Assembly (NCBI RefSeq): GCF_900107455.1
Contig: NZ_FNQB01000001.1
Span: forward strand, 2,728,001 to 2,792,000
DNA length: 64,000 bases
Reading direction: 5' to 3'
From: Asanoa ishikariensis
Lineage (GTDB): Bacteria; Actinomycetota; Actinomycetes; Mycobacteriales; Micromonosporaceae
The notes beneath the pieces were generated by a model that was not told the DNA's origin, did not search any database, and was given only the letters and a program-made list of their open reading frames with translations. Within the stretch, counting starts at the first letter, position 1. Every line of letters starts with the position of its first letter. Positions 1-64,000 of the stretch are shown one piece after another. A program made the position numbers and the translations under genes.

Positions 1-328
1 GCGGGCCATGGCCGGCCGCGCCCGGTCCACCGGGCCGATCGAGCTGCCGGTCGAGCTGCCCGGCACCGGGCCGACGCTGCGTCTGCTCACCCGCGGCATC
101 GAGCTGCCGAGCGAGGACGAGGTGACGGCGAACCCGCGGGCCGCGTCGGTGCGGCTGCGGGCGGCGGAACGGATCGATCCCGACGCGGTCACACCGGACC
201 GGCCACGCCGGGTCAAGGCATTGCACCAGCCCGCCGCGCGAACGGCGGGTCGGACCGGAGCCGGCGACCGCCGTGCTCCGGCCGCGGAGTCCCACGAGGA
301 CGACGAGAACCAGGGGGAGGGAACATGA
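1..328 (+). CDS. rsmH: 16S rRNA (cytosine(1402)-N4)-methyltransferase RsmH, 3' end only
   Basis: This is the C-terminal part of the S-adenosylmethionine-dependent enzyme that N4-methylates C1402 in the decoding region of 16S rRNA. The 5' part, including the SAM-binding core, lies outside the window, so function is judged from the tail alone. About 20 codons in, the protein reads [20 protein letters not shown] followed by [12 protein letters not shown], the characteristic end of RsmH/MraW, where the methyltransferase fold closes. The last 40 or so residues are a basic, low-complexity extension of a kind common in actinomycetes. RsmH is the usual first gene of the dcw cluster. Its TGA overlaps the ATG of the next gene (ATGA), which indicates translational coupling. 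Confidence 0.9.
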
Positions 329-861
329 CAGATCAGAAGCGCGCACCGCGGTCGGGGGGCCGGACCACGGAGCGCCAGGTCGGGCGGGGGATCCGCGCGC
401 ACCGGACGGACCCGCGCGCGGCGCGGCAGTTCCCGACGGAGGGCACTGCCGCCCTGCGTCCGAAAGAGCGGACGACCGCTCCCGCGGCGGGGGTGCCGCG
501 GCTGAAGGTCGCACCGCCGCTGCCCGTGACGGGTCCGCGCGTGCCGTTCGTCGCGCTGATCCTGCTGCTGGTGGTCGGTGGCGTGCTCGGCATCCTCGTG
601 GTCAACACGAAGATCGCCGAGAACGCGTTCCGGGTCGAGAGGCTCAAGGAGACCGGCAGCGCACTCGATCTCCAGGAGCAGGAGCTGCGGCGGGAGATCG
701 CCCAGGCGCAGGCGCCGGGCAACCTCACCGCCCAGGCCCGCAAGCTGGGCATGGTCGGCGGCGGCGACCCGGCCTACATCCGACTCCAGGACGGCAAGAT
801 CATCGGTATTCCGAAGCCGGGTGCGGGCGCGCCCTCGGTGACCAGCAACCAGGGGCGGTGA
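325..861 (+). CDS. FtsL-like bitopic septum protein
   Basis: A 178-residue protein placed exactly where ftsL sits in the dcw cluster, between rsmH and ftsI. It has a basic, disordered N-terminal cytoplasmic region (about residues 1-70), one transmembrane helix (about 73-95), then an extracytoplasmic segment predicted to be alpha-helical or coiled coil (about 97-140) with [20 protein letters not shown]. The topology and the heptad-like helix fit FtsL/DivIC-type proteins, which form the FtsQLB complex that activates septal peptidoglycan synthesis. FtsL is poorly conserved, so the assignment rests mainly on topology and position. The start ATG overlaps the rsmH stop. Its own TGA overlaps a GTG that can start ftsI. 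Confidence 0.75.
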
Positions 862-3131
862 GCGTGCCGCCGCGGACGCCGGACCCGCGGCGCGATCCGT
901 CCGGGGCGCGCCGGAACCCGCCCCGCGCGGGTCGGCCGGCCGATGACGACGGACCCGCCCCGGCCCGCAGTGGCCGGGGCGGGATCTTCGAGGCACAGGC
1001 ATACACGCCACGCGGGCGGACCGTGCGGGAGCAGGCGCGCACGCGCACGCCCCGGGCCACGCCGGCGAAGCCGGTCACGCCGGAGAAGCCGGCGAAGCCC
1101 GAGCAGCCGACGCTGCGGGTGGTCGACGGCGGCCGGGCCGACGAACCGCGAGCCCCGCGCAAGGCGGCATCCCCGGCCCGGACGGGGGCGACCCCGGCGG
1201 CGCGCGGCGGCACGACCGCGGGCGCCCGCTCCGGCACGCGCGGGGCCGGCCCGGCGCGCAGGACCACCACGACGACGGCACCGCGCGGCGACGGCACCGG
1301 TCGGGCGCCCGCGCGGACGCCGCGTCCCCGGACCGGCACCACGAAGGGTGGCGCCACCGCACCCCGGCCGCCGCTGCGCCGCAAGCCGCGCACGCGGCCG
1401 AAGCTGGCCGACCCGAACCGCCGGCTCCGGCTCGGCGCCTTCCTCGCGCTGGCCATGTTCGCCTGCATCGGCATCCGGCTGGTGACGCTCCAGGTCCTGC
1501 CGACACCCGCGTACGCCGACGGCGGCATCCAGGACCGGCTCCGCTCGGTGACCCTGTTCGCCTCCCGCGGCGGCATCTACGACCGCTCCGGCGTGCCGTT
1601 GACGCACAGCGTCGAGGCGCGGCACGTCTACGCGGACCCGGAGATGGTCGAGAACGCGGCGGACGCGGCGGCCAAGCTGTCGCCGCTGCTGGGCGTGGCC
1701 CGGTCAGACCTGGAGAAGCGGATGGCCAAGCGGAAGCTGGCCGGCGGCATCCCGTCCACCTTCTCGTGGCTCGCCCGCGGTGTGCCGATCGAGAAGGCCC
1801 AGCAGGTGATGGCGCTCAACATCGCGGGGATCGGCATCGGCCGCGACGAGCGCCGGGAGATCCCGGGCGCCGACCTGGCGGCCAACCTGATCGGCATCAC
1901 CGGCGAGGACATGACCGGCCTGGAAGGGCTCGAGGCGCGTTACGACGACGTGCTGCGCGGCACCAACGGCAAGCACCGATTCGAGGCCGGCAACGGCGAG
2001 CTCGACATCCCGATCTCCGGCGGCTACGACGAGGTGGTGCCGGCCAAGCCGGGCAGCTCGTTGACGCTGACCATCGACCGCGACCTCCAGTACGAGTTCC
2101 AGCGCTCGCTGAGTGAGAACGTGCTGGCCCGCAAGGGCACCGTCGGCGCGGCGATCGCGATCGACATCAAGACCGGCGAGGTGCTCGCCCAGGCCAGCCA
2201 GCCCACCTACAACGCGGCCGACTGGGAGAAGTACTCGGCGGTCGACCGGGAGGACGCGGCGACCTCGTTCATCGTCGACCCGGGCTCGGTGCACAAGGCG
2301 ATCATCTTCGGCGCCGGCCTGGAGGAAGGCGTGATCACCCCGAAGACGGTCTGGAAGATCCCGAACACGATCTACAAGGCCGGTGAGCCGTACTCGGACA
2401 CCCACCCGGCCGGCAACAAGAAGATGTCGATGGCCGGCGCGCTCGCGTACTCCTCGAACGTCACGACGATCAAGGTCGCGGACAAGCTCGGCGCGCAGCG
2501 GGTGTACGACTACCAACTCAAGTTCGGCCTCGGCAAGGCGACCGGCGAGGGCATGCCGGGCGAGGCGCCCGGGCACGTGCTGCCGCCGGACGAGTGGAAC
2601 GGCACCTCGCCGGGGTCGATCCCGATCGGCCACAGCGTCGACGTGACGCCGCTGCAGATGGCCGCCGTCTACGCGACGATCGCCAACGACGGCAAGTGGG
2701 TCCAGCCGCACCTGATCAAGGACACCGTCACCGGGGACGGCCGGCACGTCGCGCCGCCCGCGCCGGAGACCCGCCAGGTGATCAGCCCGCAGCACGCCGC
2801 GGAGCTCCGCTACCTGATGGAGGCCGTGACCACGATCCCGGACGCGACCGGCGTCTCGGGCCGGATCAAGGGCTACCGGGTGGCGGGCAAGACGGGCACG
2901 GGCAAGCGCGTGGTCGACGGTGAGTACGCGCCCGGCGACGTGGCGTCGTTCATCGGCATGGCGCCGGCGGAGGCACCCCGCTACGTCGTCGCGGTCTTCG
3001 CGTACACCCCGGGCGGTGGTGGCGGGGACGTCGCCGGACCGGCGTTCCGCGAGATGATGCAGTACACCCTGCAGCACTACCGCGTGCCACCGAGCACCAA
3101 GTCCGCCCCCAAGTACACGGCATTTCCGTAG
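858..3131 (+). CDS. ftsI: Penicillin-binding protein FtsI (PBP3), septal transpeptidase
   Basis: Septal DD-transpeptidase that cross-links peptidoglycan during division with FtsW. The three active-site motifs are visible: SVHK (catalytic Ser, near residue 477), SSN (near 532) and KTG (near 678). A PBP dimerisation region (about 210-400, with RGGIYDRSGVPLT) precedes them. The cytoplasmic N-terminus is unusually long, about 180 residues rich in Pro, Ala, Arg and Thr, ahead of a single membrane anchor (about 190-212). I chose GTG at 858 because it overlaps the upstream stop as GTGA; GTG at 864 is equally possible. An in-frame reading continues upstream to 273, but it lies inside the two preceding genes. 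No PASTA domain is seen. Confidence 0.92.
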   Translation: MSVPPRTPDPRRDPSGARRNPPRAGRPADDDGPAPARSGRGGIFEAQAYTPRGRTVREQARTRTPRATPAKPVTPEKPAKPEQPTLRVVDGGRADEPRAPRKAASPARTGATPAARGGTTAGARSGTRGAGPARRTTTTTAPRGDGTGRAPARTPRPRTGTTKGGATAPRPPLRRKPRTRPKLADPNRRLRLGAFLALAMFACIGIRLVTLQVLPTPAYADGGIQDRLRSVTLFASRGGIYDRSGVPLTHSVEARHVYADPEMVENAADAAAKLSPLLGVARSDLEKRMAKRKLAGGIPSTFSWLARGVPIEKAQQVMALNIAGIGIGRDERREIPGADLAANLIGITGEDMTGLEGLEARYDDVLRGTNGKHRFEAGNGELDIPISGGYDEVVPAKPGSSLTLTIDRDLQYEFQRSLSENVLARKGTVGAAIAIDIKTGEVLAQASQPTYNAADWEKYSAVDREDAATSFIVDPGSVHKAIIFGAGLEEGVITPKTVWKIPNTIYKAGEPYSDTHPAGNKKMSMAGALAYSSNVTTIKVADKLGAQRVYDYQLKFGLGKATGEGMPGEAPGHVLPPDEWNGTSPGSIPIGHSVDVTPLQMAAVYATIANDGKWVQPHLIKDTVTGDGRHVAPPAPETRQVISPQHAAELRYLMEAVTTIPDATGVSGRIKGYRVAGKTGTGKRVVDGEYAPGDVASFIGMAPAEAPRYVVAVFAYTPGGGGGDVAGPAFREMMQYTLQHYRVPPSTKSAPKYTAFP

Positions 3132-3168
3132 ATCAGCGTGGAGATGCGGAAGCCGGGCATGGACCGGG

Positions 3169-3174
3169 TAGGGT
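3169..3174 (+). promoter_or_regulatory. -10-like TAGGGT, probable leaderless promoter of murE
   Basis: TAGGGT fits the TANNNT -10 pattern and lies 8 bp before the GTG at 3183. No ribosome binding site precedes that GTG, so transcription starting at or next to the start codon would give a leaderless mRNA. This supports GTG 3183 over GTG 3138 as the murE start. No convincing -35 element is visible. Confidence 0.45.
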
Positions 3175-3182
3175 CTGACGCC

Positions 3183-4709
3183 GTGCCCGGCAATCCGCGC
3201 CCCCGCGCCGTCGCTCCCGTCCGGCTCGCCGACTTGGCGTCCCTGGTCAGGGCGGCTGTCCCCGTGACCGACGTCGACGTGACCGGGATCACCCATGCCA
3301 GCGGCGAGGTGCGCCCCGGCGATCTCTACGCGGCGCTGCCCGGTGCCCGGCGGCACGGCGCCGAGTTCGTCCCCGCCGTCGCCGCGGCCGGCGCGGTCGC
3401 GGTGCTGACCGACGCGGCCGGTGCTCCGGCCGCCGCCGCGGCGGGCCTGCCGGCGATCGTGGTCGACGATCCCCGCGAGGCGCTCGGCGCGGTCGCGGCC
3501 GCCGTCTACGGCGACCCCACGGCCGACCTGGTGGTCATCGGCCTCACCGGCACCGCGGGCAAGACCTCGACCGCCTACCTGGTCGAGTCCGGCCTGCGCG
3601 CGGCCGGCCACGTGACCGGCCTGATCGGCACCGTGGAGACCCGCCTCGGCGACCTGGTCGTCGACAGCGTGCGGACCACGCCCGAGGCCACCGACCTGCA
3701 CGCGCTGCTGGCCGTCGCCCGCGAGCGCGGGGTGACCGCGGTGGTGATGGAGGTGTCCAGCCACGCGCTGGCGATGGGCCGCGTCGGCGGGGTGCGCTTC
3801 GCGGTCGGCGGCTACACCAACTTCGGCCAGGACCACCTCGACTTCCACGCCGACCGCGACGACTACTTCGCCGCCAAGGCCAAGCTGTTCGACGGGCGCT
3901 GCCGGGTCGAGATCCTCAACCTGGACGAACCGGCCCTGGTGCCGCTGCGCAAGCCGGAGACCGTCACCTACTCGGCCGCCGGCGACCGCGCGGCCACCTG
4001 GTGGGCCGACGGGGTCGTCGACGCCGGCTACGGCCAGGCCTTCCTCGCGCACGGGCCCGACGGTGCGGCCGTCGACGCCGGTGTCGCGCTGCCCGGCCTG
4101 CACAACGTGGCCAACGCGCTGCTCGCGATCGCCTCGCTGGTCGCCGTCGGGGTCGACCCCGCGACCGCGGCCGCCGGCGTCGCCGCCTGCCCGGGCGTTC
4201 CCGGGCGCCTCGAGGTCGTCGACGCCCCGGGCCCGGTGCTCGGCGTCGTCGACTACGCGCACAAGCCCGACGCGATCGTCGCCGCGCTCCGTGCGCTGCG
4301 CGCCCGCGCGACGAGCCGCGGCGGGCACCTGATCTGTGTGATCGGCGCGGGCGGCGACCGTGACCGGGGCAAGCGCCCGCTGATGGGCGCGGCCGCGGCC
4401 GAGGGCGCCGACCTGGTGCTGGTCACCGACGACAACCCGCGCACCGAGGAGCCCGCGGCGATCCGTGCCGAGGTCCTGACCGGGGCGCGGGGGAGCGGAC
4501 CCGCGGTGGTCGAGGAGCTCACCGGCGGGCGGCGCGCGGCCATCGACGAGGCGGTCCGCCGGGCCGGCGAGGACGACGTGATCGCCGTGCTCGGCAAGGG
4601 GCACGAACGAGGGCAGGAGGTGGCCGGCGTGACGCACCCGTTCGACGACCGGGTCGAGCTCGCGGCGGCACTGCGCGCCCGGTTCGGCCATCTGGTGGGT
4701 CAGCGATGA
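3183..4709 (+). CDS. murE: UDP-MurNAc-L-Ala-D-Glu:meso-diaminopimelate ligase MurE
   Basis: Cytoplasmic ATP-dependent ligase that adds the third residue to the peptidoglycan stem peptide. The ATP-binding loop GLTGTAGKTST is near residue 121. The DNPR motif near 416 marks diaminopimelate-specific enzymes and is absent from lysine-adding ones. Length is 508 residues, normal for the family. I set the start at GTG 3183 because a TANNNT hexamer lies 8 bp upstream and the conserved MurE sequence begins soon after; GTG 3138 would add 15 non-conserved residues. The stop overlaps the murF ATG. Hydroxylated diaminopimelate is known in some Micromonosporaceae walls, and the sequence does not decide between the two substrates. 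Confidence 0.93.
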   Translation: MPGNPRPRAVAPVRLADLASLVRAAVPVTDVDVTGITHASGEVRPGDLYAALPGARRHGAEFVPAVAAAGAVAVLTDAAGAPAAAAAGLPAIVVDDPREALGAVAAAVYGDPTADLVVIGLTGTAGKTSTAYLVESGLRAAGHVTGLIGTVETRLGDLVVDSVRTTPEATDLHALLAVARERGVTAVVMEVSSHALAMGRVGGVRFAVGGYTNFGQDHLDFHADRDDYFAAKAKLFDGRCRVEILNLDEPALVPLRKPETVTYSAAGDRAATWWADGVVDAGYGQAFLAHGPDGAAVDAGVALPGLHNVANALLAIASLVAVGVDPATAAAGVAACPGVPGRLEVVDAPGPVLGVVDYAHKPDAIVAALRALRARATSRGGHLICVIGAGGDRDRGKRPLMGAAAAEGADLVLVTDDNPRTEEPAAIRAEVLTGARGSGPAVVEELTGGRRAAIDEAVRRAGEDDVIAVLGKGHERGQEVAGVTHPFDDRVELAAALRARFGHLVGQR

Positions 4710-6094
4710 TCGCGATGCGCCTCGACGAGGTGGCCGCGGCGGCCGGCGGCCGGTTGGTCGGCGCCGACCCGGCGGCCACGGTGTCCGGCCCCGTCGAGTA
4801 CGACTCGCGCAAGCCGACGGCCGGCGGCCTGTTCGTCGCCTTCCCCGGCGAGAAGGTCGACGGCCACGACTTCGCCGCGGCGGCGGTGGCCGACGGCGCG
4901 GTCGCGGTGCTCGGCACCCGGCCGGTCGAGGGCGTCCCGATGGTGCTGGTCGACGACCCGCTGGCGGCGCTGGCCGGACTGGCCCGGGCGTCCCTGTCCC
5001 GGCTGCCCGACCTGTGCGTGATCGGCCTGACCGGCTCGTCCGGCAAGACCACCACGAAGGACCTGGTCGCCCAGCTCGTCGCCCGGCTCGGCCCGACGGT
5101 CGCGCCGGCCGGCTCGCTCAACAACGAGCTGGGCTTCCCGCACACCGTGCTCAAGGCCGACGAGCAGACGCGCTACCTGGTGCTGGAGATGGGCGCCCGG
5201 GGTGCCGGGCACATCAGCTACCTCGCCGGCATCGCCACGCCGCGGGTCGGCGTGGTGCTCAACGTCGGCACCTCGCACATCGGCGAGTTCGGCTCGGTCG
5301 ACAACATCGCCGCGGCCAAGGGCGAGCTGGCGGAGGCCGTACCCGTGGACGGGGTGGCGATCCTCAACGCCGACGACGAGCGGGTCCGCAAGATGGCCGT
5401 GCGCACCCGGGGCCGGGTGGTCCTGGTCGGCGAGTCGCCGGACGCCGACGTGCGCGCCGACGAGGTGACCATGGACTCCCAGGGGCTGGCGTCGTACACG
5501 CTGCGGGTGGCCCGGGGCAGTGTGCCCGTGCGGCTGCGGGTGCCCGGCCGCCATCAGGTCGGCAACAGCCTCGCGGCCGCCGCCGTGGCCCGCGAGCTGG
5601 GCATGCCGCTGCGCGAGCTGGGCGAGGCACTGGGTGAGCTGACGCTGCGCTCCGCCCGCCGGATGGACGTGTTCGAGCGGCCCGACGGCACGACCGTCAT
5701 CGACGACTCGTACAACGCCAACCCGGCATCGATGGCCGCCGCCCTGCGGGCGCTGGCGACCATCGGCGAGGGGCGGCGTACCGTCGCGGTGCTCGGCTAC
5801 ATGGCCGAGCTCGGCGAGTTCGAGCGTGCGGGACACGAAGAGGTCGGGCGGCTCGCCGCGGAGCTGGGCGTCGACCGGGTGGTCGTCGTGGGCGAGGCCG
5901 CAGTGCCGATCCACGACGGCGCGATTGCCCACCAGGGCTGGGAAGGCAGGTCCGTGGTGGTGGGCGACCAGGCAGCGGCGATCGAGTCGCTGCGGGCCGA
6001 TCTGCGGCCGGGTGACGTGGTCCTGGTGAAGGGCTCGCGGTACCGGACCTGGGACGTGGTGGACTCGCTGCGCGAGAACGGAACCACGGCGTGA
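4706..6094 (+). CDS. murF: UDP-MurNAc-tripeptide:D-Ala-D-Ala ligase MurF
   Basis: Adds the D-Ala-D-Ala dipeptide, completing the UDP-MurNAc-pentapeptide in the cytoplasm. The sequence shows the Mur ligase P-loop [14 protein letters not shown] (near residue 110), the central domain with [10 protein letters not shown] and [10 protein letters not shown], and the C-terminal domain with [11 protein letters not shown]. At 462 residues it is of normal length. Its ATG overlaps the murE stop (ATGA) and its TGA overlaps the mraY GTG, so murE-murF-mraY are very likely translationally coupled. Confidence 0.95.
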
Positions 6095-7227
6095 GGGCGG
6101 TCATCGTCGCGATGGCGGTGGCGTTCCTCGTCTCGCTGTTCGGCACGCCGCTCGCGATCAAGGTGTTCACCCGGCTCAAGGCCGGCCAGCCGATCCGGGC
6201 CGACGGCCCGCAGATGCACATGGGCAAGAAGGGCACGCCGACGATGGGCGGCGTGGTCTTCATCGTGGCGACGGTGATCGCCTACGTGGCCGGCCACATC
6301 GCGCTGACCACCCTGCCGTCCCAGCAGATCTTCCAGGTCGGCCCGACGATCACCGCGCTGGTGCTGCTCGGGCTGCTGGTGTTCTGCGGCGCGGTGGGCT
6401 TCATCGACGACTTCCTCAAGGTCCGCCGGCGGCACAGCGGCGGGCTCAACAAGCGCGGCAAGCTGCTCGGCCAGCTCCTCGTCGGCGCCACCTTCGGCAT
6501 CGTCGCGCTCTACTTCCCGAGCACCATGCTGGACACCACGGGCAGCCGCACCAACAGTGAGACCGTCGGCAGCACCGCCATCTCGTTCATCCGCGAGGTG
6601 AGTTGGCTCGACATCGGCAAGGTCGGCTCGGTCATCCTGTTCGTCTTCGTGGTGCTCGCCGCGACCAACGGCGTCAACCTGACCGACGGCCTGGACGGAC
6701 TGGCCACCGGCGCCACGACGATGGTCCTCGGCGCGTACGCGTTGATCGCCTTCTGGCAGTACCGGCACTGGTGCGCCGACCCGAGCTACGTGAAGGCCGG
6801 CGCCGACACCTACTGCTACGCCGTGCGAGATCCCCTGGAGATAGCCCTGATCGCCGGGGCCGGCGCCGGGGCGTGTGTCGGGTTCCTCTGGTGGAACACC
6901 TCGCCTGCCCGGATCTTCATGGGTGACACCGGTGCGCTCGGCCTGGGCGGCCTGATCGCCGGCATGGCGATGTCGACCCGCACGATCATGCTGCTGCCGA
7001 TCATCGGCGGGCTCTACGTGATCATCACGATGTCGGTGGTCATCCAGATCATCTCGTTCAAGACCACGGGCAAACGGGTCTTCCGAATGTCGCCGCTCCA
7101 GCATCACTTCGAGTTGGCGGGCTGGAGCGAGGTCAACATCGTGGTCCGCTTCTGGATCATCGCCGGAATCGGCGTCGCGATGGCGCTGGGCCTGTTCTAC
7201 AGCGACTTCCTGGCAGCGGTCAGTTAG
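6091..7227 (+). CDS. mraY: Phospho-N-acetylmuramoyl-pentapeptide transferase MraY
   Basis: Integral membrane enzyme that transfers phospho-MurNAc-pentapeptide to undecaprenyl phosphate to form lipid I. It has about ten hydrophobic segments and the family hallmarks: FIDDFLK near residue 107, [12 protein letters not shown] near 197, and [12 protein letters not shown] near 277, which carry the catalytic and magnesium-binding Asp residues. A further MraY signature, PLQHHFEL, lies near 335. The 378-residue length is normal. The GTG start overlaps the murF stop. In most dcw clusters murD follows directly; here only about 65 bp separate mraY from ftsW and no murD is present. Confidence 0.95.
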
Positions 7228-7292
7228 GGCTCAGGCCGACACGCCGAGAATTTCTCCGCTGTCCGGGCGTGCCGAGCGCCCATGATGGGCCG

Positions 7293-8672
7293 GTGGGGGA
7301 GGAAGCGAAACCGGGTTCGGTCGCCGCGCAGGCCCGCCGCTCGCTGTTCGACGGCGGGGTGTCGGCGCTGCGCGGGCTGCTCGGGCGTCCGCTGGCGTCC
7401 TACTACCTGCTGATCTCCAGCGCGGGCCTGCTGCTGGTCATCGGCCTGACCATGGTCTTCTCGGCGACCGGCCCGCGGGACATCGCCGACGACGGCAACG
7501 CGTTCGCCGCGCTGGCCAAGCAGGCGCTGTTCGCCGCCGTCGGGCTCGCCGCGTTCTGGGTGTGCCAGCGGCTGCCGGCCCGCACGTTCCGGGCGCTGGC
7601 CCGTCCGATCCTGGGCGTGGCCATCGCGCTGCTGCTGTTTCTCAACGGGCTCAACGCGCTGGCCGCCGTCCGCGGTGAGAAGGCGGTGCACCTCGGGCCG
7701 ATCCAGAGCGACGAGCTCTGGCTGCACGTCGGGTCGTTCCAGCTCCAGCCCTCGGAGTTCGTCAAGATCGGCCTGATCCTCTGGGCGGCCGACGTGATCA
7801 GCCGCAAGGGCCCGGCGCTGACCTACTGGCGCGAACTGGCGATGCCGCTGTTCCCGGTCGTCGCGCTGCTCTTCATCCTGGTCGGCTACAAGGACCTGGG
7901 CACGATGCTGATCCTGCTGGCCATCGTGGTCGGCGTGCTCTGGGCCGCCGGCGTGCGGATGCAGGTGTTCGCCAGCCTGTTCGTGGCGGGCCTGGCCGGC
8001 ATCGGCGTGCTGATCGCGGCCGCGTACTACCGTTTCGCCCGGCTGCTGACCTTCTTCAACCCGCCGACGGACTGCGACCTGAAGGACTGCTACCAGGGCA
8101 TCCAGGGCCGGTACGCGATCGACAACGGCGGCTGGTTCGGCGTCGGGCTGGGTCAGGGCCAGCTCAAGTGGGGCTGGCTGCCGGCCGCCGACAACGACTT
8201 CATCTTCGCCGTGATCGCCGAGGAGCTCGGAGTGATCGGCTGCATCGTCGTGCTGGCGCTGTTCGGCGTGCTGGCCTACACCGGTCTGCGGATCGCGCGG
8301 CGCATCGACGACCCGTTCCGCCGCCTGGTCGCCGCCGCGCTGACCACCTGGCTGGTCGCCCAGGCCCTGATCAACATCGGTGGCGTGGTCGGGCTGATCC
8401 CGATCACCGGCCTGCCGCTGCCGTTCATCTCCGACGGCGGCAGCGCCCTGGTGGTGACCATGGCCGCGATCGGCATGCTGGCGTCGTTCGCCCGCGCCGA
8501 ACCCGATGCCGCCCGAGCCCTGCATGCCCGCCCGCCGGCCAGGTGGGTCCGACTACTCTGGGCCCCGCTGCCTCCGTTGCCCTCGGCTCCGAAGGCCAGC
8601 CGTTCGTCGGCGTCCGCCGGCGGACGCGCCGCGCGCGAGCGTGCCGGCGTGGGTGGCGAGAGGAGACGGTGA
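7293..8672 (+). CDS. ftsW: Lipid II glycosyltransferase FtsW (SEDS family)
   Basis: Polytopic membrane protein of the SEDS family that polymerises septal peptidoglycan together with FtsI. The sequence has about ten transmembrane helices and the SEDS signatures QPSEFVKIG (near residue 150) and PITGLPLPFISDGGSAL (near 371). I prefer GTG at 7293: a CATGAT hexamer lies 6 bp upstream and the protein then reads GEEAKPGSVAAQARRSL. GTG 7269 would add 8 residues. The C-terminal 60 residues are an Ala/Arg/Pro-rich cytoplasmic tail. The stop overlaps the murG ATG (TGATG). Confidence 0.93.
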   Translation: MGEEAKPGSVAAQARRSLFDGGVSALRGLLGRPLASYYLLISSAGLLLVIGLTMVFSATGPRDIADDGNAFAALAKQALFAAVGLAAFWVCQRLPARTFRALARPILGVAIALLLFLNGLNALAAVRGEKAVHLGPIQSDELWLHVGSFQLQPSEFVKIGLILWAADVISRKGPALTYWRELAMPLFPVVALLFILVGYKDLGTMLILLAIVVGVLWAAGVRMQVFASLFVAGLAGIGVLIAAAYYRFARLLTFFNPPTDCDLKDCYQGIQGRYAIDNGGWFGVGLGQGQLKWGWLPAADNDFIFAVIAEELGVIGCIVVLALFGVLAYTGLRIARRIDDPFRRLVAAALTTWLVAQALINIGGVVGLIPITGLPLPFISDGGSALVVTMAAIGMLASFARAEPDAARALHARPPARWVRLLWAPLPPLPSAPKASRSSASAGGRAARERAGVGGERRR

Positions 8673-9787
8673 TGGGTCCGCTGCGGTCGGTCGTGCTGGC
8701 TGGTGGAGGGACGGGTGGGCACATCTATCCGTTGCTCGCCTTCGCCGACTGTCTCCGCCGGCATGATCCATCGGTCCGGATCACCTGCCTCGGCACACCC
8801 AAGGGCCTGGAGAACGAGCTGATCCCGCCGCACGGGTACGACCTGCGGCAGATCCCGGCGTTCCAGCTTCCCCGGTCGGTCAACATGGCGTTGCTGCGTA
8901 CCCCCGACCGCATGGTGACCTCGACCCGCGCGGCCGGCAAGATCCTCGACGAGGTCCGCGCCGACGTGGTGGTCGGCTTCGGCGGCTACGTCTCGGTGCC
9001 CGGCTACCTGGCGGCCTGGCGCCGCGAGGTGCCGATCGTGGTCCACGAGGTCAACGTGCCGCCGGGCGTGGCCAACCGGATGGGCATGCGGTTCACCAAA
9101 TACGTGGCGGTCGGCTTCCCGCACCAGCCGCAGCAGGCCGAGTCGCTGCGCGACGCCCGGGTCGTCGGCGTCCCGCTGCGCTCCTCGATCGCCCACCTCG
9201 ACCGCCGCGCGGCCTCCGCCGCCGCCCGCGCGCGCTTCGGGCTGCGCCCCGACCTGCCGGTGCTGTTCGTCTCGGGCGGCTCGCAGGGCGCCCGGTCGAT
9301 CAACCTGGCCGTCGCCGGTGCCGCCAAGGAGCTGTCCCGGGCCGGCGTGCAGGTGCTGCACGTGATCGGCGCCCGCAACGAGCCGGTCTCGATCCCCAAC
9401 GACCTGCCGGTGCCCTACGTGACCATTCCCTACCTGAGCCAGATGGAGCTCGGGTACGCGGCCGCGGACCTGATGCTGAGCCGGGGCGGCGCGATGACCG
9501 TCGCCGAGGTGGCGGCGATCGGCCTGCCCACGATCTACGTCCCGTACCCGTACAGCAACCAGGAGCAGAGCCGCAACGCCCAGCCCGTGGTCGACGCCGG
9601 CGGCGGTCTGCTGGTCGACGACGGCGAGATGACGCCGGCGTGGGTCGAGCGCACCGTGATCCCGCTGCTGCGCGACCCGCACCGGCTGGCTGCGATGGGC
9701 TACGCGGCCGCGGGCTACGGACGGCGCGATGGTGACGAGGCGTTGCTCGACTTCGTTTACGAAGCGGCAACACACGCCGGACAGTGA
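8672..9787 (+). CDS. murG: UDP-GlcNAc:lipid I N-acetylglucosaminyltransferase MurG
   Basis: Peripheral membrane GT28-family transferase that converts lipid I to lipid II on the cytoplasmic face. The N-terminal glycine-rich loop GGGTGGHIYP (about residues 10-19), the segment GFGGYVSVPGYLAAW (near 103) and the C-terminal nucleotide-sugar site (SGGSQGARSIN near 200; SRGGAMTVAEVAAIGLPTI near 270) are all present. Length is 371 residues. The ATG overlaps the ftsW stop and is preceded by a strong ribosome binding site (GAGAGGAG), which settles the start; the reading frame open upstream of it lies within ftsW. Confidence 0.96.
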   Translation: MGPLRSVVLAGGGTGGHIYPLLAFADCLRRHDPSVRITCLGTPKGLENELIPPHGYDLRQIPAFQLPRSVNMALLRTPDRMVTSTRAAGKILDEVRADVVVGFGGYVSVPGYLAAWRREVPIVVHEVNVPPGVANRMGMRFTKYVAVGFPHQPQQAESLRDARVVGVPLRSSIAHLDRRAASAAARARFGLRPDLPVLFVSGGSQGARSINLAVAGAAKELSRAGVQVLHVIGARNEPVSIPNDLPVPYVTIPYLSQMELGYAAADLMLSRGGAMTVAEVAAIGLPTIYVPYPYSNQEQSRNAQPVVDAGGGLLVDDGEMTPAWVERTVIPLLRDPHRLAAMGYAAAGYGRRDGDEALLDFVYEAATHAGQ

Positions 9788-9806
9788 CTGACGAGAGCGA
9801 GGCACG

Positions 9807-11285
9807 GTGGCAGGGCTCAACATCGCGGACTTCACCCCGGCTGGCACGGTGGCGGCGGAGGATCTGGGCACGGTGCACCTGATCGGTGTGGGTGGTGTCG
9901 GCATGAGCGGGCTGGCCCGCCTGCTGCTGACCCGGGGCATCCAGACCTCCGGCAGTGAGCTGCGGGAGTGGCCGGCGCTGGCCGGCCTGCGCGCGCTCGG
10001 CGGCACGATCCACATGCGGCACGTCCCGGAGAACCTGGACGGCGTCGACACCGTGGTCTACTCGACCGCCATCCCGCAGGACCACCTCGAGCTCGAGGAG
10101 GCCCGCCGGCGGGGGCTGCGGATCATGCACCGGTCGGAGGCGCTGGCCGCCGCGATGACCGGCCGGCGCACCGTCGCCGTGGCCGGCACGCACGGCAAGA
10201 CCACCACCACCTCGATGATCACGCTGATCCTCCAGCACGCCGGGCTCGACCCGTCGTTCGTGATCGGCGGCGAGATCTCCGAGGTCGGCTCCAACGCCCA
10301 CCACGGCAGCGGCGACCTGTTCGTGGCCGAGGCCGACGAGAGCGACCGGTCGTTCCTGCTCTACCGGCCGTACGCGTCGATCATCACGAACATCGACGCC
10401 GACCACCTCAACACCTACGGCGACCTGGCCGGGCTGGAGGCGGCGTTCCTGGAGTACGCGCTGCTGACCGACCCGGCCGGCTTCGTGGTGACCTGCGCCG
10501 ACAACGAGGGCACCCGGCGGCTCGCGCAGACGCTGCGCGAGCAGGGGCGGCGGGTGCTGACCTACGGGGTGGCCGCCGACGCCGACCTGCGGCTGTCCGA
10601 CATCTCCTCGTCGGTGCTCGGCGTCCGCTACCAGGCGACGCTGCTCGGCGAGGAGGTCGGCGAGATCCGGCTGCCGGTGCCGGGCGGCCACTTCGGGCTC
10701 AACAGCGCGGCCGCCGTGCTCGCCGCGGTCGAGCTGGGCGTGTCCCTGCCGGTCACCGTGGAGGCGCTCGCCGCGTTCCCGGGCGTACGCCGCCGGTTCG
10801 AGCGCAGGGGCGTCGCCAACGGCGTCGTCGTCTACGACGAGTACGCGTACCACCCGGTGTCGGTCACGGCCGCGCTGGAGACGCTCCGCGAGGTCGCGTC
10901 CGGCGGCCGCCTGGTGGTGGTCTTCCAGCCGTACCGCGTCTACCGCACCCGCGACATGGAGGCGGAGCTGGCCACGGCGCTGGCGATCGCCGACGAGGCG
11001 ATCATCCTCGAGGTCTTCGGCCCCGGCGAGACCCGCGGACCGGGCGAGGGCGGCGTCGCGCTGACCGCGGCGATCGGCCTGCCCGCCGCCCACAAGGTGT
11101 TCGTGCCCGACTGGGACGCGGTCCCGGCCGAGGTGGTCCGCCGGGCCCGTCCCGGCGACCTGGTGGTGACCATGGGCGCCCCGCCGAGCTCGCTGCTCGG
11201 TGACGAGCTGCTGGCCGCCCTGTCGGCGGCCGACCCGGCCGTGGGCGACGCGGCGGCGGGTTCGGTGTCGCCGGTCGCCGGCTGA
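9807..11285 (+). CDS. murC: UDP-N-acetylmuramate:L-alanine ligase MurC
   Basis: ATP-dependent ligase that attaches the first amino acid of the stem peptide to UDP-MurNAc. It shows the N-terminal Rossmann motif GVGGVGMSGLARLLL (near residue 31), the Mur ligase P-loop AGTHGKTTTTSM (near 128), FVAEADESDRSF (near 172), and the C-terminal segment DEYAYHPVSV (near 346). Length is 492 residues. The start is GTG at 9807, 19 bp after murG, with a weak GAGCGAGG-like site upstream. The last base of its TGA is the first base of the ftsQ ATG. murC precedes ftsQ here without an intervening murB. Confidence 0.95.
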   Translation: MAGLNIADFTPAGTVAAEDLGTVHLIGVGGVGMSGLARLLLTRGIQTSGSELREWPALAGLRALGGTIHMRHVPENLDGVDTVVYSTAIPQDHLELEEARRRGLRIMHRSEALAAAMTGRRTVAVAGTHGKTTTTSMITLILQHAGLDPSFVIGGEISEVGSNAHHGSGDLFVAEADESDRSFLLYRPYASIITNIDADHLNTYGDLAGLEAAFLEYALLTDPAGFVVTCADNEGTRRLAQTLREQGRRVLTYGVAADADLRLSDISSSVLGVRYQATLLGEEVGEIRLPVPGGHFGLNSAAAVLAAVELGVSLPVTVEALAAFPGVRRRFERRGVANGVVVYDEYAYHPVSVTAALETLREVASGGRLVVVFQPYRVYRTRDMEAELATALAIADEAIILEVFGPGETRGPGEGGVALTAAIGLPAAHKVFVPDWDAVPAEVVRRARPGDLVVTMGAPPSSLLGDELLAALSAADPAVGDAAAGSVSPVAG

Positions 11286-12070
11286 TGACCGTCCGGCCCG
11301 GCGGCGGCGCGCCCGAGCGGCGCCGCTGGACCCTGGTCCGCGCGGGCAGTGACGCGATGCCGTCGTCGGTGCGCCGGTTCATGCGGCGGGCGCGCCGTCG
11401 GCGGCTGCGGGCCGCGCTGCCCTGGGCCGTGGGTGTGGGCTTCCTGTCGGTGCTCGGCCTGCTGGCGTGGGTCATTCTGGGCTCCAGCCTGCTCGGCGTG
11501 CGGACGGTCGCGGTCGACGGCACGTCGCTGCTCGGCCCGGACGAGGTGCGGGCCGCCGCGGCGGTGCCGGCCGGTGCCCCGCTGGCCCGCCTCGACCTCG
11601 AGGCGGTCGCGGCCCGGGTGAGCACGCTGCCCGCCGTGGAGAAGGCCACCGTCACCCGGCAATGGCCCGACGCGTTGACGGTCGTCGTCGTGGAGCGCAC
11701 GGCCGAGGCGGTCGTCCCGCAGGGCAGGCGGTTCCTCGTGGTCGACCGGTTCGGCGTGGTGTTCCAGGACCTCAACCGCCGCCCGGCCCACCTGCCGCTG
11801 GTGCGGATCGCCGACCCCCGGGGCAACGTCGACGGCACCCGTGGCGCGGTCGGTGTGATCGCCTCCCTGTCGCAGTCCCTGCGCCGCCAGTTGCTCGAGG
11901 TGGGTGTGGCCGGACCGGCCCAGATCACCCTCAAACTCTCCGGTGGCCGCACGGTGGTCTGGGGCGACGCGAGCCGCAGCACGGAGAAGGCGACGGTCAC
12001 CGCGGGGCTGTTGCAGCGGGACGGAAAGACGTTCGACGTCAGCGATCCCGGGGTCGTCACGATCCGCTGA
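11285..12070 (+). CDS. ftsQ: Cell division protein FtsQ/DivIB (POTRA domain)
   Basis: Bitopic division protein that scaffolds the FtsQLB complex. The 261-residue protein has a strongly basic cytoplasmic N-terminus (Arg clusters at about 33-42), one transmembrane helix (about 47-70), then a POTRA domain (about 73-145, VRTVAVDGTSLLGPDEV), where division partners bind, and a beta domain. This matches actinobacterial FtsQ in topology and length. It starts on the last base of the murC stop codon. It is the last gene of this transcription block; a 190-bp gap with a promoter separates it from ftsZ. Confidence 0.9.
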   Translation: MTVRPGGGAPERRRWTLVRAGSDAMPSSVRRFMRRARRRRLRAALPWAVGVGFLSVLGLLAWVILGSSLLGVRTVAVDGTSLLGPDEVRAAAAVPAGAPLARLDLEAVAARVSTLPAVEKATVTRQWPDALTVVVVERTAEAVVPQGRRFLVVDRFGVVFQDLNRRPAHLPLVRIADPRGNVDGTRGAVGVIASLSQSLRRQLLEVGVAGPAQITLKLSGGRTVVWGDASRSTEKATVTAGLLQRDGKTFDVSDPGVVTIR

Positions 12071-12152
12071 AGAAATACCGCGTGGCGACACGCCGTACCT
12101 GGTCCTTGGATCACGGTCGTGTCCCGCTTACGTTGCCCCAGAGGCCGAGCAG

Positions 12153-12181
12153 TTGACATAACTCTAAGCCTCTAGTAGAGG
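12153..12181 (+). promoter_or_regulatory. ftsZ promoter with palindrome over the -10 region
   Basis: TTGACA at 12153-12158 is a consensus -35. Seventeen bases later is TAGAGG (12176-12181), a plausible -10. The -10 region is covered by a perfect 13-bp palindrome, CCTCTAGTAGAGG (12169-12181). The ftsZ ATG lies 79 bp downstream, leaving a leader with a clear ribosome binding site (GGGAAGGGAAGG). The palindrome could be an operator, but no regulator is identified. Confidence 0.55.
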
Positions 12182-12260
12182 GTGAGGGTTTCCTCCCTTG
12201 CCCTTCGCGTAGCGGCGGCATGCCGCGTCCGGCCGCACACGGGAAGGGAAGGCACCCCCG

Positions 12261-13376
12261 ATGACACCTCCGCACAACTACCTGGCGGTCATCAAGGTCG
12301 TCGGCATCGGTGGCGGTGGCGTCAACGCCGTCAACCGAATGATCGAGGTCGGCCTCAAGGGCGTCGAGTTCATCGCCATCAACACCGACGCGCAGGCGCT
12401 GCTGATGAGCGACGCCGACGTGAAGCTCGACGTCGGCCGCGAGCTGACCCGGGGCCTCGGCGCCGGTGCGAACCCCGACGTCGGCAAGAGCGCCGCCGAA
12501 GACCACCGCGACGAGATCGAAGAGGTGCTCAAGGGCGCCGACATGGTCTTCGTCACCTGCGGCGAGGGCGGCGGCACGGGCACCGGCGGCGCGCCGGTGG
12601 TCGCGAACATCGCCCGCAAGCTCGGCGCGCTGACCATCGGCGTGGTCACCCGCCCGTTCTCGTTCGAGGGCAAGCGCCGCCAGGTGCAGGCCGAGGCGGG
12701 AATAGACGAACTGCGCAACCAGTGCGACACGCTGATCGTGATCCCGAACGACCGGCTGCTGGCGCTCGGCGACCGCGGCATCAGCATGATGGACGCGTTC
12801 CGCCAGGCCGACCAGGTGCTGCTCTCCGGTGTCCAGGGGATCACCGACCTGATCACGACGCCGGGTCTGATCAACCTCGACTTCGCCGACGTCAAGAGCG
12901 TCATGAGCGGCGCCGGCAGCGCGCTGATGGGCATCGGCAGCGCCCGCGGCGACAACCGCGCCGTGGAGGCCGCCGAGGCCGCCATCTCCAGCCCGCTGCT
13001 GGAGCAGAGCATGGACGGTGCGCGCGGCGTGCTGCTCTCCATCGCCGGCGGCTCCGACCTCGGCCTCTTCGAGATCAACGACGCGGCCCAGCTCGTCACC
13101 GACGCGGCCCACCCGGACGCCAACATCATCTTCGGTGCGGTCATCGACGACGCCCTCGGCGACGAGGTGCGGGTCACCGTCATAGCGGCTGGCTTCGACG
13201 GCGGCACGCCCGCCTACAAGCCGTCCGAGCCGGTGCGCAAGGCGACTCAGCCGCAGCCGATCGTGACCAGCACGCCGGTCGAGACCACGCCGCCGCCGGT
13301 GGCCCCGGCCCAGCCGGCCCGCCGCGTGCTCTTCGACGACGTGGACGTGCCCGACTTCCTTAAAAACGGCTCGTAA
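12261..13376 (+). CDS. ftsZ: Cell division protein FtsZ (bacterial tubulin)
   Basis: GTP-binding tubulin homologue that polymerises into the Z ring and positions the divisome. The tubulin signature [10 protein letters not shown] lies near residue 104, the nucleotide-binding [12 protein letters not shown] near 16, and the T7 synergy loop [11 protein letters not shown] near 210. The C-terminal tail [10 protein letters not shown] is the conserved peptide that binds partners such as SepF. Length is 371 residues, with a fairly short unstructured linker. The start ATG has a good purine-rich ribosome binding site. It is separated from ftsQ by its own promoter region, in keeping with the separate regulation of ftsZ in actinomycetes. 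Confidence 0.98.
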
Positions 13377-13426
13377 AGTCCGGGTGTGCGCCGGAGGCGC
13401 TTCGGGAAGCAGGGCACGGCGCCTAA

Positions 13427-13432
13427 TAGCCT
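13427..13432 (+). promoter_or_regulatory. -10-like TAGCCT, probable leaderless promoter of the YggS-family gene
   Basis: TAGCCT lies 6 bp before the GTG at 13439, with no ribosome binding site between. The spacing fits a leaderless transcript starting at or beside the GTG. Confidence 0.4.
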
Positions 13433-13438
13433 GACAGC

Positions 13439-14158
13439 GTGAAGGCTGACGACGACACCCGGCGCGCCGAGTTGGCGGCCAACCTGGCCCTGGTACGGGC
13501 CAGGATCGACGCCGCCCGCTCGGCCGCCGGGCGCACCGACGAGGTCACGCTGGTCGCGGTCACCAAGACCTACCCGGCCAGCGACGTCGGGCTCCTGGCC
13601 GACCTGGGCGTCACCGAGGTCGGCGAGAACAAGGACCAGGAGGCGGCGCCCAAGGCGGCCGAGATCGGCGCCCGGGTGCGCTGGCACTTCGTGGGCCAGC
13701 TCCAGCGCAACAAGGCCAAGTCGGTGGCCGCGTACGCGGATGTCGTGCAGTCGGTCGACAGCGTCCGGCTGGCGGCGGCGCTCGACCGGGCCGCCGAAGG
13801 GCACGGGCGGGTCATCGACGTGCTGCTCCAGGTGAGCCTCGACGGCGACCCGTCGCGGGGCGGCGCGCTGCCCGGCTCGGCGGACCCGGACCGCGGTCTG
13901 GGCCCGGCCGCGGAGGCGGTGGCGGGTGCTTCGGCACTGCGGTTGGCCGGCCTGATGGCGGTCGCGCCGCTGGGTGCGCCGCCGGATCAGGCGTTCGCCC
14001 GGCTGGCCGAGATAGCCGCCGCGTTCCATGTCGATCATCCGACAGCCACGGTCCTGTCGGCGGGAATGTCCGATGACCTGGAGAACGCCGTTTCACACGG
14101 CGCGACACATGTGCGGATCGGTAGCGCGTTGCTCGGTAAGCGTCACTACCTGGGGTAG
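13439..14158 (+). CDS. YggS/YlmE family PLP-binding protein
   Basis: Member of the COG0325 family, fold-type III single-barrel proteins that bind pyridoxal phosphate and take part in vitamin B6 and amino-acid homeostasis. The PLP lysine is in VAVTKTYPA (Lys42). The further family motifs GENKDQEA (near 62), WHFVGQLQRNK (near 82) and SAGMSDDLENAV (near 204) are visible. Length is 239 residues. In Streptomyces this gene follows ftsZ and pgeF/ylmD; here pgeF is missing and yggS comes 62 bp after ftsZ. An Ala/Gly/Pro-rich insert around residues 138-160 is not usual for the family. Confidence 0.92.
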   Translation: MKADDDTRRAELAANLALVRARIDAARSAAGRTDEVTLVAVTKTYPASDVGLLADLGVTEVGENKDQEAAPKAAEIGARVRWHFVGQLQRNKAKSVAAYADVVQSVDSVRLAAALDRAAEGHGRVIDVLLQVSLDGDPSRGGALPGSADPDRGLGPAAEAVAGASALRLAGLMAVAPLGAPPDQAFARLAEIAAAFHVDHPTATVLSAGMSDDLENAVSHGATHVRIGSALLGKRHYLG

Positions 14159-14354
14159 CCTGACGGCGGACACCAAACTACATCGGTGTTGTTTTCCATG
14201 CAGACCTTCGCAGCGCCGGGGGGCGCGCCGTCAACCGGGAGGGTGACGGCATAGGAAGGTCGGCTTGGTACCGATGCATAGACGGAGTCCACGCGCGTGA
14301 CAGTGGCTCGGGCAGGGGGGCACGTGCCACACGGCGGACGGAGGGGCGCGGCAC

Positions 14355-15089
14355 ATGGGAGCTTTGCGAAAGGCGGGCGTCTGGCTCGGGTTGGTCGAAG
14401 AGGAAGACGACGACCGGGGTTATGACGACGGCTATGACGGCCGGTCCGGCAGCAGCCGGTCCGGTGATGCGGGCTACCGCGAATCGCGTTACCGGTCCAG
14501 CCGGTACAGCGACGACTTCGGCGAGGACGAGGAAGAGGCCGACGACGCGCCGGCGGTGCCGCGCGCCCGGTCGACCCGGCACGCCGACCGTCCGAGCCGG
14601 CTAGAGGCCGCCGAGGCCGAGCTCGCCGAGGCGCGTGAGGCTCGTGAGTCCCGCGCCGAGCGCGCACTCGAACGCTCCAGCGTGCGATCGATCACTCGTT
14701 CGCCGGCTCCGGAGAGCCCGTCACAGGTGAGTTACCCCACCCGCGACAATCTCGCGCTCGCACCGCAGGTGCAGTTGCGCGAACGCGCGGTGGTCGCCGA
14801 CGACGAACAGCGCTACCAGATCACGACTCTGCATCCGACCACTTATCGCGAGGCCCGCACCATCGGTGAGCATTTCCGGGACGGTGTTCCGGTGATCATC
14901 AACCTCACCGAAATGGATGAGTCGGACGCCCGCCGTCTGGTGGATTTTGCGGCGGGCTTGGCCTTCGGTTTGAGGGGTACGATCGAGCGCGTCACCAACC
15001 GGGTGTTCCTGCTTTCACCGGCCAACGTCCAAGTCACGGCAGAGGACAAGGCGAAGATCGCTGAAGGCGGTTTCTTTACCCTGCCGTAG
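14355..15089 (+). CDS. sepF: Cell division protein SepF
   Basis: Cytoplasmic protein that anchors FtsZ to the membrane; in actinobacteria it stands in for FtsA/ZipA. The first residues form an amphipathic membrane-targeting helix ([15 protein letters not shown]), followed by a long acidic, Ser/Arg-rich linker (about 16-140) and the conserved SepF domain (about 148-235), with [21 protein letters not shown] and [19 protein letters not shown]. The 244 residues are about average for actinobacterial SepF and far longer than the Bacillus protein. Nearly 200 bp of non-coding DNA precede it. Confidence 0.93.
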
Positions 15090-15133
15090 CCCTGAGCAGG
15101 GCAGAGCCGGCCTGATGGAGGGTTGCGCGAGTC

Positions 15134-15427
15134 GTGCTTTCGATTCTGTTCCAGGTCCTCTACCTGCTGATCTACTTCTTTTTGATCACTCTGCTCGCAC
15201 GATTCGTATTGAGCGCTGTGCTTCAATATGGCCGTCGTTGGCAGCCGAGGCGTGCTGCGGCCGCCGGACTGGAAGTGGTGTGGAGCGTCACCGATCCGCC
15301 CCTCAAGGCGTTGAGGCGTGTGATCCCACCACTGCGGATCGGTAACCTCAGCATCGACCTCGCTTCGCTTGTGCTCTTGGTTATCCTGTTCGTGCTGATG
15401 AGATTCGTGGTGCAGCCCTGGATCTGA
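15134..15427 (+). CDS. YggT/YlmG family membrane protein
   Basis: A 97-residue inner-membrane protein with two hydrophobic segments (about 4-28 and 75-95) flanking a cytoplasmic loop containing VTDPPLKALRRVIPPLRIGN, the family hallmark. YggT proteins sit between sepF and divIVA in many Gram-positive bacteria and are linked to division and membrane organisation, but the biochemical role is unknown. The GTG start is 44 bp after sepF. Confidence 0.88.
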   Translation: MLSILFQVLYLLIYFFLITLLARFVLSAVLQYGRRWQPRRAAAAGLEVVWSVTDPPLKALRRVIPPLRIGNLSIDLASLVLLVILFVLMRFVVQPWI

Positions 15428-15478
15428 CACACGGTCTGACCAGGAGCAACGCGGCCGCAACTGACCCGAGGAGTTTCG

Positions 15479-16291
15479 ATGCCGCTTACCCCGGCCGACG
15501 TGCACAACGTCGCCTTCAAGAAACCCCCGATCGGCAAACGGGGGTACGACGAGGAGGAGGTCGACGCTTTCCTCGACGAGGTCGAGCGCGAACTCGCCCG
15601 GCTGATCGAGGAGAACAACGAGCTGCGCGCCCAGGTCGAGCGCGGCGGACCCCGAGGCGGCGCGCCAGCCGGCCCGGGTGCCGACCCTCGACTGGCTGCT
15701 GAGCTCAACGACCTCAAGGCCCAGCTCGACCGGATCCAGCGTGACAAGGCCGCCGCTGAGCAGGCCGCCCGCGCCATGCAGGGCGAGCTTGAGCAGATGC
15801 GCGCCCAGGGCGCCCCGGTTGTGGGCGGCGACGGCGAGCAGCAGGCCCTTCGGGTCCTGATGATGGCCCAGCGCACGGCCGACGACCACGTGTCCGACGC
15901 CCGCCGCGAAGCCGACAAGCTGCTCTCCGACGCGCGCACCAAGGCCGAAGAGGTCACCCGCGAGGCGCGGGCCAAGGCCGACGCGCTCGAGCGTGACGCG
16001 CGGCAGCGGCACCAGGAGGCCATGGGCGGTCTCGACGCCAAGCGCACGGCACTGCAGAAGCACATCGAAGAGCTCAAGCAGTTCGAACGGGAGTACCGCA
16101 CCCGGCTCAAGGCCTACCTGGAGAGCCAGCTTCGCGACCTCGACGGTCGTGGGCAGGGGCTCGAGGCCGAGATGACCCGGACCGACGGCAATCGGTCCGT
16201 GACATCCGGCGCACCGGGTCTGGCCACCGCCGGTCTCGCGGGCTCCTACGGCGGCGCGGGACGCTCCGGCTCCCTCGAAGCCGGCCGCTAA
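15479..16291 (+). CDS. divIVA: DivIVA/Wag31 polar growth protein
   Basis: Coiled-coil protein that marks curved membrane at cell poles and directs apical growth in actinomycetes. The conserved N-terminal membrane-binding domain ([20 protein letters not shown], then [15 protein letters not shown]) is followed by two coiled coils (about 28-55 and 75-205) separated by a Gly/Pro-rich linker. Length is 270 residues. A ribosome binding site (GAGGAG) precedes the ATG. It closes the sepF-yggT-divIVA cluster. Confidence 0.95.
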
Positions 16292-16438
16292 GAGCTCCTC
16301 GAACCGACGACGGTTCCGTAAGCCCAACCGGGGGCGGGCATGCGTCCCCCGGACGGTGCCGTGTCTCCGGCGTACCCGGGTCCCCCCGGGGGCGCGCCGG
16401 ACCCACGACATCTATACAGAAAGCGGCGGGGGTGAGCC

Positions 16439-17269
16439 GTGATCGTTGCAAGTTTGGTGCTCATCCTCGGTGCTGTCACGCTGCTCGTGCTCGGACTCGC
16501 AGGTGGTTCGAGCGTGTTGTTGGTCCTGTCGATCGCGGCGAGTCTTTTCGCCGCTGTCGCGCTCGTCGTCGGTGCCCGCCAGGCGGCCGCGGCACGGGCT
16601 CAGGCCAGCTACAACGATGACGAGCGATTCCAGCGTGCCGGCGGCGAGGATGACTCGAGAGTGTTCCACCACCGTTCGACGGTCCGGGGCAACGAGCCCG
16701 GCCGCCGGCGGGCGACCGCATGGGGGGCAGACGAGACGTCTGTCGCGGTCGCAGATCCCGTCGCTCCACCGAGCGTGCCCAACCAGGGCGCCTACCGGTC
16801 GGGCGAGGGCACGGAGTACGGCCGCCGCAGGGCGGCGGCCGCGACCGTCGACGAGCCGGGGGGCCTTGTCGACGACCGTACGGGTCATTACGACCAGGGC
16901 TTCGCAGACCTGCGTGCCGAGGGTCCCCCGCAGGGTCAGGGCTGGCCGAGCCAGCAACCGGCCCCGCCGCGGCAGACCTACGCCGCACCCGACCTGGTCG
17001 ATGACGACGACGATGATGATGACGACGATCCGCCGGACGAGCCGGCGGCCCAGTTCGTCTCGGCCGCCGACGCGGCCCGGGTGGCGCGGATGTCCGCGCC
17101 GGTCCTGGTCTGCGACGGACGCCCGCGCTATCACATCCTCGGCTGCGTGCACCTGCTCGGTCGCGAAAGCGAGCCGCTGCCGGTGAGCGAGGCCGCGGAG
17201 CTCGGGTTCACGCCGTGCAGCCTGTGCGAGCCGGACAGCGCCCTGCTCGCGGGAGCGCGCCGGGTCTAG
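16439..17269 (+). CDS. Uncharacterised membrane protein with acidic linker and Cys/His C-terminal motif
   Basis: I do not recognise a named family. The 276-residue protein has two closely spaced hydrophobic helices at the N-terminus (about 2-22 and 26-46), a long charged disordered region, a run of ten aspartates (about residues 188-197), and a compact C-terminal part (about 215-270). The last part contains RYHILGCVHLLG and, 22 residues later, TPCSLC. The arrangement HxxxC...CxxC resembles a small zinc- or metal-binding knuckle. The gene follows divIVA on the same strand with a 147-bp gap and is followed by a strong terminator. Hence it could act at the membrane near the division or polar machinery, but that rests only on position. 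Confidence 0.75.
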   Translation: MIVASLVLILGAVTLLVLGLAGGSSVLLVLSIAASLFAAVALVVGARQAAAARAQASYNDDERFQRAGGEDDSRVFHHRSTVRGNEPGRRRATAWGADETSVAVADPVAPPSVPNQGAYRSGEGTEYGRRRAAAATVDEPGGLVDDRTGHYDQGFADLRAEGPPQGQGWPSQQPAPPRQTYAAPDLVDDDDDDDDDDPPDEPAAQFVSAADAARVARMSAPVLVCDGRPRYHILGCVHLLGRESEPLPVSEAAELGFTPCSLCEPDSALLAGARRV

Positions 17270-17284
17270 CTCTCTGTCGCGTTA

Positions 17285-17317
17285 AAGAAGGGCACCCGTC
17301 CCACGGGTGCCCTTCTT
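17285..17317 (+). terminator. Perfect hairpin terminator, 15-bp stem
   Basis: AAGAAGGGCACCCGT (17285-17299) pairs exactly with ACGGGTGCCCTTCTT (17303-17317) around a CCC loop. The downstream arm ends in CTTCTT, giving a short U-rich tail. It sits 16 bp after the stop of the preceding gene and only 13 bp before the ATG of the next, so the DUF167 gene cannot depend on read-through and must start within this small gap. Confidence 0.85.
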
Positions 17318-17330
17318 GGCACAATGAGGC

Positions 17331-17645
17331 ATGGTCAGCAGGTCCGTCGTGGTAGCCGTCCGGGTGAAACCGGGGGCGTCGCGTGCCCGGATCGGTGGGC
17401 ACCACGACGGTCCGCACGGTCCGGCGCTGGTCGTCGCCGTCACCGCCCGCGCCGTCGACGGCCAGGCCACCGAGGCCGCCCGTCGCGCGGTGGCCGACGC
17501 GTTCGGGCTGCGGGCCAGCGCGGTGGCGCTCAAGACCGGCGCTGCCAGCCGCGACAAGCTGTTCGTCGTGGAACTGCCGGCCGGTGCGGCCGGCGACGCC
17601 GCCCTCGACCGGTTCTCCGTGCTCCGCGCCGGCCCAGGACGGTGA
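17331..17645 (+). CDS. DUF167 (YggU-like) family protein
   Basis: A 104-residue protein matching the small DUF167/UPF0235 family, with VAVRVKPGASRARIG at the N-terminus and AVDGQATEAARRAVADAFGL in the middle. Biochemical function is not established. The ATG lies 13 bp past the terminator hairpin, and a CACAAT hexamer (17320-17325) is 5 bp before it, so the transcript may be leaderless. Its TGA overlaps the GTG of the antiporter gene. Confidence 0.85.
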   Translation: MVSRSVVVAVRVKPGASRARIGGHHDGPHGPALVVAVTARAVDGQATEAARRAVADAFGLRASAVALKTGAASRDKLFVVELPAGAAGDAALDRFSVLRAGPGR

Positions 17646-19141
17646 GCGAGGAGCTGAACCTCGCCCTGCTACTCGGGGCGGCGGTGCTGCTTGTCGCGGT
17701 CGCGGCCGTGCGCTTGTCCACCCGGCTCGGCCTGCCCAGCCTCCTGGTCTACCTGGCGCTCGGACTGCTCATCGGCGAGTCGGGCCTGGGCATCCAGTTC
17801 GAGAACGCGTCGCTGACCCGGACCCTCGGCTTCGCCGCCCTGATCGTGATCATCGCGGAAGGCGGGCTGACCGCCCGGTGGTCGACGCTGCGCCCGGTGC
17901 TCGGCGTCTCGCTGACCCTCGCGACCGTCGGTGTCGCGGTGAGCATCGCGGTGGTCGGCGTGGCCGTACACCTGCTGCTCGACCTGGACTGGCGGCTCTC
18001 GCTGCTGTACGGCGCGGTGGTCGCGTCGACGGACGCGGCCGCGGTGTTCGCCACCCTGCGCAAGATGCGGCTGCCGGCCCGGTTGGTGGCGACGGTCGAG
18101 GCCGAGTCCGGCATCAACGACGCGCCGGTCGTGCTGGTGGTCGTGCTGCTGGCCACGGTCGGCCCGTTCGCCCACCCGTGGTGGTGGGAAGTCCTGGTGA
18201 TCTTCTACGAGCTCGTGATCGGCGGCGCGATCGGCCTGGTGGTCGGTGCCGGCGGGGTCTGGGTGCTCCGGCGCGCGGCTCTCCCGTCCTCGGGCCTCTA
18301 CCCGATCGCGGTGGTCGGGCTGACCGCACTGGCGTACGCGGCCGGCGCCGTCGCGCACGCGTCGGGATTCCTGGCTGTGTATACGGCCGGCGTGATGCTC
18401 GGCAATGCGCGGCTGCCACACCGGCAGACCATCCTCGGCTTCGCCGACGGCCTGGCCTGGGTCGCCCAGATCGGCCTGTTCGTGCTGCTCGGCCTGCTCG
18501 CCTCGCCCAGCCGGCTCGACGACGTGTTGGTGCCCGCCCTGGTGGTCGGCGTGGCGCTGGTGTTCCTGGCCCGGCCGCTGTCGGTGCTGGTCTCGGCCAT
18601 CCCGTTCGGGGTGCCACTGCGGGCACAGGCCTTCCTGGCCTGGGCCGGCCTGCGTGGCGCGGTGCCGGTGGTGCTGGCGACCATCCCGCTCTCGGCCGGC
18701 ACGCCCGGAGCGGCGCGACTCTTCGACGTGGTGTTCGTCCTCGTCCTGATCTTCACCGTGCTCCAGGCGACGACCATCGGGCCGGTGGCCCGGGCGCTGC
18801 GGGTCACCGCCCCGGCGGAGGCGGCCGAGCTTCGGGTGGAGACGGCGCCGCTGGAGCGGATGGGCGCCGACCTGCTCCAGCTCGAGGTGCCGCCGGGTTC
18901 GATGCTGGCCGGTGTGCACCTCGACGAGCTGCGGTTGCCGGTCGGTGCGGCGGTGACCCTGGTGCTCCGCGACGGTCAGGGCTTCGTACCGGGTCCCGAC
19001 ACCCGGCTCGCCGTCGGCGACAGCTTGTTGATCGTGGCCACCGCCGCCGTGCGGGACGCCGCGGAACGCCGCCTCCGTGCCGTCAGCCGCCGGGGGCGTT
19101 TGGCCAGGTGGTTTGCCGAGTACGGGGAGGAAAGGGGCTAA
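17642..19141 (+). CDS. Potassium/proton antiporter, CPA1 type (NhaP2/CvrA-like)
   Basis: A 499-residue cation/proton antiporter with about 12 transmembrane helices in the first 390 residues and a soluble C-terminal TrkA-C (RCK-C-like) domain (about 405-485) beginning near RMGADLLQLEVPPGSMLAG. The helix containing VVASTDAAAVFATLR carries the acidic pair expected at the ion site, and ESGINDAPVV follows, as in NhaP-type exchangers. The regulatory domain suggests ligand control of potassium or sodium efflux; the ion cannot be decided from sequence. GTG at 17642 overlaps the DUF167 stop and sets the start. Confidence 0.88.
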   Translation: MSEELNLALLLGAAVLLVAVAAVRLSTRLGLPSLLVYLALGLLIGESGLGIQFENASLTRTLGFAALIVIIAEGGLTARWSTLRPVLGVSLTLATVGVAVSIAVVGVAVHLLLDLDWRLSLLYGAVVASTDAAAVFATLRKMRLPARLVATVEAESGINDAPVVLVVVLLATVGPFAHPWWWEVLVIFYELVIGGAIGLVVGAGGVWVLRRAALPSSGLYPIAVVGLTALAYAAGAVAHASGFLAVYTAGVMLGNARLPHRQTILGFADGLAWVAQIGLFVLLGLLASPSRLDDVLVPALVVGVALVFLARPLSVLVSAIPFGVPLRAQAFLAWAGLRGAVPVVLATIPLSAGTPGAARLFDVVFVLVLIFTVLQATTIGPVARALRVTAPAEAAELRVETAPLERMGADLLQLEVPPGSMLAGVHLDELRLPVGAAVTLVLRDGQGFVPGPDTRLAVGDSLLIVATAAVRDAAERRLRAVSRRGRLARWFAEYGEERG

Positions 19142-19214
19142 CCATCGGTTAAGGTTCCTTTTGTCCTGATTGCCGGCTAATCAGGGGCGGAACTGGTTGA
19201 AACGGTGCGGCATG

Positions 19215-19243
19215 TTGTCGGACGTCTTCACGTTCCGTATTCT
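19215..19243 (+). promoter_or_regulatory. Promoter candidate upstream of the DksA-like gene
   Basis: TTGTCG (19215-19220) and TATTCT (19238-19243) are separated by 17 bp, a good housekeeping-type arrangement. The GTGGGGGAACGTG ribosome-binding region and the ATG at 19305 lie about 55 bp further on. Confidence 0.45.
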
Positions 19244-19304
19244 TGCCAACCTCCGGAGTGCGCGGCGGCCCGCCGCGCGCCCGTTTTGCACGTGGGGGAA
19301 CGTG

Positions 19305-21074
19305 ATGGCCGACCGCGCGAGCATCGTCCGGAAAGCACCGGCCTCAGCCGGTGCGCCGGGCACGCGCGCCGCCGGGCCGCACCCCGACCGCCGGCCCCGG
19401 CGCACCGAAACGGGTCCCGCCACACCCGGCGCGAGTCCCGTACAGAAGACCGCAACCACGTCAAACCGGTCGACCGTCCCGTCGCGCGCGGCCAAGCGGG
19501 CCGGCGCTGAGGGCACGACCGCCCGGCGGGCCGCCGCGACCGCGCCTGCCCGATCCCGGCCCGCGCGCGAGTCGGCGTCCGCGCCGCTTGCTGCTGCTTC
19601 TACGGGAGCGACGGGTAAGGCTGTCGCCACGGCGCGGATCGAGCCGGCTTCCGGGTCTGCCGATCGGACCAGGTCCGGGCGCAAGACCGTGGTCGCCGCG
19701 CAGGCCGGGTCCGGGCGGAAGGCGGCCAAGGCCGGCGCGGCCAAGAAGGCGAGCCCGGCCAGGGCGACGCCCGCGAAGAAGGCCGCGGCGAAGGCCGGGC
19801 CGGCCCCGGAGGCCAACGGTCGGAAGGCGGCCACGAAGAAGGCAGCCGACACGGCTGCGTCGTCGGCCACCGAGGCCGCTGCTACGAAGGCCACGGCGAA
19901 GAAGACGACCGCTAGTAAGAAGGCGGCCAACGCCGGAGCCGCCGCGAAGAGCGCGACCAAGGCTGCGCCCACGAAGGCTGCCGCGAAGAGCGCGTCCGCG
20001 AAGGCTGCTGCGAAGAGCGCGGCAGCGAAGCGGGCGCCGGCCGACCAGGCCGCGACCGCGGAGTCGGCGACAGCGAAGAAGGCCGCGCCGACCCAACGCG
20101 CGGCCGCGAAGAAGACCGCGACCAGTGAGGCTGCGGAGAAGAAGGCCGCACCGGCCCAGCGGCCGGCGGCGAAGAAGGCTGCGCCGGCGAAGGCCGCCAA
20201 GAAGGCCGCGCCGGCGAAGAAGGCGGCCGCCAAGGCGCCTGCGCGGAAGGCCGGCTCGTCGGCCGCCGCGAACACCCCGCCCGCGGGCGGGGCCGGAAAG
20301 GCCGCGCCGGCCAAGAAGGCGGCCCGGGCCGGTGGTCCCGTGGCCGGGACGGCCGCTACGCGCGCCGACTCGGCTGCCACCGGCACGCGGAAGAGCACCA
20401 GGCGCGCTGGGTCCGATTCCGGACCGGCGGCGTCGGCGTCGGGTCGCGGTGCTGGTGCGGGGCCAGCCGCGCGCTCGAAGGCAGGGTCACGGACCCGCGC
20501 CACCAGGTCGGAGGTGGGCGCCAAGCGCGCGCCAACCGGAGCCGGCACCTCGATTCAGGCCGGGTCTGCCGACCCGGTCTCGTCGCGGAGGAAGCGTTCC
20601 TCCTCCGCGACGACAGCACAAACCGCCGCGGGGGCCGCGGCTGAGGGAGAAGCCATGGTGAAGCCAGCCGACACGAAAACCGCCGCCAGCCGCAAAGCGC
20701 CCAAGGGCACGCGGACCGCCGCGGAGACGGAGAAGATCCGTGTGGCGCTCTCGGCCCGGCGGGAGGAGCTGACCATCGAGCACAGCCAGACGCTGACCGA
20801 GATCACCGTCCTGCAGCGCGACCGGTTCACCGACTCGGCGGGCGACGACCAGGCCGACACCGGCACCAAGACCTTCGAGCGTGAGCAGGAGATCACGATC
20901 GTCAACAGCATCCTCGACCGGATCAGCCAGGTGGAGCGCGCGCTGGAGCGCCTCGACGAGGGCGGGTACGGCTGGTGCGAGCGCTGTGGCAACCCGATCC
21001 CCGTCGAGCGGCTGGCCGCGTTCCCCTCCGCGACCCTCTGCGTCACCTGCAAGCAGTTGGAGGAGCGCCGGTAG
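19305..21074 (+). CDS. DksA/TraR-family zinc-finger protein with long histone-H1-like Lys/Ala tail
   Basis: The C-terminal 125 residues form a DksA/TraR unit: a helical coiled coil starting at about 475 and a C4 zinc finger with CERCGNP (near 558) and CVTCKQ (near 580). DksA proteins act through the RNA polymerase secondary channel. The preceding 450 residues are low-complexity, rich in Ala, Lys, Pro and Thr, with repeated AKKA, AAKKA and PAKKA blocks resembling bacterial histone-H1-like tails that bind DNA. I chose ATG 19305 because GGGGGAA lies just upstream; in-frame sequence back to 19170 looks non-coding. An internal ATG at 20655 also has a good site (GAGGGAGA) and would give a short DksA without the tail, so two products are possible. 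Confidence 0.82.
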
Positions 21075-21233
21075 GGCCGGCGTCCGCTCCTTCGCGTAGA
21101 GTTGCCCGGCCGGGCCGTGTCACCCGCGGCTCGACCGGGCAACGCCGCTTTCGCGACAAACCCGGCGGACCACGCCCGGCGATCCCCGCCGACGAGGAAG
21201 CAGGCCGAGCTGAACGCCGCCGAAGAGGGACAG

Positions 21234-21833
21234 ATGACCGCGACCACGCCCGCGGACGAGACCCCGGCGCCGCCCAAGCGCGCCCGGGCCGTAGCCGTCT
21301 GGACGCTGGTGGGCGTTGCCGCCTTCATCATCCTGATCGACCAGCTCACCAAGCACTTCGCCCTCGAAGAGCTCAGCGGTCGCGGCCCGGTGCGGATCCT
21401 CGGCGGCGCGGTCTACCTGAGCCTGATCCGCAACAGCGGTGCCGCGTTCAGCATGGGCAGCGGGCACACCTGGGTCTTCCCCTTGGTCACGATCGCGGTG
21501 CTGAGCTGGATCGCCTGGATGACCCTCAAGCTCCGCTCGCTGCCGTGGGCGATAGCCCTCGGCCTGGTGGCCGGCGGCGCGCTGGGCAACTTCACCGACC
21601 GGCTGTTCCGGGCGCCCGGCCCGTTCCTCGGCCACGTGGTCGACATGATCAGCCTCTTCGCACCGTACGGCGAGAAGTTCGCGGTCTTCAACATCGCCGA
21701 CAGCTCGCTGACCTGTGGCGTCGTGCTGGCGATCATCCTCGAGTTCAGCGGGCGGCAACGGGACGGCTCGCGGATACCGCTCCGCAAACAGAAGGCCAAG
21801 GCCGAGAACGACGCGGGGTCGGGCGACAAGTGA
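21234..21833 (+). CDS. lspA: Lipoprotein signal peptidase LspA (signal peptidase II)
   Basis: Membrane aspartic protease that removes signal peptides from diacylglyceryl prolipoproteins, the step after Lgt (also encoded in this window). The 199-residue protein has four transmembrane helices. The catalytic aspartates are in GNFTDRLF (near residue 122) and FNIADSSLT (near 156), and the further signature RNSGAAFSM lies near 65. I start at ATG 21234, which has GAAGAGGGA upstream; the longer frame from 21102 adds 44 residues of non-conserved sequence. The stop overlaps the next gene's GTG. Confidence 0.94.
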
Positions 21834-22753
21834 CCTCCCGCGCTCTGCCCGTGCCGGACGGACTCGACGGCATGCGGCTCGACCAGGCGATCTCCCGGCT
21901 CTTCGGGCTGTCCCGCACCGCCGCCGCCGCGATCGTCGAGGCCGGTGACGCTGTCGTCGACGGCTCGCCGCGTCCGAAGTCCGACAAGGTCGCCGCGGGC
22001 GCCTGGCTCGAGGTGCGGCTGCCGGAGCCCCAGGCCGCGCTGACCGAGGTCGTGCCGCAGGCGGTGCCTGGTCTGCGCGTGGTCTACGCCGACGACGACA
22101 TCGTGGTGGTCGACAAGCCGGTCGGCGTCGCCGCACACCCGAGCCCGGGCTGGACCGGCCCCACCGTGGTCGGCGGCCTGGCCGCGATCGGCCACCGGAT
22201 CTCCACCAGCGGCGCCGCCGAGCGGCAGGGCGTCGTGCACCGGCTCGACGTCGGCACCAGCGGGCTGATGGTGGTGGCCAAGAGCGAGCGCGCCTACACC
22301 GGGCTCAAGCGGGCGTTCAAGGTGCGCGAGGTCGAGAAGCGCTACAGCGCCGTCGTCCAGGGCCACCTCGATCCGTTGCGCGGGACCATCGACGCGCCGA
22401 TCGACCGGCACCCGCACCACGACTACCGGTGGGCGGTCGTCTCCGGCGGCAAGCCGAGCATCACCCACTACGACACGCTGGAAGCGTTCCCGGCCGCCAG
22501 CCTGATCGACGTGCGCCTGGAGACCGGGCGTACGCACCAGATCCGGGTGCACTTCTCGGCGTTGCGGCATCCCTGCGTCGGCGACCTGACCTACGGCGCC
22601 GATCCCACGCTCTCCGGGCGGCTGGAGCTGACCAGACAGTGGCTGCACGCACGCGCCCTCTCCTTCGTCCACCCGGGCACGGGCGACGAGGTGTTCTTCG
22701 AGAGCAGCTACCCTGACGACCTGCAGCGCGCGCTGGAAATCCTGCGCGACTGA
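21830..22753 (+). CDS. RluA/RluD-family RNA pseudouridine synthase
   Basis: Converts uridine to pseudouridine, probably in 23S rRNA. It has an N-terminal S4 RNA-binding domain (about 1-75, [20 protein letters not shown]) and a catalytic domain with [16 protein letters not shown] (near residue 136), whose Asp is the nucleophile, plus [10 protein letters not shown] (near 230). Length is 307 residues. RluD-like genes directly follow lspA in many actinobacteria. GTG 21830 overlaps the lspA stop. The exact target uridines are not predictable from sequence. Confidence 0.92.
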
Positions 22754-22777
22754 GAGCCGAGCCTGGGGGAGGGGATC

Positions 22778-23713
22778 GTGCGCGTCGACGACCTGCTCCG
22801 CCGGATCGACGACGCGATCGTCCCGCCGCTCGGTCGGCTGCTGGACCGGCTCCGCCGGCCCACCGGCCACACCGGCCTGCTGACGGTCGTCTCGCTGGTC
22901 TCGGTCACCGTGGTGCTGGCGACCGCCGTCTGGGTGGCAGAGCGCCCGCGTGAGGACGCGCCGAGCGGCGAGGTGGTCCGGGTCGGGGTCCCCGACGGTG
23001 TCTCGGTGCCGAGCTACCTGGCCGAGTCCCGGCGCGAGCTCGACGAGCTCTCGGCCCGCGCCTCCGGCAAGGGCGACCCGTACGCGCTGGTGATGTTCTC
23101 CGCCTACCTCGCGCCCGACCGGTTGCCCACCGTGCTCGACGGCGCACCGGTGTCCGAAGTGTTCACCAGGGTGCCGCTGCCCGGCATGCAGACCCAGATC
23201 GCGCGGATGCCCGTACACCGGGTGCCCGATGACGTGGTCGCCGGAATGCTGCTGTTCGCGGAGCGCAAGGAGCGGGAGGCGCACGACTACCAGGACCGCG
23301 CCGTCGAGGTCACGGGCACGCCCGACGAAGGTCGACTGCGTCCCGTGTACGAGACAGCGGCCCGGGTGGCGATCGCCGAGGCGACGGCATACCGCACACA
23401 TTGCTCGTGTGTGTACGCCGCCGTACTGCGCGCGGCGCCGCCCGACCTGAAGCGGCTCGCCGCGCGACCCGGCGTGCGGGCTGTCGATCCTGCGCCCGAG
23501 GTGCGTACCCTGGACCGGGCGGTGTTCCTGCCGCCCCTGCCGGAACCGAATCCGGCGCCGCGCCCGACACCTGTCGAGCCGACCGCCGCACCACCGGAAC
23601 CAACCGCGCTACCAGCGCCGACGCCGTCGGCCGAACCATCCGGCCCCACACCGGAGCCGCCGACCACCGCGCCGACCGAGGCGGTGAGCAGCGGTTCACC
23701 GGAGCCGGGGTAA
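22778..23713 (+). CDS. Uncharacterised membrane-anchored protein with proline-rich tail
   Basis: No family recognised. The 311-residue protein has a short cytoplasmic N-terminus, one transmembrane helix (about 34-53), a predicted extracytoplasmic domain (about 60-250) and a Pro/Thr/Glu-rich tail (about 255-311) like a wall-spanning linker. Two cysteines lie close together in THCSCVYAA (near 209). The GTG start is preceded by a strong GGGGGAGGGG site. It follows the pseudouridine synthase by 24 bp and probably shares its transcript. Confidence 0.7.
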   Translation: MRVDDLLRRIDDAIVPPLGRLLDRLRRPTGHTGLLTVVSLVSVTVVLATAVWVAERPREDAPSGEVVRVGVPDGVSVPSYLAESRRELDELSARASGKGDPYALVMFSAYLAPDRLPTVLDGAPVSEVFTRVPLPGMQTQIARMPVHRVPDDVVAGMLLFAERKEREAHDYQDRAVEVTGTPDEGRLRPVYETAARVAIAEATAYRTHCSCVYAAVLRAAPPDLKRLAARPGVRAVDPAPEVRTLDRAVFLPPLPEPNPAPRPTPVEPTAAPPEPTALPAPTPSAEPSGPTPEPPTTAPTEAVSSGSPEPG

Positions 23714-23870
23714 TCGTGGAGTGGCCCACATCCGGTGACCGGCCCGGCACGTTGGAACAGTCTGACGGTGCGCCATGTGCACAGTGGGGATATGCGTGCT
23801 GGTGTGGGCCGCATAGGGTTGCTTCGTAGCCGGATCTGTCGAGCGGGCGTACGCGTCGGGAGGGCGAGGC

Positions 23871-25376
23871 GTGGAGGGCACCGAAACCGGGTGGGGTCGA
23901 CCGGCTGAGCCGGCCCCACGGTGGCGGGCACTCCTCGACCGTGCGCTGCTCGGGGGGCGCACCGGGGAGAACCATGAGGTCCGGGAGGCCAGGGTGGCCG
24001 CGCCGCGGGCTCCGGTGGAGCGCCAGGAACCACCGGTCGCGCCGGTCAACGGGTTCCAGGGCCGCGCCGTCGCGCCGGTCTCCTACCCGCCCGAGCGGCG
24101 CTATCCGCCGGAGCGGGAGAGCTACCCGCCGGAGCGGGAGAGCTACCCGCCGGCCCAGCCGGGCTACCTGCCGACCCAACAGGGCTACCCGCCGGCGCGG
24201 GAGAGCTACGTGCCGCCGCAGGAGACCTACCAGCCGGTGCAGGAGAGCTATCCGCCCGCGCCGGAGGCCCATCCGCCGGCGCAGGACAGCTACGAGCCGA
24301 CGGCCTACCAGTCCGGCGGCTACTACGGCGGGAGCGGGGCGGGCACCGACTACGCCTACGGCGCCGGTGCCTCCGGATACGCACAGGACCGCTACACCGG
24401 CGACCAGTTCGACGGCGGCGACTACACCGAGAAATACACGGGCGGCGGATACGAGGGGTACGCCCGCACCGAGCCGCGCCTGGTCGAGCCGCCGCCACCG
24501 CCGCCGCCACCGGTCAGCCAGCCCGACCCGGGTGGGCTCGAGTGGCGTGCCCCCGCGCCGACCGAGACCGAGGTCGACCGGGCCGTCGGGGTGCTGCGCC
24601 GGGAGTTCGGCAGCTCGCGGGTGCTGGCGTTCGCCAACCCGAAGGGCGGCGTGCACAAGACCACCGCGACCGTGCTGGCCGCCGCGACCGTCGGCAGCGT
24701 CCGTGGGCAGGGCGTGCTGGCCTGGGACGACAACGAGCTTCGCGGCACGCTCGGGCTGCGGGCCGGCAGCGCCCGGCACGCCCGCACGATCCGGCACCTC
24801 ATCACGAACCTGGCCGAGGTCGAGGCCCAGCACGGCTACGGGCTGACCGAGGCGCTCGACGAGTTCCTGCGGCACGCGTCCGACGGGACCTACGACGTGC
24901 TGGCCGGCGAGGAGAGCCCGCGGTTCGCGCAGCGGCTCGACCAATACACGGTGCGTCGCGTGCTGGAGCTGCTCCGGCGCACCCACGACGTGATCTGTGT
25001 CGACACCGGCAACAACGTCGAGAGCGCCAACTGGCAGACGGTCCTGCAGGCGGCCGACCAGTTGGTCATCACCACGGTGCCCCGGGAAGACGCCGCGTTC
25101 ACCGCCGACTGGATGCTCGACCTGCTCTACGACGTCGGCATGGGCGATCTCGCGACCAACGCGGTGACCCTGCTGTCCTGCCCGACGCCGGGCAAGTCGC
25201 CGATGCTGGACGACCTGGCCGCGCACTTCGCCACGCGTACGCGTGCGGTCGCGGTCGTGCCCTACGACCCGGCGCTGGAGACGGGCTCGTCGATCGAATA
25301 CCAGCAGCTCCAACCCGCGACCCGCGACGCCTGGCTCAAGGCCGCCAGCGTGATGCTGGAGCCCTTCGCCCGCTGA
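23871..25376 (+). CDS. ParA/MinD-like P-loop ATPase with Tyr-Pro-Pro repeat N-terminus
   Basis: A 501-residue protein. Residues about 70-145 form Tyr-Pro-Pro heptad repeats (ESYPPER type), followed by a Gly/Tyr-rich stretch, a run of eight prolines (near 210), and a C-terminal ParA/MinD/EspI-like domain (from about 240). The P-loop is deviant, NPKGGVHKTT (near 256), with His where glycine is usual; as I recall, related actinobacterial proteins share this, so it may be a subfamily trait. WDDNELRGTLGLRAG and ICVDTGNNVES correspond to the switch and Walker B regions. Such ATPases partner with secretion, polar or partitioning machinery. A Clp-N-like gene follows. The GTG start lies after a GGGAGGGCGAGG site. 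Confidence 0.8.
   Translation: MEGTETGWGRPAEPAPRWRALLDRALLGGRTGENHEVREARVAAPRAPVERQEPPVAPVNGFQGRAVAPVSYPPERRYPPERESYPPERESYPPAQPGYLPTQQGYPPARESYVPPQETYQPVQESYPPAPEAHPPAQDSYEPTAYQSGGYYGGSGAGTDYAYGAGASGYAQDRYTGDQFDGGDYTEKYTGGGYEGYARTEPRLVEPPPPPPPPVSQPDPGGLEWRAPAPTETEVDRAVGVLRREFGSSRVLAFANPKGGVHKTTATVLAAATVGSVRGQGVLAWDDNELRGTLGLRAGSARHARTIRHLITNLAEVEAQHGYGLTEALDEFLRHASDGTYDVLAGEESPRFAQRLDQYTVRRVLELLRRTHDVICVDTGNNVESANWQTVLQAADQLVITTVPREDAAFTADWMLDLLYDVGMGDLATNAVTLLSCPTPGKSPMLDDLAAHFATRTRAVAVVPYDPALETGSSIEYQQLQPATRDAWLKAASVMLEPFAR
24081..24299 (+). repeat. About ten 21-bp units encoding Tyr-Pro-Pro heptads
   Basis: The coding sequence has a 21-bp period around TACCCGCCGGAGCGGGAGAG. It encodes degenerate heptads of the form (S/G)YPPxxE. 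The units at 24108-24155 are nearly identical and later ones diverge, as expected for in-place expansion. The product is probably disordered and could bind SH3/WW-like or coiled partners. Confidence 0.75.
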
Positions 25377-25400
25377 GCCGGTCGGGTGGTGATCACCCAC

Positions 25401-25406
25401 TACCGT
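25401..25406 (+). promoter_or_regulatory. -10-like TACCGT before the Clp-N-like gene
   Basis: TACCGT lies 6 bp before ATG 25413 with no ribosome binding site between, suggesting a leaderless transcript. This favours ATG 25413 over the upstream GTG at 25386. Confidence 0.45.
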
Positions 25407-25412
25407 GTACGC

Positions 25413-26852
25413 ATGTCCGGCGGTCGATGGGCGGGTCTCGGCGAGCCGATCATGTTCGCGTTGCGACGCGCGTACGGGTCGGCGTTTCGCGGGCGTGCCC
25501 CGCTGATCGGGACGATCGACGTGCTGGCCCACGCCACCGCGCGGGCGAAGCGCCTGCCGCTGCTCCTGGACCCGTCGGTGCTGGCCGAGCTGCGGGGGAT
25601 CGCCGAGAGCCCGGCTCATCCTTCCGGCCGCTACGGCCCCGGCGAGACCATCGCGGCGACCCCGCCGGACCCCGAGGTCGAGGCGTTGCTGCGCGAGGTG
25701 GAGTGGCGGGTCCGGCGGGTGGCGCGCCGGCCGGTGCCGGAGCGGAAGGACGACCCGGACTGGTGGGAGCATCGGCCACGGTGGACGCCGGCCGCACGGG
25801 CGCAGCTGGCCGGCACCCTGGCCGAGGCACGCGAGCACGGTGTCGGCTTCGCCGGCCTCGGCCATCTCCTGCTCGCCACGTTGCGACTGCGGGACCTGCC
25901 GGCCACCCGCTACCTGGCGGCCAACGACGTGCGGCGCGCGGAAATGATCGCGTCGGTGGCCCGCGACCGCACCCTCGGCGAGTCGTCGGCGCCGTATCCG
26001 GAGCCCAGCCCCTTCCCCGCGGAGGGTCGGGGGCTCGGTGCCCGGATCGGCCGCGCCATGTCGCGGCTGACCCGGCTCGACGGCTTCCTGCTGGCATCGA
26101 CCGAGGACATCAAGGCCCAGGCGGTGCGTCTCGACCACGACGTCGCCGGCGCCGGCCACGCGCTGCTGGCCCTGCTGCGGGTCGACGCGTCCTTCACGGC
26201 GACGGGCGCAGGCTTCGCGCCCCCACGCCGAGCCCGCAACCACGCGGCCGCCCTGCTCCGCGAAGCCGGCCTTGACCCCCACCGCCTGGATACGGCGCTA
26301 GCACCGCCCCCGAACCACGAGGCCGGTGCGCCGCTCGGCTCCGCGCGGGACCGGCCGGTGGCCGGGTTGCCATCGGGCCTGGGCTCTGAGGCTGGCTTGC
26401 CGTTCGGCTCCGCGCGGGACCGGCCGGTGGCCGCGTTGCGATCGGGCCTGGGCTCTGAGGCTGGCTTGCCGTTCGGCTCCGCCGCGGACCGGCTGGCGGC
26501 CGGGTTGCCATCGGGCCTGAGCCCCGACGCCGTCGTGCCGCTGGGCCCCGCGCCGGACCGGCTGGTGGACGTGCTCCCACCTGACCCGAGCCCCGAGGCC
26601 GTCGCCGAACAGGTCGAGGAGCTCCGTCGGGGTGACCCCTTCCTCGCCGACGAGCTGCTCCGGGCCGGCAAGCGGACCGCCGAGATCTCCCTGCACCACC
26701 ACCACGCCATGTCCGGCACGACCCACTACCTGTTGGCCCTCCTGGAGGCACCCACCGCCGGTCCGCTCCTGGACGCGTGCGGAGTCGACGGCGACGACCT
26801 GCGCGCCCGAGCCACCGCCCTGCTCAGCGCGATCCCGTCGGCCTGGTCATGA
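25413..26852 (+). CDS. Stand-alone Clp N-terminal-like repeat protein
   Basis: A 479-residue soluble protein with several degenerate Clp-N-type half-repeats: GTIDVLAHATARAK near residue 32, GLGHLLLATLRLRD near 150, AGHALLALLRVDAS near 248 and GTTHYLLALLEAP near 440. These resemble the substrate- or adaptor-binding N-domain of ClpC/ClpA. No AAA+ ATPase module is present, so it cannot unfold proteins alone; it could act as an adaptor or decoy for a Clp machine. Between the last two half-repeats lies a 23-residue unit repeated four times (about residues 303-394). The start is ATG 25413, on the evidence of the TACCGT hexamer. It follows the ParA-like gene on the same strand. Confidence 0.68.
   Translation: MSGGRWAGLGEPIMFALRRAYGSAFRGRAPLIGTIDVLAHATARAKRLPLLLDPSVLAELRGIAESPAHPSGRYGPGETIAATPPDPEVEALLREVEWRVRRVARRPVPERKDDPDWWEHRPRWTPAARAQLAGTLAEAREHGVGFAGLGHLLLATLRLRDLPATRYLAANDVRRAEMIASVARDRTLGESSAPYPEPSPFPAEGRGLGARIGRAMSRLTRLDGFLLASTEDIKAQAVRLDHDVAGAGHALLALLRVDASFTATGAGFAPPRRARNHAAALLREAGLDPHRLDTALAPPPNHEAGAPLGSARDRPVAGLPSGLGSEAGLPFGSARDRPVAALRSGLGSEAGLPFGSAADRLAAGLPSGLSPDAVVPLGPAPDRLVDVLPPDPSPEAVAEQVEELRRGDPFLADELLRAGKRTAEISLHHHHAMSGTTHYLLALLEAPTAGPLLDACGVDGDDLRARATALLSAIPSAWS
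26319..26594 (+). repeat. Four tandem 69-bp coding repeats
   Basis: Four in-frame units of 69 bp, starting at 26319, 26388, 26457 and 26526, encode 23-residue repeats such as GSARDRPVAGLPSGLGSEAG. Units 1-3 differ at few positions and unit 4 is diverged, which implies recent expansion from an older copy. The repeat length preserves the frame. Confidence 0.85.
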
Positions 26853-27134
26853 TCGACTCTGTCCTAGGATGCCCTAGCGGGTGTGTGCCGCGGACCTGGC
26901 CAGCGCAGCGAAGCGGAGCGATCCCCGGCGGGAGCGACGGTCGCGCCCACCGCGGACCCGGGAGAACCAGCTTTTGATCGTCGCCGCCGAACCCCGGCCC
27001 CGGCCACCGATCTCGATCCCGTGGCACGTCGGGGGACGTGGCGCGCGGGGCGGGAGTGGCGCGCCTCGGCGAGTCTTGATCGTTTGTGGCGGGGTGCGGT
27101 AGGCGATGGGCGATTCGCCTGAGAGGATCGGTCG
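26853..27134. other. 282-bp intergenic region with short inverted repeats
   Basis: No gene is seen. It contains CTAGG-ATGC-CCTAG shortly after the Clp-N-like stop, an AGCGCAGCGAAGCGGAGCG motif related to the GAGCGAAGCGAG repeats further downstream, two TTGATCGT copies, and a perfect hairpin AGGCGA (27101-27106) / TCGCCT (27115-27120) 14 bp before the next start. Any of these may be regulatory, but none is assigned. Confidence 0.4.
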
Positions 27135-28163
27135 GTGACCGCCGCCAGCCCCGAGCCGACCGACGGGTCCGGCGCCACCCCCGCTACCGGGGACGGCACC
27201 TGGACGAGGGCGGGTTCCCTGCCCGCTGACCCGCTCGCTTCCCCGTCGCCCGACCCTGCCGGCGGTGGGTCCGCGGCGTTCGGCTCGTTCGCACAGCTCG
27301 ACCCGCCGGATGCCGGGCGCGCGTCGGGTGCGGGGCCGTGGTCCACGCCGCCGACCGGTTGGCAGCCGCCGAGTCCTGTCGAGGTCGGCGTCCCGGGTGC
27401 GGACGTCGCCTACGGGCCCTCGGCACCGCCCACCCCGCGGATGCCGCTGCGGCAGCGGCTCGGTGCCGCCGGGTTGACCGTCGCCGTCGTCGCCGTGATC
27501 GGTGCGCCGCTCGGGCTGCTGTGGGCTCTGATCGCGCCCGGGGTGCCCATCATCAAGACCGAGGACGGCGCCGTGTTCGCGACGCCGAGTCCCGAGGAGT
27601 TCATCGCCTCCGACGGGTGGTTCACGATCCTGCTGTTCTCGCTCGGGGTCGTGGCGGCGCTGGTGACCTGGATCGGGTTCAAGCGGCACCGCGGGCCGTT
27701 GACCTTGGCCGCGCTGGTCGTCGGCACCATCGGCGCCAGCATCCTGGCCTGGCAGGTGGGCCGGCGGATCGGGTCCGGTGACTACCACGACAAGGTGCTC
27801 GCCGCCCAGCCCGGCGACCTGCTCGTCCGGCCGCCCGACCTGCGGGCCGGCGGGTTCACCAAGCTCTGGGACGTCGTACCGTTCGTGCACGGCGACCTGC
27901 TGATCGCGACCTTCGGCGCGGTGATCATCTACACGCTGCTCGCGGGCTGGTCGCGCACCCCGACGCTGCGACCCGAGCCGGCGCTGCCGCAGCCCGCCGT
28001 GCCGAGCAACCCGTACTACTCGCTCGCCGGACCGAGCGAAACCGCCGCAGCGGGCTGGCCGGGCCAGCCGGCCACGGAGCCAGGCGGACCAGCCCAGCCG
28101 GGTGGGTCCGGTTGGCAGGGCGGGCCGGCCGATCCGGGCGACCCCGCCGCGCCCCCGCGCTGA
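27135..28163 (+). CDS. Membrane protein, possibly DUF2567 family
   Basis: A 342-residue protein with a disordered, Pro/Gly/Ser-rich N-terminus (about 1-105), four hydrophobic segments (about 112-138, 153-178, 183-203 and 253-278) and a Pro/Gly-rich C-terminal tail. The central block, with GVPIIKTEDGAVFATPSPEE and LLVRPPDLRAGGFTKLWDVV, resembles actinobacterial DUF2567 proteins, whose function is unknown. I am unsure of that assignment. The GTG start follows a small hairpin with only a weak purine stretch (GAGAGGA). The stop is 11 bp before the start of the phosphotransferase gene. Confidence 0.7.
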   Translation: MTAASPEPTDGSGATPATGDGTWTRAGSLPADPLASPSPDPAGGGSAAFGSFAQLDPPDAGRASGAGPWSTPPTGWQPPSPVEVGVPGADVAYGPSAPPTPRMPLRQRLGAAGLTVAVVAVIGAPLGLLWALIAPGVPIIKTEDGAVFATPSPEEFIASDGWFTILLFSLGVVAALVTWIGFKRHRGPLTLAALVVGTIGASILAWQVGRRIGSGDYHDKVLAAQPGDLLVRPPDLRAGGFTKLWDVVPFVHGDLLIATFGAVIIYTLLAGWSRTPTLRPEPALPQPAVPSNPYYSLAGPSETAAAGWPGQPATEPGGPAQPGGSGWQGGPADPGDPAAPPR

Positions 28164-28174
28164 CGCCCGCGACG

Positions 28175-29059
28175 GTGAGCGCCGGCCTGGAGCCGCGGAC
28201 CCGCGACTGGGTGCACTCCGCCCTCCCACCGGCACACGAGATCCACACCGTCACCCCACTGCGCGGCGGCTGGACCTCCCGGATGTGCCGGCTCGACATC
28301 CAGGGCCCGGACACCTCGTACCCCCTGGTCCTGCGGTCCTTCCTGAAGCCCTTCTACGCCCGGCACGCCCCCGGACTGCTCGCCCGCGAGGCCGGCATCC
28401 TGCGACTGCTCGCCGGCACGACCGTCCCGGCCGCCCGCCTGCACGCCGTGGACCCGGCGGGTGCGGGCGCCGCCCATCCCTCCCTGCTGATGTCGCTGCT
28501 CCCGGGCCGCGTCGACCTCACAGTGGACCGGTCCGCGGAGCTGGCCCGCCAGCTCGTCGCGATCCACGCCATCGCGAACAGGCCGCGGACCTACCAGCCC
28601 TGGACCGACCCTGACCGGGTACGCGTCCCGGACCAGGACACGGCCCTCTGGCGCCACGCCGTCGGCCTCATCCGCCGGGAGGCGCCGCCGTGGGAGGGCC
28701 GGTTCCTGCACCGCGACTTCCACCACGGCAACGTGCTCTTCGACGGCGACACGGTCACCGGCGTCGTCGACTGGGTGGAGACCTCCTGGGGCCCGGCCGA
28801 CCTCGACGTCGCACACTGCGCCACCGCGACCGCCCTGCTGCACGGGCCCGAGCAGGGCCTCAAGTTCGCCGGCCACTACCAGGAGGCCGGCGGCGTGCTC
28901 GGTGCCGACCACCGCTACTGGCGGCTGTTGGACGCGCTCGGCTTCGCACCGGACGCCGAGAAGGTCGCCGGACCCTGGCGTGATCTCGGTCGCACCGACC
29001 TGACGCCGACCCTGCTGACCCGGCGCCTGACTGACTACGTCGCGGCGGCGGTCAGCTAG
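28175..29059 (+). CDS. Aminoglycoside phosphotransferase-family kinase
   Basis: APH/choline-kinase-like fold of 294 residues. The catalytic loop HRDFHHGNVLFDG is near residue 178, followed by VVDWVETSWGPADLDVAH (near 197), which supplies the metal-binding Asp. The substrate is unknown; the family covers antibiotic, homoserine and sugar kinases, and nothing nearby suggests resistance specifically. I chose GTG 28175, 11 bp after the previous stop; the frame is open to 28112 but that part overlaps the upstream gene. Its TAG overlaps the stop of the convergent LON-domain gene by 4 bp. Confidence 0.82.
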   Translation: MSAGLEPRTRDWVHSALPPAHEIHTVTPLRGGWTSRMCRLDIQGPDTSYPLVLRSFLKPFYARHAPGLLAREAGILRLLAGTTVPAARLHAVDPAGAGAAHPSLLMSLLPGRVDLTVDRSAELARQLVAIHAIANRPRTYQPWTDPDRVRVPDQDTALWRHAVGLIRREAPPWEGRFLHRDFHHGNVLFDGDTVTGVVDWVETSWGPADLDVAHCATATALLHGPEQGLKFAGHYQEAGGVLGADHRYWRLLDALGFAPDAEKVAGPWRDLGRTDLTPTLLTRRLTDYVAAAVS

Positions 29060-29826
29060 TTCGGGCTCCCGGGCACGGCCAGGTCGCGCAGCGGCACCGG
29101 CACCGCCCGCACCTGGCGCAGCAGTGCCGCCTCGCGGCTCAGCAGCCGCAGCTCGGCCCGCAGCCGGCCGGCGGTGTCCGGGGTGGCCAGCAGCCGCTGC
29201 CGGTCCTCCAGCGTGAGCGCGGCGGTCGCGGCGACCAGGTGGGACAGCACCGTCGGGTCTTCCGGGAGTTGCTCGGTCAGCTCCCGCTCGTCGGCGCGGA
29301 TCAGCGTCAGGTACTGCCGGAAGACCGCGAGCACCCGGGGCGCCAGCAGGTCGGCGAGCTCCTCCTGGCCCTCCGGCTCGGGCAGCCATTCGACCTCGGC
29401 CATCAGATAGGGCTCGGAGGTCTTGTCGACGGACACCACCCGGAACCGGCGCCGGCCCACGGTGACGATGTCGTAGCGGCCGTCCGGCAGCTCGGTGACC
29501 TGGCGCAGCTCGGCCGTGCAGCCGACCTCGTGCAGGGCCACGTCGCCGGGCTCGGCCTGCGCCGCGGGCGGCGGTGGCAGCGGCGTCGTCGGCACCGGAC
29601 CCAGCCGGGGCGGCTGTGTCTCCGGTGGGGCGGGGGCGGGCGCGGTGGGCAGCGTCTCCCACCCTTGCTGGATCGCCAGCACCCCGAACTCGCGTGGATC
29701 ACCATCGGGCCGGCTCAGCAGATGCTTCACGAGGTCGCGGTAGCGTTCCTCGAAGATGTGCAACGGCAGCACCAGGCCGGGGAAGAGCACCGTCCCGAGG
29801 GGAAAAACGGGCAGCCGCGACGTCAC
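29056..29826 (-). CDS. LON substrate-binding domain protein (no protease domain)
   Basis: A 256-residue protein matching the N-terminal domain of Lon (PUA-like/LON): LPVFPLGTVLFPGLVLPLHIFEERYRDLV at the start and CTAELRQVTELPDGRYDIVTVGRRRFRV in the middle, then a helical bundle. It lacks the AAA+ and Ser-Lys protease parts, so it is a free-standing LON domain, common in actinobacteria and of unknown role, perhaps substrate binding. A Pro-rich insert (about 60-90) is unusual. The GTG start has no ribosome binding site and a TAGGCT hexamer 6 bp upstream. It is divergent from hisD. Confidence 0.85.
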   Translation of the reverse strand: MTSRLPVFPLGTVLFPGLVLPLHIFEERYRDLVKHLLSRPDGDPREFGVLAIQQGWETLPTAPAPAPPETQPPRLGPVPTTPLPPPPAAQAEPGDVALHEVGCTAELRQVTELPDGRYDIVTVGRRRFRVVSVDKTSEPYLMAEVEWLPEPEGQEELADLLAPRVLAVFRQYLTLIRADERELTEQLPEDPTVLSHLVAATAALTLEDRQRLLATPDTAGRLRAELRLLSREAALLRQVRAVPVPLRDLAVPGSPN

Positions 29827-29832
29827 CGCCCG

Positions 29833-29838
29833 AGCCTA
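29833..29838 (-). promoter_or_regulatory. -10-like TAGGCT of the LON-domain gene
   Basis: On the minus strand TAGGCT lies 6 bp before the GTG at 29826, fitting a leaderless transcript. Together with the hexamer before hisD it forms a divergent promoter pair in a 91-bp gap. Confidence 0.45.
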
Positions 29839-29904
29839 GCGCCTGACCGGGCACCAGGGACCGAACAGCGCGAACGGCGCCGGAATCCCGATTGCTGGAA
29901 CGCC

Positions 29905-29910
29905 TAGACT
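29905..29910 (+). promoter_or_regulatory. -10-like TAGACT of the his operon
   Basis: TAGACT lies 7 bp before the hisD GTG at 29918, and no ribosome binding site intervenes, so the his operon transcript probably starts at or beside the start codon. There is then no room for a leader-peptide attenuator. Confidence 0.5.
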
Positions 29911-29917
29911 TTGTGGG

Positions 29918-31237
29918 GTGTTGAACCGGATCGACTTGCGCGGCGTCGACACTGACCCGCGCGGTCTGCTGCCCCGTGCCCGGCTCGATGTGTCGCAGGC
30001 CGTCGAGACCATCCGCCCGCTCGTCGAGGCGGTGCGCGAGCATGGGTTCAGCGCGGTCCGGGAGGCCACCGCGCGCTTCGACGGTGTCGAGCTCGACGAG
30101 CTCCGCGTCCCGCCCGAGACGATCAAGGCCGCGGAGCGGAGCCTCGACCCCGATGTGCGGGCCGCCCTGCTGGAGGCGATCAGCCGCGCCCGCCGGGTCC
30201 ACGAGGACCAGCGCCGGCGCGACACCACCACCCAGGTCGTACCCGGTGGCACGGTCACCGAACGCTGGGTCCCGGTCGAGCGGGTCGGGCTCTACGTGCC
30301 CGGCGGCCTGGCCATGTACCCCTCGACGGTCGTGATGAACGTGGTGCCGGCCCAGGTCGCCGGCGTCGACGCGCTGGTCGTGGTGAGCCCGCCGCAGAAG
30401 GACAACGGCGGCCTGCCGGACCAGCGGGTGCTCGCCGCCTGCGCGCTGCTCGGCGTCGACGAGGTCTACGCGGTCGGCGGGGCGCAGGCCATCGCGGTGC
30501 TCGGCCACGGCAGCACCACCAACGCCGCCGGCACCGGCTACTGCCGGCCCGTCGACATCATCACCGGGCCCGGCAACGTCTGGGTCACCGCCGCCAAGCG
30601 GATCATGCGCTCGGGCGGCACCGTCGGCATCGACGCCGAGGCCGGCCCCACCGAGATCGCCATCCTGGCCGACGACACCGCCGACCCGGGCCACGTCGCC
30701 GCCGACCTGATCAGCCAGGCCGAGCACGATCCCCTGGCCGCCAGCGTGCTGGTCACCCCGTCGACCAGCCTGGCCGACGCGGTCGACGCCGAGCTCGCGA
30801 CCCGGGTCGAGGCCACCAAGCACACCGGGCGGGTCACCACCGCGCTGACCGGCGAGCAGTCCGGGACCGTTCTCGTCGACGACCTCGACCAGGGGCTGCG
30901 GGTGGTCGACGCGTACGCCGCCGAGCACCTGGAGATCCAGACCCGGGACGCCCGCACGATCGCGATGCGGGTACGCAACGCGGGCGCGATCTTCGTCGGT
31001 CCGTACGCGCCGGTCTCGCTGGGCGACTACTGCGCGGGGTCCAACCACGTGCTGCCGACCGGCGGCTGCGCCCGCCACTCCAGCGGCCTGTCCGTGCAGT
31101 CGTTCCTGCGCGGCATCCACGTCATCGAGTACGACGAGGCCGCCCTGCGGGACGCGGCACCGCACGTGGTGACCCTGGCCAACGTGGAGGACCTGCCGGC
31201 GCACGGCGAGGCGGTCACGGCGAGGTTCCCGGCATGA
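29918..31237 (+). CDS. hisD: Histidinol dehydrogenase HisD
   Basis: Zinc-dependent enzyme that oxidises L-histidinol to L-histidine in two NAD-linked steps, the last reactions of the pathway. The 439-residue sequence has [16 protein letters not shown] (near residue 115), [17 protein letters not shown]-type NAD-binding sequence (near 213), [16 protein letters not shown] (near 237), [11 protein letters not shown] (near 266) and the C-terminal segment with [20 protein letters not shown] (near 371), which carries active-site and metal ligands. It is the first gene of the his operon, and hisC overlaps its stop. Confidence 0.96.
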
Positions 31238-32304
31238 CGACACTTGACGACCTCCCGCTGCGGGACGACCTGCGCGGGTTGACCGCCTACGGCGCGCCCC
31301 AGCTCGACGTGCCGGTGCGGTTGAACACCAACGAGAACTCGTACCCCGTGCCCGACGACGTGGTCGAGGCGATCGGCAAGGCGGTCCAGGACGAGCTGCG
31401 CGACCTCAACCGCTACCCCGACCGGGACGCGGTGGCGTTGCGCGCCGACCTCGCGGCCTACCTCGGCCACGGGCTCACCGTCGCCAACGTCTGGGCGGCC
31501 AACGGGTCCAACGAGGTCCAGCAGCAGCTTCTCCAGGCGTTCGGCGGCCCGGGCCGCACGGCGCTCGGCTTCACCCCGGCGTACTCGATGCACCCGCTGC
31601 TCGCGGTCGGCACCGGCACGGCCTGGGTCGACGGCCACCGCGGCGGCGATTTCACGCTGACCGCGGCCGACGTGGTCGCGCAAGTGAGACAGCACGACCC
31701 GGACCTGGTCTTCCTCTGCTCGCCCAACAACCCGACGGGCACGGCGCTGCCGCCGGACGTGGTGACCGCGGTGCTCGACGTCGCGCCCGGCATGGTGGTC
31801 GTCGACGAGGCCTACGCCGAGTTCGCCCGGCCCGGCACTCCGAGCGCGCTGACCGTGCTGCCCGGCCACCCACGGCTCGTGGTCACCCGCACGATGAGCA
31901 AGGCGTTCGGGTTCGCCGGCGGCCGGCTGGGCTACCTGGCGGCCGACCCGGCGGTGGTCGACGCCGTGCAGCTCGTCCGCCTGCCCTACCACCTGAGCGC
32001 CCTGACCCAGGCCGCCGCCCGCGCCGCCGTCGCCCACCGCGACGGGCTGCTCGCCACCGTCGAGGCGATCAAGGAGCAGCGCGACCGGATCGTGGCGACG
32101 CTGCGATCGCGCGGCCTGACCGTGGCCGACAGCGACGCCAACTTCGTGCTGTTCGAGGTCGGCGGCGACCAGCGGGCCGCCTGGCAGGCACTGCTCGACC
32201 ACGGCGTGCTGGTCCGCGACGTCGGCCTGCCCGGCTGGCTGCGGGTCACCGCCGGCACCCCCGCCGAGACCGACGCCTTCCTCACCGCCATGGAGTCCTT
32301 GTGA
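31234..32304 (+). CDS. hisC: Histidinol-phosphate aminotransferase HisC
   Basis: Class I/II PLP aminotransferase that converts imidazole acetol phosphate to histidinol phosphate with glutamate. The sequence has [11 protein letters not shown] near residue 29, [15 protein letters not shown] near 91, CSPNNPTGT near 165, and the PLP lysine in [17 protein letters not shown] (near 222). Length is 356 residues. The ATG overlaps the hisD stop and its TGA overlaps the hisB GTG. Confidence 0.95.
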
Positions 32305-32915
32305 GCACCCGCCGCGCCCGCGTGGAGCGCACCACCAACGAGACCAAGGTCAGCGTCGAGATCGACCTCGACGGCACCGGTCGGGCCGAGATCTCCACCG
32401 GCGTCGGCTTCTACGACCACATGCTCAACCAGATCGCCCGCCACGGCGGGTTCGACCTGACCGTGCAGACCGTCGGCGACCTGGAGATCGACGCGCACCA
32501 CACGATGGAGGACACGGCGATCGCCCTGGGCACGGCGTTCGCCGAGGCGCTGGGCGACAAGGCCGGCATCGTGCGGTACGGCAGCGCCACCGTTCCGATG
32601 GACGAGGTGCTGGTGCGGGCCGCGGTCGACCTGTCCGGCCGCGCCTACGTGGTGCACGACGAGCCGCCGCTGGCGCCGTACATCGGACCGGTCTACCCGA
32701 CCAGCATGACCCGGCACATCTTCGAGTCGTTCGGCCTGGCCGCGAAGGTCACGTTGCACGTCGACGTGCTCCGGGCCGCCCGCCCCGGCGGCAACCCAGA
32801 CGCCCACCACGTGGTCGAGGCCCAGTTCAAGGCGCTCAGCCGGGCGCTGCGCGAGGCCGTGGCGATCGACCCGCGGTCCGGTGGCGCCGTGCCGTCGACG
32901 AAGGGCGCCTTGTGA
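32301..32915 (+). CDS. hisB: Imidazoleglycerol-phosphate dehydratase HisB (monofunctional)
   Basis: Dehydrates imidazole glycerol phosphate to imidazole acetol phosphate. The 204 residues contain only the dehydratase domain; the HAD phosphatase half found fused to it in enterobacteria is absent, so histidinol phosphatase must be encoded elsewhere. The manganese-binding motifs are [16 protein letters not shown] (near 35), [14 protein letters not shown] (near 58) and [17 protein letters not shown] (near 167). It overlaps hisC and the small ORF behind it. Confidence 0.96.
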
Positions 32916-33064
32916 GCATCGCGCTGCTGGCGCTGGCCGGGATCCTGTCCGGCGGCGCCTACTCGCTCTACAAACAGGGCACCTCCCGTGCCGCGGCCGT
33001 CTTCGTCGGGCTGCTCGCCGCGCTGGCTCTCGTCGGCGGCATCCTCTGGCTGGTGCCGTCATGA
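32912..33064 (+). CDS. Small membrane protein between hisB and hisH (50 aa)
   Basis: A 50-codon ORF that begins with a GTG overlapping the hisB stop (GTGA) and ends with a TGA overlapping the hisH ATG (ATGA), so it fills the gap exactly. The predicted product has two hydrophobic helices (about 1-17 and 27-48) joined by a short polar loop YKQGTSRA. Codon usage is GC-rich at third positions like its neighbours. I know of small membrane ORFs at this place in other actinobacterial his operons but of no function. The perfect coupling at both ends is the main evidence that it is real. Confidence 0.8.
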   Translation: MSIALLALAGILSGGAYSLYKQGTSRAAAVFVGLLAALALVGGILWLVPS

Positions 33065-33669
33065 AGGTCGTCGTCCTCGATTACGGGTCCGGCAACCTCC
33101 GATCGGCCCAGCGGGCGCTCGAGCGCGTGGGCGCGGACGTCACCGTGACACCCGACCTCGAAGCCGCCGCCGAAGCGGACGGGTTGGTCGTGCCGGGCGT
33201 GGGCGCGTACGCCGCCTGCATGGCCGGCATTGACGCACTGACGGGCGACGCCGGTCGGGTGATCGCCGAGCGGGTCGCCGCCGACCGCCCGGTGCTCGGC
33301 ATCTGCGTCGGCATGCAGATCCTGTTCGAGGCGGGCGAGGAGCACGGCGTGGTCACCAAGGGGCTGGGCCTGCTGCCCGGCGCGGTGACCCGGCTCGGTG
33401 CCCGGCGGGTGCCGCACATGGGCTGGAACACGGTCGCACCGCCCGCCGACTCGGTGCTGTTCGCCGGCCTGCCGACCGACACCAGGTTCTACTTCGTCCA
33501 CTCGTACGCGGCCCACGATCCGCTGCCGGGCGCCACGCTGTGCACGCACGAGGCGCCGTTCGTCGCCGCGGTGGAGCGGGGCGCCCTGTCGGCGACCCAG
33601 TTCCACCCGGAGAAGTCCGGCGACGCGGGGGCCACCCTGCTCGGCAACTGGCTGGCCACCCTTGGCTAA
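33061..33669 (+). CDS. hisH: Imidazole glycerol phosphate synthase glutaminase subunit HisH
   Basis: Class I glutamine amidotransferase that supplies ammonia to HisF. The catalytic Cys is in LGICVGMQILFE (near residue 82), and the His-Glu pair is in SATQFHPEKSG (near 182). The N-terminus VVLDYGSGNLRS is typical. Length is 202 residues. It starts on the overlapping stop of the small membrane ORF and overlaps the next small ORF by 8 bp. Its partner hisF lies two genes downstream, after priA. Confidence 0.95.
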   Translation: MKVVVLDYGSGNLRSAQRALERVGADVTVTPDLEAAAEADGLVVPGVGAYAACMAGIDALTGDAGRVIAERVAADRPVLGICVGMQILFEAGEEHGVVTKGLGLLPGAVTRLGARRVPHMGWNTVAPPADSVLFAGLPTDTRFYFVHSYAAHDPLPGATLCTHEAPFVAAVERGALSATQFHPEKSGDAGATLLGNWLATLG

Positions 33670-33985
33670 GGAACGCGCCCTGCGCCGGGCCGCCCGCGAG
33701 GCGGAGGCCGCCAAGCAGCGCGCCCGACGCGCCCGAATCGTCGCGCGCCGGCAGCGCCGTCGTGCGCTGCTCACCCGGCTCATGCCCCGGCGTCGCCGCA
33801 CCGGCCGCCTGCTCGTCCGCCGCAGCCGCGGCCAGCGCGCCGGCATCGCGGTGGTCACGCTCGTGCTGCTGGCGCTCGTCTGGTTCCTGGTCGACGACAT
33901 CGCGCTGCGCCTGGTGCTGACCCTGCTCGGCCTGCTCTGCCTGCCCGCCCTGGTCGTCGTCGCCCTGGGCCGCCGCACCTCCTGA
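33662..33985 (+). CDS. Small basic membrane protein between hisH and priA
   Basis: The 107-residue protein starts at TTG 33662, overlapping the hisH stop by 8 bp. Its N-terminal 60 residues are highly basic (runs of Arg and Lys in a predicted helix), followed by two hydrophobic helices (about 64-80 and 84-103). No family recognised. The arrangement suggests a membrane protein whose basic helix could bind nucleic acid or acidic lipid. The TTG start is less certain than the frame; translational coupling with hisH supports it. A 24-bp gap with GAGGAG leads to priA. Confidence 0.68.
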   Translation: MAKERALRRAAREAEAAKQRARRARIVARRQRRRALLTRLMPRRRRTGRLLVRRSRGQRAGIAVVTLVLLALVWFLVDDIALRLVLTLLGLLCLPALVVVALGRRTS

Positions 33986-34009
33986 CAAAAGCTTCCGAGG
34001 AGATCAACC

Positions 34010-34732
34010 GTGACGCTCACCCTGCTGCCCGCCGTCGACGTCGCCGACGGCCAGGCCGTCCGCCTCGTGCAGGGCGCCGCCGGCACCGAGACCGGCTACG
34101 GCGACCCGCTGGAGGCGGCGTTGGCCTGGCAGCACGACGGTGCGCAGTGGGTGCATCTGGTCGACCTCGACGCCGCGTTCGGCCGGGGCTCCAACGCCGA
34201 GCTGCTCGCGGACGTGGTCGGTCGTCTCGACGTCAAGGTCGAGCTTTCCGGCGGCATCCGCGACGACGCCTCGCTGCGCGCCGCGCTGGCCACCGGCGCG
34301 GCCCGGGTCAACATCGGTACGGCCGCACTGGAGGACCCGGTGTGGTGCGACCGGGTCGTCGGCGAGTACGGGGACCGCGTGGCGATCGGGCTCGACGTGC
34401 GCGGCCGCACCCTGTCCGCCCGCGGCTGGACCCGCGACGGCGGTGACCTCTTCGAGGTCCTCGAACGCCTCGACAAGGCCGGCGCGGCCCGGTACGTGGT
34501 CACCGACATCACCAAGGACGGCACGATGCGCGGACCCAACCTGGACCTGCTGCGCGACGTCTGCTCCCGTACACCCGCGCCCGTGATCGCCTCGGGCGGC
34601 GTCTCGAAACTCGACGATCTGCGCGCGCTGGCCACCCTGGAAGACGCCGGGGTCGAAGGCGTGATCGCCGGCAAGGCGCTCTACGCGGGCGCGTTCACGG
34701 TGCGCGAGGCCCTGGCGGTGCTGGCGTCGTGA
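34010..34732 (+). CDS. priA: Bifunctional HisA/TrpF isomerase PriA
   Basis: (Beta-alpha)8-barrel isomerase. In actinobacteria the HisA-type protein, PriA, isomerises both ProFAR (histidine pathway) and phosphoribosylanthranilate (tryptophan pathway). The 240-residue sequence starts [20 protein letters not shown] with the first catalytic Asp at residue 10. [16 protein letters not shown] near 127 provides the second, and [13 protein letters not shown]-type sequence is near 25. The window has trpE, C, B and A but no trpF, which fits the dual role. GAGGAG precedes the GTG start, and its stop overlaps hisF. Confidence 0.92.
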
Positions 34733-35487
34733 GCGTCGCGGTCCGGGTGATTCCCTGTCTAGACGTCGACGCGGGCCGGGTGGTCAAGGGCGTCAACTTC
34801 GTCGACCTGCGCGACGCCGGCGATCCGGTGGAGCTCGCCGCGGCCTACGACGCGGCCGGCGCCGACGAGCTGACCTTCCTCGACGTGACCGCGTCGTCCG
34901 ACGACCGGGGCACGATGCTCGACGTGGTACGGCGTACCGCCGAGTCGGTGTTCATCCCGCTGACCGTCGGCGGCGGGGTCCGCTCGGTGTCCGATGTGGA
35001 CACCTTGCTGCGGGCCGGCGCCGACAAGGTGGGCGTCAACACCGCGGCGATCGCGCGGCCGGAGCTGGTGAGCGAGATCGCGCAGCGGTTCGGCAACCAG
35101 GTGCTGGTGCTCTCGCTGGACGTGCGCCGCTCGCCCTTCGGCGGGTTCCAGGTGACCACGCACGGCGGGCGCAAGGAGACCGGGCTCGACGCGGTCGAAT
35201 GGGCGAAGCGGGTCGCCGACCTCGGTGCGGGGGAGATCCTGCTCAACTCGATGGACGCCGACGGCACCAAGGCCGGCTTCGACCTGGAGCTGATCCGGGC
35301 CGTCCGGGCGGTCGTCGACATCCCGGTGATCGCCAGCGGCGGCGCGGGGACGACCGCCCACTTCCCGCCGGCCGTCGACGCGGGCGCGGACGCGGTGCTG
35401 GCGGCCAGCGTGTTCCACTTCGGAGACCTGCGGATCGGCGACGTGAAGACGGCACTGCGCGAGGCGGGTCACCCCGTACGCGGCTGA
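34729..35487 (+). CDS. hisF: Imidazole glycerol phosphate synthase cyclase subunit HisF
   Basis: Barrel enzyme that uses HisH-derived ammonia to form imidazole glycerol phosphate and AICAR. The catalytic aspartates are in [15 protein letters not shown] (residue 12) and VLSLDVRRS (near 131). The phosphate-binding segments TVGGGVRS and [11 protein letters not shown] are present. Length is 252 residues. It overlaps priA by 4 bp and ends the first part of the his cluster; hisI lies about 18 kb away. Confidence 0.96.
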
Positions 35488-35501
35488 TCTGATCCCACAC
35501 A

Positions 35502-35526
35502 GAACCGGATCCGGCGGTCCTGCGTC
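35502..35526 (+). promoter_or_regulatory. ECF-type promoter candidate upstream of the sigma factor
   Basis: GAACC (35502-35506) and CGTCTT (from 35523) are separated by 16 bp, like the GGAAC-N16/17-CGTC promoters of ECF sigma factors. It lies about 40 bp before the ATG of the SigE-family gene, which suggests autoregulation. Confidence 0.4.
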
Positions 35527-35565
35527 TTGGAGGCGAGAGGATGTCGTCGGCATACGGGGAGTGGC

Positions 35566-36117
35566 ATGAGAGCGCTGTCGACCATCGGTCGCGTGGAGGC
35601 GCCCGTCAGCAGGGTTACACCTTCGGCAGAGGCGGAGTTCACCGCCTTCGTCACCGCCAACTACGGTCGGCTGCTGCACATCGCCGACCTGATCATCGGT
35701 GACGCCGGGCGGGCCGAGGAACTGCTCCAGACCGTCCTGACCCGCACCTACCTGCGGTGGTCCAGGGTCAGGCAGGACAACCCGCTGGGGTACGTGCGCA
35801 CCGGGCTCGCCAACGCGCGCACCGACTGGTTGCGCCGTGGCCTCGGGCGGGAGCGGCCGACCGCGATCGTGCCGGTCACCGCACTGACCGCGGACCACTC
35901 CGAGCAGGTGGTCGGGCGCGACGCGGTGCACCGTGCGCTCGCGGTGCTCACGCGGCGGGAGCGGGCGGTGGTGGTCCTGCGCTTCTACGAGGATCTCAGC
36001 GAAGCCGAGATCGCCCGGACCCTCGACATCGCGGCCGGCACGGTGAAGAGCACCTGTGCGCGCGCCCTCGTGAAGTTGCGCCTCTCGCCCGACCTTCAAG
36101 AAGGGAACCGGTCGTGA
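35566..36117 (+). CDS. SigE-family RNA polymerase sigma-70 (ECF-like) factor
   Basis: A 183-residue sigma factor with only regions 2 and 4. Region 2 (about 25-95) has EFTAFVTANYGRLLHIADL; region 4 (about 120-175) has RRERAVVVLRFYEDLSEAEI followed by a helix-turn-helix with GTVKSTCARALVKLR. This is the SigE-type group that is highly expanded in actinomycetes. The ATG has GGGGAG upstream; the TTG at 35527 is less likely. The stop overlaps the GTG of the membrane protein gene, which probably regulates it. Confidence 0.9.
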   Translation: MRALSTIGRVEAPVSRVTPSAEAEFTAFVTANYGRLLHIADLIIGDAGRAEELLQTVLTRTYLRWSRVRQDNPLGYVRTGLANARTDWLRRGLGRERPTAIVPVTALTADHSEQVVGRDAVHRALAVLTRRERAVVVLRFYEDLSEAEIARTLDIAAGTVKSTCARALVKLRLSPDLQEGNRS

Positions 36118-37241
36118 ACACCATCGAGGATCTGCGGGCCGCGCTCGACTACCCGGACCAGCCAGCCAGCCCGGACACCGGCGCCATCATCGCGCGCGGG
36201 CGGCGCCGGCGAACGGTCCGCCGGGCCGCGGTGGCCGGCGGGCTGGCCGCGGTCGTCGCGACGGTCGTGGCTGTGAACCCGTTCGGCGGTGGTCCGGAGC
36301 TCCGCCAGGGCATGGCGCTGGACGGCACGGCGCCGGCCCCGGCCCTGATCGCGGCGGCGGGGACGGGTGTGGAGGAGGCCCCCGAACGGTTCGACCCGCT
36401 GATGCGTACGTTGCACATCGGTTGGGTCCCGGGCGGTTTGAGGGGCGGGTCGGCGGAGGTCAGCGTCACGGAGCAGAGCTTCGGTGCCAAGGACAAGGAC
36501 TGGGCCGACGGAGGTACGGACCTGGGCCTGTTCCTGGTGGTGCTGGCCAAGGGCCGACCGATCACGGACTTCTCCGACGGTGCCCTCGGGCTGCCCATGG
36601 GGGCGGTGGAACGCGAGACGGAGGACATCAACGGCCGGCCCGCGGTGTGCCTGAGCGATCCAGCGGTACGTGGCTCGTGTCCCGCGCTTCGCTGGGAGTA
36701 CGCGCCGGGCGCGTGGGCACGCGTCTCGTACGGCGGCAGTGCCGGTCCGACGCCCGAGGCGGCGGCGGCCGTGGCCCGCAAGGTGGCCGAGTCGGTGTGG
36801 CTCACCGCGGCCGAGCCCGTCCGGCTGCCGTTCACGCTCACCGGAGCGACCGCGGACCTGCCCGCCGTGCGCACGTTCGTCTCGATCGCCGAGCCCGGGT
36901 ACCCGGACTACGAGGGGCAGGTCTGGTCCGCGAGCATTGCGGTTGCCCAGACGGCCGCCGAAGCCGAGAAGCCTCCCGGCGAACGCCGGCAGGTGTCCTT
37001 CGAAGCCCGCAAGTCCGTGGACCCCGGATCCCGTATGCGGGCGGACCCGGAGCCGAACGCGACCGTAGGCGGGCACGACGCCTGGGTGGCCGACACCGAA
37101 ATGATCGTCTGGAACGTGTCCGGAACCCGGGCAGTGACCTGGTACGAGAATTGGGACGCCGACCCGAGGACCGCCTACGCCGACCTGCGCATGATCAAGG
37201 ATCCCGCCGACCCCGCCGACTGGCCCGTGGTCAAGCGCTAG
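36114..37241 (+). CDS. Membrane protein coupled to the sigma factor (putative anti-sigma partner)
   Basis: The 375-residue protein has a short cytoplasmic N-terminus (about 1-36) with an Arg-rich stop, one transmembrane helix (about 40-57) and a large extracytoplasmic domain with a few cysteines (AVCLSDPAVRGSCPAL near 180). This is the topology of anti-sigma or sensor partners of ECF factors, but no zinc anti-sigma motif (HxxxCxxC) is visible in the N-terminus. Function is inferred only from the 4-bp overlap with the sigma factor gene. Its TAG overlaps the stop of the convergent gene by 4 bp. Confidence 0.75.
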   Translation: MNTIEDLRAALDYPDQPASPDTGAIIARGRRRRTVRRAAVAGGLAAVVATVVAVNPFGGGPELRQGMALDGTAPAPALIAAAGTGVEEAPERFDPLMRTLHIGWVPGGLRGGSAEVSVTEQSFGAKDKDWADGGTDLGLFLVVLAKGRPITDFSDGALGLPMGAVERETEDINGRPAVCLSDPAVRGSCPALRWEYAPGAWARVSYGGSAGPTPEAAAAVARKVAESVWLTAAEPVRLPFTLTGATADLPAVRTFVSIAEPGYPDYEGQVWSASIAVAQTAAEAEKPPGERRQVSFEARKSVDPGSRMRADPEPNATVGGHDAWVADTEMIVWNVSGTRAVTWYENWDADPRTAYADLRMIKDPADPADWPVVKR

Positions 37242-37660
37242 TCGGCGGGCTCGGTCCGCCCGGCGTACTCCAGGATCGCCGCAGCGTGGTCGGCATCGTC
37301 CAACGTCCAGTCGCTGTCGTCCGGGATCGGACGGCGGAGCAACTGGGCATAGACGGTGTCGACCGCGCCCACGCCGGACCGGCGGGCGCGCCAGAGCGTG
37401 CCGCCGGCGGAGGTGACCCGGAACCAGCCGTCGGCCACCGTGATCAGCCCGGCGCCGGTCAGGCGCCGGACCGCTTCCTCGACCTCACGCCGGCCCGGTA
37501 GCAACTGGCGCAGGTGGTCGGCCATCGAGAGCACGTCGGCCAGCCGCACGCCCTCGGGTCGTCGAGTTGTCGCCGAGCGCATGTGTCGCCCGGCGCCGTT
37601 CGCCATCACCACCGAGACGAAGATCCAAGCATCGGATCGTCGCCAGCCGTCTTGCCCCAT
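37238..37660 (-). CDS. Uncharacterised protein with possible winged-helix fold
   Basis: A 140-residue protein with no clear family. SDAWIFVSVVM near the N-terminus and LPGRREVEEAVRRLTGAGLITVADGWFRVT (about 54-83) look like a helix-helix-wing arrangement, as in small DNA- or protein-binding winged-helix domains. The stop overlaps the convergent sigma-partner gene. A CATCAT hexamer lies 6 bp before its ATG, so it may be leaderless. Confidence 0.6.
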   Translation of the reverse strand: MGQDGWRRSDAWIFVSVVMANGAGRHMRSATTRRPEGVRLADVLSMADHLRQLLPGRREVEEAVRRLTGAGLITVADGWFRVTSAGGTLWRARRSGVGAVDTVYAQLLRRPIPDDSDWTLDDADHAAAILEYAGRTEPAD

Positions 37661-37742
37661 GGAGCAATGATGCCAACGTCAACGACCCATGAACATTGGT
37701 GTGATCTTTCGTTTACCTGAAACCTTCACCAGGTTCGATGCA

Positions 37743-38417
37743 TCATGCAGTCGGTTCGGCGATCGGTTGACCACCGATCCGGGGTGGCGAGGGGCGCACG
37801 GTGAACAGCGGAATGAAGACGTGGTTCAACGGTCCGATGAGGAGCGCGTACGCCACCGTGCCGATGCCGACAGTGCCTCCCAGCAGCACACCCGCGCCCA
37901 GCACGCCCACCTCGATCACCGTCCGGGTGAGCCGGATCGAGCGGCCGGGCTTGCGCCCCACCCACCCGGTCATCAGCCCGTCCCGAGGCCCCGGCCCGAG
38001 CCGCGCGCCGATGTAGAGGCCGCCGGCGACCCCGTTGAGCACGATGCCGAGAACCAGGAAAGTGATCCGCACCGGCAGCCCGTCCGGCGTCGGGAACAGG
38101 GCCAACGAGGCGTCGACGGCGAGGCCGATGATGACGATGTTGCTGACGGTGCCGATGCCCGGCTTCTGCCTCAGCGGGATCCAGAGCAGCAGGACGGCCG
38201 CACCCACGATGATCACGATGGTGCCGAACGAGAGCCCGGTCTTCTCCGCGAGACCCTGGTGGAACACGTCCCAGGGGTCCAATCCCAGGGTGGCCTCGAT
38301 CTGGAGTGCCATGCTCGCCCCGTACAACACCAGGCCCAGGAACAACTGGGTGAGCCGGCGGGGAAGCCGGTCACGCAAGGCCATGGGGTGGTGCGGGTGG
38401 TTGCTCTCGGACGCCAT
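37743..38417 (-). CDS. YczE/YitT-like integral membrane protein
   Basis: A 224-residue polytopic membrane protein with about five transmembrane helices and a YczE-family signature: RRLTQLFLGLVLYGASMAL near 18, LGLDPWDVFHQGLAE near 44, and GARLGPGPRDGLMTG near 140. YczE proteins are often encoded divergently from MocR-type regulators, as here; the transported or sensed compound is unknown. I start at ATG 38417 because the 38 codons upstream cross the divergent promoter region. The 4-residue motif GPGPRDG is strongly conserved in the family. Confidence 0.85.
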   Translation of the reverse strand: MASESNHPHHPMALRDRLPRRLTQLFLGLVLYGASMALQIEATLGLDPWDVFHQGLAEKTGLSFGTIVIIVGAAVLLLWIPLRQKPGIGTVSNIVIIGLAVDASLALFPTPDGLPVRITFLVLGIVLNGVAGGLYIGARLGPGPRDGLMTGWVGRKPGRSIRLTRTVIEVGVLGAGVLLGGTVGIGTVAYALLIGPLNHVFIPLFTVRPSPPRIGGQPIAEPTA

Positions 38418-38433
38418 GCATGCAACTCTGAAG

Positions 38434-38463
38434 GCCAATTGGTTCGGTGTTGAAGAGCCAATT
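38434..38463. promoter_or_regulatory. Direct repeats GCCAATT, probable MocR operator
   Basis: GCCAATT occurs at 38434-38440 and again at 38457-38463, 23 bp apart, in the 60-bp gap between the divergent yczE-like and mocR-like genes. The first copy is part of the palindrome CCAATTGG. MocR/GntR regulators typically bind direct repeats about two helical turns apart, so this is a good operator candidate for control of both genes. Confidence 0.55.
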
Positions 38464-38477
38464 CGCGAGGAGTGGAT

Positions 38478-39932
38478 ATGACAAGCCTGGTCCGGGGTAG
38501 CCAACTCGCCCGCCTGCTCGGCCACTGGCACGCGTTGCCGGGCCGTCGCAAGAACCCCGACTACGCGGCCCTGGCCGGGGCGGTCCGGGGCCTGCTCGCC
38601 GACGGACGGTTGCCCCTGGGCATCCGGCTGCCCGCCGAGCGCGAGCTGGCCGAGTCACTCAAGGTCAGCCGGACCACCGTGACGGCCGCGTACCGGGAGC
38701 TGCGCGACAGCGGCCACCTCACCAGCCGCCGCGGCGCCGGGAGCTGGACCACCCTCCCCGGCGGCCACCGGGTGGCCAGCACCGGCCTGTGGACCCCGCT
38801 CAACGACCTCGGCATGATCGACCTCGGCTGCGCCGCGCTGGCCGCGCCGCCCGAGCTGATCCCCGCCGCCCGCGCCGCGGCCGACGAGCTGCCGCGCTAC
38901 CTCGGCGACGCCGGCTACCACCCGACCGGCCTGGTCGAACTGCGCGAGGCGGTCGCCCGCGGTTTCACCGACCGCGGCCTGCCGACCAGCCCTGACCAGA
39001 TCATGGTGACCAGCGGCACCCAGCAGGCGCTCGACCTGGTGCTGCGGCTGACGGTCCAGGCCGGCAACGGCGTGCTCATGGAGTCACCCACGTACCCCAA
39101 CGCCCTCGCGGCGCTGTCCGCGCGCCGGGCCAGGATCACCACGCACGGCCTGGACCCGGCGAACGGCTGGGACGGCGAACTGCTGCTCAGCGCGCTACGC
39201 CAGAGCACGCCTCGCTTGGCCTATGTCATTCCGGAGTTCCACAACCCGACCGGCCACCTGATGCCGGCCGACCTGCGCGAGCGGATGGTCGCCGCGGCCC
39301 ACGCCACCGGCACCGACCTGGTCGTCGACGAGTCGTTCGTCGACCTCCCGCTGGACGGGGTCGAGATGCCACCACCGGTGGCGATGTTCGACCGCCACTC
39401 CCGCGTGATCACCATCGGCGGCATGAGCAAGCCGTACTGGGGCGGCCTGCGCATCGGCTGGGTCCGCGCCTCGGCCCCGACGGTCCAACGACTGGCGGCC
39501 CTGCGGGTCGGCGTCGACATGTCCAGCCCGGTGCTGGACCAACTCGTAGCCGCCCAACTCCTGGACCGCGCCGACACGATCGTCCCGGCCCGCCGCCTGC
39601 AACTCGCCGCCCAACGCGACGCGCTGCTGGACGCACTGGCCGAACACCTACCGGAGTGGCGGGTCCAGACCCCACACGGCGGCGTGACGCTGTGGGCAGA
39701 GCTCGACGGACCGATCTCCAGCGCCCTGGCCCGAGCGGCCGAGGAGGTCGGGGTGCGGCTGGCTCCGGGGCCTCGGTTCGGCCTGGACGGGACGCTGGAA
39801 CGCTTCCTGCGACTGCCGTACACGCTGCCGGAGGGCGACCTGATCGACGCGGTCAAGCGAATCGCCACGGTCCGCTACGACCTGGACCACGCCCCCCACC
39901 CAGGCTGGCGCAAACCAGTCGTCATCGCCTGA
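38478..39932 (+). CDS. MocR-type GntR-family regulator with aminotransferase domain
   Basis: A 484-residue fusion of an N-terminal GntR winged helix (about 25-95; LPLGIRLPAERELAESLKVS then RTTVTAAYRELRDSG) with a fold-type I aminotransferase-like domain (about 120-475). The PLP lysine is in IGGMSKPYWGGLRIGW (near 317), with SGTQQALDL and EFHNPTGH as further signatures. MocR proteins sense PLP or amino acids. The ATG has GAGGAG upstream. It is divergent from the yczE-like gene and ends at a strong terminator. Confidence 0.9.
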   Translation: MTSLVRGSQLARLLGHWHALPGRRKNPDYAALAGAVRGLLADGRLPLGIRLPAERELAESLKVSRTTVTAAYRELRDSGHLTSRRGAGSWTTLPGGHRVASTGLWTPLNDLGMIDLGCAALAAPPELIPAARAAADELPRYLGDAGYHPTGLVELREAVARGFTDRGLPTSPDQIMVTSGTQQALDLVLRLTVQAGNGVLMESPTYPNALAALSARRARITTHGLDPANGWDGELLLSALRQSTPRLAYVIPEFHNPTGHLMPADLRERMVAAAHATGTDLVVDESFVDLPLDGVEMPPPVAMFDRHSRVITIGGMSKPYWGGLRIGWVRASAPTVQRLAALRVGVDMSSPVLDQLVAAQLLDRADTIVPARRLQLAAQRDALLDALAEHLPEWRVQTPHGGVTLWAELDGPISSALARAAEEVGVRLAPGPRFGLDGTLERFLRLPYTLPEGDLIDAVKRIATVRYDLDHAPHPGWRKPVVIA

Positions 39933-40049
39933 CGCAAAAGCCCTGTGGCGGCAGGCATCCGCAAGCTCAGCAGCTAGAAGACGTGAACAGCCGGTCCCCC
40001 GTCGGAGTGTCGCCACCCGGCGGAGCACACCCGCTTCCCCCGCCACATG

Positions 40050-40097
40050 GATCGGCCCGCCCGGGTGGCGTGGGACTGCCACCCGGGCGGGCCGATC
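40050..40097. terminator. Bidirectional hairpin with perfect 20-bp stem
   Basis: The arm at 40050-40069 is exactly complementary to 40078-40097 around an 8-base loop (GTGGGACT). It stands between the convergent ends of the mocR-like gene and the acyl-CoA ligase gene (stop at 40106-40108), so it probably stops transcription from both sides. Confidence 0.85.
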
Positions 40098-40105
40098 TGT
40101 GCTGT

Positions 40106-41926
40106 CTAGATCTCGGCCAGCGTGCCTTCGTACATCTTGTTGATCTCCGTCTGGAAGTTGGCCTCGACGCCGCGGCGCTTGACCTTCATCGACGGGGTGA
40201 TCTCGCCGTCCTCGATCGTCAGGTCGCGGGAGAGGATGGTGAACTTCTTGATCGTTTCCCAGCGGTTGAGCTTCGCGTTGAGCTCGGCCACGTGGCCCTC
40301 GACCATCTCGCGGGCCTGTGCCGATGCGACGATCTCCGCGTAGGGCTTGCCGGCCAGCTCGCCGCCCGCCGCCCAGGCCGCGATGGCGTCCGGGTCCAGG
40401 GTGATCAGCATCGTGCAGAAGTTGCGGGCCTGGCCGACCACGATCGCCTGTGAGGTGTACGGGCAGATGGCCTTGAACAGGCCCTCGATGTGGGACGGGG
40501 CGATGTACTTGCCGCCCGACGTCTTCACCAGGTCCTTCTTGCGGTCGGTGATCTTCAGGAAGCGGTCTTCGCTGATCTCGCCGATGTCGCCCGTGCGGAA
40601 GAAGCCGTCCTCGGTGAACGCGGCCGCGGTCTCCTCGGGCAGGTTGTGGTAGCCGCGCATCACCGGCGTGCCGCGGAGCAGGACCTCGCCGTCGGAGTCG
40701 ATCTTGCACTCGAGGTCGCCGAGCGGCTGGCCGACCGTGCCGATGCGCAGGCCGCCCGGGCGGTTGACGAAGTTGCCCGCGCTCGTCTCCGTCAGGCCGT
40801 AGCCCTCGGAGATCGGCAGGCCCGCGGCGGCGAAGAACTCGGAGATGTCGACGCTGAGTGGGGCGGCGCCGGACACCAGCGTGCGGATGTTGCCGCCCAG
40901 CCGGGCCTGGAGCTTGCTGAACACCAGCTTGTTGGCGATCGCGTACTGAATCTTGAGGCCCGCGGGCACCGGCTGGTCGGCCTGCTCCAGCTTGACCTTG
41001 CGCCTTCCGGTGGCGACCGCCCACCCGAAGATCTTGGCCTTGGCGCCGCCCTCGGAGGTGGCGTTGGTGATCGCCTTGTTGTAGACCTTCTCGAAGATCC
41101 GGGGCGCGCCGCACATCAGCGTCGGCTTCACCACGCCGAGGTTGTCGACCAGCACGTCGATCCGGCCGTCGACGTAGGTCGGCAGGCCGACGTGGATGAT
41201 GCCGCACAGCAGCGTCTTGCCGAACGAGTGCGACAGCGGCAGCCAGAGGTATTGCAGGTCGTCGGCCCGCAGGATGCCCAGGTCGGCCTGCGCCACGGCC
41301 TCCCAGCACCAGCCGGCGTGCAGCAGCTCGACGCCCTTGGGACGGCCGGTGGTGCCGGAGGTGTAGATCAGCGTGGCCAGGTGGTCCGGGGCGATCTCGG
41401 CGACGAGCCGCTCGATCAGCTCCGGGTCGCCGGCCAGCGCGGCAGCGCCCTGCTTCTCCAGGTCGGCCATCGTGAGCTGGGGCGGGCTGGCGGCCGGGTC
41501 GGCGTCACCGTCGATCAGGACGACGTGGGTGACCGCGGGTAGGTTCGCGCCGGCCAGCTTGCCGGCCTGCATGGCGTTCTCCGCGATGACGACCTTGGAG
41601 CCTGAGTCGGCGATGATGAACGTCGCGTCCTCCGGCTCGGTGGTCGGGTAGACCGTGGTGGTCGCCGCGCCCGCGCACATGATGCCGAGGTCGGCGATGA
41701 CCCACTCGAGGCGGGTGTTGGCGAGGATGGCGACGCGCTCCTCGGCGCCGACGCCGAGGCCGTTCAGGCCGGCCGCGAGCGAACGCGCCCGCTCGCCCAC
41801 CTGCTGCCAGGTCATCCACTGCGGACCGGACGCACCCGGGTAGCCCAACGCCCGCGCGTCGGGCGAAGCGGCGACACGCTTGAGGAACATGTCGGGGATC
41901 GACCGGTAAGGGACATCGAGCGACAT
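40106..41926 (-). CDS. Long-chain fatty-acid-CoA ligase (AMP-binding, FadD15-like)
   Basis: A 606-residue ANL-superfamily enzyme that activates fatty acids as acyl-AMP and then acyl-CoA. The AMP-binding signature YTSGTTGRPKGV is near residue 188. The segments GYGLTETSAG (near 373), TGDIGEISEDRFLKITDRKKDLVKTSGGKYI (near 446-476) and the C-terminal lysine-containing end complete the fold. It most resembles the FadD15/long-chain ligases. A GGTGGTTTCC stretch serves as ribosome binding site. It lies 141 bp downstream of the terpene synthase gene on the same strand; a functional link is not evident. Confidence 0.92.
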   Translation of the reverse strand: MSLDVPYRSIPDMFLKRVAASPDARALGYPGASGPQWMTWQQVGERARSLAAGLNGLGVGAEERVAILANTRLEWVIADLGIMCAGAATTTVYPTTEPEDATFIIADSGSKVVIAENAMQAGKLAGANLPAVTHVVLIDGDADPAASPPQLTMADLEKQGAAALAGDPELIERLVAEIAPDHLATLIYTSGTTGRPKGVELLHAGWCWEAVAQADLGILRADDLQYLWLPLSHSFGKTLLCGIIHVGLPTYVDGRIDVLVDNLGVVKPTLMCGAPRIFEKVYNKAITNATSEGGAKAKIFGWAVATGRRKVKLEQADQPVPAGLKIQYAIANKLVFSKLQARLGGNIRTLVSGAAPLSVDISEFFAAAGLPISEGYGLTETSAGNFVNRPGGLRIGTVGQPLGDLECKIDSDGEVLLRGTPVMRGYHNLPEETAAAFTEDGFFRTGDIGEISEDRFLKITDRKKDLVKTSGGKYIAPSHIEGLFKAICPYTSQAIVVGQARNFCTMLITLDPDAIAAWAAGGELAGKPYAEIVASAQAREMVEGHVAELNAKLNRWETIKKFTILSRDLTIEDGEITPSMKVKRRGVEANFQTEINKMYEGTLAEI

Positions 41927-42067
41927 ATCCGGAAACCACCTTTAGTTGGCCATGTGATCGTGGTCACTCTGACGGTTGCTACCGAAGAGTATGGCTAACC
42001 GGTGCGTCGATGCCAGTCCCTGAGCGTACGTGTCGATCATGGGCTGACCAGGGTCTTTATCCTGGAC

Positions 42068-43015
42068 TCAGGGGTGGTAGCGGAGGGCGCCCAGGGACCA
42101 GTCGTACGTGCCGCGTAACCAGCGGCGCCGGGACTGCAACATCCGGGACAATCTGCCGTCCGCGTCGGCCAGCACCTCGGCCTCCAACGCGCCGTAAGCA
42201 GCCAGTCCGGCGTTGTACCGCGCCGCCGCCTCGGTCAGGGCCGCCCGCTCCGGCCAGTTCAGCTCGTACGCGATGACGGTGGCCAGGTTGTGCCCGTCGC
42301 GCAGGCGTTCCTTCCCGTACGAGAAGACGTCGTTGCACCAGCACACGAGATCGGCGGCCAGTAGGTCGAGCCGGACCACCCGCGGGTCGACCCGGTCGAC
42401 GGTGGCCGCCAGACCGTCCGTGGCCAGGTCGGTGAGCGCGAAGCTGGGCAGCACGGCACCGGTGTGCCGGCGCATCTGCACGTACTCGGCGAACCGGGGC
42501 ACGCGGTGCAGTTGCCGGTTGGTCGCCTCCCAGAGCAGGGCGAACAGGTACTCGCGGAAGGCCGCGGCGAACTTGAGCAGCCCGCCCGGCCGGCCCAGCG
42601 CGCGGACCCGGCGGCAAAGGTCGTGCAGCGCGGCCGCGGTCGGCCCGGCCGGCTGGTAGCCCGCGTGCGCGGTGGTGCCGAACCGGTCGACCACCTCGAG
42701 CAGCGGCGCCAGGGCGGGCGCGAGCCGAGCCGGGTTGGCGCCGAGCTCGTCCTCGTCGCACCGGTCGTCGAACGCGAACAGCCAGGTGATCAGGTCGGCC
42801 AGCAGCCGGACCGCCGACAGGGGCACCTCCGGGCAGGCCCGCGCGGCGAGCTCCGCGGCGTTGGCGCGCGCCAGCCGTTCCCGGGCCGCCGCCGACGGCA
42901 CCAGCCCGAACGCGTCCGCCCAGTCGGCCGAGTGCGCGGCGACCTCGGCGACCGCCTCGTGGACAAGCGCCTCGTACGGCGGCGGGGTCAAGGCCGTCAC
43001 CGCGAACGTCCGCAT
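42068..43015 (-). CDS. Class I terpene synthase
   Basis: A 315-residue terpene cyclase that ionises a prenyl diphosphate. The aspartate-rich motif FAFDDRCDED (Asp83, Asp84, Asp87) and the NSE triad NDVFSYGKE (Asn228, Ser232, Glu236) are intact, and a C-terminal Arg-Tyr pair (ALRYHP) closes the active site. The length fits single-domain bacterial sesqui- or diterpene synthases and excludes the two-domain geosmin synthase. No prenyltransferase, P450 or methyltransferase gene adjoins it, so product and pathway cannot be named. A small CCAGG/CCTGG hairpin follows the stop. The start ATG has GGGGGTGGG upstream. Confidence 0.88.
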   Translation of the reverse strand: MRTFAVTALTPPPYEALVHEAVAEVAAHSADWADAFGLVPSAAARERLARANAAELAARACPEVPLSAVRLLADLITWLFAFDDRCDEDELGANPARLAPALAPLLEVVDRFGTTAHAGYQPAGPTAAALHDLCRRVRALGRPGGLLKFAAAFREYLFALLWEATNRQLHRVPRFAEYVQMRRHTGAVLPSFALTDLATDGLAATVDRVDPRVVRLDLLAADLVCWCNDVFSYGKERLRDGHNLATVIAYELNWPERAALTEAAARYNAGLAAYGALEAEVLADADGRLSRMLQSRRRWLRGTYDWSLGALRYHP

Positions 43016-43086
43016 CCCACCCCCAGCCCGTACCCGATGATGTCTGGCGACCGGGCGGCGAGGGAACGGGTGGTTCGGTCGATGCC

Positions 43087-43716
43087 TCAGATCTTCAGCG
43101 GGGAAGTCCGCAGCCGATCGGCCAGCGCGGGCGGACCGTCGATCTGAACCCGGGTGGCCCGCTGCCGTCCGGACAGGAAATAGGCCAGCTCGCCGGGCGC
43201 ACCGACCAGCCGGAGCCGCTCACCGCCGGTGCCGGCGGTGACCTCGCCGAACCCGGGCGCCTGCACGAGCAGCGCCGCCGGGAACTTGCGCAGCCGGAGC
43301 CGGGCGATCAGGGACGCGGTCTTCCAGAGCGCCGCCTGGTCCTCCTTGGGCAGGTCGCGGGGCTGCCAGCCGGGCTGGGCCCGACGGACGTCCTCGTGGT
43401 GCACGAAGAACTCCAGGCCGTTGGTCATCCCCTCGACCAGTGGGTTGCTGACCGGGCTCCACAACGGTGGGTTTCGGACCAGTTCGACCAGGTCCGGGTA
43501 CGGTCGGGCGGCGAACGAGCGCAGCGTGTTGCGGGCGTGCGACCGCAGCGGGGGGATGAACATGCCGAGGCTGGTGTCGGGCCGGCGCTCCCGGATGACC
43601 AGATGGGCGGCCAGGTCGCGGGCGACCCAACCGTCGCACATGGTCGGCGCTTCGGGGCCGACCGTGCTGAAAAGGTCGGCAAGTTTCCGACGTTCGGACC
43701 GTACGAACCGCGACAT
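43087..43716 (-). CDS. TIGR03085-family protein (DinB/MDMPI-like)
   Basis: A 209-residue member of an actinobacterial family related to mycothiol-dependent maleylpyruvate isomerase, with ERRKLADLFSTVGPEAPTMC, DGWVARDLAAHLVIRERRPD and EFFVHHEDVRRAQPGW. The His residues at about 37 and 106-107 could form the DinB-type metal site. The reaction is unknown. As I recall, this family lies between hisF and hisI in Streptomyces, so it may be the remnant of the ancestral order here. No ribosome binding site precedes the ATG; TACGAT lies 7 bp upstream. Confidence 0.88.
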   Translation of the reverse strand: MSRFVRSERRKLADLFSTVGPEAPTMCDGWVARDLAAHLVIRERRPDTSLGMFIPPLRSHARNTLRSFAARPYPDLVELVRNPPLWSPVSNPLVEGMTNGLEFFVHHEDVRRAQPGWQPRDLPKEDQAALWKTASLIARLRLRKFPAALLVQAPGFGEVTAGTGGERLRLVGAPGELAYFLSGRQRATRVQIDGPPALADRLRTSPLKI

Positions 43717-43723
43717 GGCGAGA

Positions 43724-43729
43724 ATCGTA
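43724..43729 (-). promoter_or_regulatory. -10-like TACGAT of the TIGR03085 gene
   Basis: On the minus strand TACGAT ends 7 bp before the ATG at 43716, without a ribosome binding site between, suggesting a leaderless transcript. Confidence 0.45.
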
Positions 43730-43879
43730 GCCAGGGTGAGCCAAATCTAAACACCTGTGATCGTGGACACATGGAATACCCGCTCGCCCGGAGGGCTTGG
43801 GTCCGGTAAGGATTACGGTGGAATTTCGCGGCTTACTCCCAGTGGGTAGCCGGGCGGTCAGACAGAGGGGCAAAACATA

Positions 43880-45745
43880 GTGGCGAGCGTGACCAGTCGG
43901 GACGTGCTCGCCCGGGGCTTCCGCGTGCTCGGCCGGGCCATTCGCGACGAACCGCGCATCTTCGCGTTCGCGGTCGGCGGCAGTGTGCTCTTCGGCGGCC
44001 TGGTCGTGGGCAGCGCGTACGTGATCGGGCACATCGTCGGGAAGATCATCGTGCCGGCCATCGAGGACGGTGCGGTCAACAACGCGCTGCTCTGGCTGGG
44101 CGCGCTCGCGGTGCTGGCGATCAGCGTGTTCCGGGTGGTCGGCATCTTCGGCCGCCGGCTCGGTGCCGGCTACATGCAGTTCCGCCTCCAGGCGCGCTAC
44201 CGGCGGCTGGTCACCGGCCGCTACCTCGACCTCCCGCTCTCCTGGCACCACCGGCACGCGACCGGCACGCTGCTGTCCAACGCCAACTCCGACGTCGAGG
44301 CCGCCTGGTTCCCGATCGCACCCCTGCCGTTCGCGGTCGGCACGCTGGTGATGCTGATCGGTGCCGTCGGGTCGCTCTTCCTGACCGACTGGGTGCTCGC
44401 GCTGGTCGGCCTGACCACCTTCGCCGGGCTCTTCCTGATCAACGTCTTCTACTCGCGCCGGATGGCGCCGCGCCAGGCCCGCGCCCAGCTCATGCGGGGC
44501 GAGGTCAGCGCGATCGCGCACGAGAGCTTCGACGGCGCGCTGGTGGTCAAGACGATGGGCCGCGAGGGTCAGGAGACCGACCGCTTCGCCGGCCAGGCCC
44601 GCGAGCTACGCGACGCGCTGATCTCGGTCGGCCGGCTGCGGGGCCTGTTCGACCCCCTGATGGAGACGCTGCCGAGCCTGGGCACGCTGGCCGTGCTGCT
44701 CGTCGGCACGTTCCGGCTGCGGGCCGGCGACATCTCGGTGACCGACCTGGTCAGCATCGCGTTCCTGTTCACCGTGCTGGCCTTCCCGGTCCGCGCGATC
44801 GGCTGGGTGCTGGCCGAGCTACCGCGCAGCGTGGCCGGCTGGGACCGGCTCCAGCACGTGCTCACGGCCACCGGCGAGATGCGGTACGGCACGACAAGCC
44901 CGGAAAAAGCAGACAGTCCCGCGCGGCTCGCCTTCGACAACGTCGACTACGCCTACCCCCTCGGCGCCGAGACCGACGACATGGCCGCCGCCGCGACCGG
45001 CGAGGAGCACGGCCCGACCGTCCTGCACGACATCAGCCTCGTCGTCCCCGAGGGCCGCACGGTCGCACTGGTCGGCCCGACCGGCTCCGGCAAGTCGACG
45101 ATCGCCTCCCTCGCCGTCCGGCTGGTCGACCCCGCCACCGGCACGATCAGCATCGACGGCCACGACCTGCCGGACCTGACCGCCGCCGCGCTGGCCGACA
45201 ACGCCGCGCTGGTCGCGCAGATCCCGTTCATCTTCGACGACTCGGTGCGCGCCAACGTCGCCCTCGACCGGCCCGGCATCGACGACGACGCGGTCTGGGC
45301 CGCGCTGCGCCTCGCCCAGGCCGACGAGTTCATCGCCCGCCTGCCCGAGGGCCTCGACACGATGGTCGGCGAGCGCGGCACCTCGCTGTCCGGCGGCCAG
45401 CGCCAGCGCCTCACGCTGGCCCGGGCCCTGGCCGGCCGGCCCCGGCTGCTGGTGCTCGACGACGCCACCAGCGCGGTCGACCCCCGGGTCGAGGCGGCGA
45501 TCCTGGCCGCCCTGCGCGGCGGGGAGCAGCCCACCTCGATCATGGTGGTCGCCTACCGGCGGGCCACGATCGCGCTCGCCGACGAGGTCGTCTACATCGA
45601 GCACGGCCGGGTGGTCGCCGCCGGCACCCACAGCGAACTGCTCTCGACCACGCCGGGGTACGTCGACCTGGTCACCGCCTACGAGCGGGCCGAGGCCGAA
45701 CGGGAGCGCGAGCACGCGTACGAGGAAGGGGCGGTGACCGCGTGA
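43880..45745 (+). CDS. ABC exporter half-transporter A (degenerate catalytic site)
   Basis: A 621-residue type IV ABC exporter: six transmembrane helices (about 1-320) fused to a nucleotide-binding domain (about 350-600). Walker A is GPTGSGKST (near 400) and the signature motif LSGGQRQRL (near 502) is perfect, but the residue after Walker B is Asp rather than the catalytic Glu (LLVLDDATSAVD, near 523), and the H-loop His is replaced by Tyr (VVAYRRAT, near 556). This is the degenerate half of a heterodimeric exporter. The GTG start overlaps nothing upstream and has GAGGGG. The stop overlaps the second half-transporter. Substrate unknown. Confidence 0.92.
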   Translation: MASVTSRDVLARGFRVLGRAIRDEPRIFAFAVGGSVLFGGLVVGSAYVIGHIVGKIIVPAIEDGAVNNALLWLGALAVLAISVFRVVGIFGRRLGAGYMQFRLQARYRRLVTGRYLDLPLSWHHRHATGTLLSNANSDVEAAWFPIAPLPFAVGTLVMLIGAVGSLFLTDWVLALVGLTTFAGLFLINVFYSRRMAPRQARAQLMRGEVSAIAHESFDGALVVKTMGREGQETDRFAGQARELRDALISVGRLRGLFDPLMETLPSLGTLAVLLVGTFRLRAGDISVTDLVSIAFLFTVLAFPVRAIGWVLAELPRSVAGWDRLQHVLTATGEMRYGTTSPEKADSPARLAFDNVDYAYPLGAETDDMAAAATGEEHGPTVLHDISLVVPEGRTVALVGPTGSGKSTIASLAVRLVDPATGTISIDGHDLPDLTAAALADNAALVAQIPFIFDDSVRANVALDRPGIDDDAVWAALRLAQADEFIARLPEGLDTMVGERGTSLSGGQRQRLTLARALAGRPRLLVLDDATSAVDPRVEAAILAALRGGEQPTSIMVVAYRRATIALADEVVYIEHGRVVAAGTHSELLSTTPGYVDLVTAYERAEAEREREHAYEEGAVTA

Positions 45746-47556
45746 CCACGACCGTCACCGCACCCGCGAAAGCCAAGGTCACCGACGACGCGAGGGAGGA
45801 GCGGCCCGAGTCCACCTGGGCCACCATCCGGCGCGGCCTCTCCCTCTCGCCCGAGCTGCGTATCGGCCTGGCCGGCACCCTGTTCTTCGCGATCATCTCG
45901 ATGATCGGTCGGGCCGCCGTGCCGGTCGCCATCCAGCAGGCCATCGACAAGGGCATCGCCGGCCCCGGCGGGCTCGACGTCGGCTTCGTCGGCACCGTCG
46001 CGGCGATCACCGCCGGCGTGCTCGCGGTGACCACGCTGTGCGGCTACCTGATGATGCGGCGCCTGTTCACGGTCAGCGAGACGGCGCTGGCCAACGTGCG
46101 GGTGCGCACCTTCCGGCACATCCACGACCTCTCGATGCTGCACCAGCAGTCGGAGCGGCGCGGTTCGCTGGTCTCCCGGGTGACCAGCGACATCGACCAG
46201 ATCACCCAGTTCCTCCAGTGGGGCGGCGTGATCCTGATCATCAGCGCCGGCCAGCTCCTGGTCACCGCCGGCGTGATGGCCTTCTACTCGTGGCAGCTCA
46301 CGCTCGTCGTGCTGGTCGCGTTCGCGCCAGCGGTGTTCGTGATCCGGGCCTTCCAGAAGCGCCTGGCCGGCGCGTACGGGCTGGTCCGCCAGCGGATGGG
46401 CGCCCTGCTCGCGGCCGTGTCGGAGAGCGTCGTGGGCGCGCCGGTCATCCGGGCGTACGGGGTCTCCGAGCGCACCCGGACCCGGCTCAACACCGCCATC
46501 GACGGACACAAGACGTCCCAGATGCGCGCCCTGCGTACCAGCGTGATCGGCTTCTCCAGCGGCGAGATCGCGGCCGGCCTGGCCACCGCCGCGGTGGTCG
46601 TGGTCGGCGTCCAGCTCGGCATCGGCGGCGCGCTGACGATCGGCCAGCTCACCGCGTACCTCTTCCTGGTCACGCTGTTCATCCAGCCGGTGCAGATCGC
46701 CACCGAGGTGCTCAACGAGGCCCAGAACGCGGTGGCCGGCTGGCGCCGCGTGCTCGACGTGCTCGACGTCTCGCCCGACGTGGCCGACCCCGGCGAGCGG
46801 GGTGTCGAGCTGCCGGCCGGGCCGATCGACGTGCGTTTCCAGGACGTCTCCTTCACGTACGGCGGCCCGATCGTGCTCGACGACGTGGACCTGGACATCC
46901 CGGCGAAGACGCGCGTGGCCGTGGTCGGCGAGACGGGCAGTGGCAAGACCACGTTCGCCAAGCTGCTCACCCGGCTGATGGACCCGACGACGGGCACGGT
47001 CCGGCTGTCCGGCGTGCCCCTGGGCCAGCTCCGCTTCGACTCGCTGCGCTCTCGCGTCGTGATGGTGCCGCAGGACGGCTTCCTGTTCGACGCGACGGTG
47101 GCCGAGAACGTGCGGTTCGCCCGCCCGGACCTCACCGACGCCGACCTCTCGCTGGCGTTCACCGAGCTCGGTCTGACCGACTGGGTCGAGAGCCTGCCGA
47201 ACGGACTGTCGACCCGGGTGGGCGAGCGCGGAGAGGCGCTCAGCGTCGGCGAGCGGCAGTTGGTCGCGCTGGCCCGGGCGTACGTGGCCGACCCCGACCT
47301 GCTCGTGCTCGACGAGGCGACCAGTGCCGTCGACCCGGCCACCGAGGTCCGCCTCCAGCGCACGCTCGACGCGGTGACCCGTGGCCGCACCACGGTCGCG
47401 ATCGCGCACCGACTGTCGACCGCGCAGGCCGCCGACGAGGTGATCGTGGTCGACAAGGGCCGCGTCGTGCAGCGCGGCCCGCACGACAAGCTGGTCCAGG
47501 ACGCGGGCTCCGTCTACGGCAAGCTCTACGCGAGCTGGCTGGAGCAGACCCGCTAA
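45742..47556 (+). CDS. ABC exporter half-transporter B (canonical Walker B, variant signature)
   Basis: A 604-residue partner of the preceding gene: transmembrane domain (about 30-330), then NBD with GETGSGKTT (near 397). Walker B LLVLDEATSAVD (near 519) keeps the catalytic Glu, and the H-loop AIAHRLST (near 553) keeps its His. The signature motif is changed to LSVGERQLV (near 499). Hence the composite site using this Walker A/B and the partner's LSGGQ is competent, and the other is degenerate, as in TM287/288- and BmrCD-type heterodimers. The GTG start overlaps the partner's stop. The TAA overlaps the convergent methyltransferase stop. Confidence 0.92.
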   Translation: MTTTVTAPAKAKVTDDAREERPESTWATIRRGLSLSPELRIGLAGTLFFAIISMIGRAAVPVAIQQAIDKGIAGPGGLDVGFVGTVAAITAGVLAVTTLCGYLMMRRLFTVSETALANVRVRTFRHIHDLSMLHQQSERRGSLVSRVTSDIDQITQFLQWGGVILIISAGQLLVTAGVMAFYSWQLTLVVLVAFAPAVFVIRAFQKRLAGAYGLVRQRMGALLAAVSESVVGAPVIRAYGVSERTRTRLNTAIDGHKTSQMRALRTSVIGFSSGEIAAGLATAAVVVVGVQLGIGGALTIGQLTAYLFLVTLFIQPVQIATEVLNEAQNAVAGWRRVLDVLDVSPDVADPGERGVELPAGPIDVRFQDVSFTYGGPIVLDDVDLDIPAKTRVAVVGETGSGKTTFAKLLTRLMDPTTGTVRLSGVPLGQLRFDSLRSRVVMVPQDGFLFDATVAENVRFARPDLTDADLSLAFTELGLTDWVESLPNGLSTRVGERGEALSVGERQLVALARAYVADPDLLVLDEATSAVDPATEVRLQRTLDAVTRGRTTVAIAHRLSTAQAADEVIVVDKGRVVQRGPHDKLVQDAGSVYGKLYASWLEQTR

Positions 47557-48299
47557 GCCCTCTCGAACACCGAGAGCTGGAAGGTCAGGAGCCGGTCCCG
47601 GGGCTCGTCCGGGTCGGGCAGGTCGCGCAGGCCCTGCACGATCGGCATGACGGTCGAGACCCAGACGGCCCCGTCGACGTTCCACAGGTAGGACCAGGCG
47701 CGGGTCTCGATCGTCTCGGCGATCTGGTTGGGCGACGTGGCCGCCGCGCCGACCGTCACCTCCCGGCTCTCGCGGGTGCGCAGCCCGGCGGAGGTCGCGG
47801 CGGCCAGCACCGCCTCGGGCAGGTCCACCCGGTCGCGCCCGGGGAGACCGGCCAGCAGCGGCGCGAAGGCGTCGTGGCGGTCGCGGTCGTTGCTCGCGGA
47901 CAGGGCCAGCACCCGTCCGCCGGGCCGGACCACCCGCACCGCCTCCGCGAACGCCGCCGCCACGTCGACGATCACGTGCAGGGCACCGGCGAAGAAGGCG
48001 TTGTCGACCGAGGCGTCGCGCACCGGCAGCCCGCGGGCGTCACCGACGGCGACCCGTGCGCCGAGCCGGGTGTGCGCGTGCGTGAGCATGGCGGGGGAGA
48101 GGTCGACACCGACGGCGGGCACGCCGTGCACCTGGGCCAGCGCGGCGGCGACCAGCCCGGTGCCTACGCCGATCTCCAGCACGCGACCGGGCAGCAGGTG
48201 GGGTGCGAGCGCTTCGGCGAACTGCCGACCGCGCTGTTCTCCACCCCGCGTCTGGTCGTAGGAGTCGGCGACCCGGTCGAACGGCAGGGACTCGGCCAT
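47553..48299 (-). CDS. Class I SAM-dependent methyltransferase
   Basis: A 248-residue Rossmann-fold methyltransferase with the SAM-binding motif LEIGVGTGLVAAALA (near residue 40), motif II VGVDLSPAM (near 63), and RVAVGDARGLPVRDASVDNAF (near 78). It belongs to the broad UbiE/COQ5-like group; the substrate is unknown. I start at ATG 48299, where a TAGCCT hexamer lies 7 bp upstream; the longer open frame is unlikely. Its stop overlaps the end of the ABC exporter operon by 4 bp. Confidence 0.85.
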   Translation of the reverse strand: MAESLPFDRVADSYDQTRGGEQRGRQFAEALAPHLLPGRVLEIGVGTGLVAAALAQVHGVPAVGVDLSPAMLTHAHTRLGARVAVGDARGLPVRDASVDNAFFAGALHVIVDVAAAFAEAVRVVRPGGRVLALSASNDRDRHDAFAPLLAGLPGRDRVDLPEAVLAAATSAGLRTRESREVTVGAAATSPNQIAETIETRAWSYLWNVDGAVWVSTVMPIVQGLRDLPDPDEPRDRLLTFQLSVFERA

Positions 48300-48306
48300 G
48301 CGCGCC

Positions 48307-48312
48307 AGGCTA
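48307..48312 (-). promoter_or_regulatory. -10-like TAGCCT of the methyltransferase gene
   Basis: On the minus strand TAGCCT lies 7 bp before the ATG at 48299; no ribosome binding site is seen, fitting a leaderless transcript. Confidence 0.45.
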
Positions 48313-48324
48313 GCCCGGGGCATC

Positions 48325-48470
48325 GGGCGACCGCGGGTTGGGCCGGACGCGCGGACAGGCCGCGGCTCAGCCCGCGGCGTCGGGCGGGGGCAGGCTGGCC
48401 CAGACGCCGGACAGGCTGCGCTCAACCCGCGGTGTCGGGCGGCGGCGGGCTGGCCCAGACGCCGGACAGG
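48325..48470. repeat. Tandem duplication of the tetR 3' end (about 55-bp units)
   Basis: Units at 48360-48415 and 48416-48470 share most positions, including an identical 20-bp core CTGGCCCAGACGCCGGACAG; a third, more decayed unit lies at about 48325-48359. The 48416-48470 unit contains the last codons of the tetR gene, and the other two lie beyond its stop. The gene end has thus been duplicated downstream. Confidence 0.7.
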
Positions 48471-49054
48471 TCGCCGAAGACGTAGCGTTGGATGGTCGGG
48501 CCGATGGCGGCGACCAGCACCTCGGGCGACGCCGACGCCAACGGCTCGATCTTGATCACGTATCGGGCCATGGCCAGCCCGGCGAGCTGGCTGGCCACCA
48601 GGCTGACCCGCATGGGTGCCTCGGCCGGCGGCATGGGCACGAGCTGCCGCACCCGGCGCAGCACCTGGCTGACGACGAACTCCCGGAACAGCTTGGCCGT
48701 CCACTCGCTGCTCACCGCCGAGCGCAGCATCGCCACGCCGGCCTTGCCCGCGGGCGAGTCCCAGATCGACAGGAAGAACCGGACCAGCCGCTCGCCGATG
48801 GCGTCCTGGTCGCCGGCGAGCACCTCCGGGATCAGCTCACCGGGGTCGAGCGGCGCGTTCATCGCCGCCAGGAACAGCTTGTCCTTGGTGCCGAAATAGT
48901 GGTGCACCAGCGCCGGGTCGACGCCGGCGCCGGTCGCGATGTGGCGGATCGAGGCACCGTCGTACCCCTTCTCCGCGAAGGCGGTGCGGGCGGTCGCGAG
49001 GATCGCGTCGCGGGTGTCGGGGTTGCCGGGCCGGCGGCCGGTCCGTCTTACCAT
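48422..49054 (-). CDS. TetR-family transcriptional regulator
   Basis: A 210-residue repressor with an N-terminal helix-turn-helix (about 12-60; FAEKGYDGASIRHIATGAGV then DPALVHHYFGTKDKLF) and a C-terminal ligand and dimerisation domain. It is the last gene of an operon with the two ABC transporter genes upstream and probably controls that operon through the inverted repeat at 50596-50617. The ATG at 49054 has GAAGGG upstream, and the longer frame reaches into the permease gene. The 3' end is part of a tandem duplication. Confidence 0.9.
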   Translation of the reverse strand: MVRRTGRRPGNPDTRDAILATARTAFAEKGYDGASIRHIATGAGVDPALVHHYFGTKDKLFLAAMNAPLDPGELIPEVLAGDQDAIGERLVRFFLSIWDSPAGKAGVAMLRSAVSSEWTAKLFREFVVSQVLRRVRQLVPMPPAEAPMRVSLVASQLAGLAMARYVIKIEPLASASPEVLVAAIGPTIQRYVFGDLSGVWASPPPPDTAG

Positions 49055-49116
49055 CAGTTGCCCTTCGGTGCTTCGGGTCGGGCGTCGCTTTTCGTGGCGA
49101 CGCCCGACCCCTTTGG

Positions 49117-49854
49117 TCAGGCCGTGCGGCGGCGCAGCGTGGTGGCGCCGAGGAGGAGCGCGAGGATGATCGCGCCCACCACGATGCCAAGGTCCCGCCA
49201 CATCGTGCCGGTCGGGTCGGCGTGCGCGCCGACCTCGGTGAGTGCCTCCACCGAATAGGACAGTGGCAGCACGTCGCTGATCACTTGCAACCAGCCGGCC
49301 ATCGAGTCCCGGGCGACGAACAGCCCGCAGAGCAGGATCTGCGGGATCGCCACGACCGGCATGAACTGCACGGCCTGGAACTCGGTGCGGGCGAACGCGC
49401 TGCACAGCAGGCCGAGCGCGACGCCGAGCACGGCGTTGGCCACCGCGATCACGATGACCAGCCAGAGGCTGCCGGCGGTGTCCAGGTCGAACAGCCAGTA
49501 GGCCAGCCCTGCCGCGACCGTCGCCTGCACGGCGGCGACGAGGCCGAACGCGATGCCGTAGCCGAACAGCAGGTCGAGCTTGCCGACCGGCGTGGTGAAG
49601 AGGCGCTCGAGCGTGCCACTCGTGCGTTCGCGCAGCATCGCGATGCTGGTGATCAGGAACATGATGATGAACGGGAAGATGCCGAGCATGACCAGTGCGA
49701 TCCGGTCGAACATCGGACCCTGTCCGTCGAACATGAAATAGAGCAGGGTCAACAGCAGCAGGGGTACGACGATGACGAGCCCGATCGTGCGGCGGTCATG
49801 CCGGAGCTGCCGGACGATCCGGCCGATCGTGCTGGCGAGGATGTGTGGAGACAT
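49117..49854 (-). CDS. ABC-2 type permease (DrrB-like)
   Basis: A 245-residue membrane protein with six predicted transmembrane helices and the ABC-2 signature (RERTSGTLERLFTTPVGKLDLLFGYGIAF near 75). It pairs with the ATPase whose TGA overlaps its ATG (TGATG). Drr-type systems export drugs, lipids or other hydrophobic compounds; the substrate is not known. Confidence 0.88.
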   Translation of the reverse strand: MSPHILASTIGRIVRQLRHDRRTIGLVIVVPLLLLTLLYFMFDGQGPMFDRIALVMLGIFPFIIMFLITSIAMLRERTSGTLERLFTTPVGKLDLLFGYGIAFGLVAAVQATVAAGLAYWLFDLDTAGSLWLVIVIAVANAVLGVALGLLCSAFARTEFQAVQFMPVVAIPQILLCGLFVARDSMAGWLQVISDVLPLSYSVEALTEVGAHADPTGTMWRDLGIVVGAIILALLLGATTLRRRTA

Positions 49855-50576
49855 CACGCGGCCGCCTTCTCCTGTTGACGGATGATGCGCAGGAACGCCT
49901 CGTCGAGGTCGTCGGTGCCGGCCGTCGCCTTGATCGCCGCCGGGGTGTCGTCGCCGATCAGGTGGCCGTCGCGGATCAGCAGCAGCCGGTCGCAGCGGTT
50001 GGCCTCGTCCATCACGTGGCTGGAGACCAGGATCGTCGCGCCGTCGGCGGCCAGGCCGCGGAACCGCGCCCACAGCTCGTCGCGGAGCACCGGGTCCTGG
50101 CCGACGGTGGGCTCGTCGAGGACGAGGACCTCCGGCCGGCCGACGATCGCGCAGGCCAGCGAGGCCCGGCTGCGCTGCCCGCCGGACAGGTTGCCGACGA
50201 GTTGGTGCGCGGCGCCGGAGAGCCCGACGCCGTCGAGAGCGGCCTCCGCGTCAGCGGCCCGAAGTCCGTAGAGCGAGGCGAAGTAGCGGGCGTTCTCCCG
50301 GACCGTGAGGTCGTCGTAGACGCTGGGGGCCTGCGTCAGGTAGCCGATCTTGCGCCGGAGCGGCGGGGAGCCGGCCGGCTCGCCGAGGACGGTGACCCGC
50401 CCCGAGGCGACGAGCTGCACGCCGACCACGGCGCGCATGAGCGTGGTCTTGCCGCTGCCGCTGGGCCCGAGCAACCCGGTGATGCTGCCGCGCGGGATGG
50501 CGCAGCTGAACCCGTGCAGCACCTCGCGCTTTCCGCGGTTGATCACGAGGTCGGTGACCTCGATCGCGGTCTCCAT
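49854..50576 (-). CDS. ABC transporter ATP-binding protein (DrrA-like)
   Basis: A 240-residue ATPase with Walker A GPSGSGKTT (near residue 38), signature LSGGQRSRASLA (near 134), Walker B VLVLDEPTVGQD (near 155) and H-loop SSHVMDEA (near 190), all canonical. It is the first gene of the operon. The start is ATG 50576 with GGAGGAACG just upstream; an in-frame ATG at 50600 lies inside the operator palindrome and is less likely. Confidence 0.9.
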   Translation of the reverse strand: METAIEVTDLVINRGKREVLHGFSCAIPRGSITGLLGPSGSGKTTLMRAVVGVQLVASGRVTVLGEPAGSPPLRRKIGYLTQAPSVYDDLTVRENARYFASLYGLRAADAEAALDGVGLSGAAHQLVGNLSGGQRSRASLACAIVGRPEVLVLDEPTVGQDPVLRDELWARFRGLAADGATILVSSHVMDEANRCDRLLLIRDGHLIGDDTPAAIKATAGTDDLDEAFLRIIRQQEKAAA

Positions 50577-50595
50577 CGTTCCTCCGTCTCTGAAA

Positions 50596-50617
50596 TTCAA
50601 CGCCTGTTGAACTCAAC
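50596..50617. promoter_or_regulatory. Inverted repeat operator for the TetR regulator
   Basis: TTCAAC (50596-50601) and GTTGAA (50606-50611) form a perfect inverted repeat with a 4-bp spacer, and a further half-site CTCAAC follows at 50612-50617. It lies 20 bp upstream of the ATPase start, in the promoter region, as expected for autoregulation by a TetR protein encoded in the same operon. Confidence 0.6.
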
Positions 50618-50648
50618 GGTAGATGAAATAGATGGGTGTACGCAAGCG

Positions 50649-50687
50649 AACGCCCCGGCCCCCCTTCGTTCGGGGGACCGGGGCGTT
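50649..50687 (-). terminator. Hairpin terminator behind the acidic-protein gene
   Basis: AACGCCCCGG (50649-50658) pairs with CCGGGGCGTT (50678-50687), followed inside by five C-G pairs after one C-A mismatch, with loop TTCGTTC. It lies 12 bp past the stop of the minus-strand gene at 50700 and insulates it from the Drr operon. Confidence 0.75.
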
Positions 50688-50699
50688 GTGGTTCTTGCT

Positions 50700-53564
50700 C
50701 TAGAGCGCGAGCACCCGGTCGAGGAAGTCGCGGTAGCGGCGCATCGCCACCCGCATCGCCTCGGTGTCCGGCGCGTCGGAGTCGCGCCGCGGGTCGAGCT
50801 CGACCTGCTCGGCGAGCAGCGTCTCGGCGAGCTGCTGCACCGCGCGGGCCACCAGGGCCTGCGCGTGCCCGAGGGCCTCGGTCGGCTCGTCGACGAACTG
50901 CGCCTTGACCTCGTGCCACTCGGACTTCAACGCGTCGGCCGCGTCGGCACTCCACACCGCGATCCGGGTCTCCGGCACGTCACCCGGACGCAGCGGCGGC
51001 CCGCTGACCGGGCGCACCTCGGCGGCCGGCGACCCGAGGTCGGTCAACGTCGGGGCGGCGACGACCGGCTCCGCGTGCGCGTGCGGGCTCGGCGGGAACT
51101 CCACCGTGTCCCCAGCCTCTTCCGCCGCGTCGGCCGGCTCGTCGCTCTCAGCCAGGTCGTCGACCGGCTGAGGAGCTTCGGCGGTCTCCACCAGACCCTC
51201 GTCGTCGGCGGCGACCTCCTCGGCCGGTGCGTCGACGGCGGCGGTCTCGACGAGTTCCTCGCCCGCGACCTCGTCGGCCTCGGGCTCTTCGTCGGCGTCC
51301 GCGACCGCCTCGGCCGCGGGCTCGTCCGCGTCGTCGCTGTCAGAGGCCGCCTCGGGCTCCGCCTCGACGTCGTCGGCTTCGGCTTCGGGCTCAGCCTCGA
51401 CGTCGGTCGCCGCCTCGGGCTCGCCCTCCGCGTCAGCCTCGGGCTCCGCCGCGGTCTCGGCGACCGCTTCGGGCTCCTCGTCCGCGGTGTCTCCGTCGTC
51501 AGTGGCGGCCTCGGAGTCGCTCTCGACCTCCGCGTCGGCCTCCGCCTCGATGTCGGTGTCGACGTCCGGCGCCGCTTCGTCCTCGGTCGTCTCGACGACG
51601 GCTTCGGGCTCCGCGTCGGCGGTGTCCTCGTCGTCGGTCTCGGTAGCGGCCTCAGGCGCCGCCTCGACCTCGGTCTCCGCGACGGCTTCCGGCTCGTCGT
51701 CCGCGGCCTCGTCGTCGGTCGCGGCCTCTGCCTCGGTCTCGGCAACGGCTTCCGGCTCGCCGTCGGTCGCGACCTCGGAGTCGGCCTCCGCCTCGACGTC
51801 GGTGTCGGTCGCCGCTTCGGCGACGGCCTCAGGCTCGCCGTCCGCAGCGTCCTCGTCGTCGGCGGGTTCGGCCGCTGCCTCGTCCTCGGTCTCAGTGACC
51901 GCTTCGGGCTCGGCGTCAGCGGCAGCCTCGTCCTCGGTCTCGGCGTCCGCGTCGGCCTCGGTGACCGCCTCGGGCTCCGCGTCAGCGGTGTCCTCGTCGT
52001 CGGTCTCAGCCGCGGCCTCAGGCGCCGCTTCAGCCTCGTCCTCGGCGACAGCTTCCGGCTCGGCGTCCGCGTCGGCCTCGTCGTCGGCAGCCTCGGGCGC
52101 TGCTTCAGCTTCGGTCTCGGTGACGGCCTCGGGCTCCGCGTCAGCGGTGTCCTCGTCGTCGGTCTCAGCCGCGGCCTCAGGCGCCGCTTCAGCCTCGTCC
52201 TCGGCGACAGCTTCCGGCTCGGCGTCCGCGTCGGCCTCGTCGTCGGCAGCCTCGGGCGCTGCTTCAGCTTCGGTCTCGGTGACGGCCTCGGGCTCCGCGT
52301 CAGCGGTGTCCTCGTCCGCGGCCTCGGTGGCCGCCTCGGGATCGGTCTCGACCTCACCGTCCGCGCCGGCCTCCGCCTCGTCGTCCGCGACTTCGGTGAC
52401 GGCTTCGGCTTCCGCCGGCGCCCCACCTTCGGCCTCGTCCTCGGTGTCGGTCGCGGTCTCGGTGACGGCTTCGGCTTCCGCCGGCGCCTCGTCCTCGTCG
52501 TCCGTCGCGGTCTCGATGACAGCCTCGGCTTCGGCCGGTGCCTCGTCCTCGGCCTCCACCTCGTCCTCGGCGTCGGCGTCGGTCGCGGTGACTGCCTCGG
52601 CTTCCGCCGGCGCCTCGCCTTCGGCCTCGTCCTCGGTGTCGGTCGCGGTCTCGGTGACGGCCTCGGCTTCCGCCGGTGCCTCGTCCTCGACCTCAGCGTC
52701 GGTGTCCGTGTCGGTCGCGGTGAGTGCTTCGGCTTCGGCCGGTGCCTCGTCCTCGGCCTCCACCTCGTCCTCGGCGTCGGCGTCGGTCGCGGTGACTGCC
52801 TCGGCTTCCGCCGGTGCCTCGCCTTCGGCGTCGTCCTCGGTGTCGGTCGCGGTCTCGGTCTCGGTCTCGGTGAGAGCCTCAGCCTCAGCCTCTGCCGGTG
52901 CCTCGTCCTCGACGGTCGCCGCCTCAGGCTCCGGGTCGGTCACGGTGTCGGTGGTGGCGACCACGTCGGCGTCCACAGTGGCGGCGGCCGGCTCGTCGCC
53001 CTCGGCCGGTGCGTCGGTGGTGGTCGCGGCCTCTTCGGCCAGCAGAGCCTGCCATTCACGCTCGAACTCCGGGTCGGCTGCGGCCGCGGCGGCGGCGGTC
53101 TCTGCCGCTTCCTCCGCGTTCTCGGCGACGACCGGCTCGGCCTCGACCACCTCCGCGGCGGCCGCCTCGGCCTCCGCCACCGCCGAAGCGTCCGCCGCGT
53201 CCAGCGCCGCCTCGGCGTCGCCGGGGGCCACGGCCGGGGTGGTGGTGCTGTCCGATTCGGACTCCGTGGATGCGGGAGCGGTCGCCCACGGGGAGCCGGA
53301 CGTGTCGGGAGCGTTCAGGAACTGGGTCGCGATCGGGGGGAGCGGCTGCGCGGTCGGTTCACCCGGACGGATGACCGGGGTCTCGATCGTGGTCTCGGTC
53401 AGGGCAGCCGACACCGGGCCGGCCGGCTCGGTGGTCTCCGCAGCCTGGGCCGCGGCGAGGGCGTCGAGTGCCGACACCGGGCTGTCGTCGCCGGGTGGGC
53501 GCTGGCCGGGCAGGGAGATAGTGGGCTCGCCCTGGTCGGGCTGGGAGTGGGGCTGGGGCTGCAT
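50700..53564 (-). CDS. Large acidic Glu/Ala/Asp repeat protein with conserved C-terminal helical domain
   Basis: A 954-residue protein. About residues 190-840 consist almost wholly of Ala, Glu, Asp, Thr, Val and Pro in repeats such as [16 protein letters not shown] and [18 protein letters not shown], predicted to be disordered and strongly negative. The N-terminus (1-115) is Pro/Thr-rich. The last 95 residues, with [20 protein letters not shown] and [19 protein letters not shown], form a helical domain that I recall as the C-terminus of uncharacterised Streptomyces proteins with a FVDDP motif. No signal peptide or membrane segment is seen. The ATG has AAGGAAA upstream. The gene is alone between hisI and the Drr operon. 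Confidence 0.82.
51982..52299 (-). repeat. 159-bp coding repeat in two near-perfect tandem copies
   Basis: The unit starting at 51982 recurs at 52141 and begins again at 52300, a period of 159 bp (53 codons). The two full copies encode the same 53 residues. The rest of the acidic region shows shorter, diverged repeats. The exact copies point to a recent duplication or to gene conversion. Confidence 0.85.
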
Positions 53565-53860
53565 GCGGGTGATTTCCTTCCGTCCGCTCCGTCAAGACCC
53601 GGCCGGGCGATGCCAGGATGGGGGGCGCCGGACAGGTGGGGGAGACGGGACGCGACTGCCGGAACGGAACGCGTCGGGCCCGTGTGCCGGTTGGACACGG
53701 GTGGACGCGCGGAAAGGGCAGGGGAGCGCCCCGCCGGTGAGTGGAGAAACCCGGGCGGCGCACGCTCAAACTACCGCGACGTGAGCCGGAGCACAGCCCC
53801 TGATTTCGCTCAGATATCCCCAGGATGTGGTCCTGCCGCCGGTACGGAACAATTGGTCGG

Positions 53861-54217
53861 GTGGCCGTACCAGAATCGGGTCTCGACCCTGCGATCGCTG
53901 CCCGTCTGAAGCGCACCGACGACGGGCTGGTGCCCGCTGTCGTCCGCCGGCACGACGACGGCGAGGTGCTGATGCTCGCCTGGATGAACGACGAGGCGCT
54001 GCATCGCACGCTGACCACCGGCCGGGCCACCTACTGGTCGCGCAGCCGCCACGAGATCTGGGTCAAGGGCGAGACCTCCGGCCACCACCAGTACGTGAAG
54101 TCCGCCGCCCTCGACTGCGACGGCGACACCATCCTGCTGACCGTCGAGCAGATCGGCCCCGCCTGCCACACCGGCACGCCCACCTGCTTCTCCGACGAGC
54201 TGACGGTGGGCGCATGA
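53861..54217 (+). CDS. hisI: Phosphoribosyl-AMP cyclohydrolase HisI
   Basis: Zinc enzyme that opens the adenine ring in the third step of histidine synthesis. The 118-residue sequence has [16 protein letters not shown] near residue 32, [17 protein letters not shown] near 58, and the metal ligands in [21 protein letters not shown] (near 83-102). It lacks a fused HisE domain, so phosphoribosyl-ATP pyrophosphatase is separate. GTG 53861 is the likely start; an AACAAT hexamer lies 7 bp before it. About 300 bp of non-coding DNA separate it from the divergent acidic-protein gene. The stop overlaps trpE. Confidence 0.95.
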
Positions 54218-55740
54218 CCACGGGGGCGGTGACACCGACCCTCGAAGAGTTCGCCGACCTGGCGCGCACCGGACGGGTCGTGCCCGTCACCCGGCGGCTG
54301 CTCGCCGACGGCGAGACCCCGGTCGGCGTCTACCGCAAGCTCGCCGGCGGCCCGGGCACCTTCCTGTTGGAGTCGGCCGAGCAGGGCGCGGGCAGCGCCG
54401 GCACGACCTGGTCGCGCTACTCCTTCGTCGGCGTACGCAGCGCCGCCACGCTGGTCGAGCGCGGCGGACGGGCCGAATGGCTGGGCACTCCGCCGGAGGG
54501 CGTGCCGGCCGACGGCGACCCCGTCGACGTGCTGCGGGCGACCGTCGCCGCACTCACCGGCGGGCGGCACGACCCCGACGGGCCGCCGTTGACCGGAGGC
54601 ATGGTCGGCTACCTGGCGTACGACCTGGTCCGCCGGTTCGAACGCCTGCCCGAGCTGGCCGACGACGAGCTCGGCGTGCCCGAGCTCGGCATGATGCTGG
54701 CGACCGACCTGGTGGTGCTGGACCACTACGCGGGCTCGGCGATCCTCGTCGCCAACGCGATCCTGCCGCCCGACGCGACCCAGGAAGGCATCGCGGCCGC
54801 CTACCACCACGCGGTCGGCCGGCTGGACGCGATGACCACCTCGCTGTCCCGGCCGACCCCGCCGATGATCTCCACGATCGACCTGCCTCCGGCCGAGCCG
54901 AGGTTGGAGAGCCGGACGCCGGACGGCGGCTACCCCAAGGCGGTGGAGCTCGCCAAGGAGGCGATCCGGGCCGGCGAGTGCTTCCAGATCGTCGTCTCGC
55001 AGCGGTTCGAACGCCGCACCACCGCGGACCCGCTCGACGTCTACCGGGTGCTGCGGACCACGAACCCCAGCCCGTACATGTATCTGCTGCGGTTCGACGA
55101 CTTCGACATCGTGGGCTCGTCGCCGGAGGCGCACCTCAAGGTCACCGACGGCCGGGCGCTGCTGCACCCGATCGCCGGCACCCGCCCGCGCGGGCGCGAC
55201 CAGCGGCACGACAACGAGCTCGCGACCGAGCTTCTCGCCGACCCCAAGGAGCGCGCCGAGCACGTGATGCTGGTCGACCTGGGCCGCAACGACCTGGGTC
55301 GGGTCTGCGTGCCGGGCACGGTCGAGGTGCCGGAGTTCGCCACCATCGAGCGCTACAGCCACGTCATGCACATCGTCTCGACCGTGGTGGGGCAGCTCCA
55401 CCCCGACCGGACCGCGTTCGACGCGCTGGCGGCGACGTTCCCGGCCGGCACGCTGTCCGGTGCGCCCAAGGTCCGGGCGATGGAGATCATCGAGGAGCTG
55501 GAGCCGGCCCGCCGGGGCGTCTACGGCGGCACCGTCGGCTACCTCGGCTTCGGCGGCGACCTCGACATGGCCATCGCCATCCGCACGGCGCTGATCCGCG
55601 ACGGCGTGGCCTACGTGCAGGCCGGTGCCGGCATCGTCGCCGACTCCGACCCGGCCGCCGAGGAGCGGGAGACCCAGAACAAGGCCGCCGCGGTCCTGGC
55701 CGCGATCGGCGCGGCCGAGACGCTGCGGGCGGCGCGATGA
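54214..55740 (+). CDS. trpE: Anthranilate synthase component I TrpE
   Basis: Converts chorismate to anthranilate using ammonia from TrpG, which is not encoded here. The chorismate-binding core is intact: [11 protein letters not shown] (near 262), [10 protein letters not shown] (near 306), [10 protein letters not shown] (near 323), [12 protein letters not shown] (near 352) and [19 protein letters not shown] (near 412). The tryptophan feedback site LLES near residue 50 is kept, with a short [11 protein letters not shown] insert before WSRYSFVG. Length is 508 residues. The ATG overlaps the hisI stop, linking histidine and tryptophan genes. Confidence 0.95.
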
Positions 55741-56237
55741 GCGGGAGAAAAGGCCTCACCCTGACCGTGCTGCTCTGCATCGTGGGTGCCGGCCTGGCGT
55801 TCATCGGCGCGGGACGCACCTGGGAGAGCGGCTACACGCACAACGTCGCGCCGCTGCCGCCGTCGAGCTTCGACCAGACCGGTGGCGACCTCGTGCCGGG
55901 CCTGGCCGCGCTGGCGCTGGTCGGGCTGGCCGGCGCCGGGGCCCTGCTGGCCACCCGGGGCTGGGGGCGCCGCGTCGTGGGCGTACTCCTGGTGCTGGTG
56001 GGTGTGGGTCTGCTGGCCCTGTCGCTCGGGCGGGCTTTCGACGCCAGCACCGCGTGGCCGGCGCTCACCGCGGCCGGCGGAGTGCTGGTGGTGCTCAGTG
56101 GGCTCGCGGCCGCAGCGGCCGGCCACCGCTGGCCGGCGATGGGGGCGCGCTACGAGCGGTCCCCGAAGAAGTCGGTGGGGGGCACCACCGACACCTGGAA
56201 CGCCCTGGACCGCGGTGAGGACCCGACGGTCAGGTGA
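55737..56237 (+). CDS. Trp-region conserved membrane protein (TIGR02234 family)
   Basis: A 166-residue actinobacterial membrane protein nearly always found between trpE and trpC. Four hydrophobic helices (about 5-24, 53-72, 80-98 and 106-127) and the extracytoplasmic loop with GRTWESGY match the family. Function unknown; its fixed position suggests a link to tryptophan or anthranilate handling. The ATG overlaps the trpE stop. Its TGA overlaps the end of the convergent small gene by 8 bp. Confidence 0.9.
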   Translation: MSGRKGLTLTVLLCIVGAGLAFIGAGRTWESGYTHNVAPLPPSSFDQTGGDLVPGLAALALVGLAGAGALLATRGWGRRVVGVLLVLVGVGLLALSLGRAFDASTAWPALTAAGGVLVVLSGLAAAAAGHRWPAMGARYERSPKKSVGGTTDTWNALDRGEDPTVR

Positions 56238-56487
56238 GTGAGCGCGCCTTGACCTTCGCCACGCGCGGCATGGTGACGATCATCGCCACGTGACGCCGCA
56301 CCTCGTCGCGCTGGTCGGCGCGGGCCCGGTCGGCACAGATGGCCTCCCAGGCGTTGCCGCGCGCCGTGCGGACGCGGTCTCCGGCGACCACCCGCGACGC
56401 GCTGTCGATGACCCCGTACGCCGCGGACAGAACGGCCCGTGGAAGGTCCGCTATCCCGCCCTGCTGCCGTGCCAGTGTGTTGTCCAT
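56230..56487 (-). CDS. Small uncharacterised actinobacterial protein (85 aa)
   Basis: An 85-residue helical protein with many Arg, Ala and Asp residues and no membrane segment; [20 protein letters not shown] and [20 protein letters not shown] are its main blocks. Third-position GC is high as in real genes of this genome. No family recognised. The start ATG 56487 is tentative; a longer frame reaches 56526. It is convergent with the trp membrane protein gene and divergent from trpC. Confidence 0.5.
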
Positions 56488-56642
56488 AGCCCGCCCCGAT
56501 GAACAAGTCCCCTGTGGTCGGTGCACAAGTGGCCACCGTCGACCAGTTTGCCCGACGACATCCTCCGCGAGGGCTGTTTCGCCAGAGTGTCCGACCCGTG
56601 GCGGATGCGGTCCCCATCACCCCCTTAGTAACCGGCGGCACA

Positions 56643-56674
56643 CCCACGGTGGGACGGGCCGGGCATTATGCCCG
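56643..56674. promoter_or_regulatory. Two palindromes in the trpC upstream region
   Basis: CCCACGGTGGG (56643-56653) and CGGGCATTATGCCCG (56660-56674) are perfect odd-length palindromes with centres 19 bp apart, in the 256-bp gap between the divergent small gene and trpC. They are good candidates for a regulator site. I see no Trp-rich leader peptide or attenuator hairpin. Confidence 0.4.
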
Positions 56675-56730
56675 ACCACGCGGGGTGAGACGGCCCATAC
56701 CCCGGACGCTGTCCGCCGTCCGGCGGGCCA

Positions 56731-56736
56731 TAGCAT
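56731..56736 (+). promoter_or_regulatory. -10-like TAGCAT of trpCBA
   Basis: TAGCAT ends 7 bp before ATG 56744. No ribosome binding site intervenes, so trpC may be translated from a leaderless mRNA. Confidence 0.45.
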
Positions 56737-56743
56737 CGGGCGC

Positions 56744-57631
56744 ATGACACCCGGAAAGGGGAGTCCGTTGGTGAATGCTGATGAACCGCAGGGTGACGAC
56801 GGCGCCAACCCGGCGGCGCCGGTGAGTGTCCTCGACGAGATCATCGCGGGCGTGCGCGAAGACGTCGAAAGTCGGCAGCAGCAGGTGCCACTGGAAGAGG
56901 TCAAGCGGCTCGCCGCCGCCGCGCCCCCGCCCCGCGACGCCCACGCGGCGCTGCGCCGGCCCGGTGTGGCGGTGATCGCGGAGGTCAAGCGCGCGTCACC
57001 GTCCCGCGGCCAGCTCGCCGACATCCCCGACCCTGCCGAACTGGCCAGTGAATACGCGGGCGGCGGAGCCCGCTGCATCAGCGTGCTCACCGAGGGCCGA
57101 TGGTTCGGCGGCTCGCTGGACGACCTGGCCGCCGTGCGCGCCGCGGTCGACATCCCGGTGCTCCGCAAGGACTTCGTGGTCTCCAGCTATCAGGTGCACG
57201 AGGCGCGGGCGCACGGTGCCGACATGGTGCTGCTGATCGTCGCCGCGCTCGAGCAGAACGTGCTGACCGGCCTGCTGGAGCGGATCGAGTCGCTCGGCAT
57301 GACCGCCCTGGTCGAGGTGCACGACGAGGAAGAGGCCGACCGGGCCATGGAGGCCGGCGCGCGGGTGATCGGCGTCAACGCCCGCAACCTGCGTACCCTC
57401 GAGGTAGACCGGTCGGTGTTCGAGCGGATCGCCCCCGGGTTGCCCAACAACGTGGTCAAGATCGCCGAGTCGGGTGTACGCGGGCCGCACGACCTCATCC
57501 GCTACGCCTCCGCCGGTGCCGACGCGGTGCTGGTCGGCGAGGGACTGGTGACCCAGAAGAGCCCCCGGGACGCCGTCGCCGAGCTGGTCAACGCCGGCAA
57601 CCACCCCGCGACTCCGAGGCCGGTGCGATGA
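56744..57631 (+). CDS. trpC: Indole-3-glycerol-phosphate synthase TrpC
   Basis: Barrel enzyme that cyclises CdRP to indole-3-glycerol phosphate. Active-site segments are [13 protein letters not shown] (near 78), [16 protein letters not shown] (near 110), [12 protein letters not shown] (near 138), [13 protein letters not shown] (near 210) and [11 protein letters not shown] (near 241). With ATG 56744, chosen for the TAGCAT hexamer, it has 295 residues; GTG 56771, which has GGGGAG upstream, would give 286 and is a real alternative. The N-terminal 28 residues are not conserved. The stop overlaps trpB. Confidence 0.93.
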
Positions 57632-58833
57632 CCGACGTCCTGCTACCCGACGCCACCGGGCATTTCGGGCCCTTCGGCGGCCGCTTCATCCCGGAGGCCC
57701 TGGTCGCCGCGCTCGACGAGCTCGACGCCGCCTACCGGTCCGCCAAGGCCGACCCGGTGTTCGTGGCCGAGTTCGAGGCGATGCTGCGTGACTACGCGGG
57801 TGCGCCCTCGTCGCTCTACGAGGCCCGCCGGCTGAGCGCCCAGGCCGGCGCGCGGATCCTGCTCAAGCGCGAGGACCTGCTGCACACCGGCGCGCACAAG
57901 GTGCGCAACGTGCTCGGCCAGGCGCTGCTCACCAAGCGGATGGGCAAGCGCCGGGTGATCGCCGAGACCGGGGCCGGCCAGCACGGTGTGGCCGCGGCGA
58001 CCGCGGCGGCGTACATGGACCTCGAGTGCGTGGTCTACATGGGCGAGCTCGACACCGAGCGCCAGGCGCTCAACGTCGCCCGCATGCGGATGCTGGGCGC
58101 CACGGTCATCCCGGTGACCAACGGCTCCCGGACGCTGAAGGACGCGCTCAACGAGGCCCTGCGGGACTGGGTCGCCTCCGTCGACGAGACCCACTATCTG
58201 CTGGGTACGGCGGCCGGCCCGCACCCGTTCCCGGAGCTGGTCCGCGACTTCGTGGGCGGCATCGGCCGGGAGGCCCGCGCCCAGTCGCTGGAGCGGCTCG
58301 GCGGGCTGCCCGACGCGGTGGCCGCCTGCGTCGGCGGTGGGTCCAACGCGATCGGCATCTTCCACGCGTTCGTACCCGACGAGGGTGTCCGCCTGTACGG
58401 GTTCGAGGCGGGCGGCGACGGCGTGAAGACCGGCCGGACGGCCGCGTCGATCACCGCCGGCTCGAAGGGTGTGCTGCACGGCGCCCGCACGTACGTGCTC
58501 CAGGACGCCGACGGGCAGACGCTGGAGTCGCACTCGATCTCGGCCGGCCTGGACTACCCGGCCGTCGGGCCCGAGCACGCCTGGCTGCACGACACGGGCC
58601 GGGCGATCTACGAGCCGGTCGACGACTCCGAGGCGATGGCCGCCTTCCAGGTGCTCTGCCGCACCGAGGGGATCATCCCGGCGATCGAGAGCGCACACGC
58701 GCTGGCCGGTGCGCTGCGGATCATCCCCAAGCTGCGCGAGGAGCTCGGCCGGGAGCCGGTCGTCGTGGTCAACCTGTCCGGACGGGGCGACAAGGACGCG
58801 CACACCGCCGGCCAATACTTCGGGATCCTCTGA
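57628..58833 (+). CDS. trpB: Tryptophan synthase beta chain TrpB
   Basis: PLP enzyme that condenses indole with serine. The PLP lysine is in [11 protein letters not shown] (near residue 90), and the phosphate-binding loop [10 protein letters not shown] (near 235) and [11 protein letters not shown] (near 112) are intact. The residues after the lysine read KVRNVLGQ where KINN is usual; the change is mild. Length is 401 residues. The ATG overlaps the trpC stop. It is joined to trpA through a 25-codon mini-ORF. Confidence 0.96.
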
Positions 58834-58834
58834 T

Positions 58835-58912
58835 ATGAGCGAGCGAAGCGAGCGCGGTCGGCTCAGCATCCTGTGGTCAGGCTCCGCCGAGCGAAGCGAG
58901 GTGGCGGCATGA
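58835..58912 (+). CDS. Mini-ORF with GAGCGAAGCGAG repeats bridging trpB and trpA
   Basis: An ATG one base after the trpB stop opens a 25-codon frame whose TGA overlaps the trpA ATG. It starts MSERSERGRL, contains one Trp codon and ends AERSEVAA. The DNA holds two copies of GAGCGAAGCGAG, a mirror-symmetric motif often seen near starts and stops in Micromonosporaceae. The frame may only be the reading of this repeat, but the overlap would let ribosomes pass from trpB to trpA. Confidence 0.4.
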   Translation: MSERSERGRLSILWSGSAERSEVAA

Positions 58913-59712
58913 GCATCGCGGTTGCATTTGAGAAGGCCCGGGCCGAGGGGCGGGCGGTGCTGGTCGGGTGCATGCCGGCCGGGTTCCCGACCGTCGACGG
59001 CAGCATCGCGGCGATGAAGGCGATGGTCGAGTCCGGCGTCGACGTCATCGAGCTGGAGATTCCTTACAGCGACCCGGTGATGGACGGCCCGGTGATCCAG
59101 AAGGCCAGCGACATCGCGCTGGCCAACGGGGTCCGGGTGGCCGACACGATGAAGATCGTCGAGGCCGTCGCCGCCACGGGCGCCCCGGTGGTCACGATGA
59201 CCTATTGGAACCCCATCGAGCAGTACGGGGTCGACAGGTTCGCCCGCGACTACGCGGCGGCCGGCGGCACCGGGCTGATCACGCCGGACCTGATCCCGGA
59301 CGAGGCGCACGACTGGCTGGCGGCATCCGACGCGCACGGGCTGGACCGCACGTTCCTGGTCTCGCCCTCGTCGACGGACGCCCGGCTGGCGATGACCCTG
59401 GCGCACTGCCGCGGCTTCGTCTACGCCACCGCGCTGATGGGCGTCACCGGCGCCCGCGAGCAGACCTCGACGGCGGCGCCGACCCTGGTCGCGCGGATCC
59501 GCGCGGTCAACCCGGACCTGCCGGTCGGGGTGGGTCTCGGCGTACGCGACGGCGCCCAGGCCGCCGAGGTCGGCTCCTTCGCCGACGGGGTGATCGTCGG
59601 CAGCGCGTTGATCCGTTGCGTGCTGGAAGCTCCCGACGAGGCGTCGGGCCTCGCGGCCCTGCGCTCGCTGTCGGCGGAGTTGGCAGCGGGTGTGCGGGCG
59701 GTGAAGCGCTAG
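58909..59712 (+). CDS. trpA: Tryptophan synthase alpha chain TrpA
   Basis: Cleaves indole-3-glycerol phosphate to indole, which is channelled to TrpB. The catalytic Glu and Asp are in VIELEIPYSDPVMDGPVIQ (about residues 46-64), and GFVYATALMGVTGAR (near 170) and GVGLGVRDG (near 205) bind the phosphate. Length is 267 residues. The ATG overlaps the mini-ORF stop. The TAG directly abuts the stop of the convergent Nudix gene. Confidence 0.95.
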   Translation: MSIAVAFEKARAEGRAVLVGCMPAGFPTVDGSIAAMKAMVESGVDVIELEIPYSDPVMDGPVIQKASDIALANGVRVADTMKIVEAVAATGAPVVTMTYWNPIEQYGVDRFARDYAAAGGTGLITPDLIPDEAHDWLAASDAHGLDRTFLVSPSSTDARLAMTLAHCRGFVYATALMGVTGAREQTSTAAPTLVARIRAVNPDLPVGVGLGVRDGAQAAEVGSFADGVIVGSALIRCVLEAPDEASGLAALRSLSAELAAGVRAVKR

Positions 59713-60210
59713 CTAGCCGGCTAGGCCGACCACTACGTCCTGGCCGCGCACGTCGACCGTGTCGGCGGCGTCCGGATAGTCGGGCTCCGTGTCGCGGTCG
59801 ACCCGGCACACCACGCCGGAGCGGCCGGCCACCGCGTCGGCGATCGCCATGCGGGTGGTCGGTGTCATCGGCTGTGGCAGGTCCTGCGGGTCGTGCCAAC
59901 TGAGGCGACAGATCCGGCCGGGCGCGTTGACCAGCGCCTCGCCGTTCGCGTGGCACCGGAACACGTGCACCACGAGATCGGGCAGGCCCTGGCCGCACAG
60001 CTCGTACAGGCCGACCAGATCGATCATCTTGACATCCATGCCGGTCTCTTCGCGGATGTCGCGGACGGCTGCGTGGATCGGACTCTCGTTCTCACGGACC
60101 TTCCCGCCGGGCAGCCCCCACCGGCGGTGTCCCTGGCTCTGCTGGCAGAGCAGCACGCGGCCGGCGTCGTCGGTGACGATCGCTCCGACCGCGGATGTGA
60201 GGGAGTTCAT
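59713..60210 (-). CDS. Nudix hydrolase
   Basis: A 165-residue hydrolase with a complete Nudix box: GGKVRENESPIHAAVRDIREETGMD (starting near residue 35), where the Glu residues bind magnesium. The substrate, some nucleoside diphosphate linked to a group X, is not predictable. The start region NSLTSAVGAIVTDDAGRVLLCQQ is typical. A TAGCTT hexamer lies 8 bp before the ATG. The gene sits between trpA and lgt, which are neighbours in many actinobacteria. Confidence 0.9.
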   Translation of the reverse strand: MNSLTSAVGAIVTDDAGRVLLCQQSQGHRRWGLPGGKVRENESPIHAAVRDIREETGMDVKMIDLVGLYELCGQGLPDLVVHVFRCHANGEALVNAPGRICRLSWHDPQDLPQPMTPTTRMAIADAVAGRSGVVCRVDRDTEPDYPDAADTVDVRGQDVVVGLAG

Positions 60211-60218
60211 ACCCCATC

Positions 60219-60224
60219 AAGCTA
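60219..60224 (-). promoter_or_regulatory. -10-like TAGCTT of the Nudix gene
   Basis: On the minus strand TAGCTT ends 8 bp before the ATG at 60210; the bases between hold no clear ribosome binding site, so a leaderless transcript is likely. Confidence 0.4.
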
Positions 60225-60334
60225 CGCCGCTGGCGGGTTAACGTCAGCCATCGTGCGGTCGTCGAGCGGGATGCGTGCGGTGTCCGGATAGATCCGAGAC
60301 GAACCCGGGGTGCCGTCAGCACCATGCGCGACGG

Positions 60335-60340
60335 TACCGT
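60335..60340 (+). promoter_or_regulatory. -10-like TACCGT of lgt
   Basis: TACCGT ends 8 bp before the lgt GTG at 60349, without a ribosome binding site. It supports that start over GTG 60310. Confidence 0.45.
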
Positions 60341-60348
60341 GTTGTCCC

Positions 60349-61482
60349 GTGACCCTCGCCGCGATTCCGAGCCCCACTCACGCCGTGTGGCAGATCGGCC
60401 CGGTTCCGATCCGGGCATACGCCCTCTGCATCATCCTGGGCATCATCCTCGCCGCCGTCGTGACCGAGCACCGGCTCCGGGCTCGCGGCGCGCACAAGTG
60501 GGCGGTCCTCGACGTCGCGGTCTGGGCGGTGCCGTTCGGCATCATCGGTGCCCGGATCTACCACGTGATCACCTCGCCCGGCGCCTACTTCGGTGAGGGC
60601 GGTGACCCGCTCGAGGCGTTCATGGTCTGGAAGGGCGGCCTGGGCATCTGGGGCGCGGTGGCCGGCGGTGCCGTCGGTGCGCTGTTCGCCGCCCGGCAGC
60701 TAGGCATGCCGCTGACCGTGGTCGCCGACACGCTGGCGCCCGGCCTGCCGCTGGCGCAGGCCGTCGGCCGGCTCGGCAACTGGTTCAACAACGAGCTCTA
60801 CGGCCGGCAGACGACGCTGCCGTGGGGCCTGCAGGTGCACGAGATGGACTCGGCCGGCCAGCCCACCCTGGTCGACGGCGAGCCGGTGCTGCGACCCGGC
60901 CTCTACCAGCCGACCTTCCTCTACGAGCTGGTCTGGAACGTGCTGGTCGCCGGCGTCGTGCTGTGGCTGGACCGCAAGTTCAAGTTCGGCAAGGGCCGGG
61001 CCTTCGCGGTGTACGTGATGGGCTACACGCTCGGCCGGTTCTTCGTCGAGATGCTCCGCGACGACACCGCCACGCACATCCTCGGCGTGCGGATCAACGT
61101 GTTCGTCGCCGCGCTCGTCTTCATCGGCGCGCTCGTCTACTTCCTGCGGGTCAGCGGCCCCCGCGAATACCTGGTCCCGATCGGCCTCGACGCGCCGGTC
61201 CCGGCGCAGCGCGACGGCGACATCTCCACCGTCGACGTCTCCGCGAAGCCGGCCGAGGCCGCCATCCCCAGCGCCTACCGGGTGGTCACCGAGGAGCAGT
61301 TCAAGGCCTACCAGGAGACCGGCGCCGTCCCCGACACGGACGAATCCGTCACCACCCCGGAGGGGGTCGACGCGGAGACGGACGACGAGTCCGACGCCGT
61401 CGGCACCGACCGCGCGGATGATGCTGGACACGACAGCGACACCACGGCCGCCGGCGCGGGCGGCCGCGCCGACGACCGCTGA
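60349..61482 (+). CDS. lgt: Phosphatidylglycerol:prolipoprotein diacylglyceryl transferase Lgt
   Basis: Membrane enzyme that adds diacylglycerol to the lipobox cysteine of prolipoproteins, the step before LspA. Seven transmembrane helices and the Lgt signature GRLGNWFNNELYGRQT (near residue 141) are present, as well as the essential region IGARIYHVI (near 65). The C-terminal 90 residues (from about 287) are an acidic, Thr/Asp/Glu-rich tail, common in actinomycete Lgt and absent in E. coli. Length is 377 residues with GTG 60349. Confidence 0.94.
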   Translation: MTLAAIPSPTHAVWQIGPVPIRAYALCIILGIILAAVVTEHRLRARGAHKWAVLDVAVWAVPFGIIGARIYHVITSPGAYFGEGGDPLEAFMVWKGGLGIWGAVAGGAVGALFAARQLGMPLTVVADTLAPGLPLAQAVGRLGNWFNNELYGRQTTLPWGLQVHEMDSAGQPTLVDGEPVLRPGLYQPTFLYELVWNVLVAGVVLWLDRKFKFGKGRAFAVYVMGYTLGRFFVEMLRDDTATHILGVRINVFVAALVFIGALVYFLRVSGPREYLVPIGLDAPVPAQRDGDISTVDVSAKPAEAAIPSAYRVVTEEQFKAYQETGAVPDTDESVTTPEGVDAETDDESDAVGTDRADDAGHDSDTTAAGAGGRADDR

Positions 61483-61512
61483 TCCGACCGACCACCCGGA
61501 GAGGCGGTACCG

Positions 61513-62709
61513 ATGCGTACGGCCGTTGTGGTGGGCGCCGGAATCGGCGGCCTGGCGGCGGCCGGCGCGCTGGCCCGCGCCGGCTGGCAGGTCACCCTGT
61601 TGGAGCGGGCGGACCGGGTGCGGCCCGGCCGCACCGCCCTCGTGCTGTGGCCCAACGGCATCCGCGCGCTGCGGGCCCTGGGCCTCGGTGACGGCCTCGA
61701 CGCGATCGGCACCCCGCTCGGCGAGACCGGTGTCCGCCGCCCCGACGGCCACTGGCTGGTGCAGCCGCGCCCGATGGCGGCCCACCGCGGGCCGGTCGTC
61801 GTGCACCGCGAGGACCTCCACGACGCGCTGATCGCCGGGCTCGGCGACCAGGTCGACATCCGCACGGGCATCCGGGTCGACGACGTGCGCACCGGCGGCA
61901 CCGAGCGCCCCGCCGTGACCGCCGGCCGGCAGTCGTTCGCCGGCGATCTGGTGGTCGCGGCCGACGGCACCGACAGCGCCGTCCGCGCCCGGCTGGCGCC
62001 GGAGTCGGCCGTGGTCAGCTCCGGCTGCACCGCCTGGCGCGCGGTCATCCCGTGGTACCGCGCGCCGCAGGACATCGCCGGCCGGGTCGGCGGCGAGACC
62101 CTCGGCGCCGGCTACCGGTTCGTGGCCGCCTCACTCGGCGAGCGCGGCTCGTCCGGCGGGTCCACCCGGGGCGGCGTCTACTGGGTCGCCACCGCGGCCG
62201 GCGCGCCGCGACCAGAACCCCCGGCCACCCAGCTCGGCCTGCTCCGCCGGTGGTACGCGGGCTGGCCCGCGCCGATCGCCGACCTGCTCGACGCCACCGA
62301 GCCCGACGACCTCGTCCAGCAGGAGGTCCGCGAGCTGCGGCCGCTGCCCAAGGCATACGCGTACGCGTCCGGGCCGGGCGGCGTCGTGCTGCTCGGCGAC
62401 GCCGCGCACGCCATGCCGCACCACCTCGGCCAGGGCGCCTGCCTCGCGTTCGAGGACGCCGCCACGCTCGCCGGCGCCGTCCGCGACGCGTCGACCGGCC
62501 TGCCGCTGCGCCGCGCCATCGAGGGCTACGACCGGGAGCGCCGGCCGCGCGCCGCGACGATGGTCCGGCAGACCCGGCGGATGTCCGCCGTCCTCCAGAC
62601 CCGCGGCCGGCTCGCCCTGCGCGCCCGCGACGCGGCCCTCGGCCAGATCACGCCGCGGCTGCTCGGCAGCGCCGCGAGCACCGCCGCACAGTGGCGACCC
62701 CCCGCGTGA
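61513..62709 (+). CDS. FAD-dependent monooxygenase (PHBH fold)
   Basis: A 398-residue class A flavoprotein hydroxylase. The N-terminal dinucleotide-binding motif GAGIGGLAAAGAL (residues 8-20), the central VVAADGTDSAVRARL (DG motif, near 150) and the GD motif LLGDAAHAMPHHLGQGACLAFEDA (near 294) are intact. Such enzymes hydroxylate aromatic compounds, often in catabolism or in the tailoring of natural products. It starts 30 bp after lgt; a GGAGAGGCGG site precedes the ATG. A SARP-like regulator gene follows on the same strand, which leaves a link to secondary metabolism open. Confidence 0.88.
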   Translation: MRTAVVVGAGIGGLAAAGALARAGWQVTLLERADRVRPGRTALVLWPNGIRALRALGLGDGLDAIGTPLGETGVRRPDGHWLVQPRPMAAHRGPVVVHREDLHDALIAGLGDQVDIRTGIRVDDVRTGGTERPAVTAGRQSFAGDLVVAADGTDSAVRARLAPESAVVSSGCTAWRAVIPWYRAPQDIAGRVGGETLGAGYRFVAASLGERGSSGGSTRGGVYWVATAAGAPRPEPPATQLGLLRRWYAGWPAPIADLLDATEPDDLVQQEVRELRPLPKAYAYASGPGGVVLLGDAAHAMPHHLGQGACLAFEDAATLAGAVRDASTGLPLRRAIEGYDRERRPRAATMVRQTRRMSAVLQTRGRLALRARDAALGQITPRLLGSAASTAAQWRPPA

Positions 62710-62813
62710 CCGAGTGGTAAGCGGCCGAGCAACCCGATCGAGGGGGCCGAACGTGCCATGACCATCGGGCGGATTGGCGGGCAGACTACCGGCTACCGGA
62801 CAGGGGGTCTTGC

Positions 62814-64000
62814 GTGGGCGACGACGGGTCAACGGCGGTCGACGGGCAGCGCCCGGTACGCGCCGAGGCCTGCCTGCTCGGTCCCGTGCGGCTGCTCGCC
62901 GACGGTGTCGAGGTGCCGTTGCGGCCGTCCGCCCGCGACCTGCTCGGCCTGCTCGCGCTCCGTCCAGGTGAGACGGTGCCGACCGACCAGATCGGCACAG
63001 CACTGTGGACGGTTCCCCGGCAGCGCGGTGCGGGCGCCGGCGACCGACTCACGGAGGCCACCGACGCGCTCGCCGCGGCGCTGACCGGCGCGGGCTGCCC
63101 ACAGACGCTCGGCCGGATGCCGGACGGCCTGGTGCTCCGACTACCCGGCCGGGCCGTCGACGCCAGCCGGTTCGGCCACCTGTTGCGCCGGGCCCGCGAG
63201 CTGATGACCGACGGCGACCTGGCCGGCGCGTCCGCCCGGTTCGCCACCGGGCTCCGGCTCTGGCAGGTCGACTTCGACGGCGACCCGCTGGCGGGCAGCA
63301 CCGTCAACCCGCTGGGCTGGGTCCAGGCCGAGCGCACCCGACTGGTCCAGATGCGGGCCGCCGCGACCGAGGACCGCTGGGAGTGCCTGCTGCGCCGGGT
63401 CGCCGCGGCGCTGACCGCGGCCGGTGCGCCGGCCGCCGACCCGGACGCGGTCGCCGCGGGCACGGCCGCCCTCGCCGCCGCGGGGGAGGCGGTCACCGAG
63501 CTCGAACGCGCCGTGGGCCGCCACCCGCTCCGTGAGCGCCTCTGGGAACTGCTGCTCACGGCCACCGCGTTCGCCGGCGGCCGGAGCGCGGCGGTGCGGG
63601 TCTACGACCGGGCGGTGCTGGCCATCGCCGACAACCTCGGCGTCGAGCCCGGCCGGCGGCTCGGCGAGATCGCCGCCCTGGTCCGCTCCGGTGGCCTGGC
63701 CACCTGGTGGGAGCAGCCCGAACCGTGCCCGCATCCGCCGCCGGCGACCACGCCGGCGCGCACCGGACTGCCCGTGCCCCTGACGCCGCTGATCGGCCGC
63801 GACCGGCTGGCCGCCCGGGTCGTCGGGCAGCTCGCCGACCACCGGCTGGTGACGCTGACCGGGCCGGGCGGCAGCGGCAAGACCCGGCTCGCCGTCGCGG
63901 TGGCCGCCGGCCACGCCCCGGTCTGGTTCGTCGACCTGAGCGTCGTCGAGGACCCGGCGCGGGTGGCGGTGGCCGTTGCCGGCGCGCTCGGTGTCCGCGA
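62814..64000 (+). CDS. AfsR/SARP-like regulator with BTAD and NTPase domains, 5' part only
   Basis: The frame opened by GTG 62814 runs off the window end (395 codons seen). The first 85 residues form an OmpR-like winged helix with LGPVRLLADGVEVPLRPSAR; a BTAD domain follows (about 100-290, with RWECLLRRVAAAL and ELERAVGRHPLRERLWELLL, then VYDRAVLAIADNLGVEPGRRL). An NB-ARC/STAND-type P-loop GPGGSGKTRLAVAVA is near residue 350, then VWFVDLSVVEDP. This order marks AfsR-type regulators, which activate secondary metabolism genes. A CAGGGGG site precedes the GTG by 7 bp. Confidence 0.9.
   Translation, partial: MGDDGSTAVDGQRPVRAEACLLGPVRLLADGVEVPLRPSARDLLGLLALRPGETVPTDQIGTALWTVPRQRGAGAGDRLTEATDALAAALTGAGCPQTLGRMPDGLVLRLPGRAVDASRFGHLLRRARELMTDGDLAGASARFATGLRLWQVDFDGDPLAGSTVNPLGWVQAERTRLVQMRAAATEDRWECLLRRVAAALTAAGAPAADPDAVAAGTAALAAAGEAVTELERAVGRHPLRERLWELLLTATAFAGGRSAAVRVYDRAVLAIADNLGVEPGRRLGEIAALVRSGGLATWWEQPEPCPHPPPATTPARTGLPVPLTPLIGRDRLAARVVGQLADHRLVTLTGPGGSGKTRLAVAVAAGHAPVWFVDLSVVEDPARVAVAVAGALGVR

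Follow-up and report, generated by a model that had tools for sequence, protein, structure and literature searches.

B-his, a gene in the 64,000-nucleotide stretch analysed here (the window) from the soil bacterium Asanoa ishikariensis (genome size 9.09 Mb), is real and vertically inherited, and its product joins a very long and, in this genus, extremely acidic N-terminal arm to a C-terminal helical module of an undescribed family. The same module recurs in a two-gene membrane system of Actinobacteria, the A-B operon, which is itself previously undescribed. By analogy with known architectures, the role of B-his would most likely be that of a scaffold or spacer protein.

The B-his gene and its locus

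The features of the locus are as follows (window coordinates).
50700..53564, minus strand: B-his gene, an open reading frame of 954 aa with an ATG start; orthologous reading frames stand at the same locus in ~20 genera
53572..53581, minus strand: Shine-Dalgarno-like GGAAGGA 5' of the B-his ATG; its position and the start context are conserved
53430..53564, minus strand: N-terminal block, residues 1-45, conserved in an alignment of four Asanoa species
53025..53075, minus strand: short conserved motif within the arm, residues 164-180, near-identical in four Asanoa species, its flanks not
51195..53066, minus strand: acidic low-complexity core, residues 167-790, marked by composition, tandem repeats and selection on acidic residues
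51952..52316, minus strand: recent tandem duplication (159-bp unit, 2.3 copies, 99% matches; Tandem Repeats Finder)
50703..50987, minus strand: C-terminal module, residues 860-954 (AlphaFold2 pLDDT 88.5, invariant columns, dN/dS 0.07-0.22)
50649..50687, minus strand: hairpin resembling a terminator (-43.3 kcal/mol on folding, z -4.7), set between B-his and the ABC operon

An earlier note on this DNA had described a 954-residue reading frame with acidic repeats and a conserved C-terminal module, and the comparison with other genomes bears this out. Asanoa and four other genera have a conserved CGGACGGAGGA-type ribosome-binding site and ATGCAGCCC-like start in common, and sequence comparison revealed an MQP/MHP start in several genera besides Asanoa. 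Further, a strong hairpin, differing in sequence, lies at the same place after the stop codon in 12 of the 12 orthologues examined, and the dN/dS of the module between Asanoa species indicates purifying selection. Because start and ribosome-binding site are conserved, the hairpin is always present and the module is constrained, we conclude that the gene is real. Frameshifts and relaxed selection in relatives, which the note had named, along with absence from proteomes, as refuting its reading, were not seen; none of the orthologues among the matches listed contains an internal stop. All six Asanoa genomes have B-his, and the module was detected in 305 of 355 Micromonosporaceae genomes; its closest named relatives are Asanoa species (98% module identity in A. 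hainanensis), and B-his is absent from the large genus Micromonospora. A reading frame of 1354 aa on the opposite strand (49845-53909, plus strand) was considered as a gene and rejected, as the minus frame is the syntenic one and is under purifying selection. The antisense frame is a by-product of the GAN/GCN codons of B-his, and we note that such an artefact is able to mislead gene callers.

The order TetR-ABC-ABC-[B-his]-hisI-trpE is fixed at loci from about 20 Micromonosporaceae genera, which answers the suggestion that the neighbours of homologues be determined; the two ABC genes code for a permease and an ATPase. In every one of the 57 his-type loci, a class whose definition itself required hisI nearby, hisI is encoded on the opposite strand. 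We considered B-his as a member of the ABC/TetR operon and rejected this, since the strong hairpin separates them; from its sequence context, B-his is a transcription unit of its own, apart from the ABC operon. A scan of the B-his locus against Rfam gave no match. Directly before the ABC ATPase gene, at about 50595-50625 (minus strand), we observed an imperfect palindrome, GTTGAGTTCAACAGGCGTTGAATTTC, which is conserved at the corresponding position of loci L092-L096, L109 and L116; it is likely the operator for the TetR protein whose gene closes the ABC operon.

The N-terminus of B-his has no hydrophobic segment, in agreement with the proposed lack of an export signal. A reading of B-his as a secreted adhesin, prompted by an NCBIfam ClfA/SdrC match, was rejected because the match scored 17 bits against a cut-off of 1150; searching NCBIfam with B-his returned low-complexity noise only, and Pfam-A (E <= 0.1) gave no match of any kind to the whole protein or to its C-terminal 129 residues. 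We conclude that B-his in Asanoa is a soluble polyanion, most likely of the cytoplasm.

The C-terminal module and the A-B operon

The last ~95 residues of B-his are of normal composition and contain FVDEP and a second conserved motif. In the AlphaFold2 monomer model, the module consists of three helices. Alignments and profile matches revealed in B-his the signature of the B branch, FVDxP...(D/S)TE.(L/M)R.A...YR.F(L/F)..(L/I)L, and its sequence and composition the N-terminal disordered arm without a transmembrane segment that also defines this branch. No family in Pfam, NCBIfam or PADLOC covers the B-his module or protein A; the PDB gave only weak chance matches to the module by sequence and nothing significant by fold to the models of the B-his module and protein A (best E about 1 to 4), and literature searches found nothing on the module family. 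We infer that interaction or oligomerisation of the protein goes through its helical module, which would pair either with a second copy of itself or with its relatives in A and B-op.

The host genome contains a second B copy, B-op (L002), directly downstream of a 188-aa gene, A (G000:C2, 1.809 Mb). Protein A, modelled as helical by structure prediction, begins with a transmembrane helix and carries the B module in a longer version; A and B-his share W..Q..FVDxP..A...A..L and (S/D)TE.LR.A...YR.....LL. A profile of the B module built without any A sequence also picks up the A module, at about 24-46 bits. The hydrophobic N-terminal helix of A is followed by RRR, which suggests that its module would be cytoplasmic. 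Gene A was found in 75 of 396 genomes sampled across the phylum, and B-op follows A on the same strand within 1.5 kb at 16 of 30 A loci examined across the phylum. The earlier claim that the FVDEP-containing module is shared with uncharacterised actinobacterial proteins thus holds beyond the family genomes counted above, in an operon found phylum-wide. We note that the A-B operon, which has no Pfam or NCBIfam model, is spread over Actinomycetota (L002 260-1800, L118, L033, L041, L048). Further, by eye, parts of the B-op arm in the host (L002 844-1800) are DTDRDGYDADGDGVDDRTD-like and resemble DxDxDG repeats of the calcium-binding kind.

B-his and B-op are paralogues with the same C-terminal module and a disordered arm (Asp-rich in B-op). 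However, B-op lies beside the membrane gene A and has a shorter, mixed-charge arm of about -0.1 to -0.3 per residue, whereas B-his is unlinked to A and forms its own transcription unit; gene A is absent from B-his loci, so that the direct adjacency to A that defines B-op is not found for B-his. Protein A differs from B-his in its transmembrane helix, a GPEYDR region, an extra RGYP...SVEH...YR.AH insert and the lack of a disordered arm. In a tree of the modules, the 35 his-linked copies all fall into a single clade (100/100), and the Micromonosporaceae B-op copies are closest to it. Because the his clade is nested beside B-op copies, B-his is most simply a B-op duplicate that moved beside hisI. 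A B copy that lies near hisI in a different family of this order (f13; L049, L050) falls outside the his clade on long branches.

The shared module raises the alternative that B-his, like B-op, is a subunit of a membrane complex, joining protein A through the common module and forming an acidic cytoplasmic brush at the membrane. The adjacency of A and B-op across Actinomycetota, with the same module in both, and the topology suggested by the helix and RRR of A speak for it. However, B-his is unlinked to A and sits in its own clade, and gene A was not detected in three B-his carriers (G063, G283 and G459 or its genus-mate G460). Because at least three genera thus have B-his without A, protein A is not an obligatory partner, and we regard this alternative as doubtful, though it deserves to be kept in view.

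The arm: acidity, variation and selection

The earlier note had counted more than 600 residues that are nearly all Ala, Glu, Asp, Thr, Val and Pro; the stretch is residues 167-790 (624 aa), in which A (185), E (167), D (99), T (66), V (40) and P (38) make up 95%, with one R and no K. Over most of its length, this core carries a net charge of some -34 to -36 per 80 residues, and the Asanoa arm as a whole carries -0.355 charge per residue with 8% proline. The repeat units of the arm are wholly different in each Asanoa species: 15-mers in one (L095), 28-mers in another (L094) and a 53-mer in the window. Across Micromonosporaceae orthologues, the arm ranges from about 110 to 1800 residues and, over the orthologous loci, its charge per residue lies between near zero and about -0.5. 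Dactylosporangium arms are even more acidic than those of Asanoa; Actinoplanes and relatives have, at the same locus, long, near-neutral arms rich in Pro, Ala, Gly and Ser. Judged by these compositions, what the family has in common is the module together with a long disordered arm, and not acidity.

The arm evolves faster than the module, and its alignment is unsure; in the alignable parts, we counted G-A changes at codon position 1 over six Asanoa species pairs, which share branches and are therefore not independent, and obtained 20 Ala/Thr, 2 Ile/Val, 1 Asp/Asn and 0 Glu/Lys exchanges. Glu and Asp are more numerous than Ala, yet acidic exchanges are almost nil. In the closest Asanoa pair alone, the count was 12 versus 0, for which the chance at equal rates, estimated from residue counts, is ~4e-5. 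Because acidic exchanges lie far below Ala/Thr exchanges of the same mutation class, we conclude that the negative charge is under selection in Asanoa. This indicates that the extreme acidity of the arm is selected in this genus but lineage-specific. The proposal that B-his is a cytoplasmic polyanion therefore stands for Asanoa, where the charge is selected, but not as a general function: polyanion binding cannot be what the orthologues share, because those of the Actinoplanes type are near-neutral at the same locus.

These results also bear on whether the arm does no more than solubilise, as an entropic tail of no specific function in which GAN/GCN expansions arise by recombination and selection removes aggregation-prone or basic changes. 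The 159-bp units that are 99% alike, the turnover of repeat units between Asanoa species and the variation of composition and length by genus are what such a tail would give. However, acidic residues are protected far beyond what Ala/Thr exchange in the same arm would predict, long arms persist in about 20 genera, and short motifs within the arm are conserved in Asanoa; we therefore consider a mere tail rather unlikely. Residues 164-180 are a candidate helical interaction motif and may be a client-binding site.

The earlier note had further suggested a basic partner, and the window does encode a DksA-family protein (19170-21074, plus strand) with an N-terminal Lys/Ala-rich extension of ~450 residues, 30 kb from B-his. 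We observed that this extension varies from 0 to ~500 residues across the family; the Micromonospora genomes examined lack it. If the arm were a polyanion sink, it would engage basic proteins, the one with the DksA tail among them, in a fuzzy polyelectrolyte complex, buffering or delivering them. The existence of the tail, the selection for acidic residues in Asanoa and the lack of the tail in the B-his-less Micromonospora genomes are in keeping with this, and the charge of the DksA tail correlates with that of the arm at genus level (rho 0.43-0.49, p 0.04-0.08, kinship ignored). However, as a control, the basic C-terminal tail of HU correlates more strongly with B-his acidity over genera and with the opposite sign (rho -0.59 to -0.69, kinship ignored), which indicates that such correlations arise without specificity. 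Further, one Dactylosporangium genome (G254) combines an arm that is among the most acidic with a DksA tail of no more than +9, the opposite is found in Catenuloplanes-type genomes, and the neutral Actinoplanes arms would be unable to act in this way. The modest correlation is thus what stands of the suggested DksA partnership; it is weak and unspecific, and we consider a sink unlikely. In its own right, we note that HU tail length and charge vary among Micromonosporaceae genera (L315-L343), inversely to B-his acidity. That the arm buffers divalent cations or polyamines by binding metal ions is very improbable: its extreme acidity and the DxDxDG-type motifs seen by eye in the B-op arm of the same genome would fit, but B-his itself has no such motifs, orthologues have neutral arms, and the neighbours are amino-acid biosynthesis genes and an ABC exporter-type operon, not metal transport.

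Proposed role and known systems

We tentatively favor a scaffold of the kind of PopZ, in which the module would oligomerise or dock while the arm spaces and repels. On the simplest reading, a B-op duplicate moved beside hisI in an ancestor of Micromonosporaceae and became a separate transcription unit; its three-helix module is kept under purifying selection, and its long disordered arm evolves fast, with the negative charge maintained in Asanoa. The module would pair as proposed above, and the arm would keep molecules apart by repulsion and keep the protein soluble; packing density, and which positively charged clients or cations are attracted, would depend on arm length and charge. The motif at residues 164-180 may bind clients. 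Condensate formation by B-his is plausible on the same analogy. The fuller claim, that B-his is a condensate-forming scaffold of Micromonosporaceae with an undescribed helical module and an arm whose charge was retuned between genera, from acidic in Asanoa and Dactylosporangium to near-neutral in Actinoplanes, we hold to be improbable as it stands.

The module family named here occurs phylum-wide in a two-gene membrane operon (A-B) and family-wide as a copy that stands alone. The one orthologous locus is an evolutionary experiment in which arm length and charge have been varied over the ranges given above, and it warns that function should not be inferred from how acidic the protein is in a single species. 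Should the scaffold reading be true, the effect of the charge and length of a disordered arm could be tested in cells; if condensates are formed, the orthologues would be a natural series for how linker charge sets condensate behavior and client choice.

Eukaryotic prothymosin alpha, a polyanionic protein of chaperone type, has an extreme negative charge and almost no basic residues. B-his resembles it in both respects but differs in that a folded module is attached to its arm and that its acidity is not conserved in the orthologues of other genera. The closest architecture is that of PopZ, the polar condensate scaffold of Caulobacter crescentus, in which a helical C-terminal domain drives condensation and an acidic disordered linker (-0.28 charge per residue, 23-29% proline) tunes it (PMC9512792). 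B-his has an arm about ten times longer than this linker, with 8% proline and no conserved length, and belongs to another phylum; further, linker composition is conserved across PopZ relatives, whereas the B-his arm is near-neutral in Actinoplanes-type genera. Because of these neutral arms and the lengths of about 110 to 1800 residues, a charge and length as tightly tuned as in PopZ are not family-wide. No homology to PopZ was found by sequence (Pfam-A, E <= 0.1) or fold (PDB), and the likeness is thus one of architecture: both proteins combine an acidic disordered linker with a C-terminal helical module, predicted in B-his as three helices (pLDDT 88.5), and both have a short conserved element towards the N-terminus.
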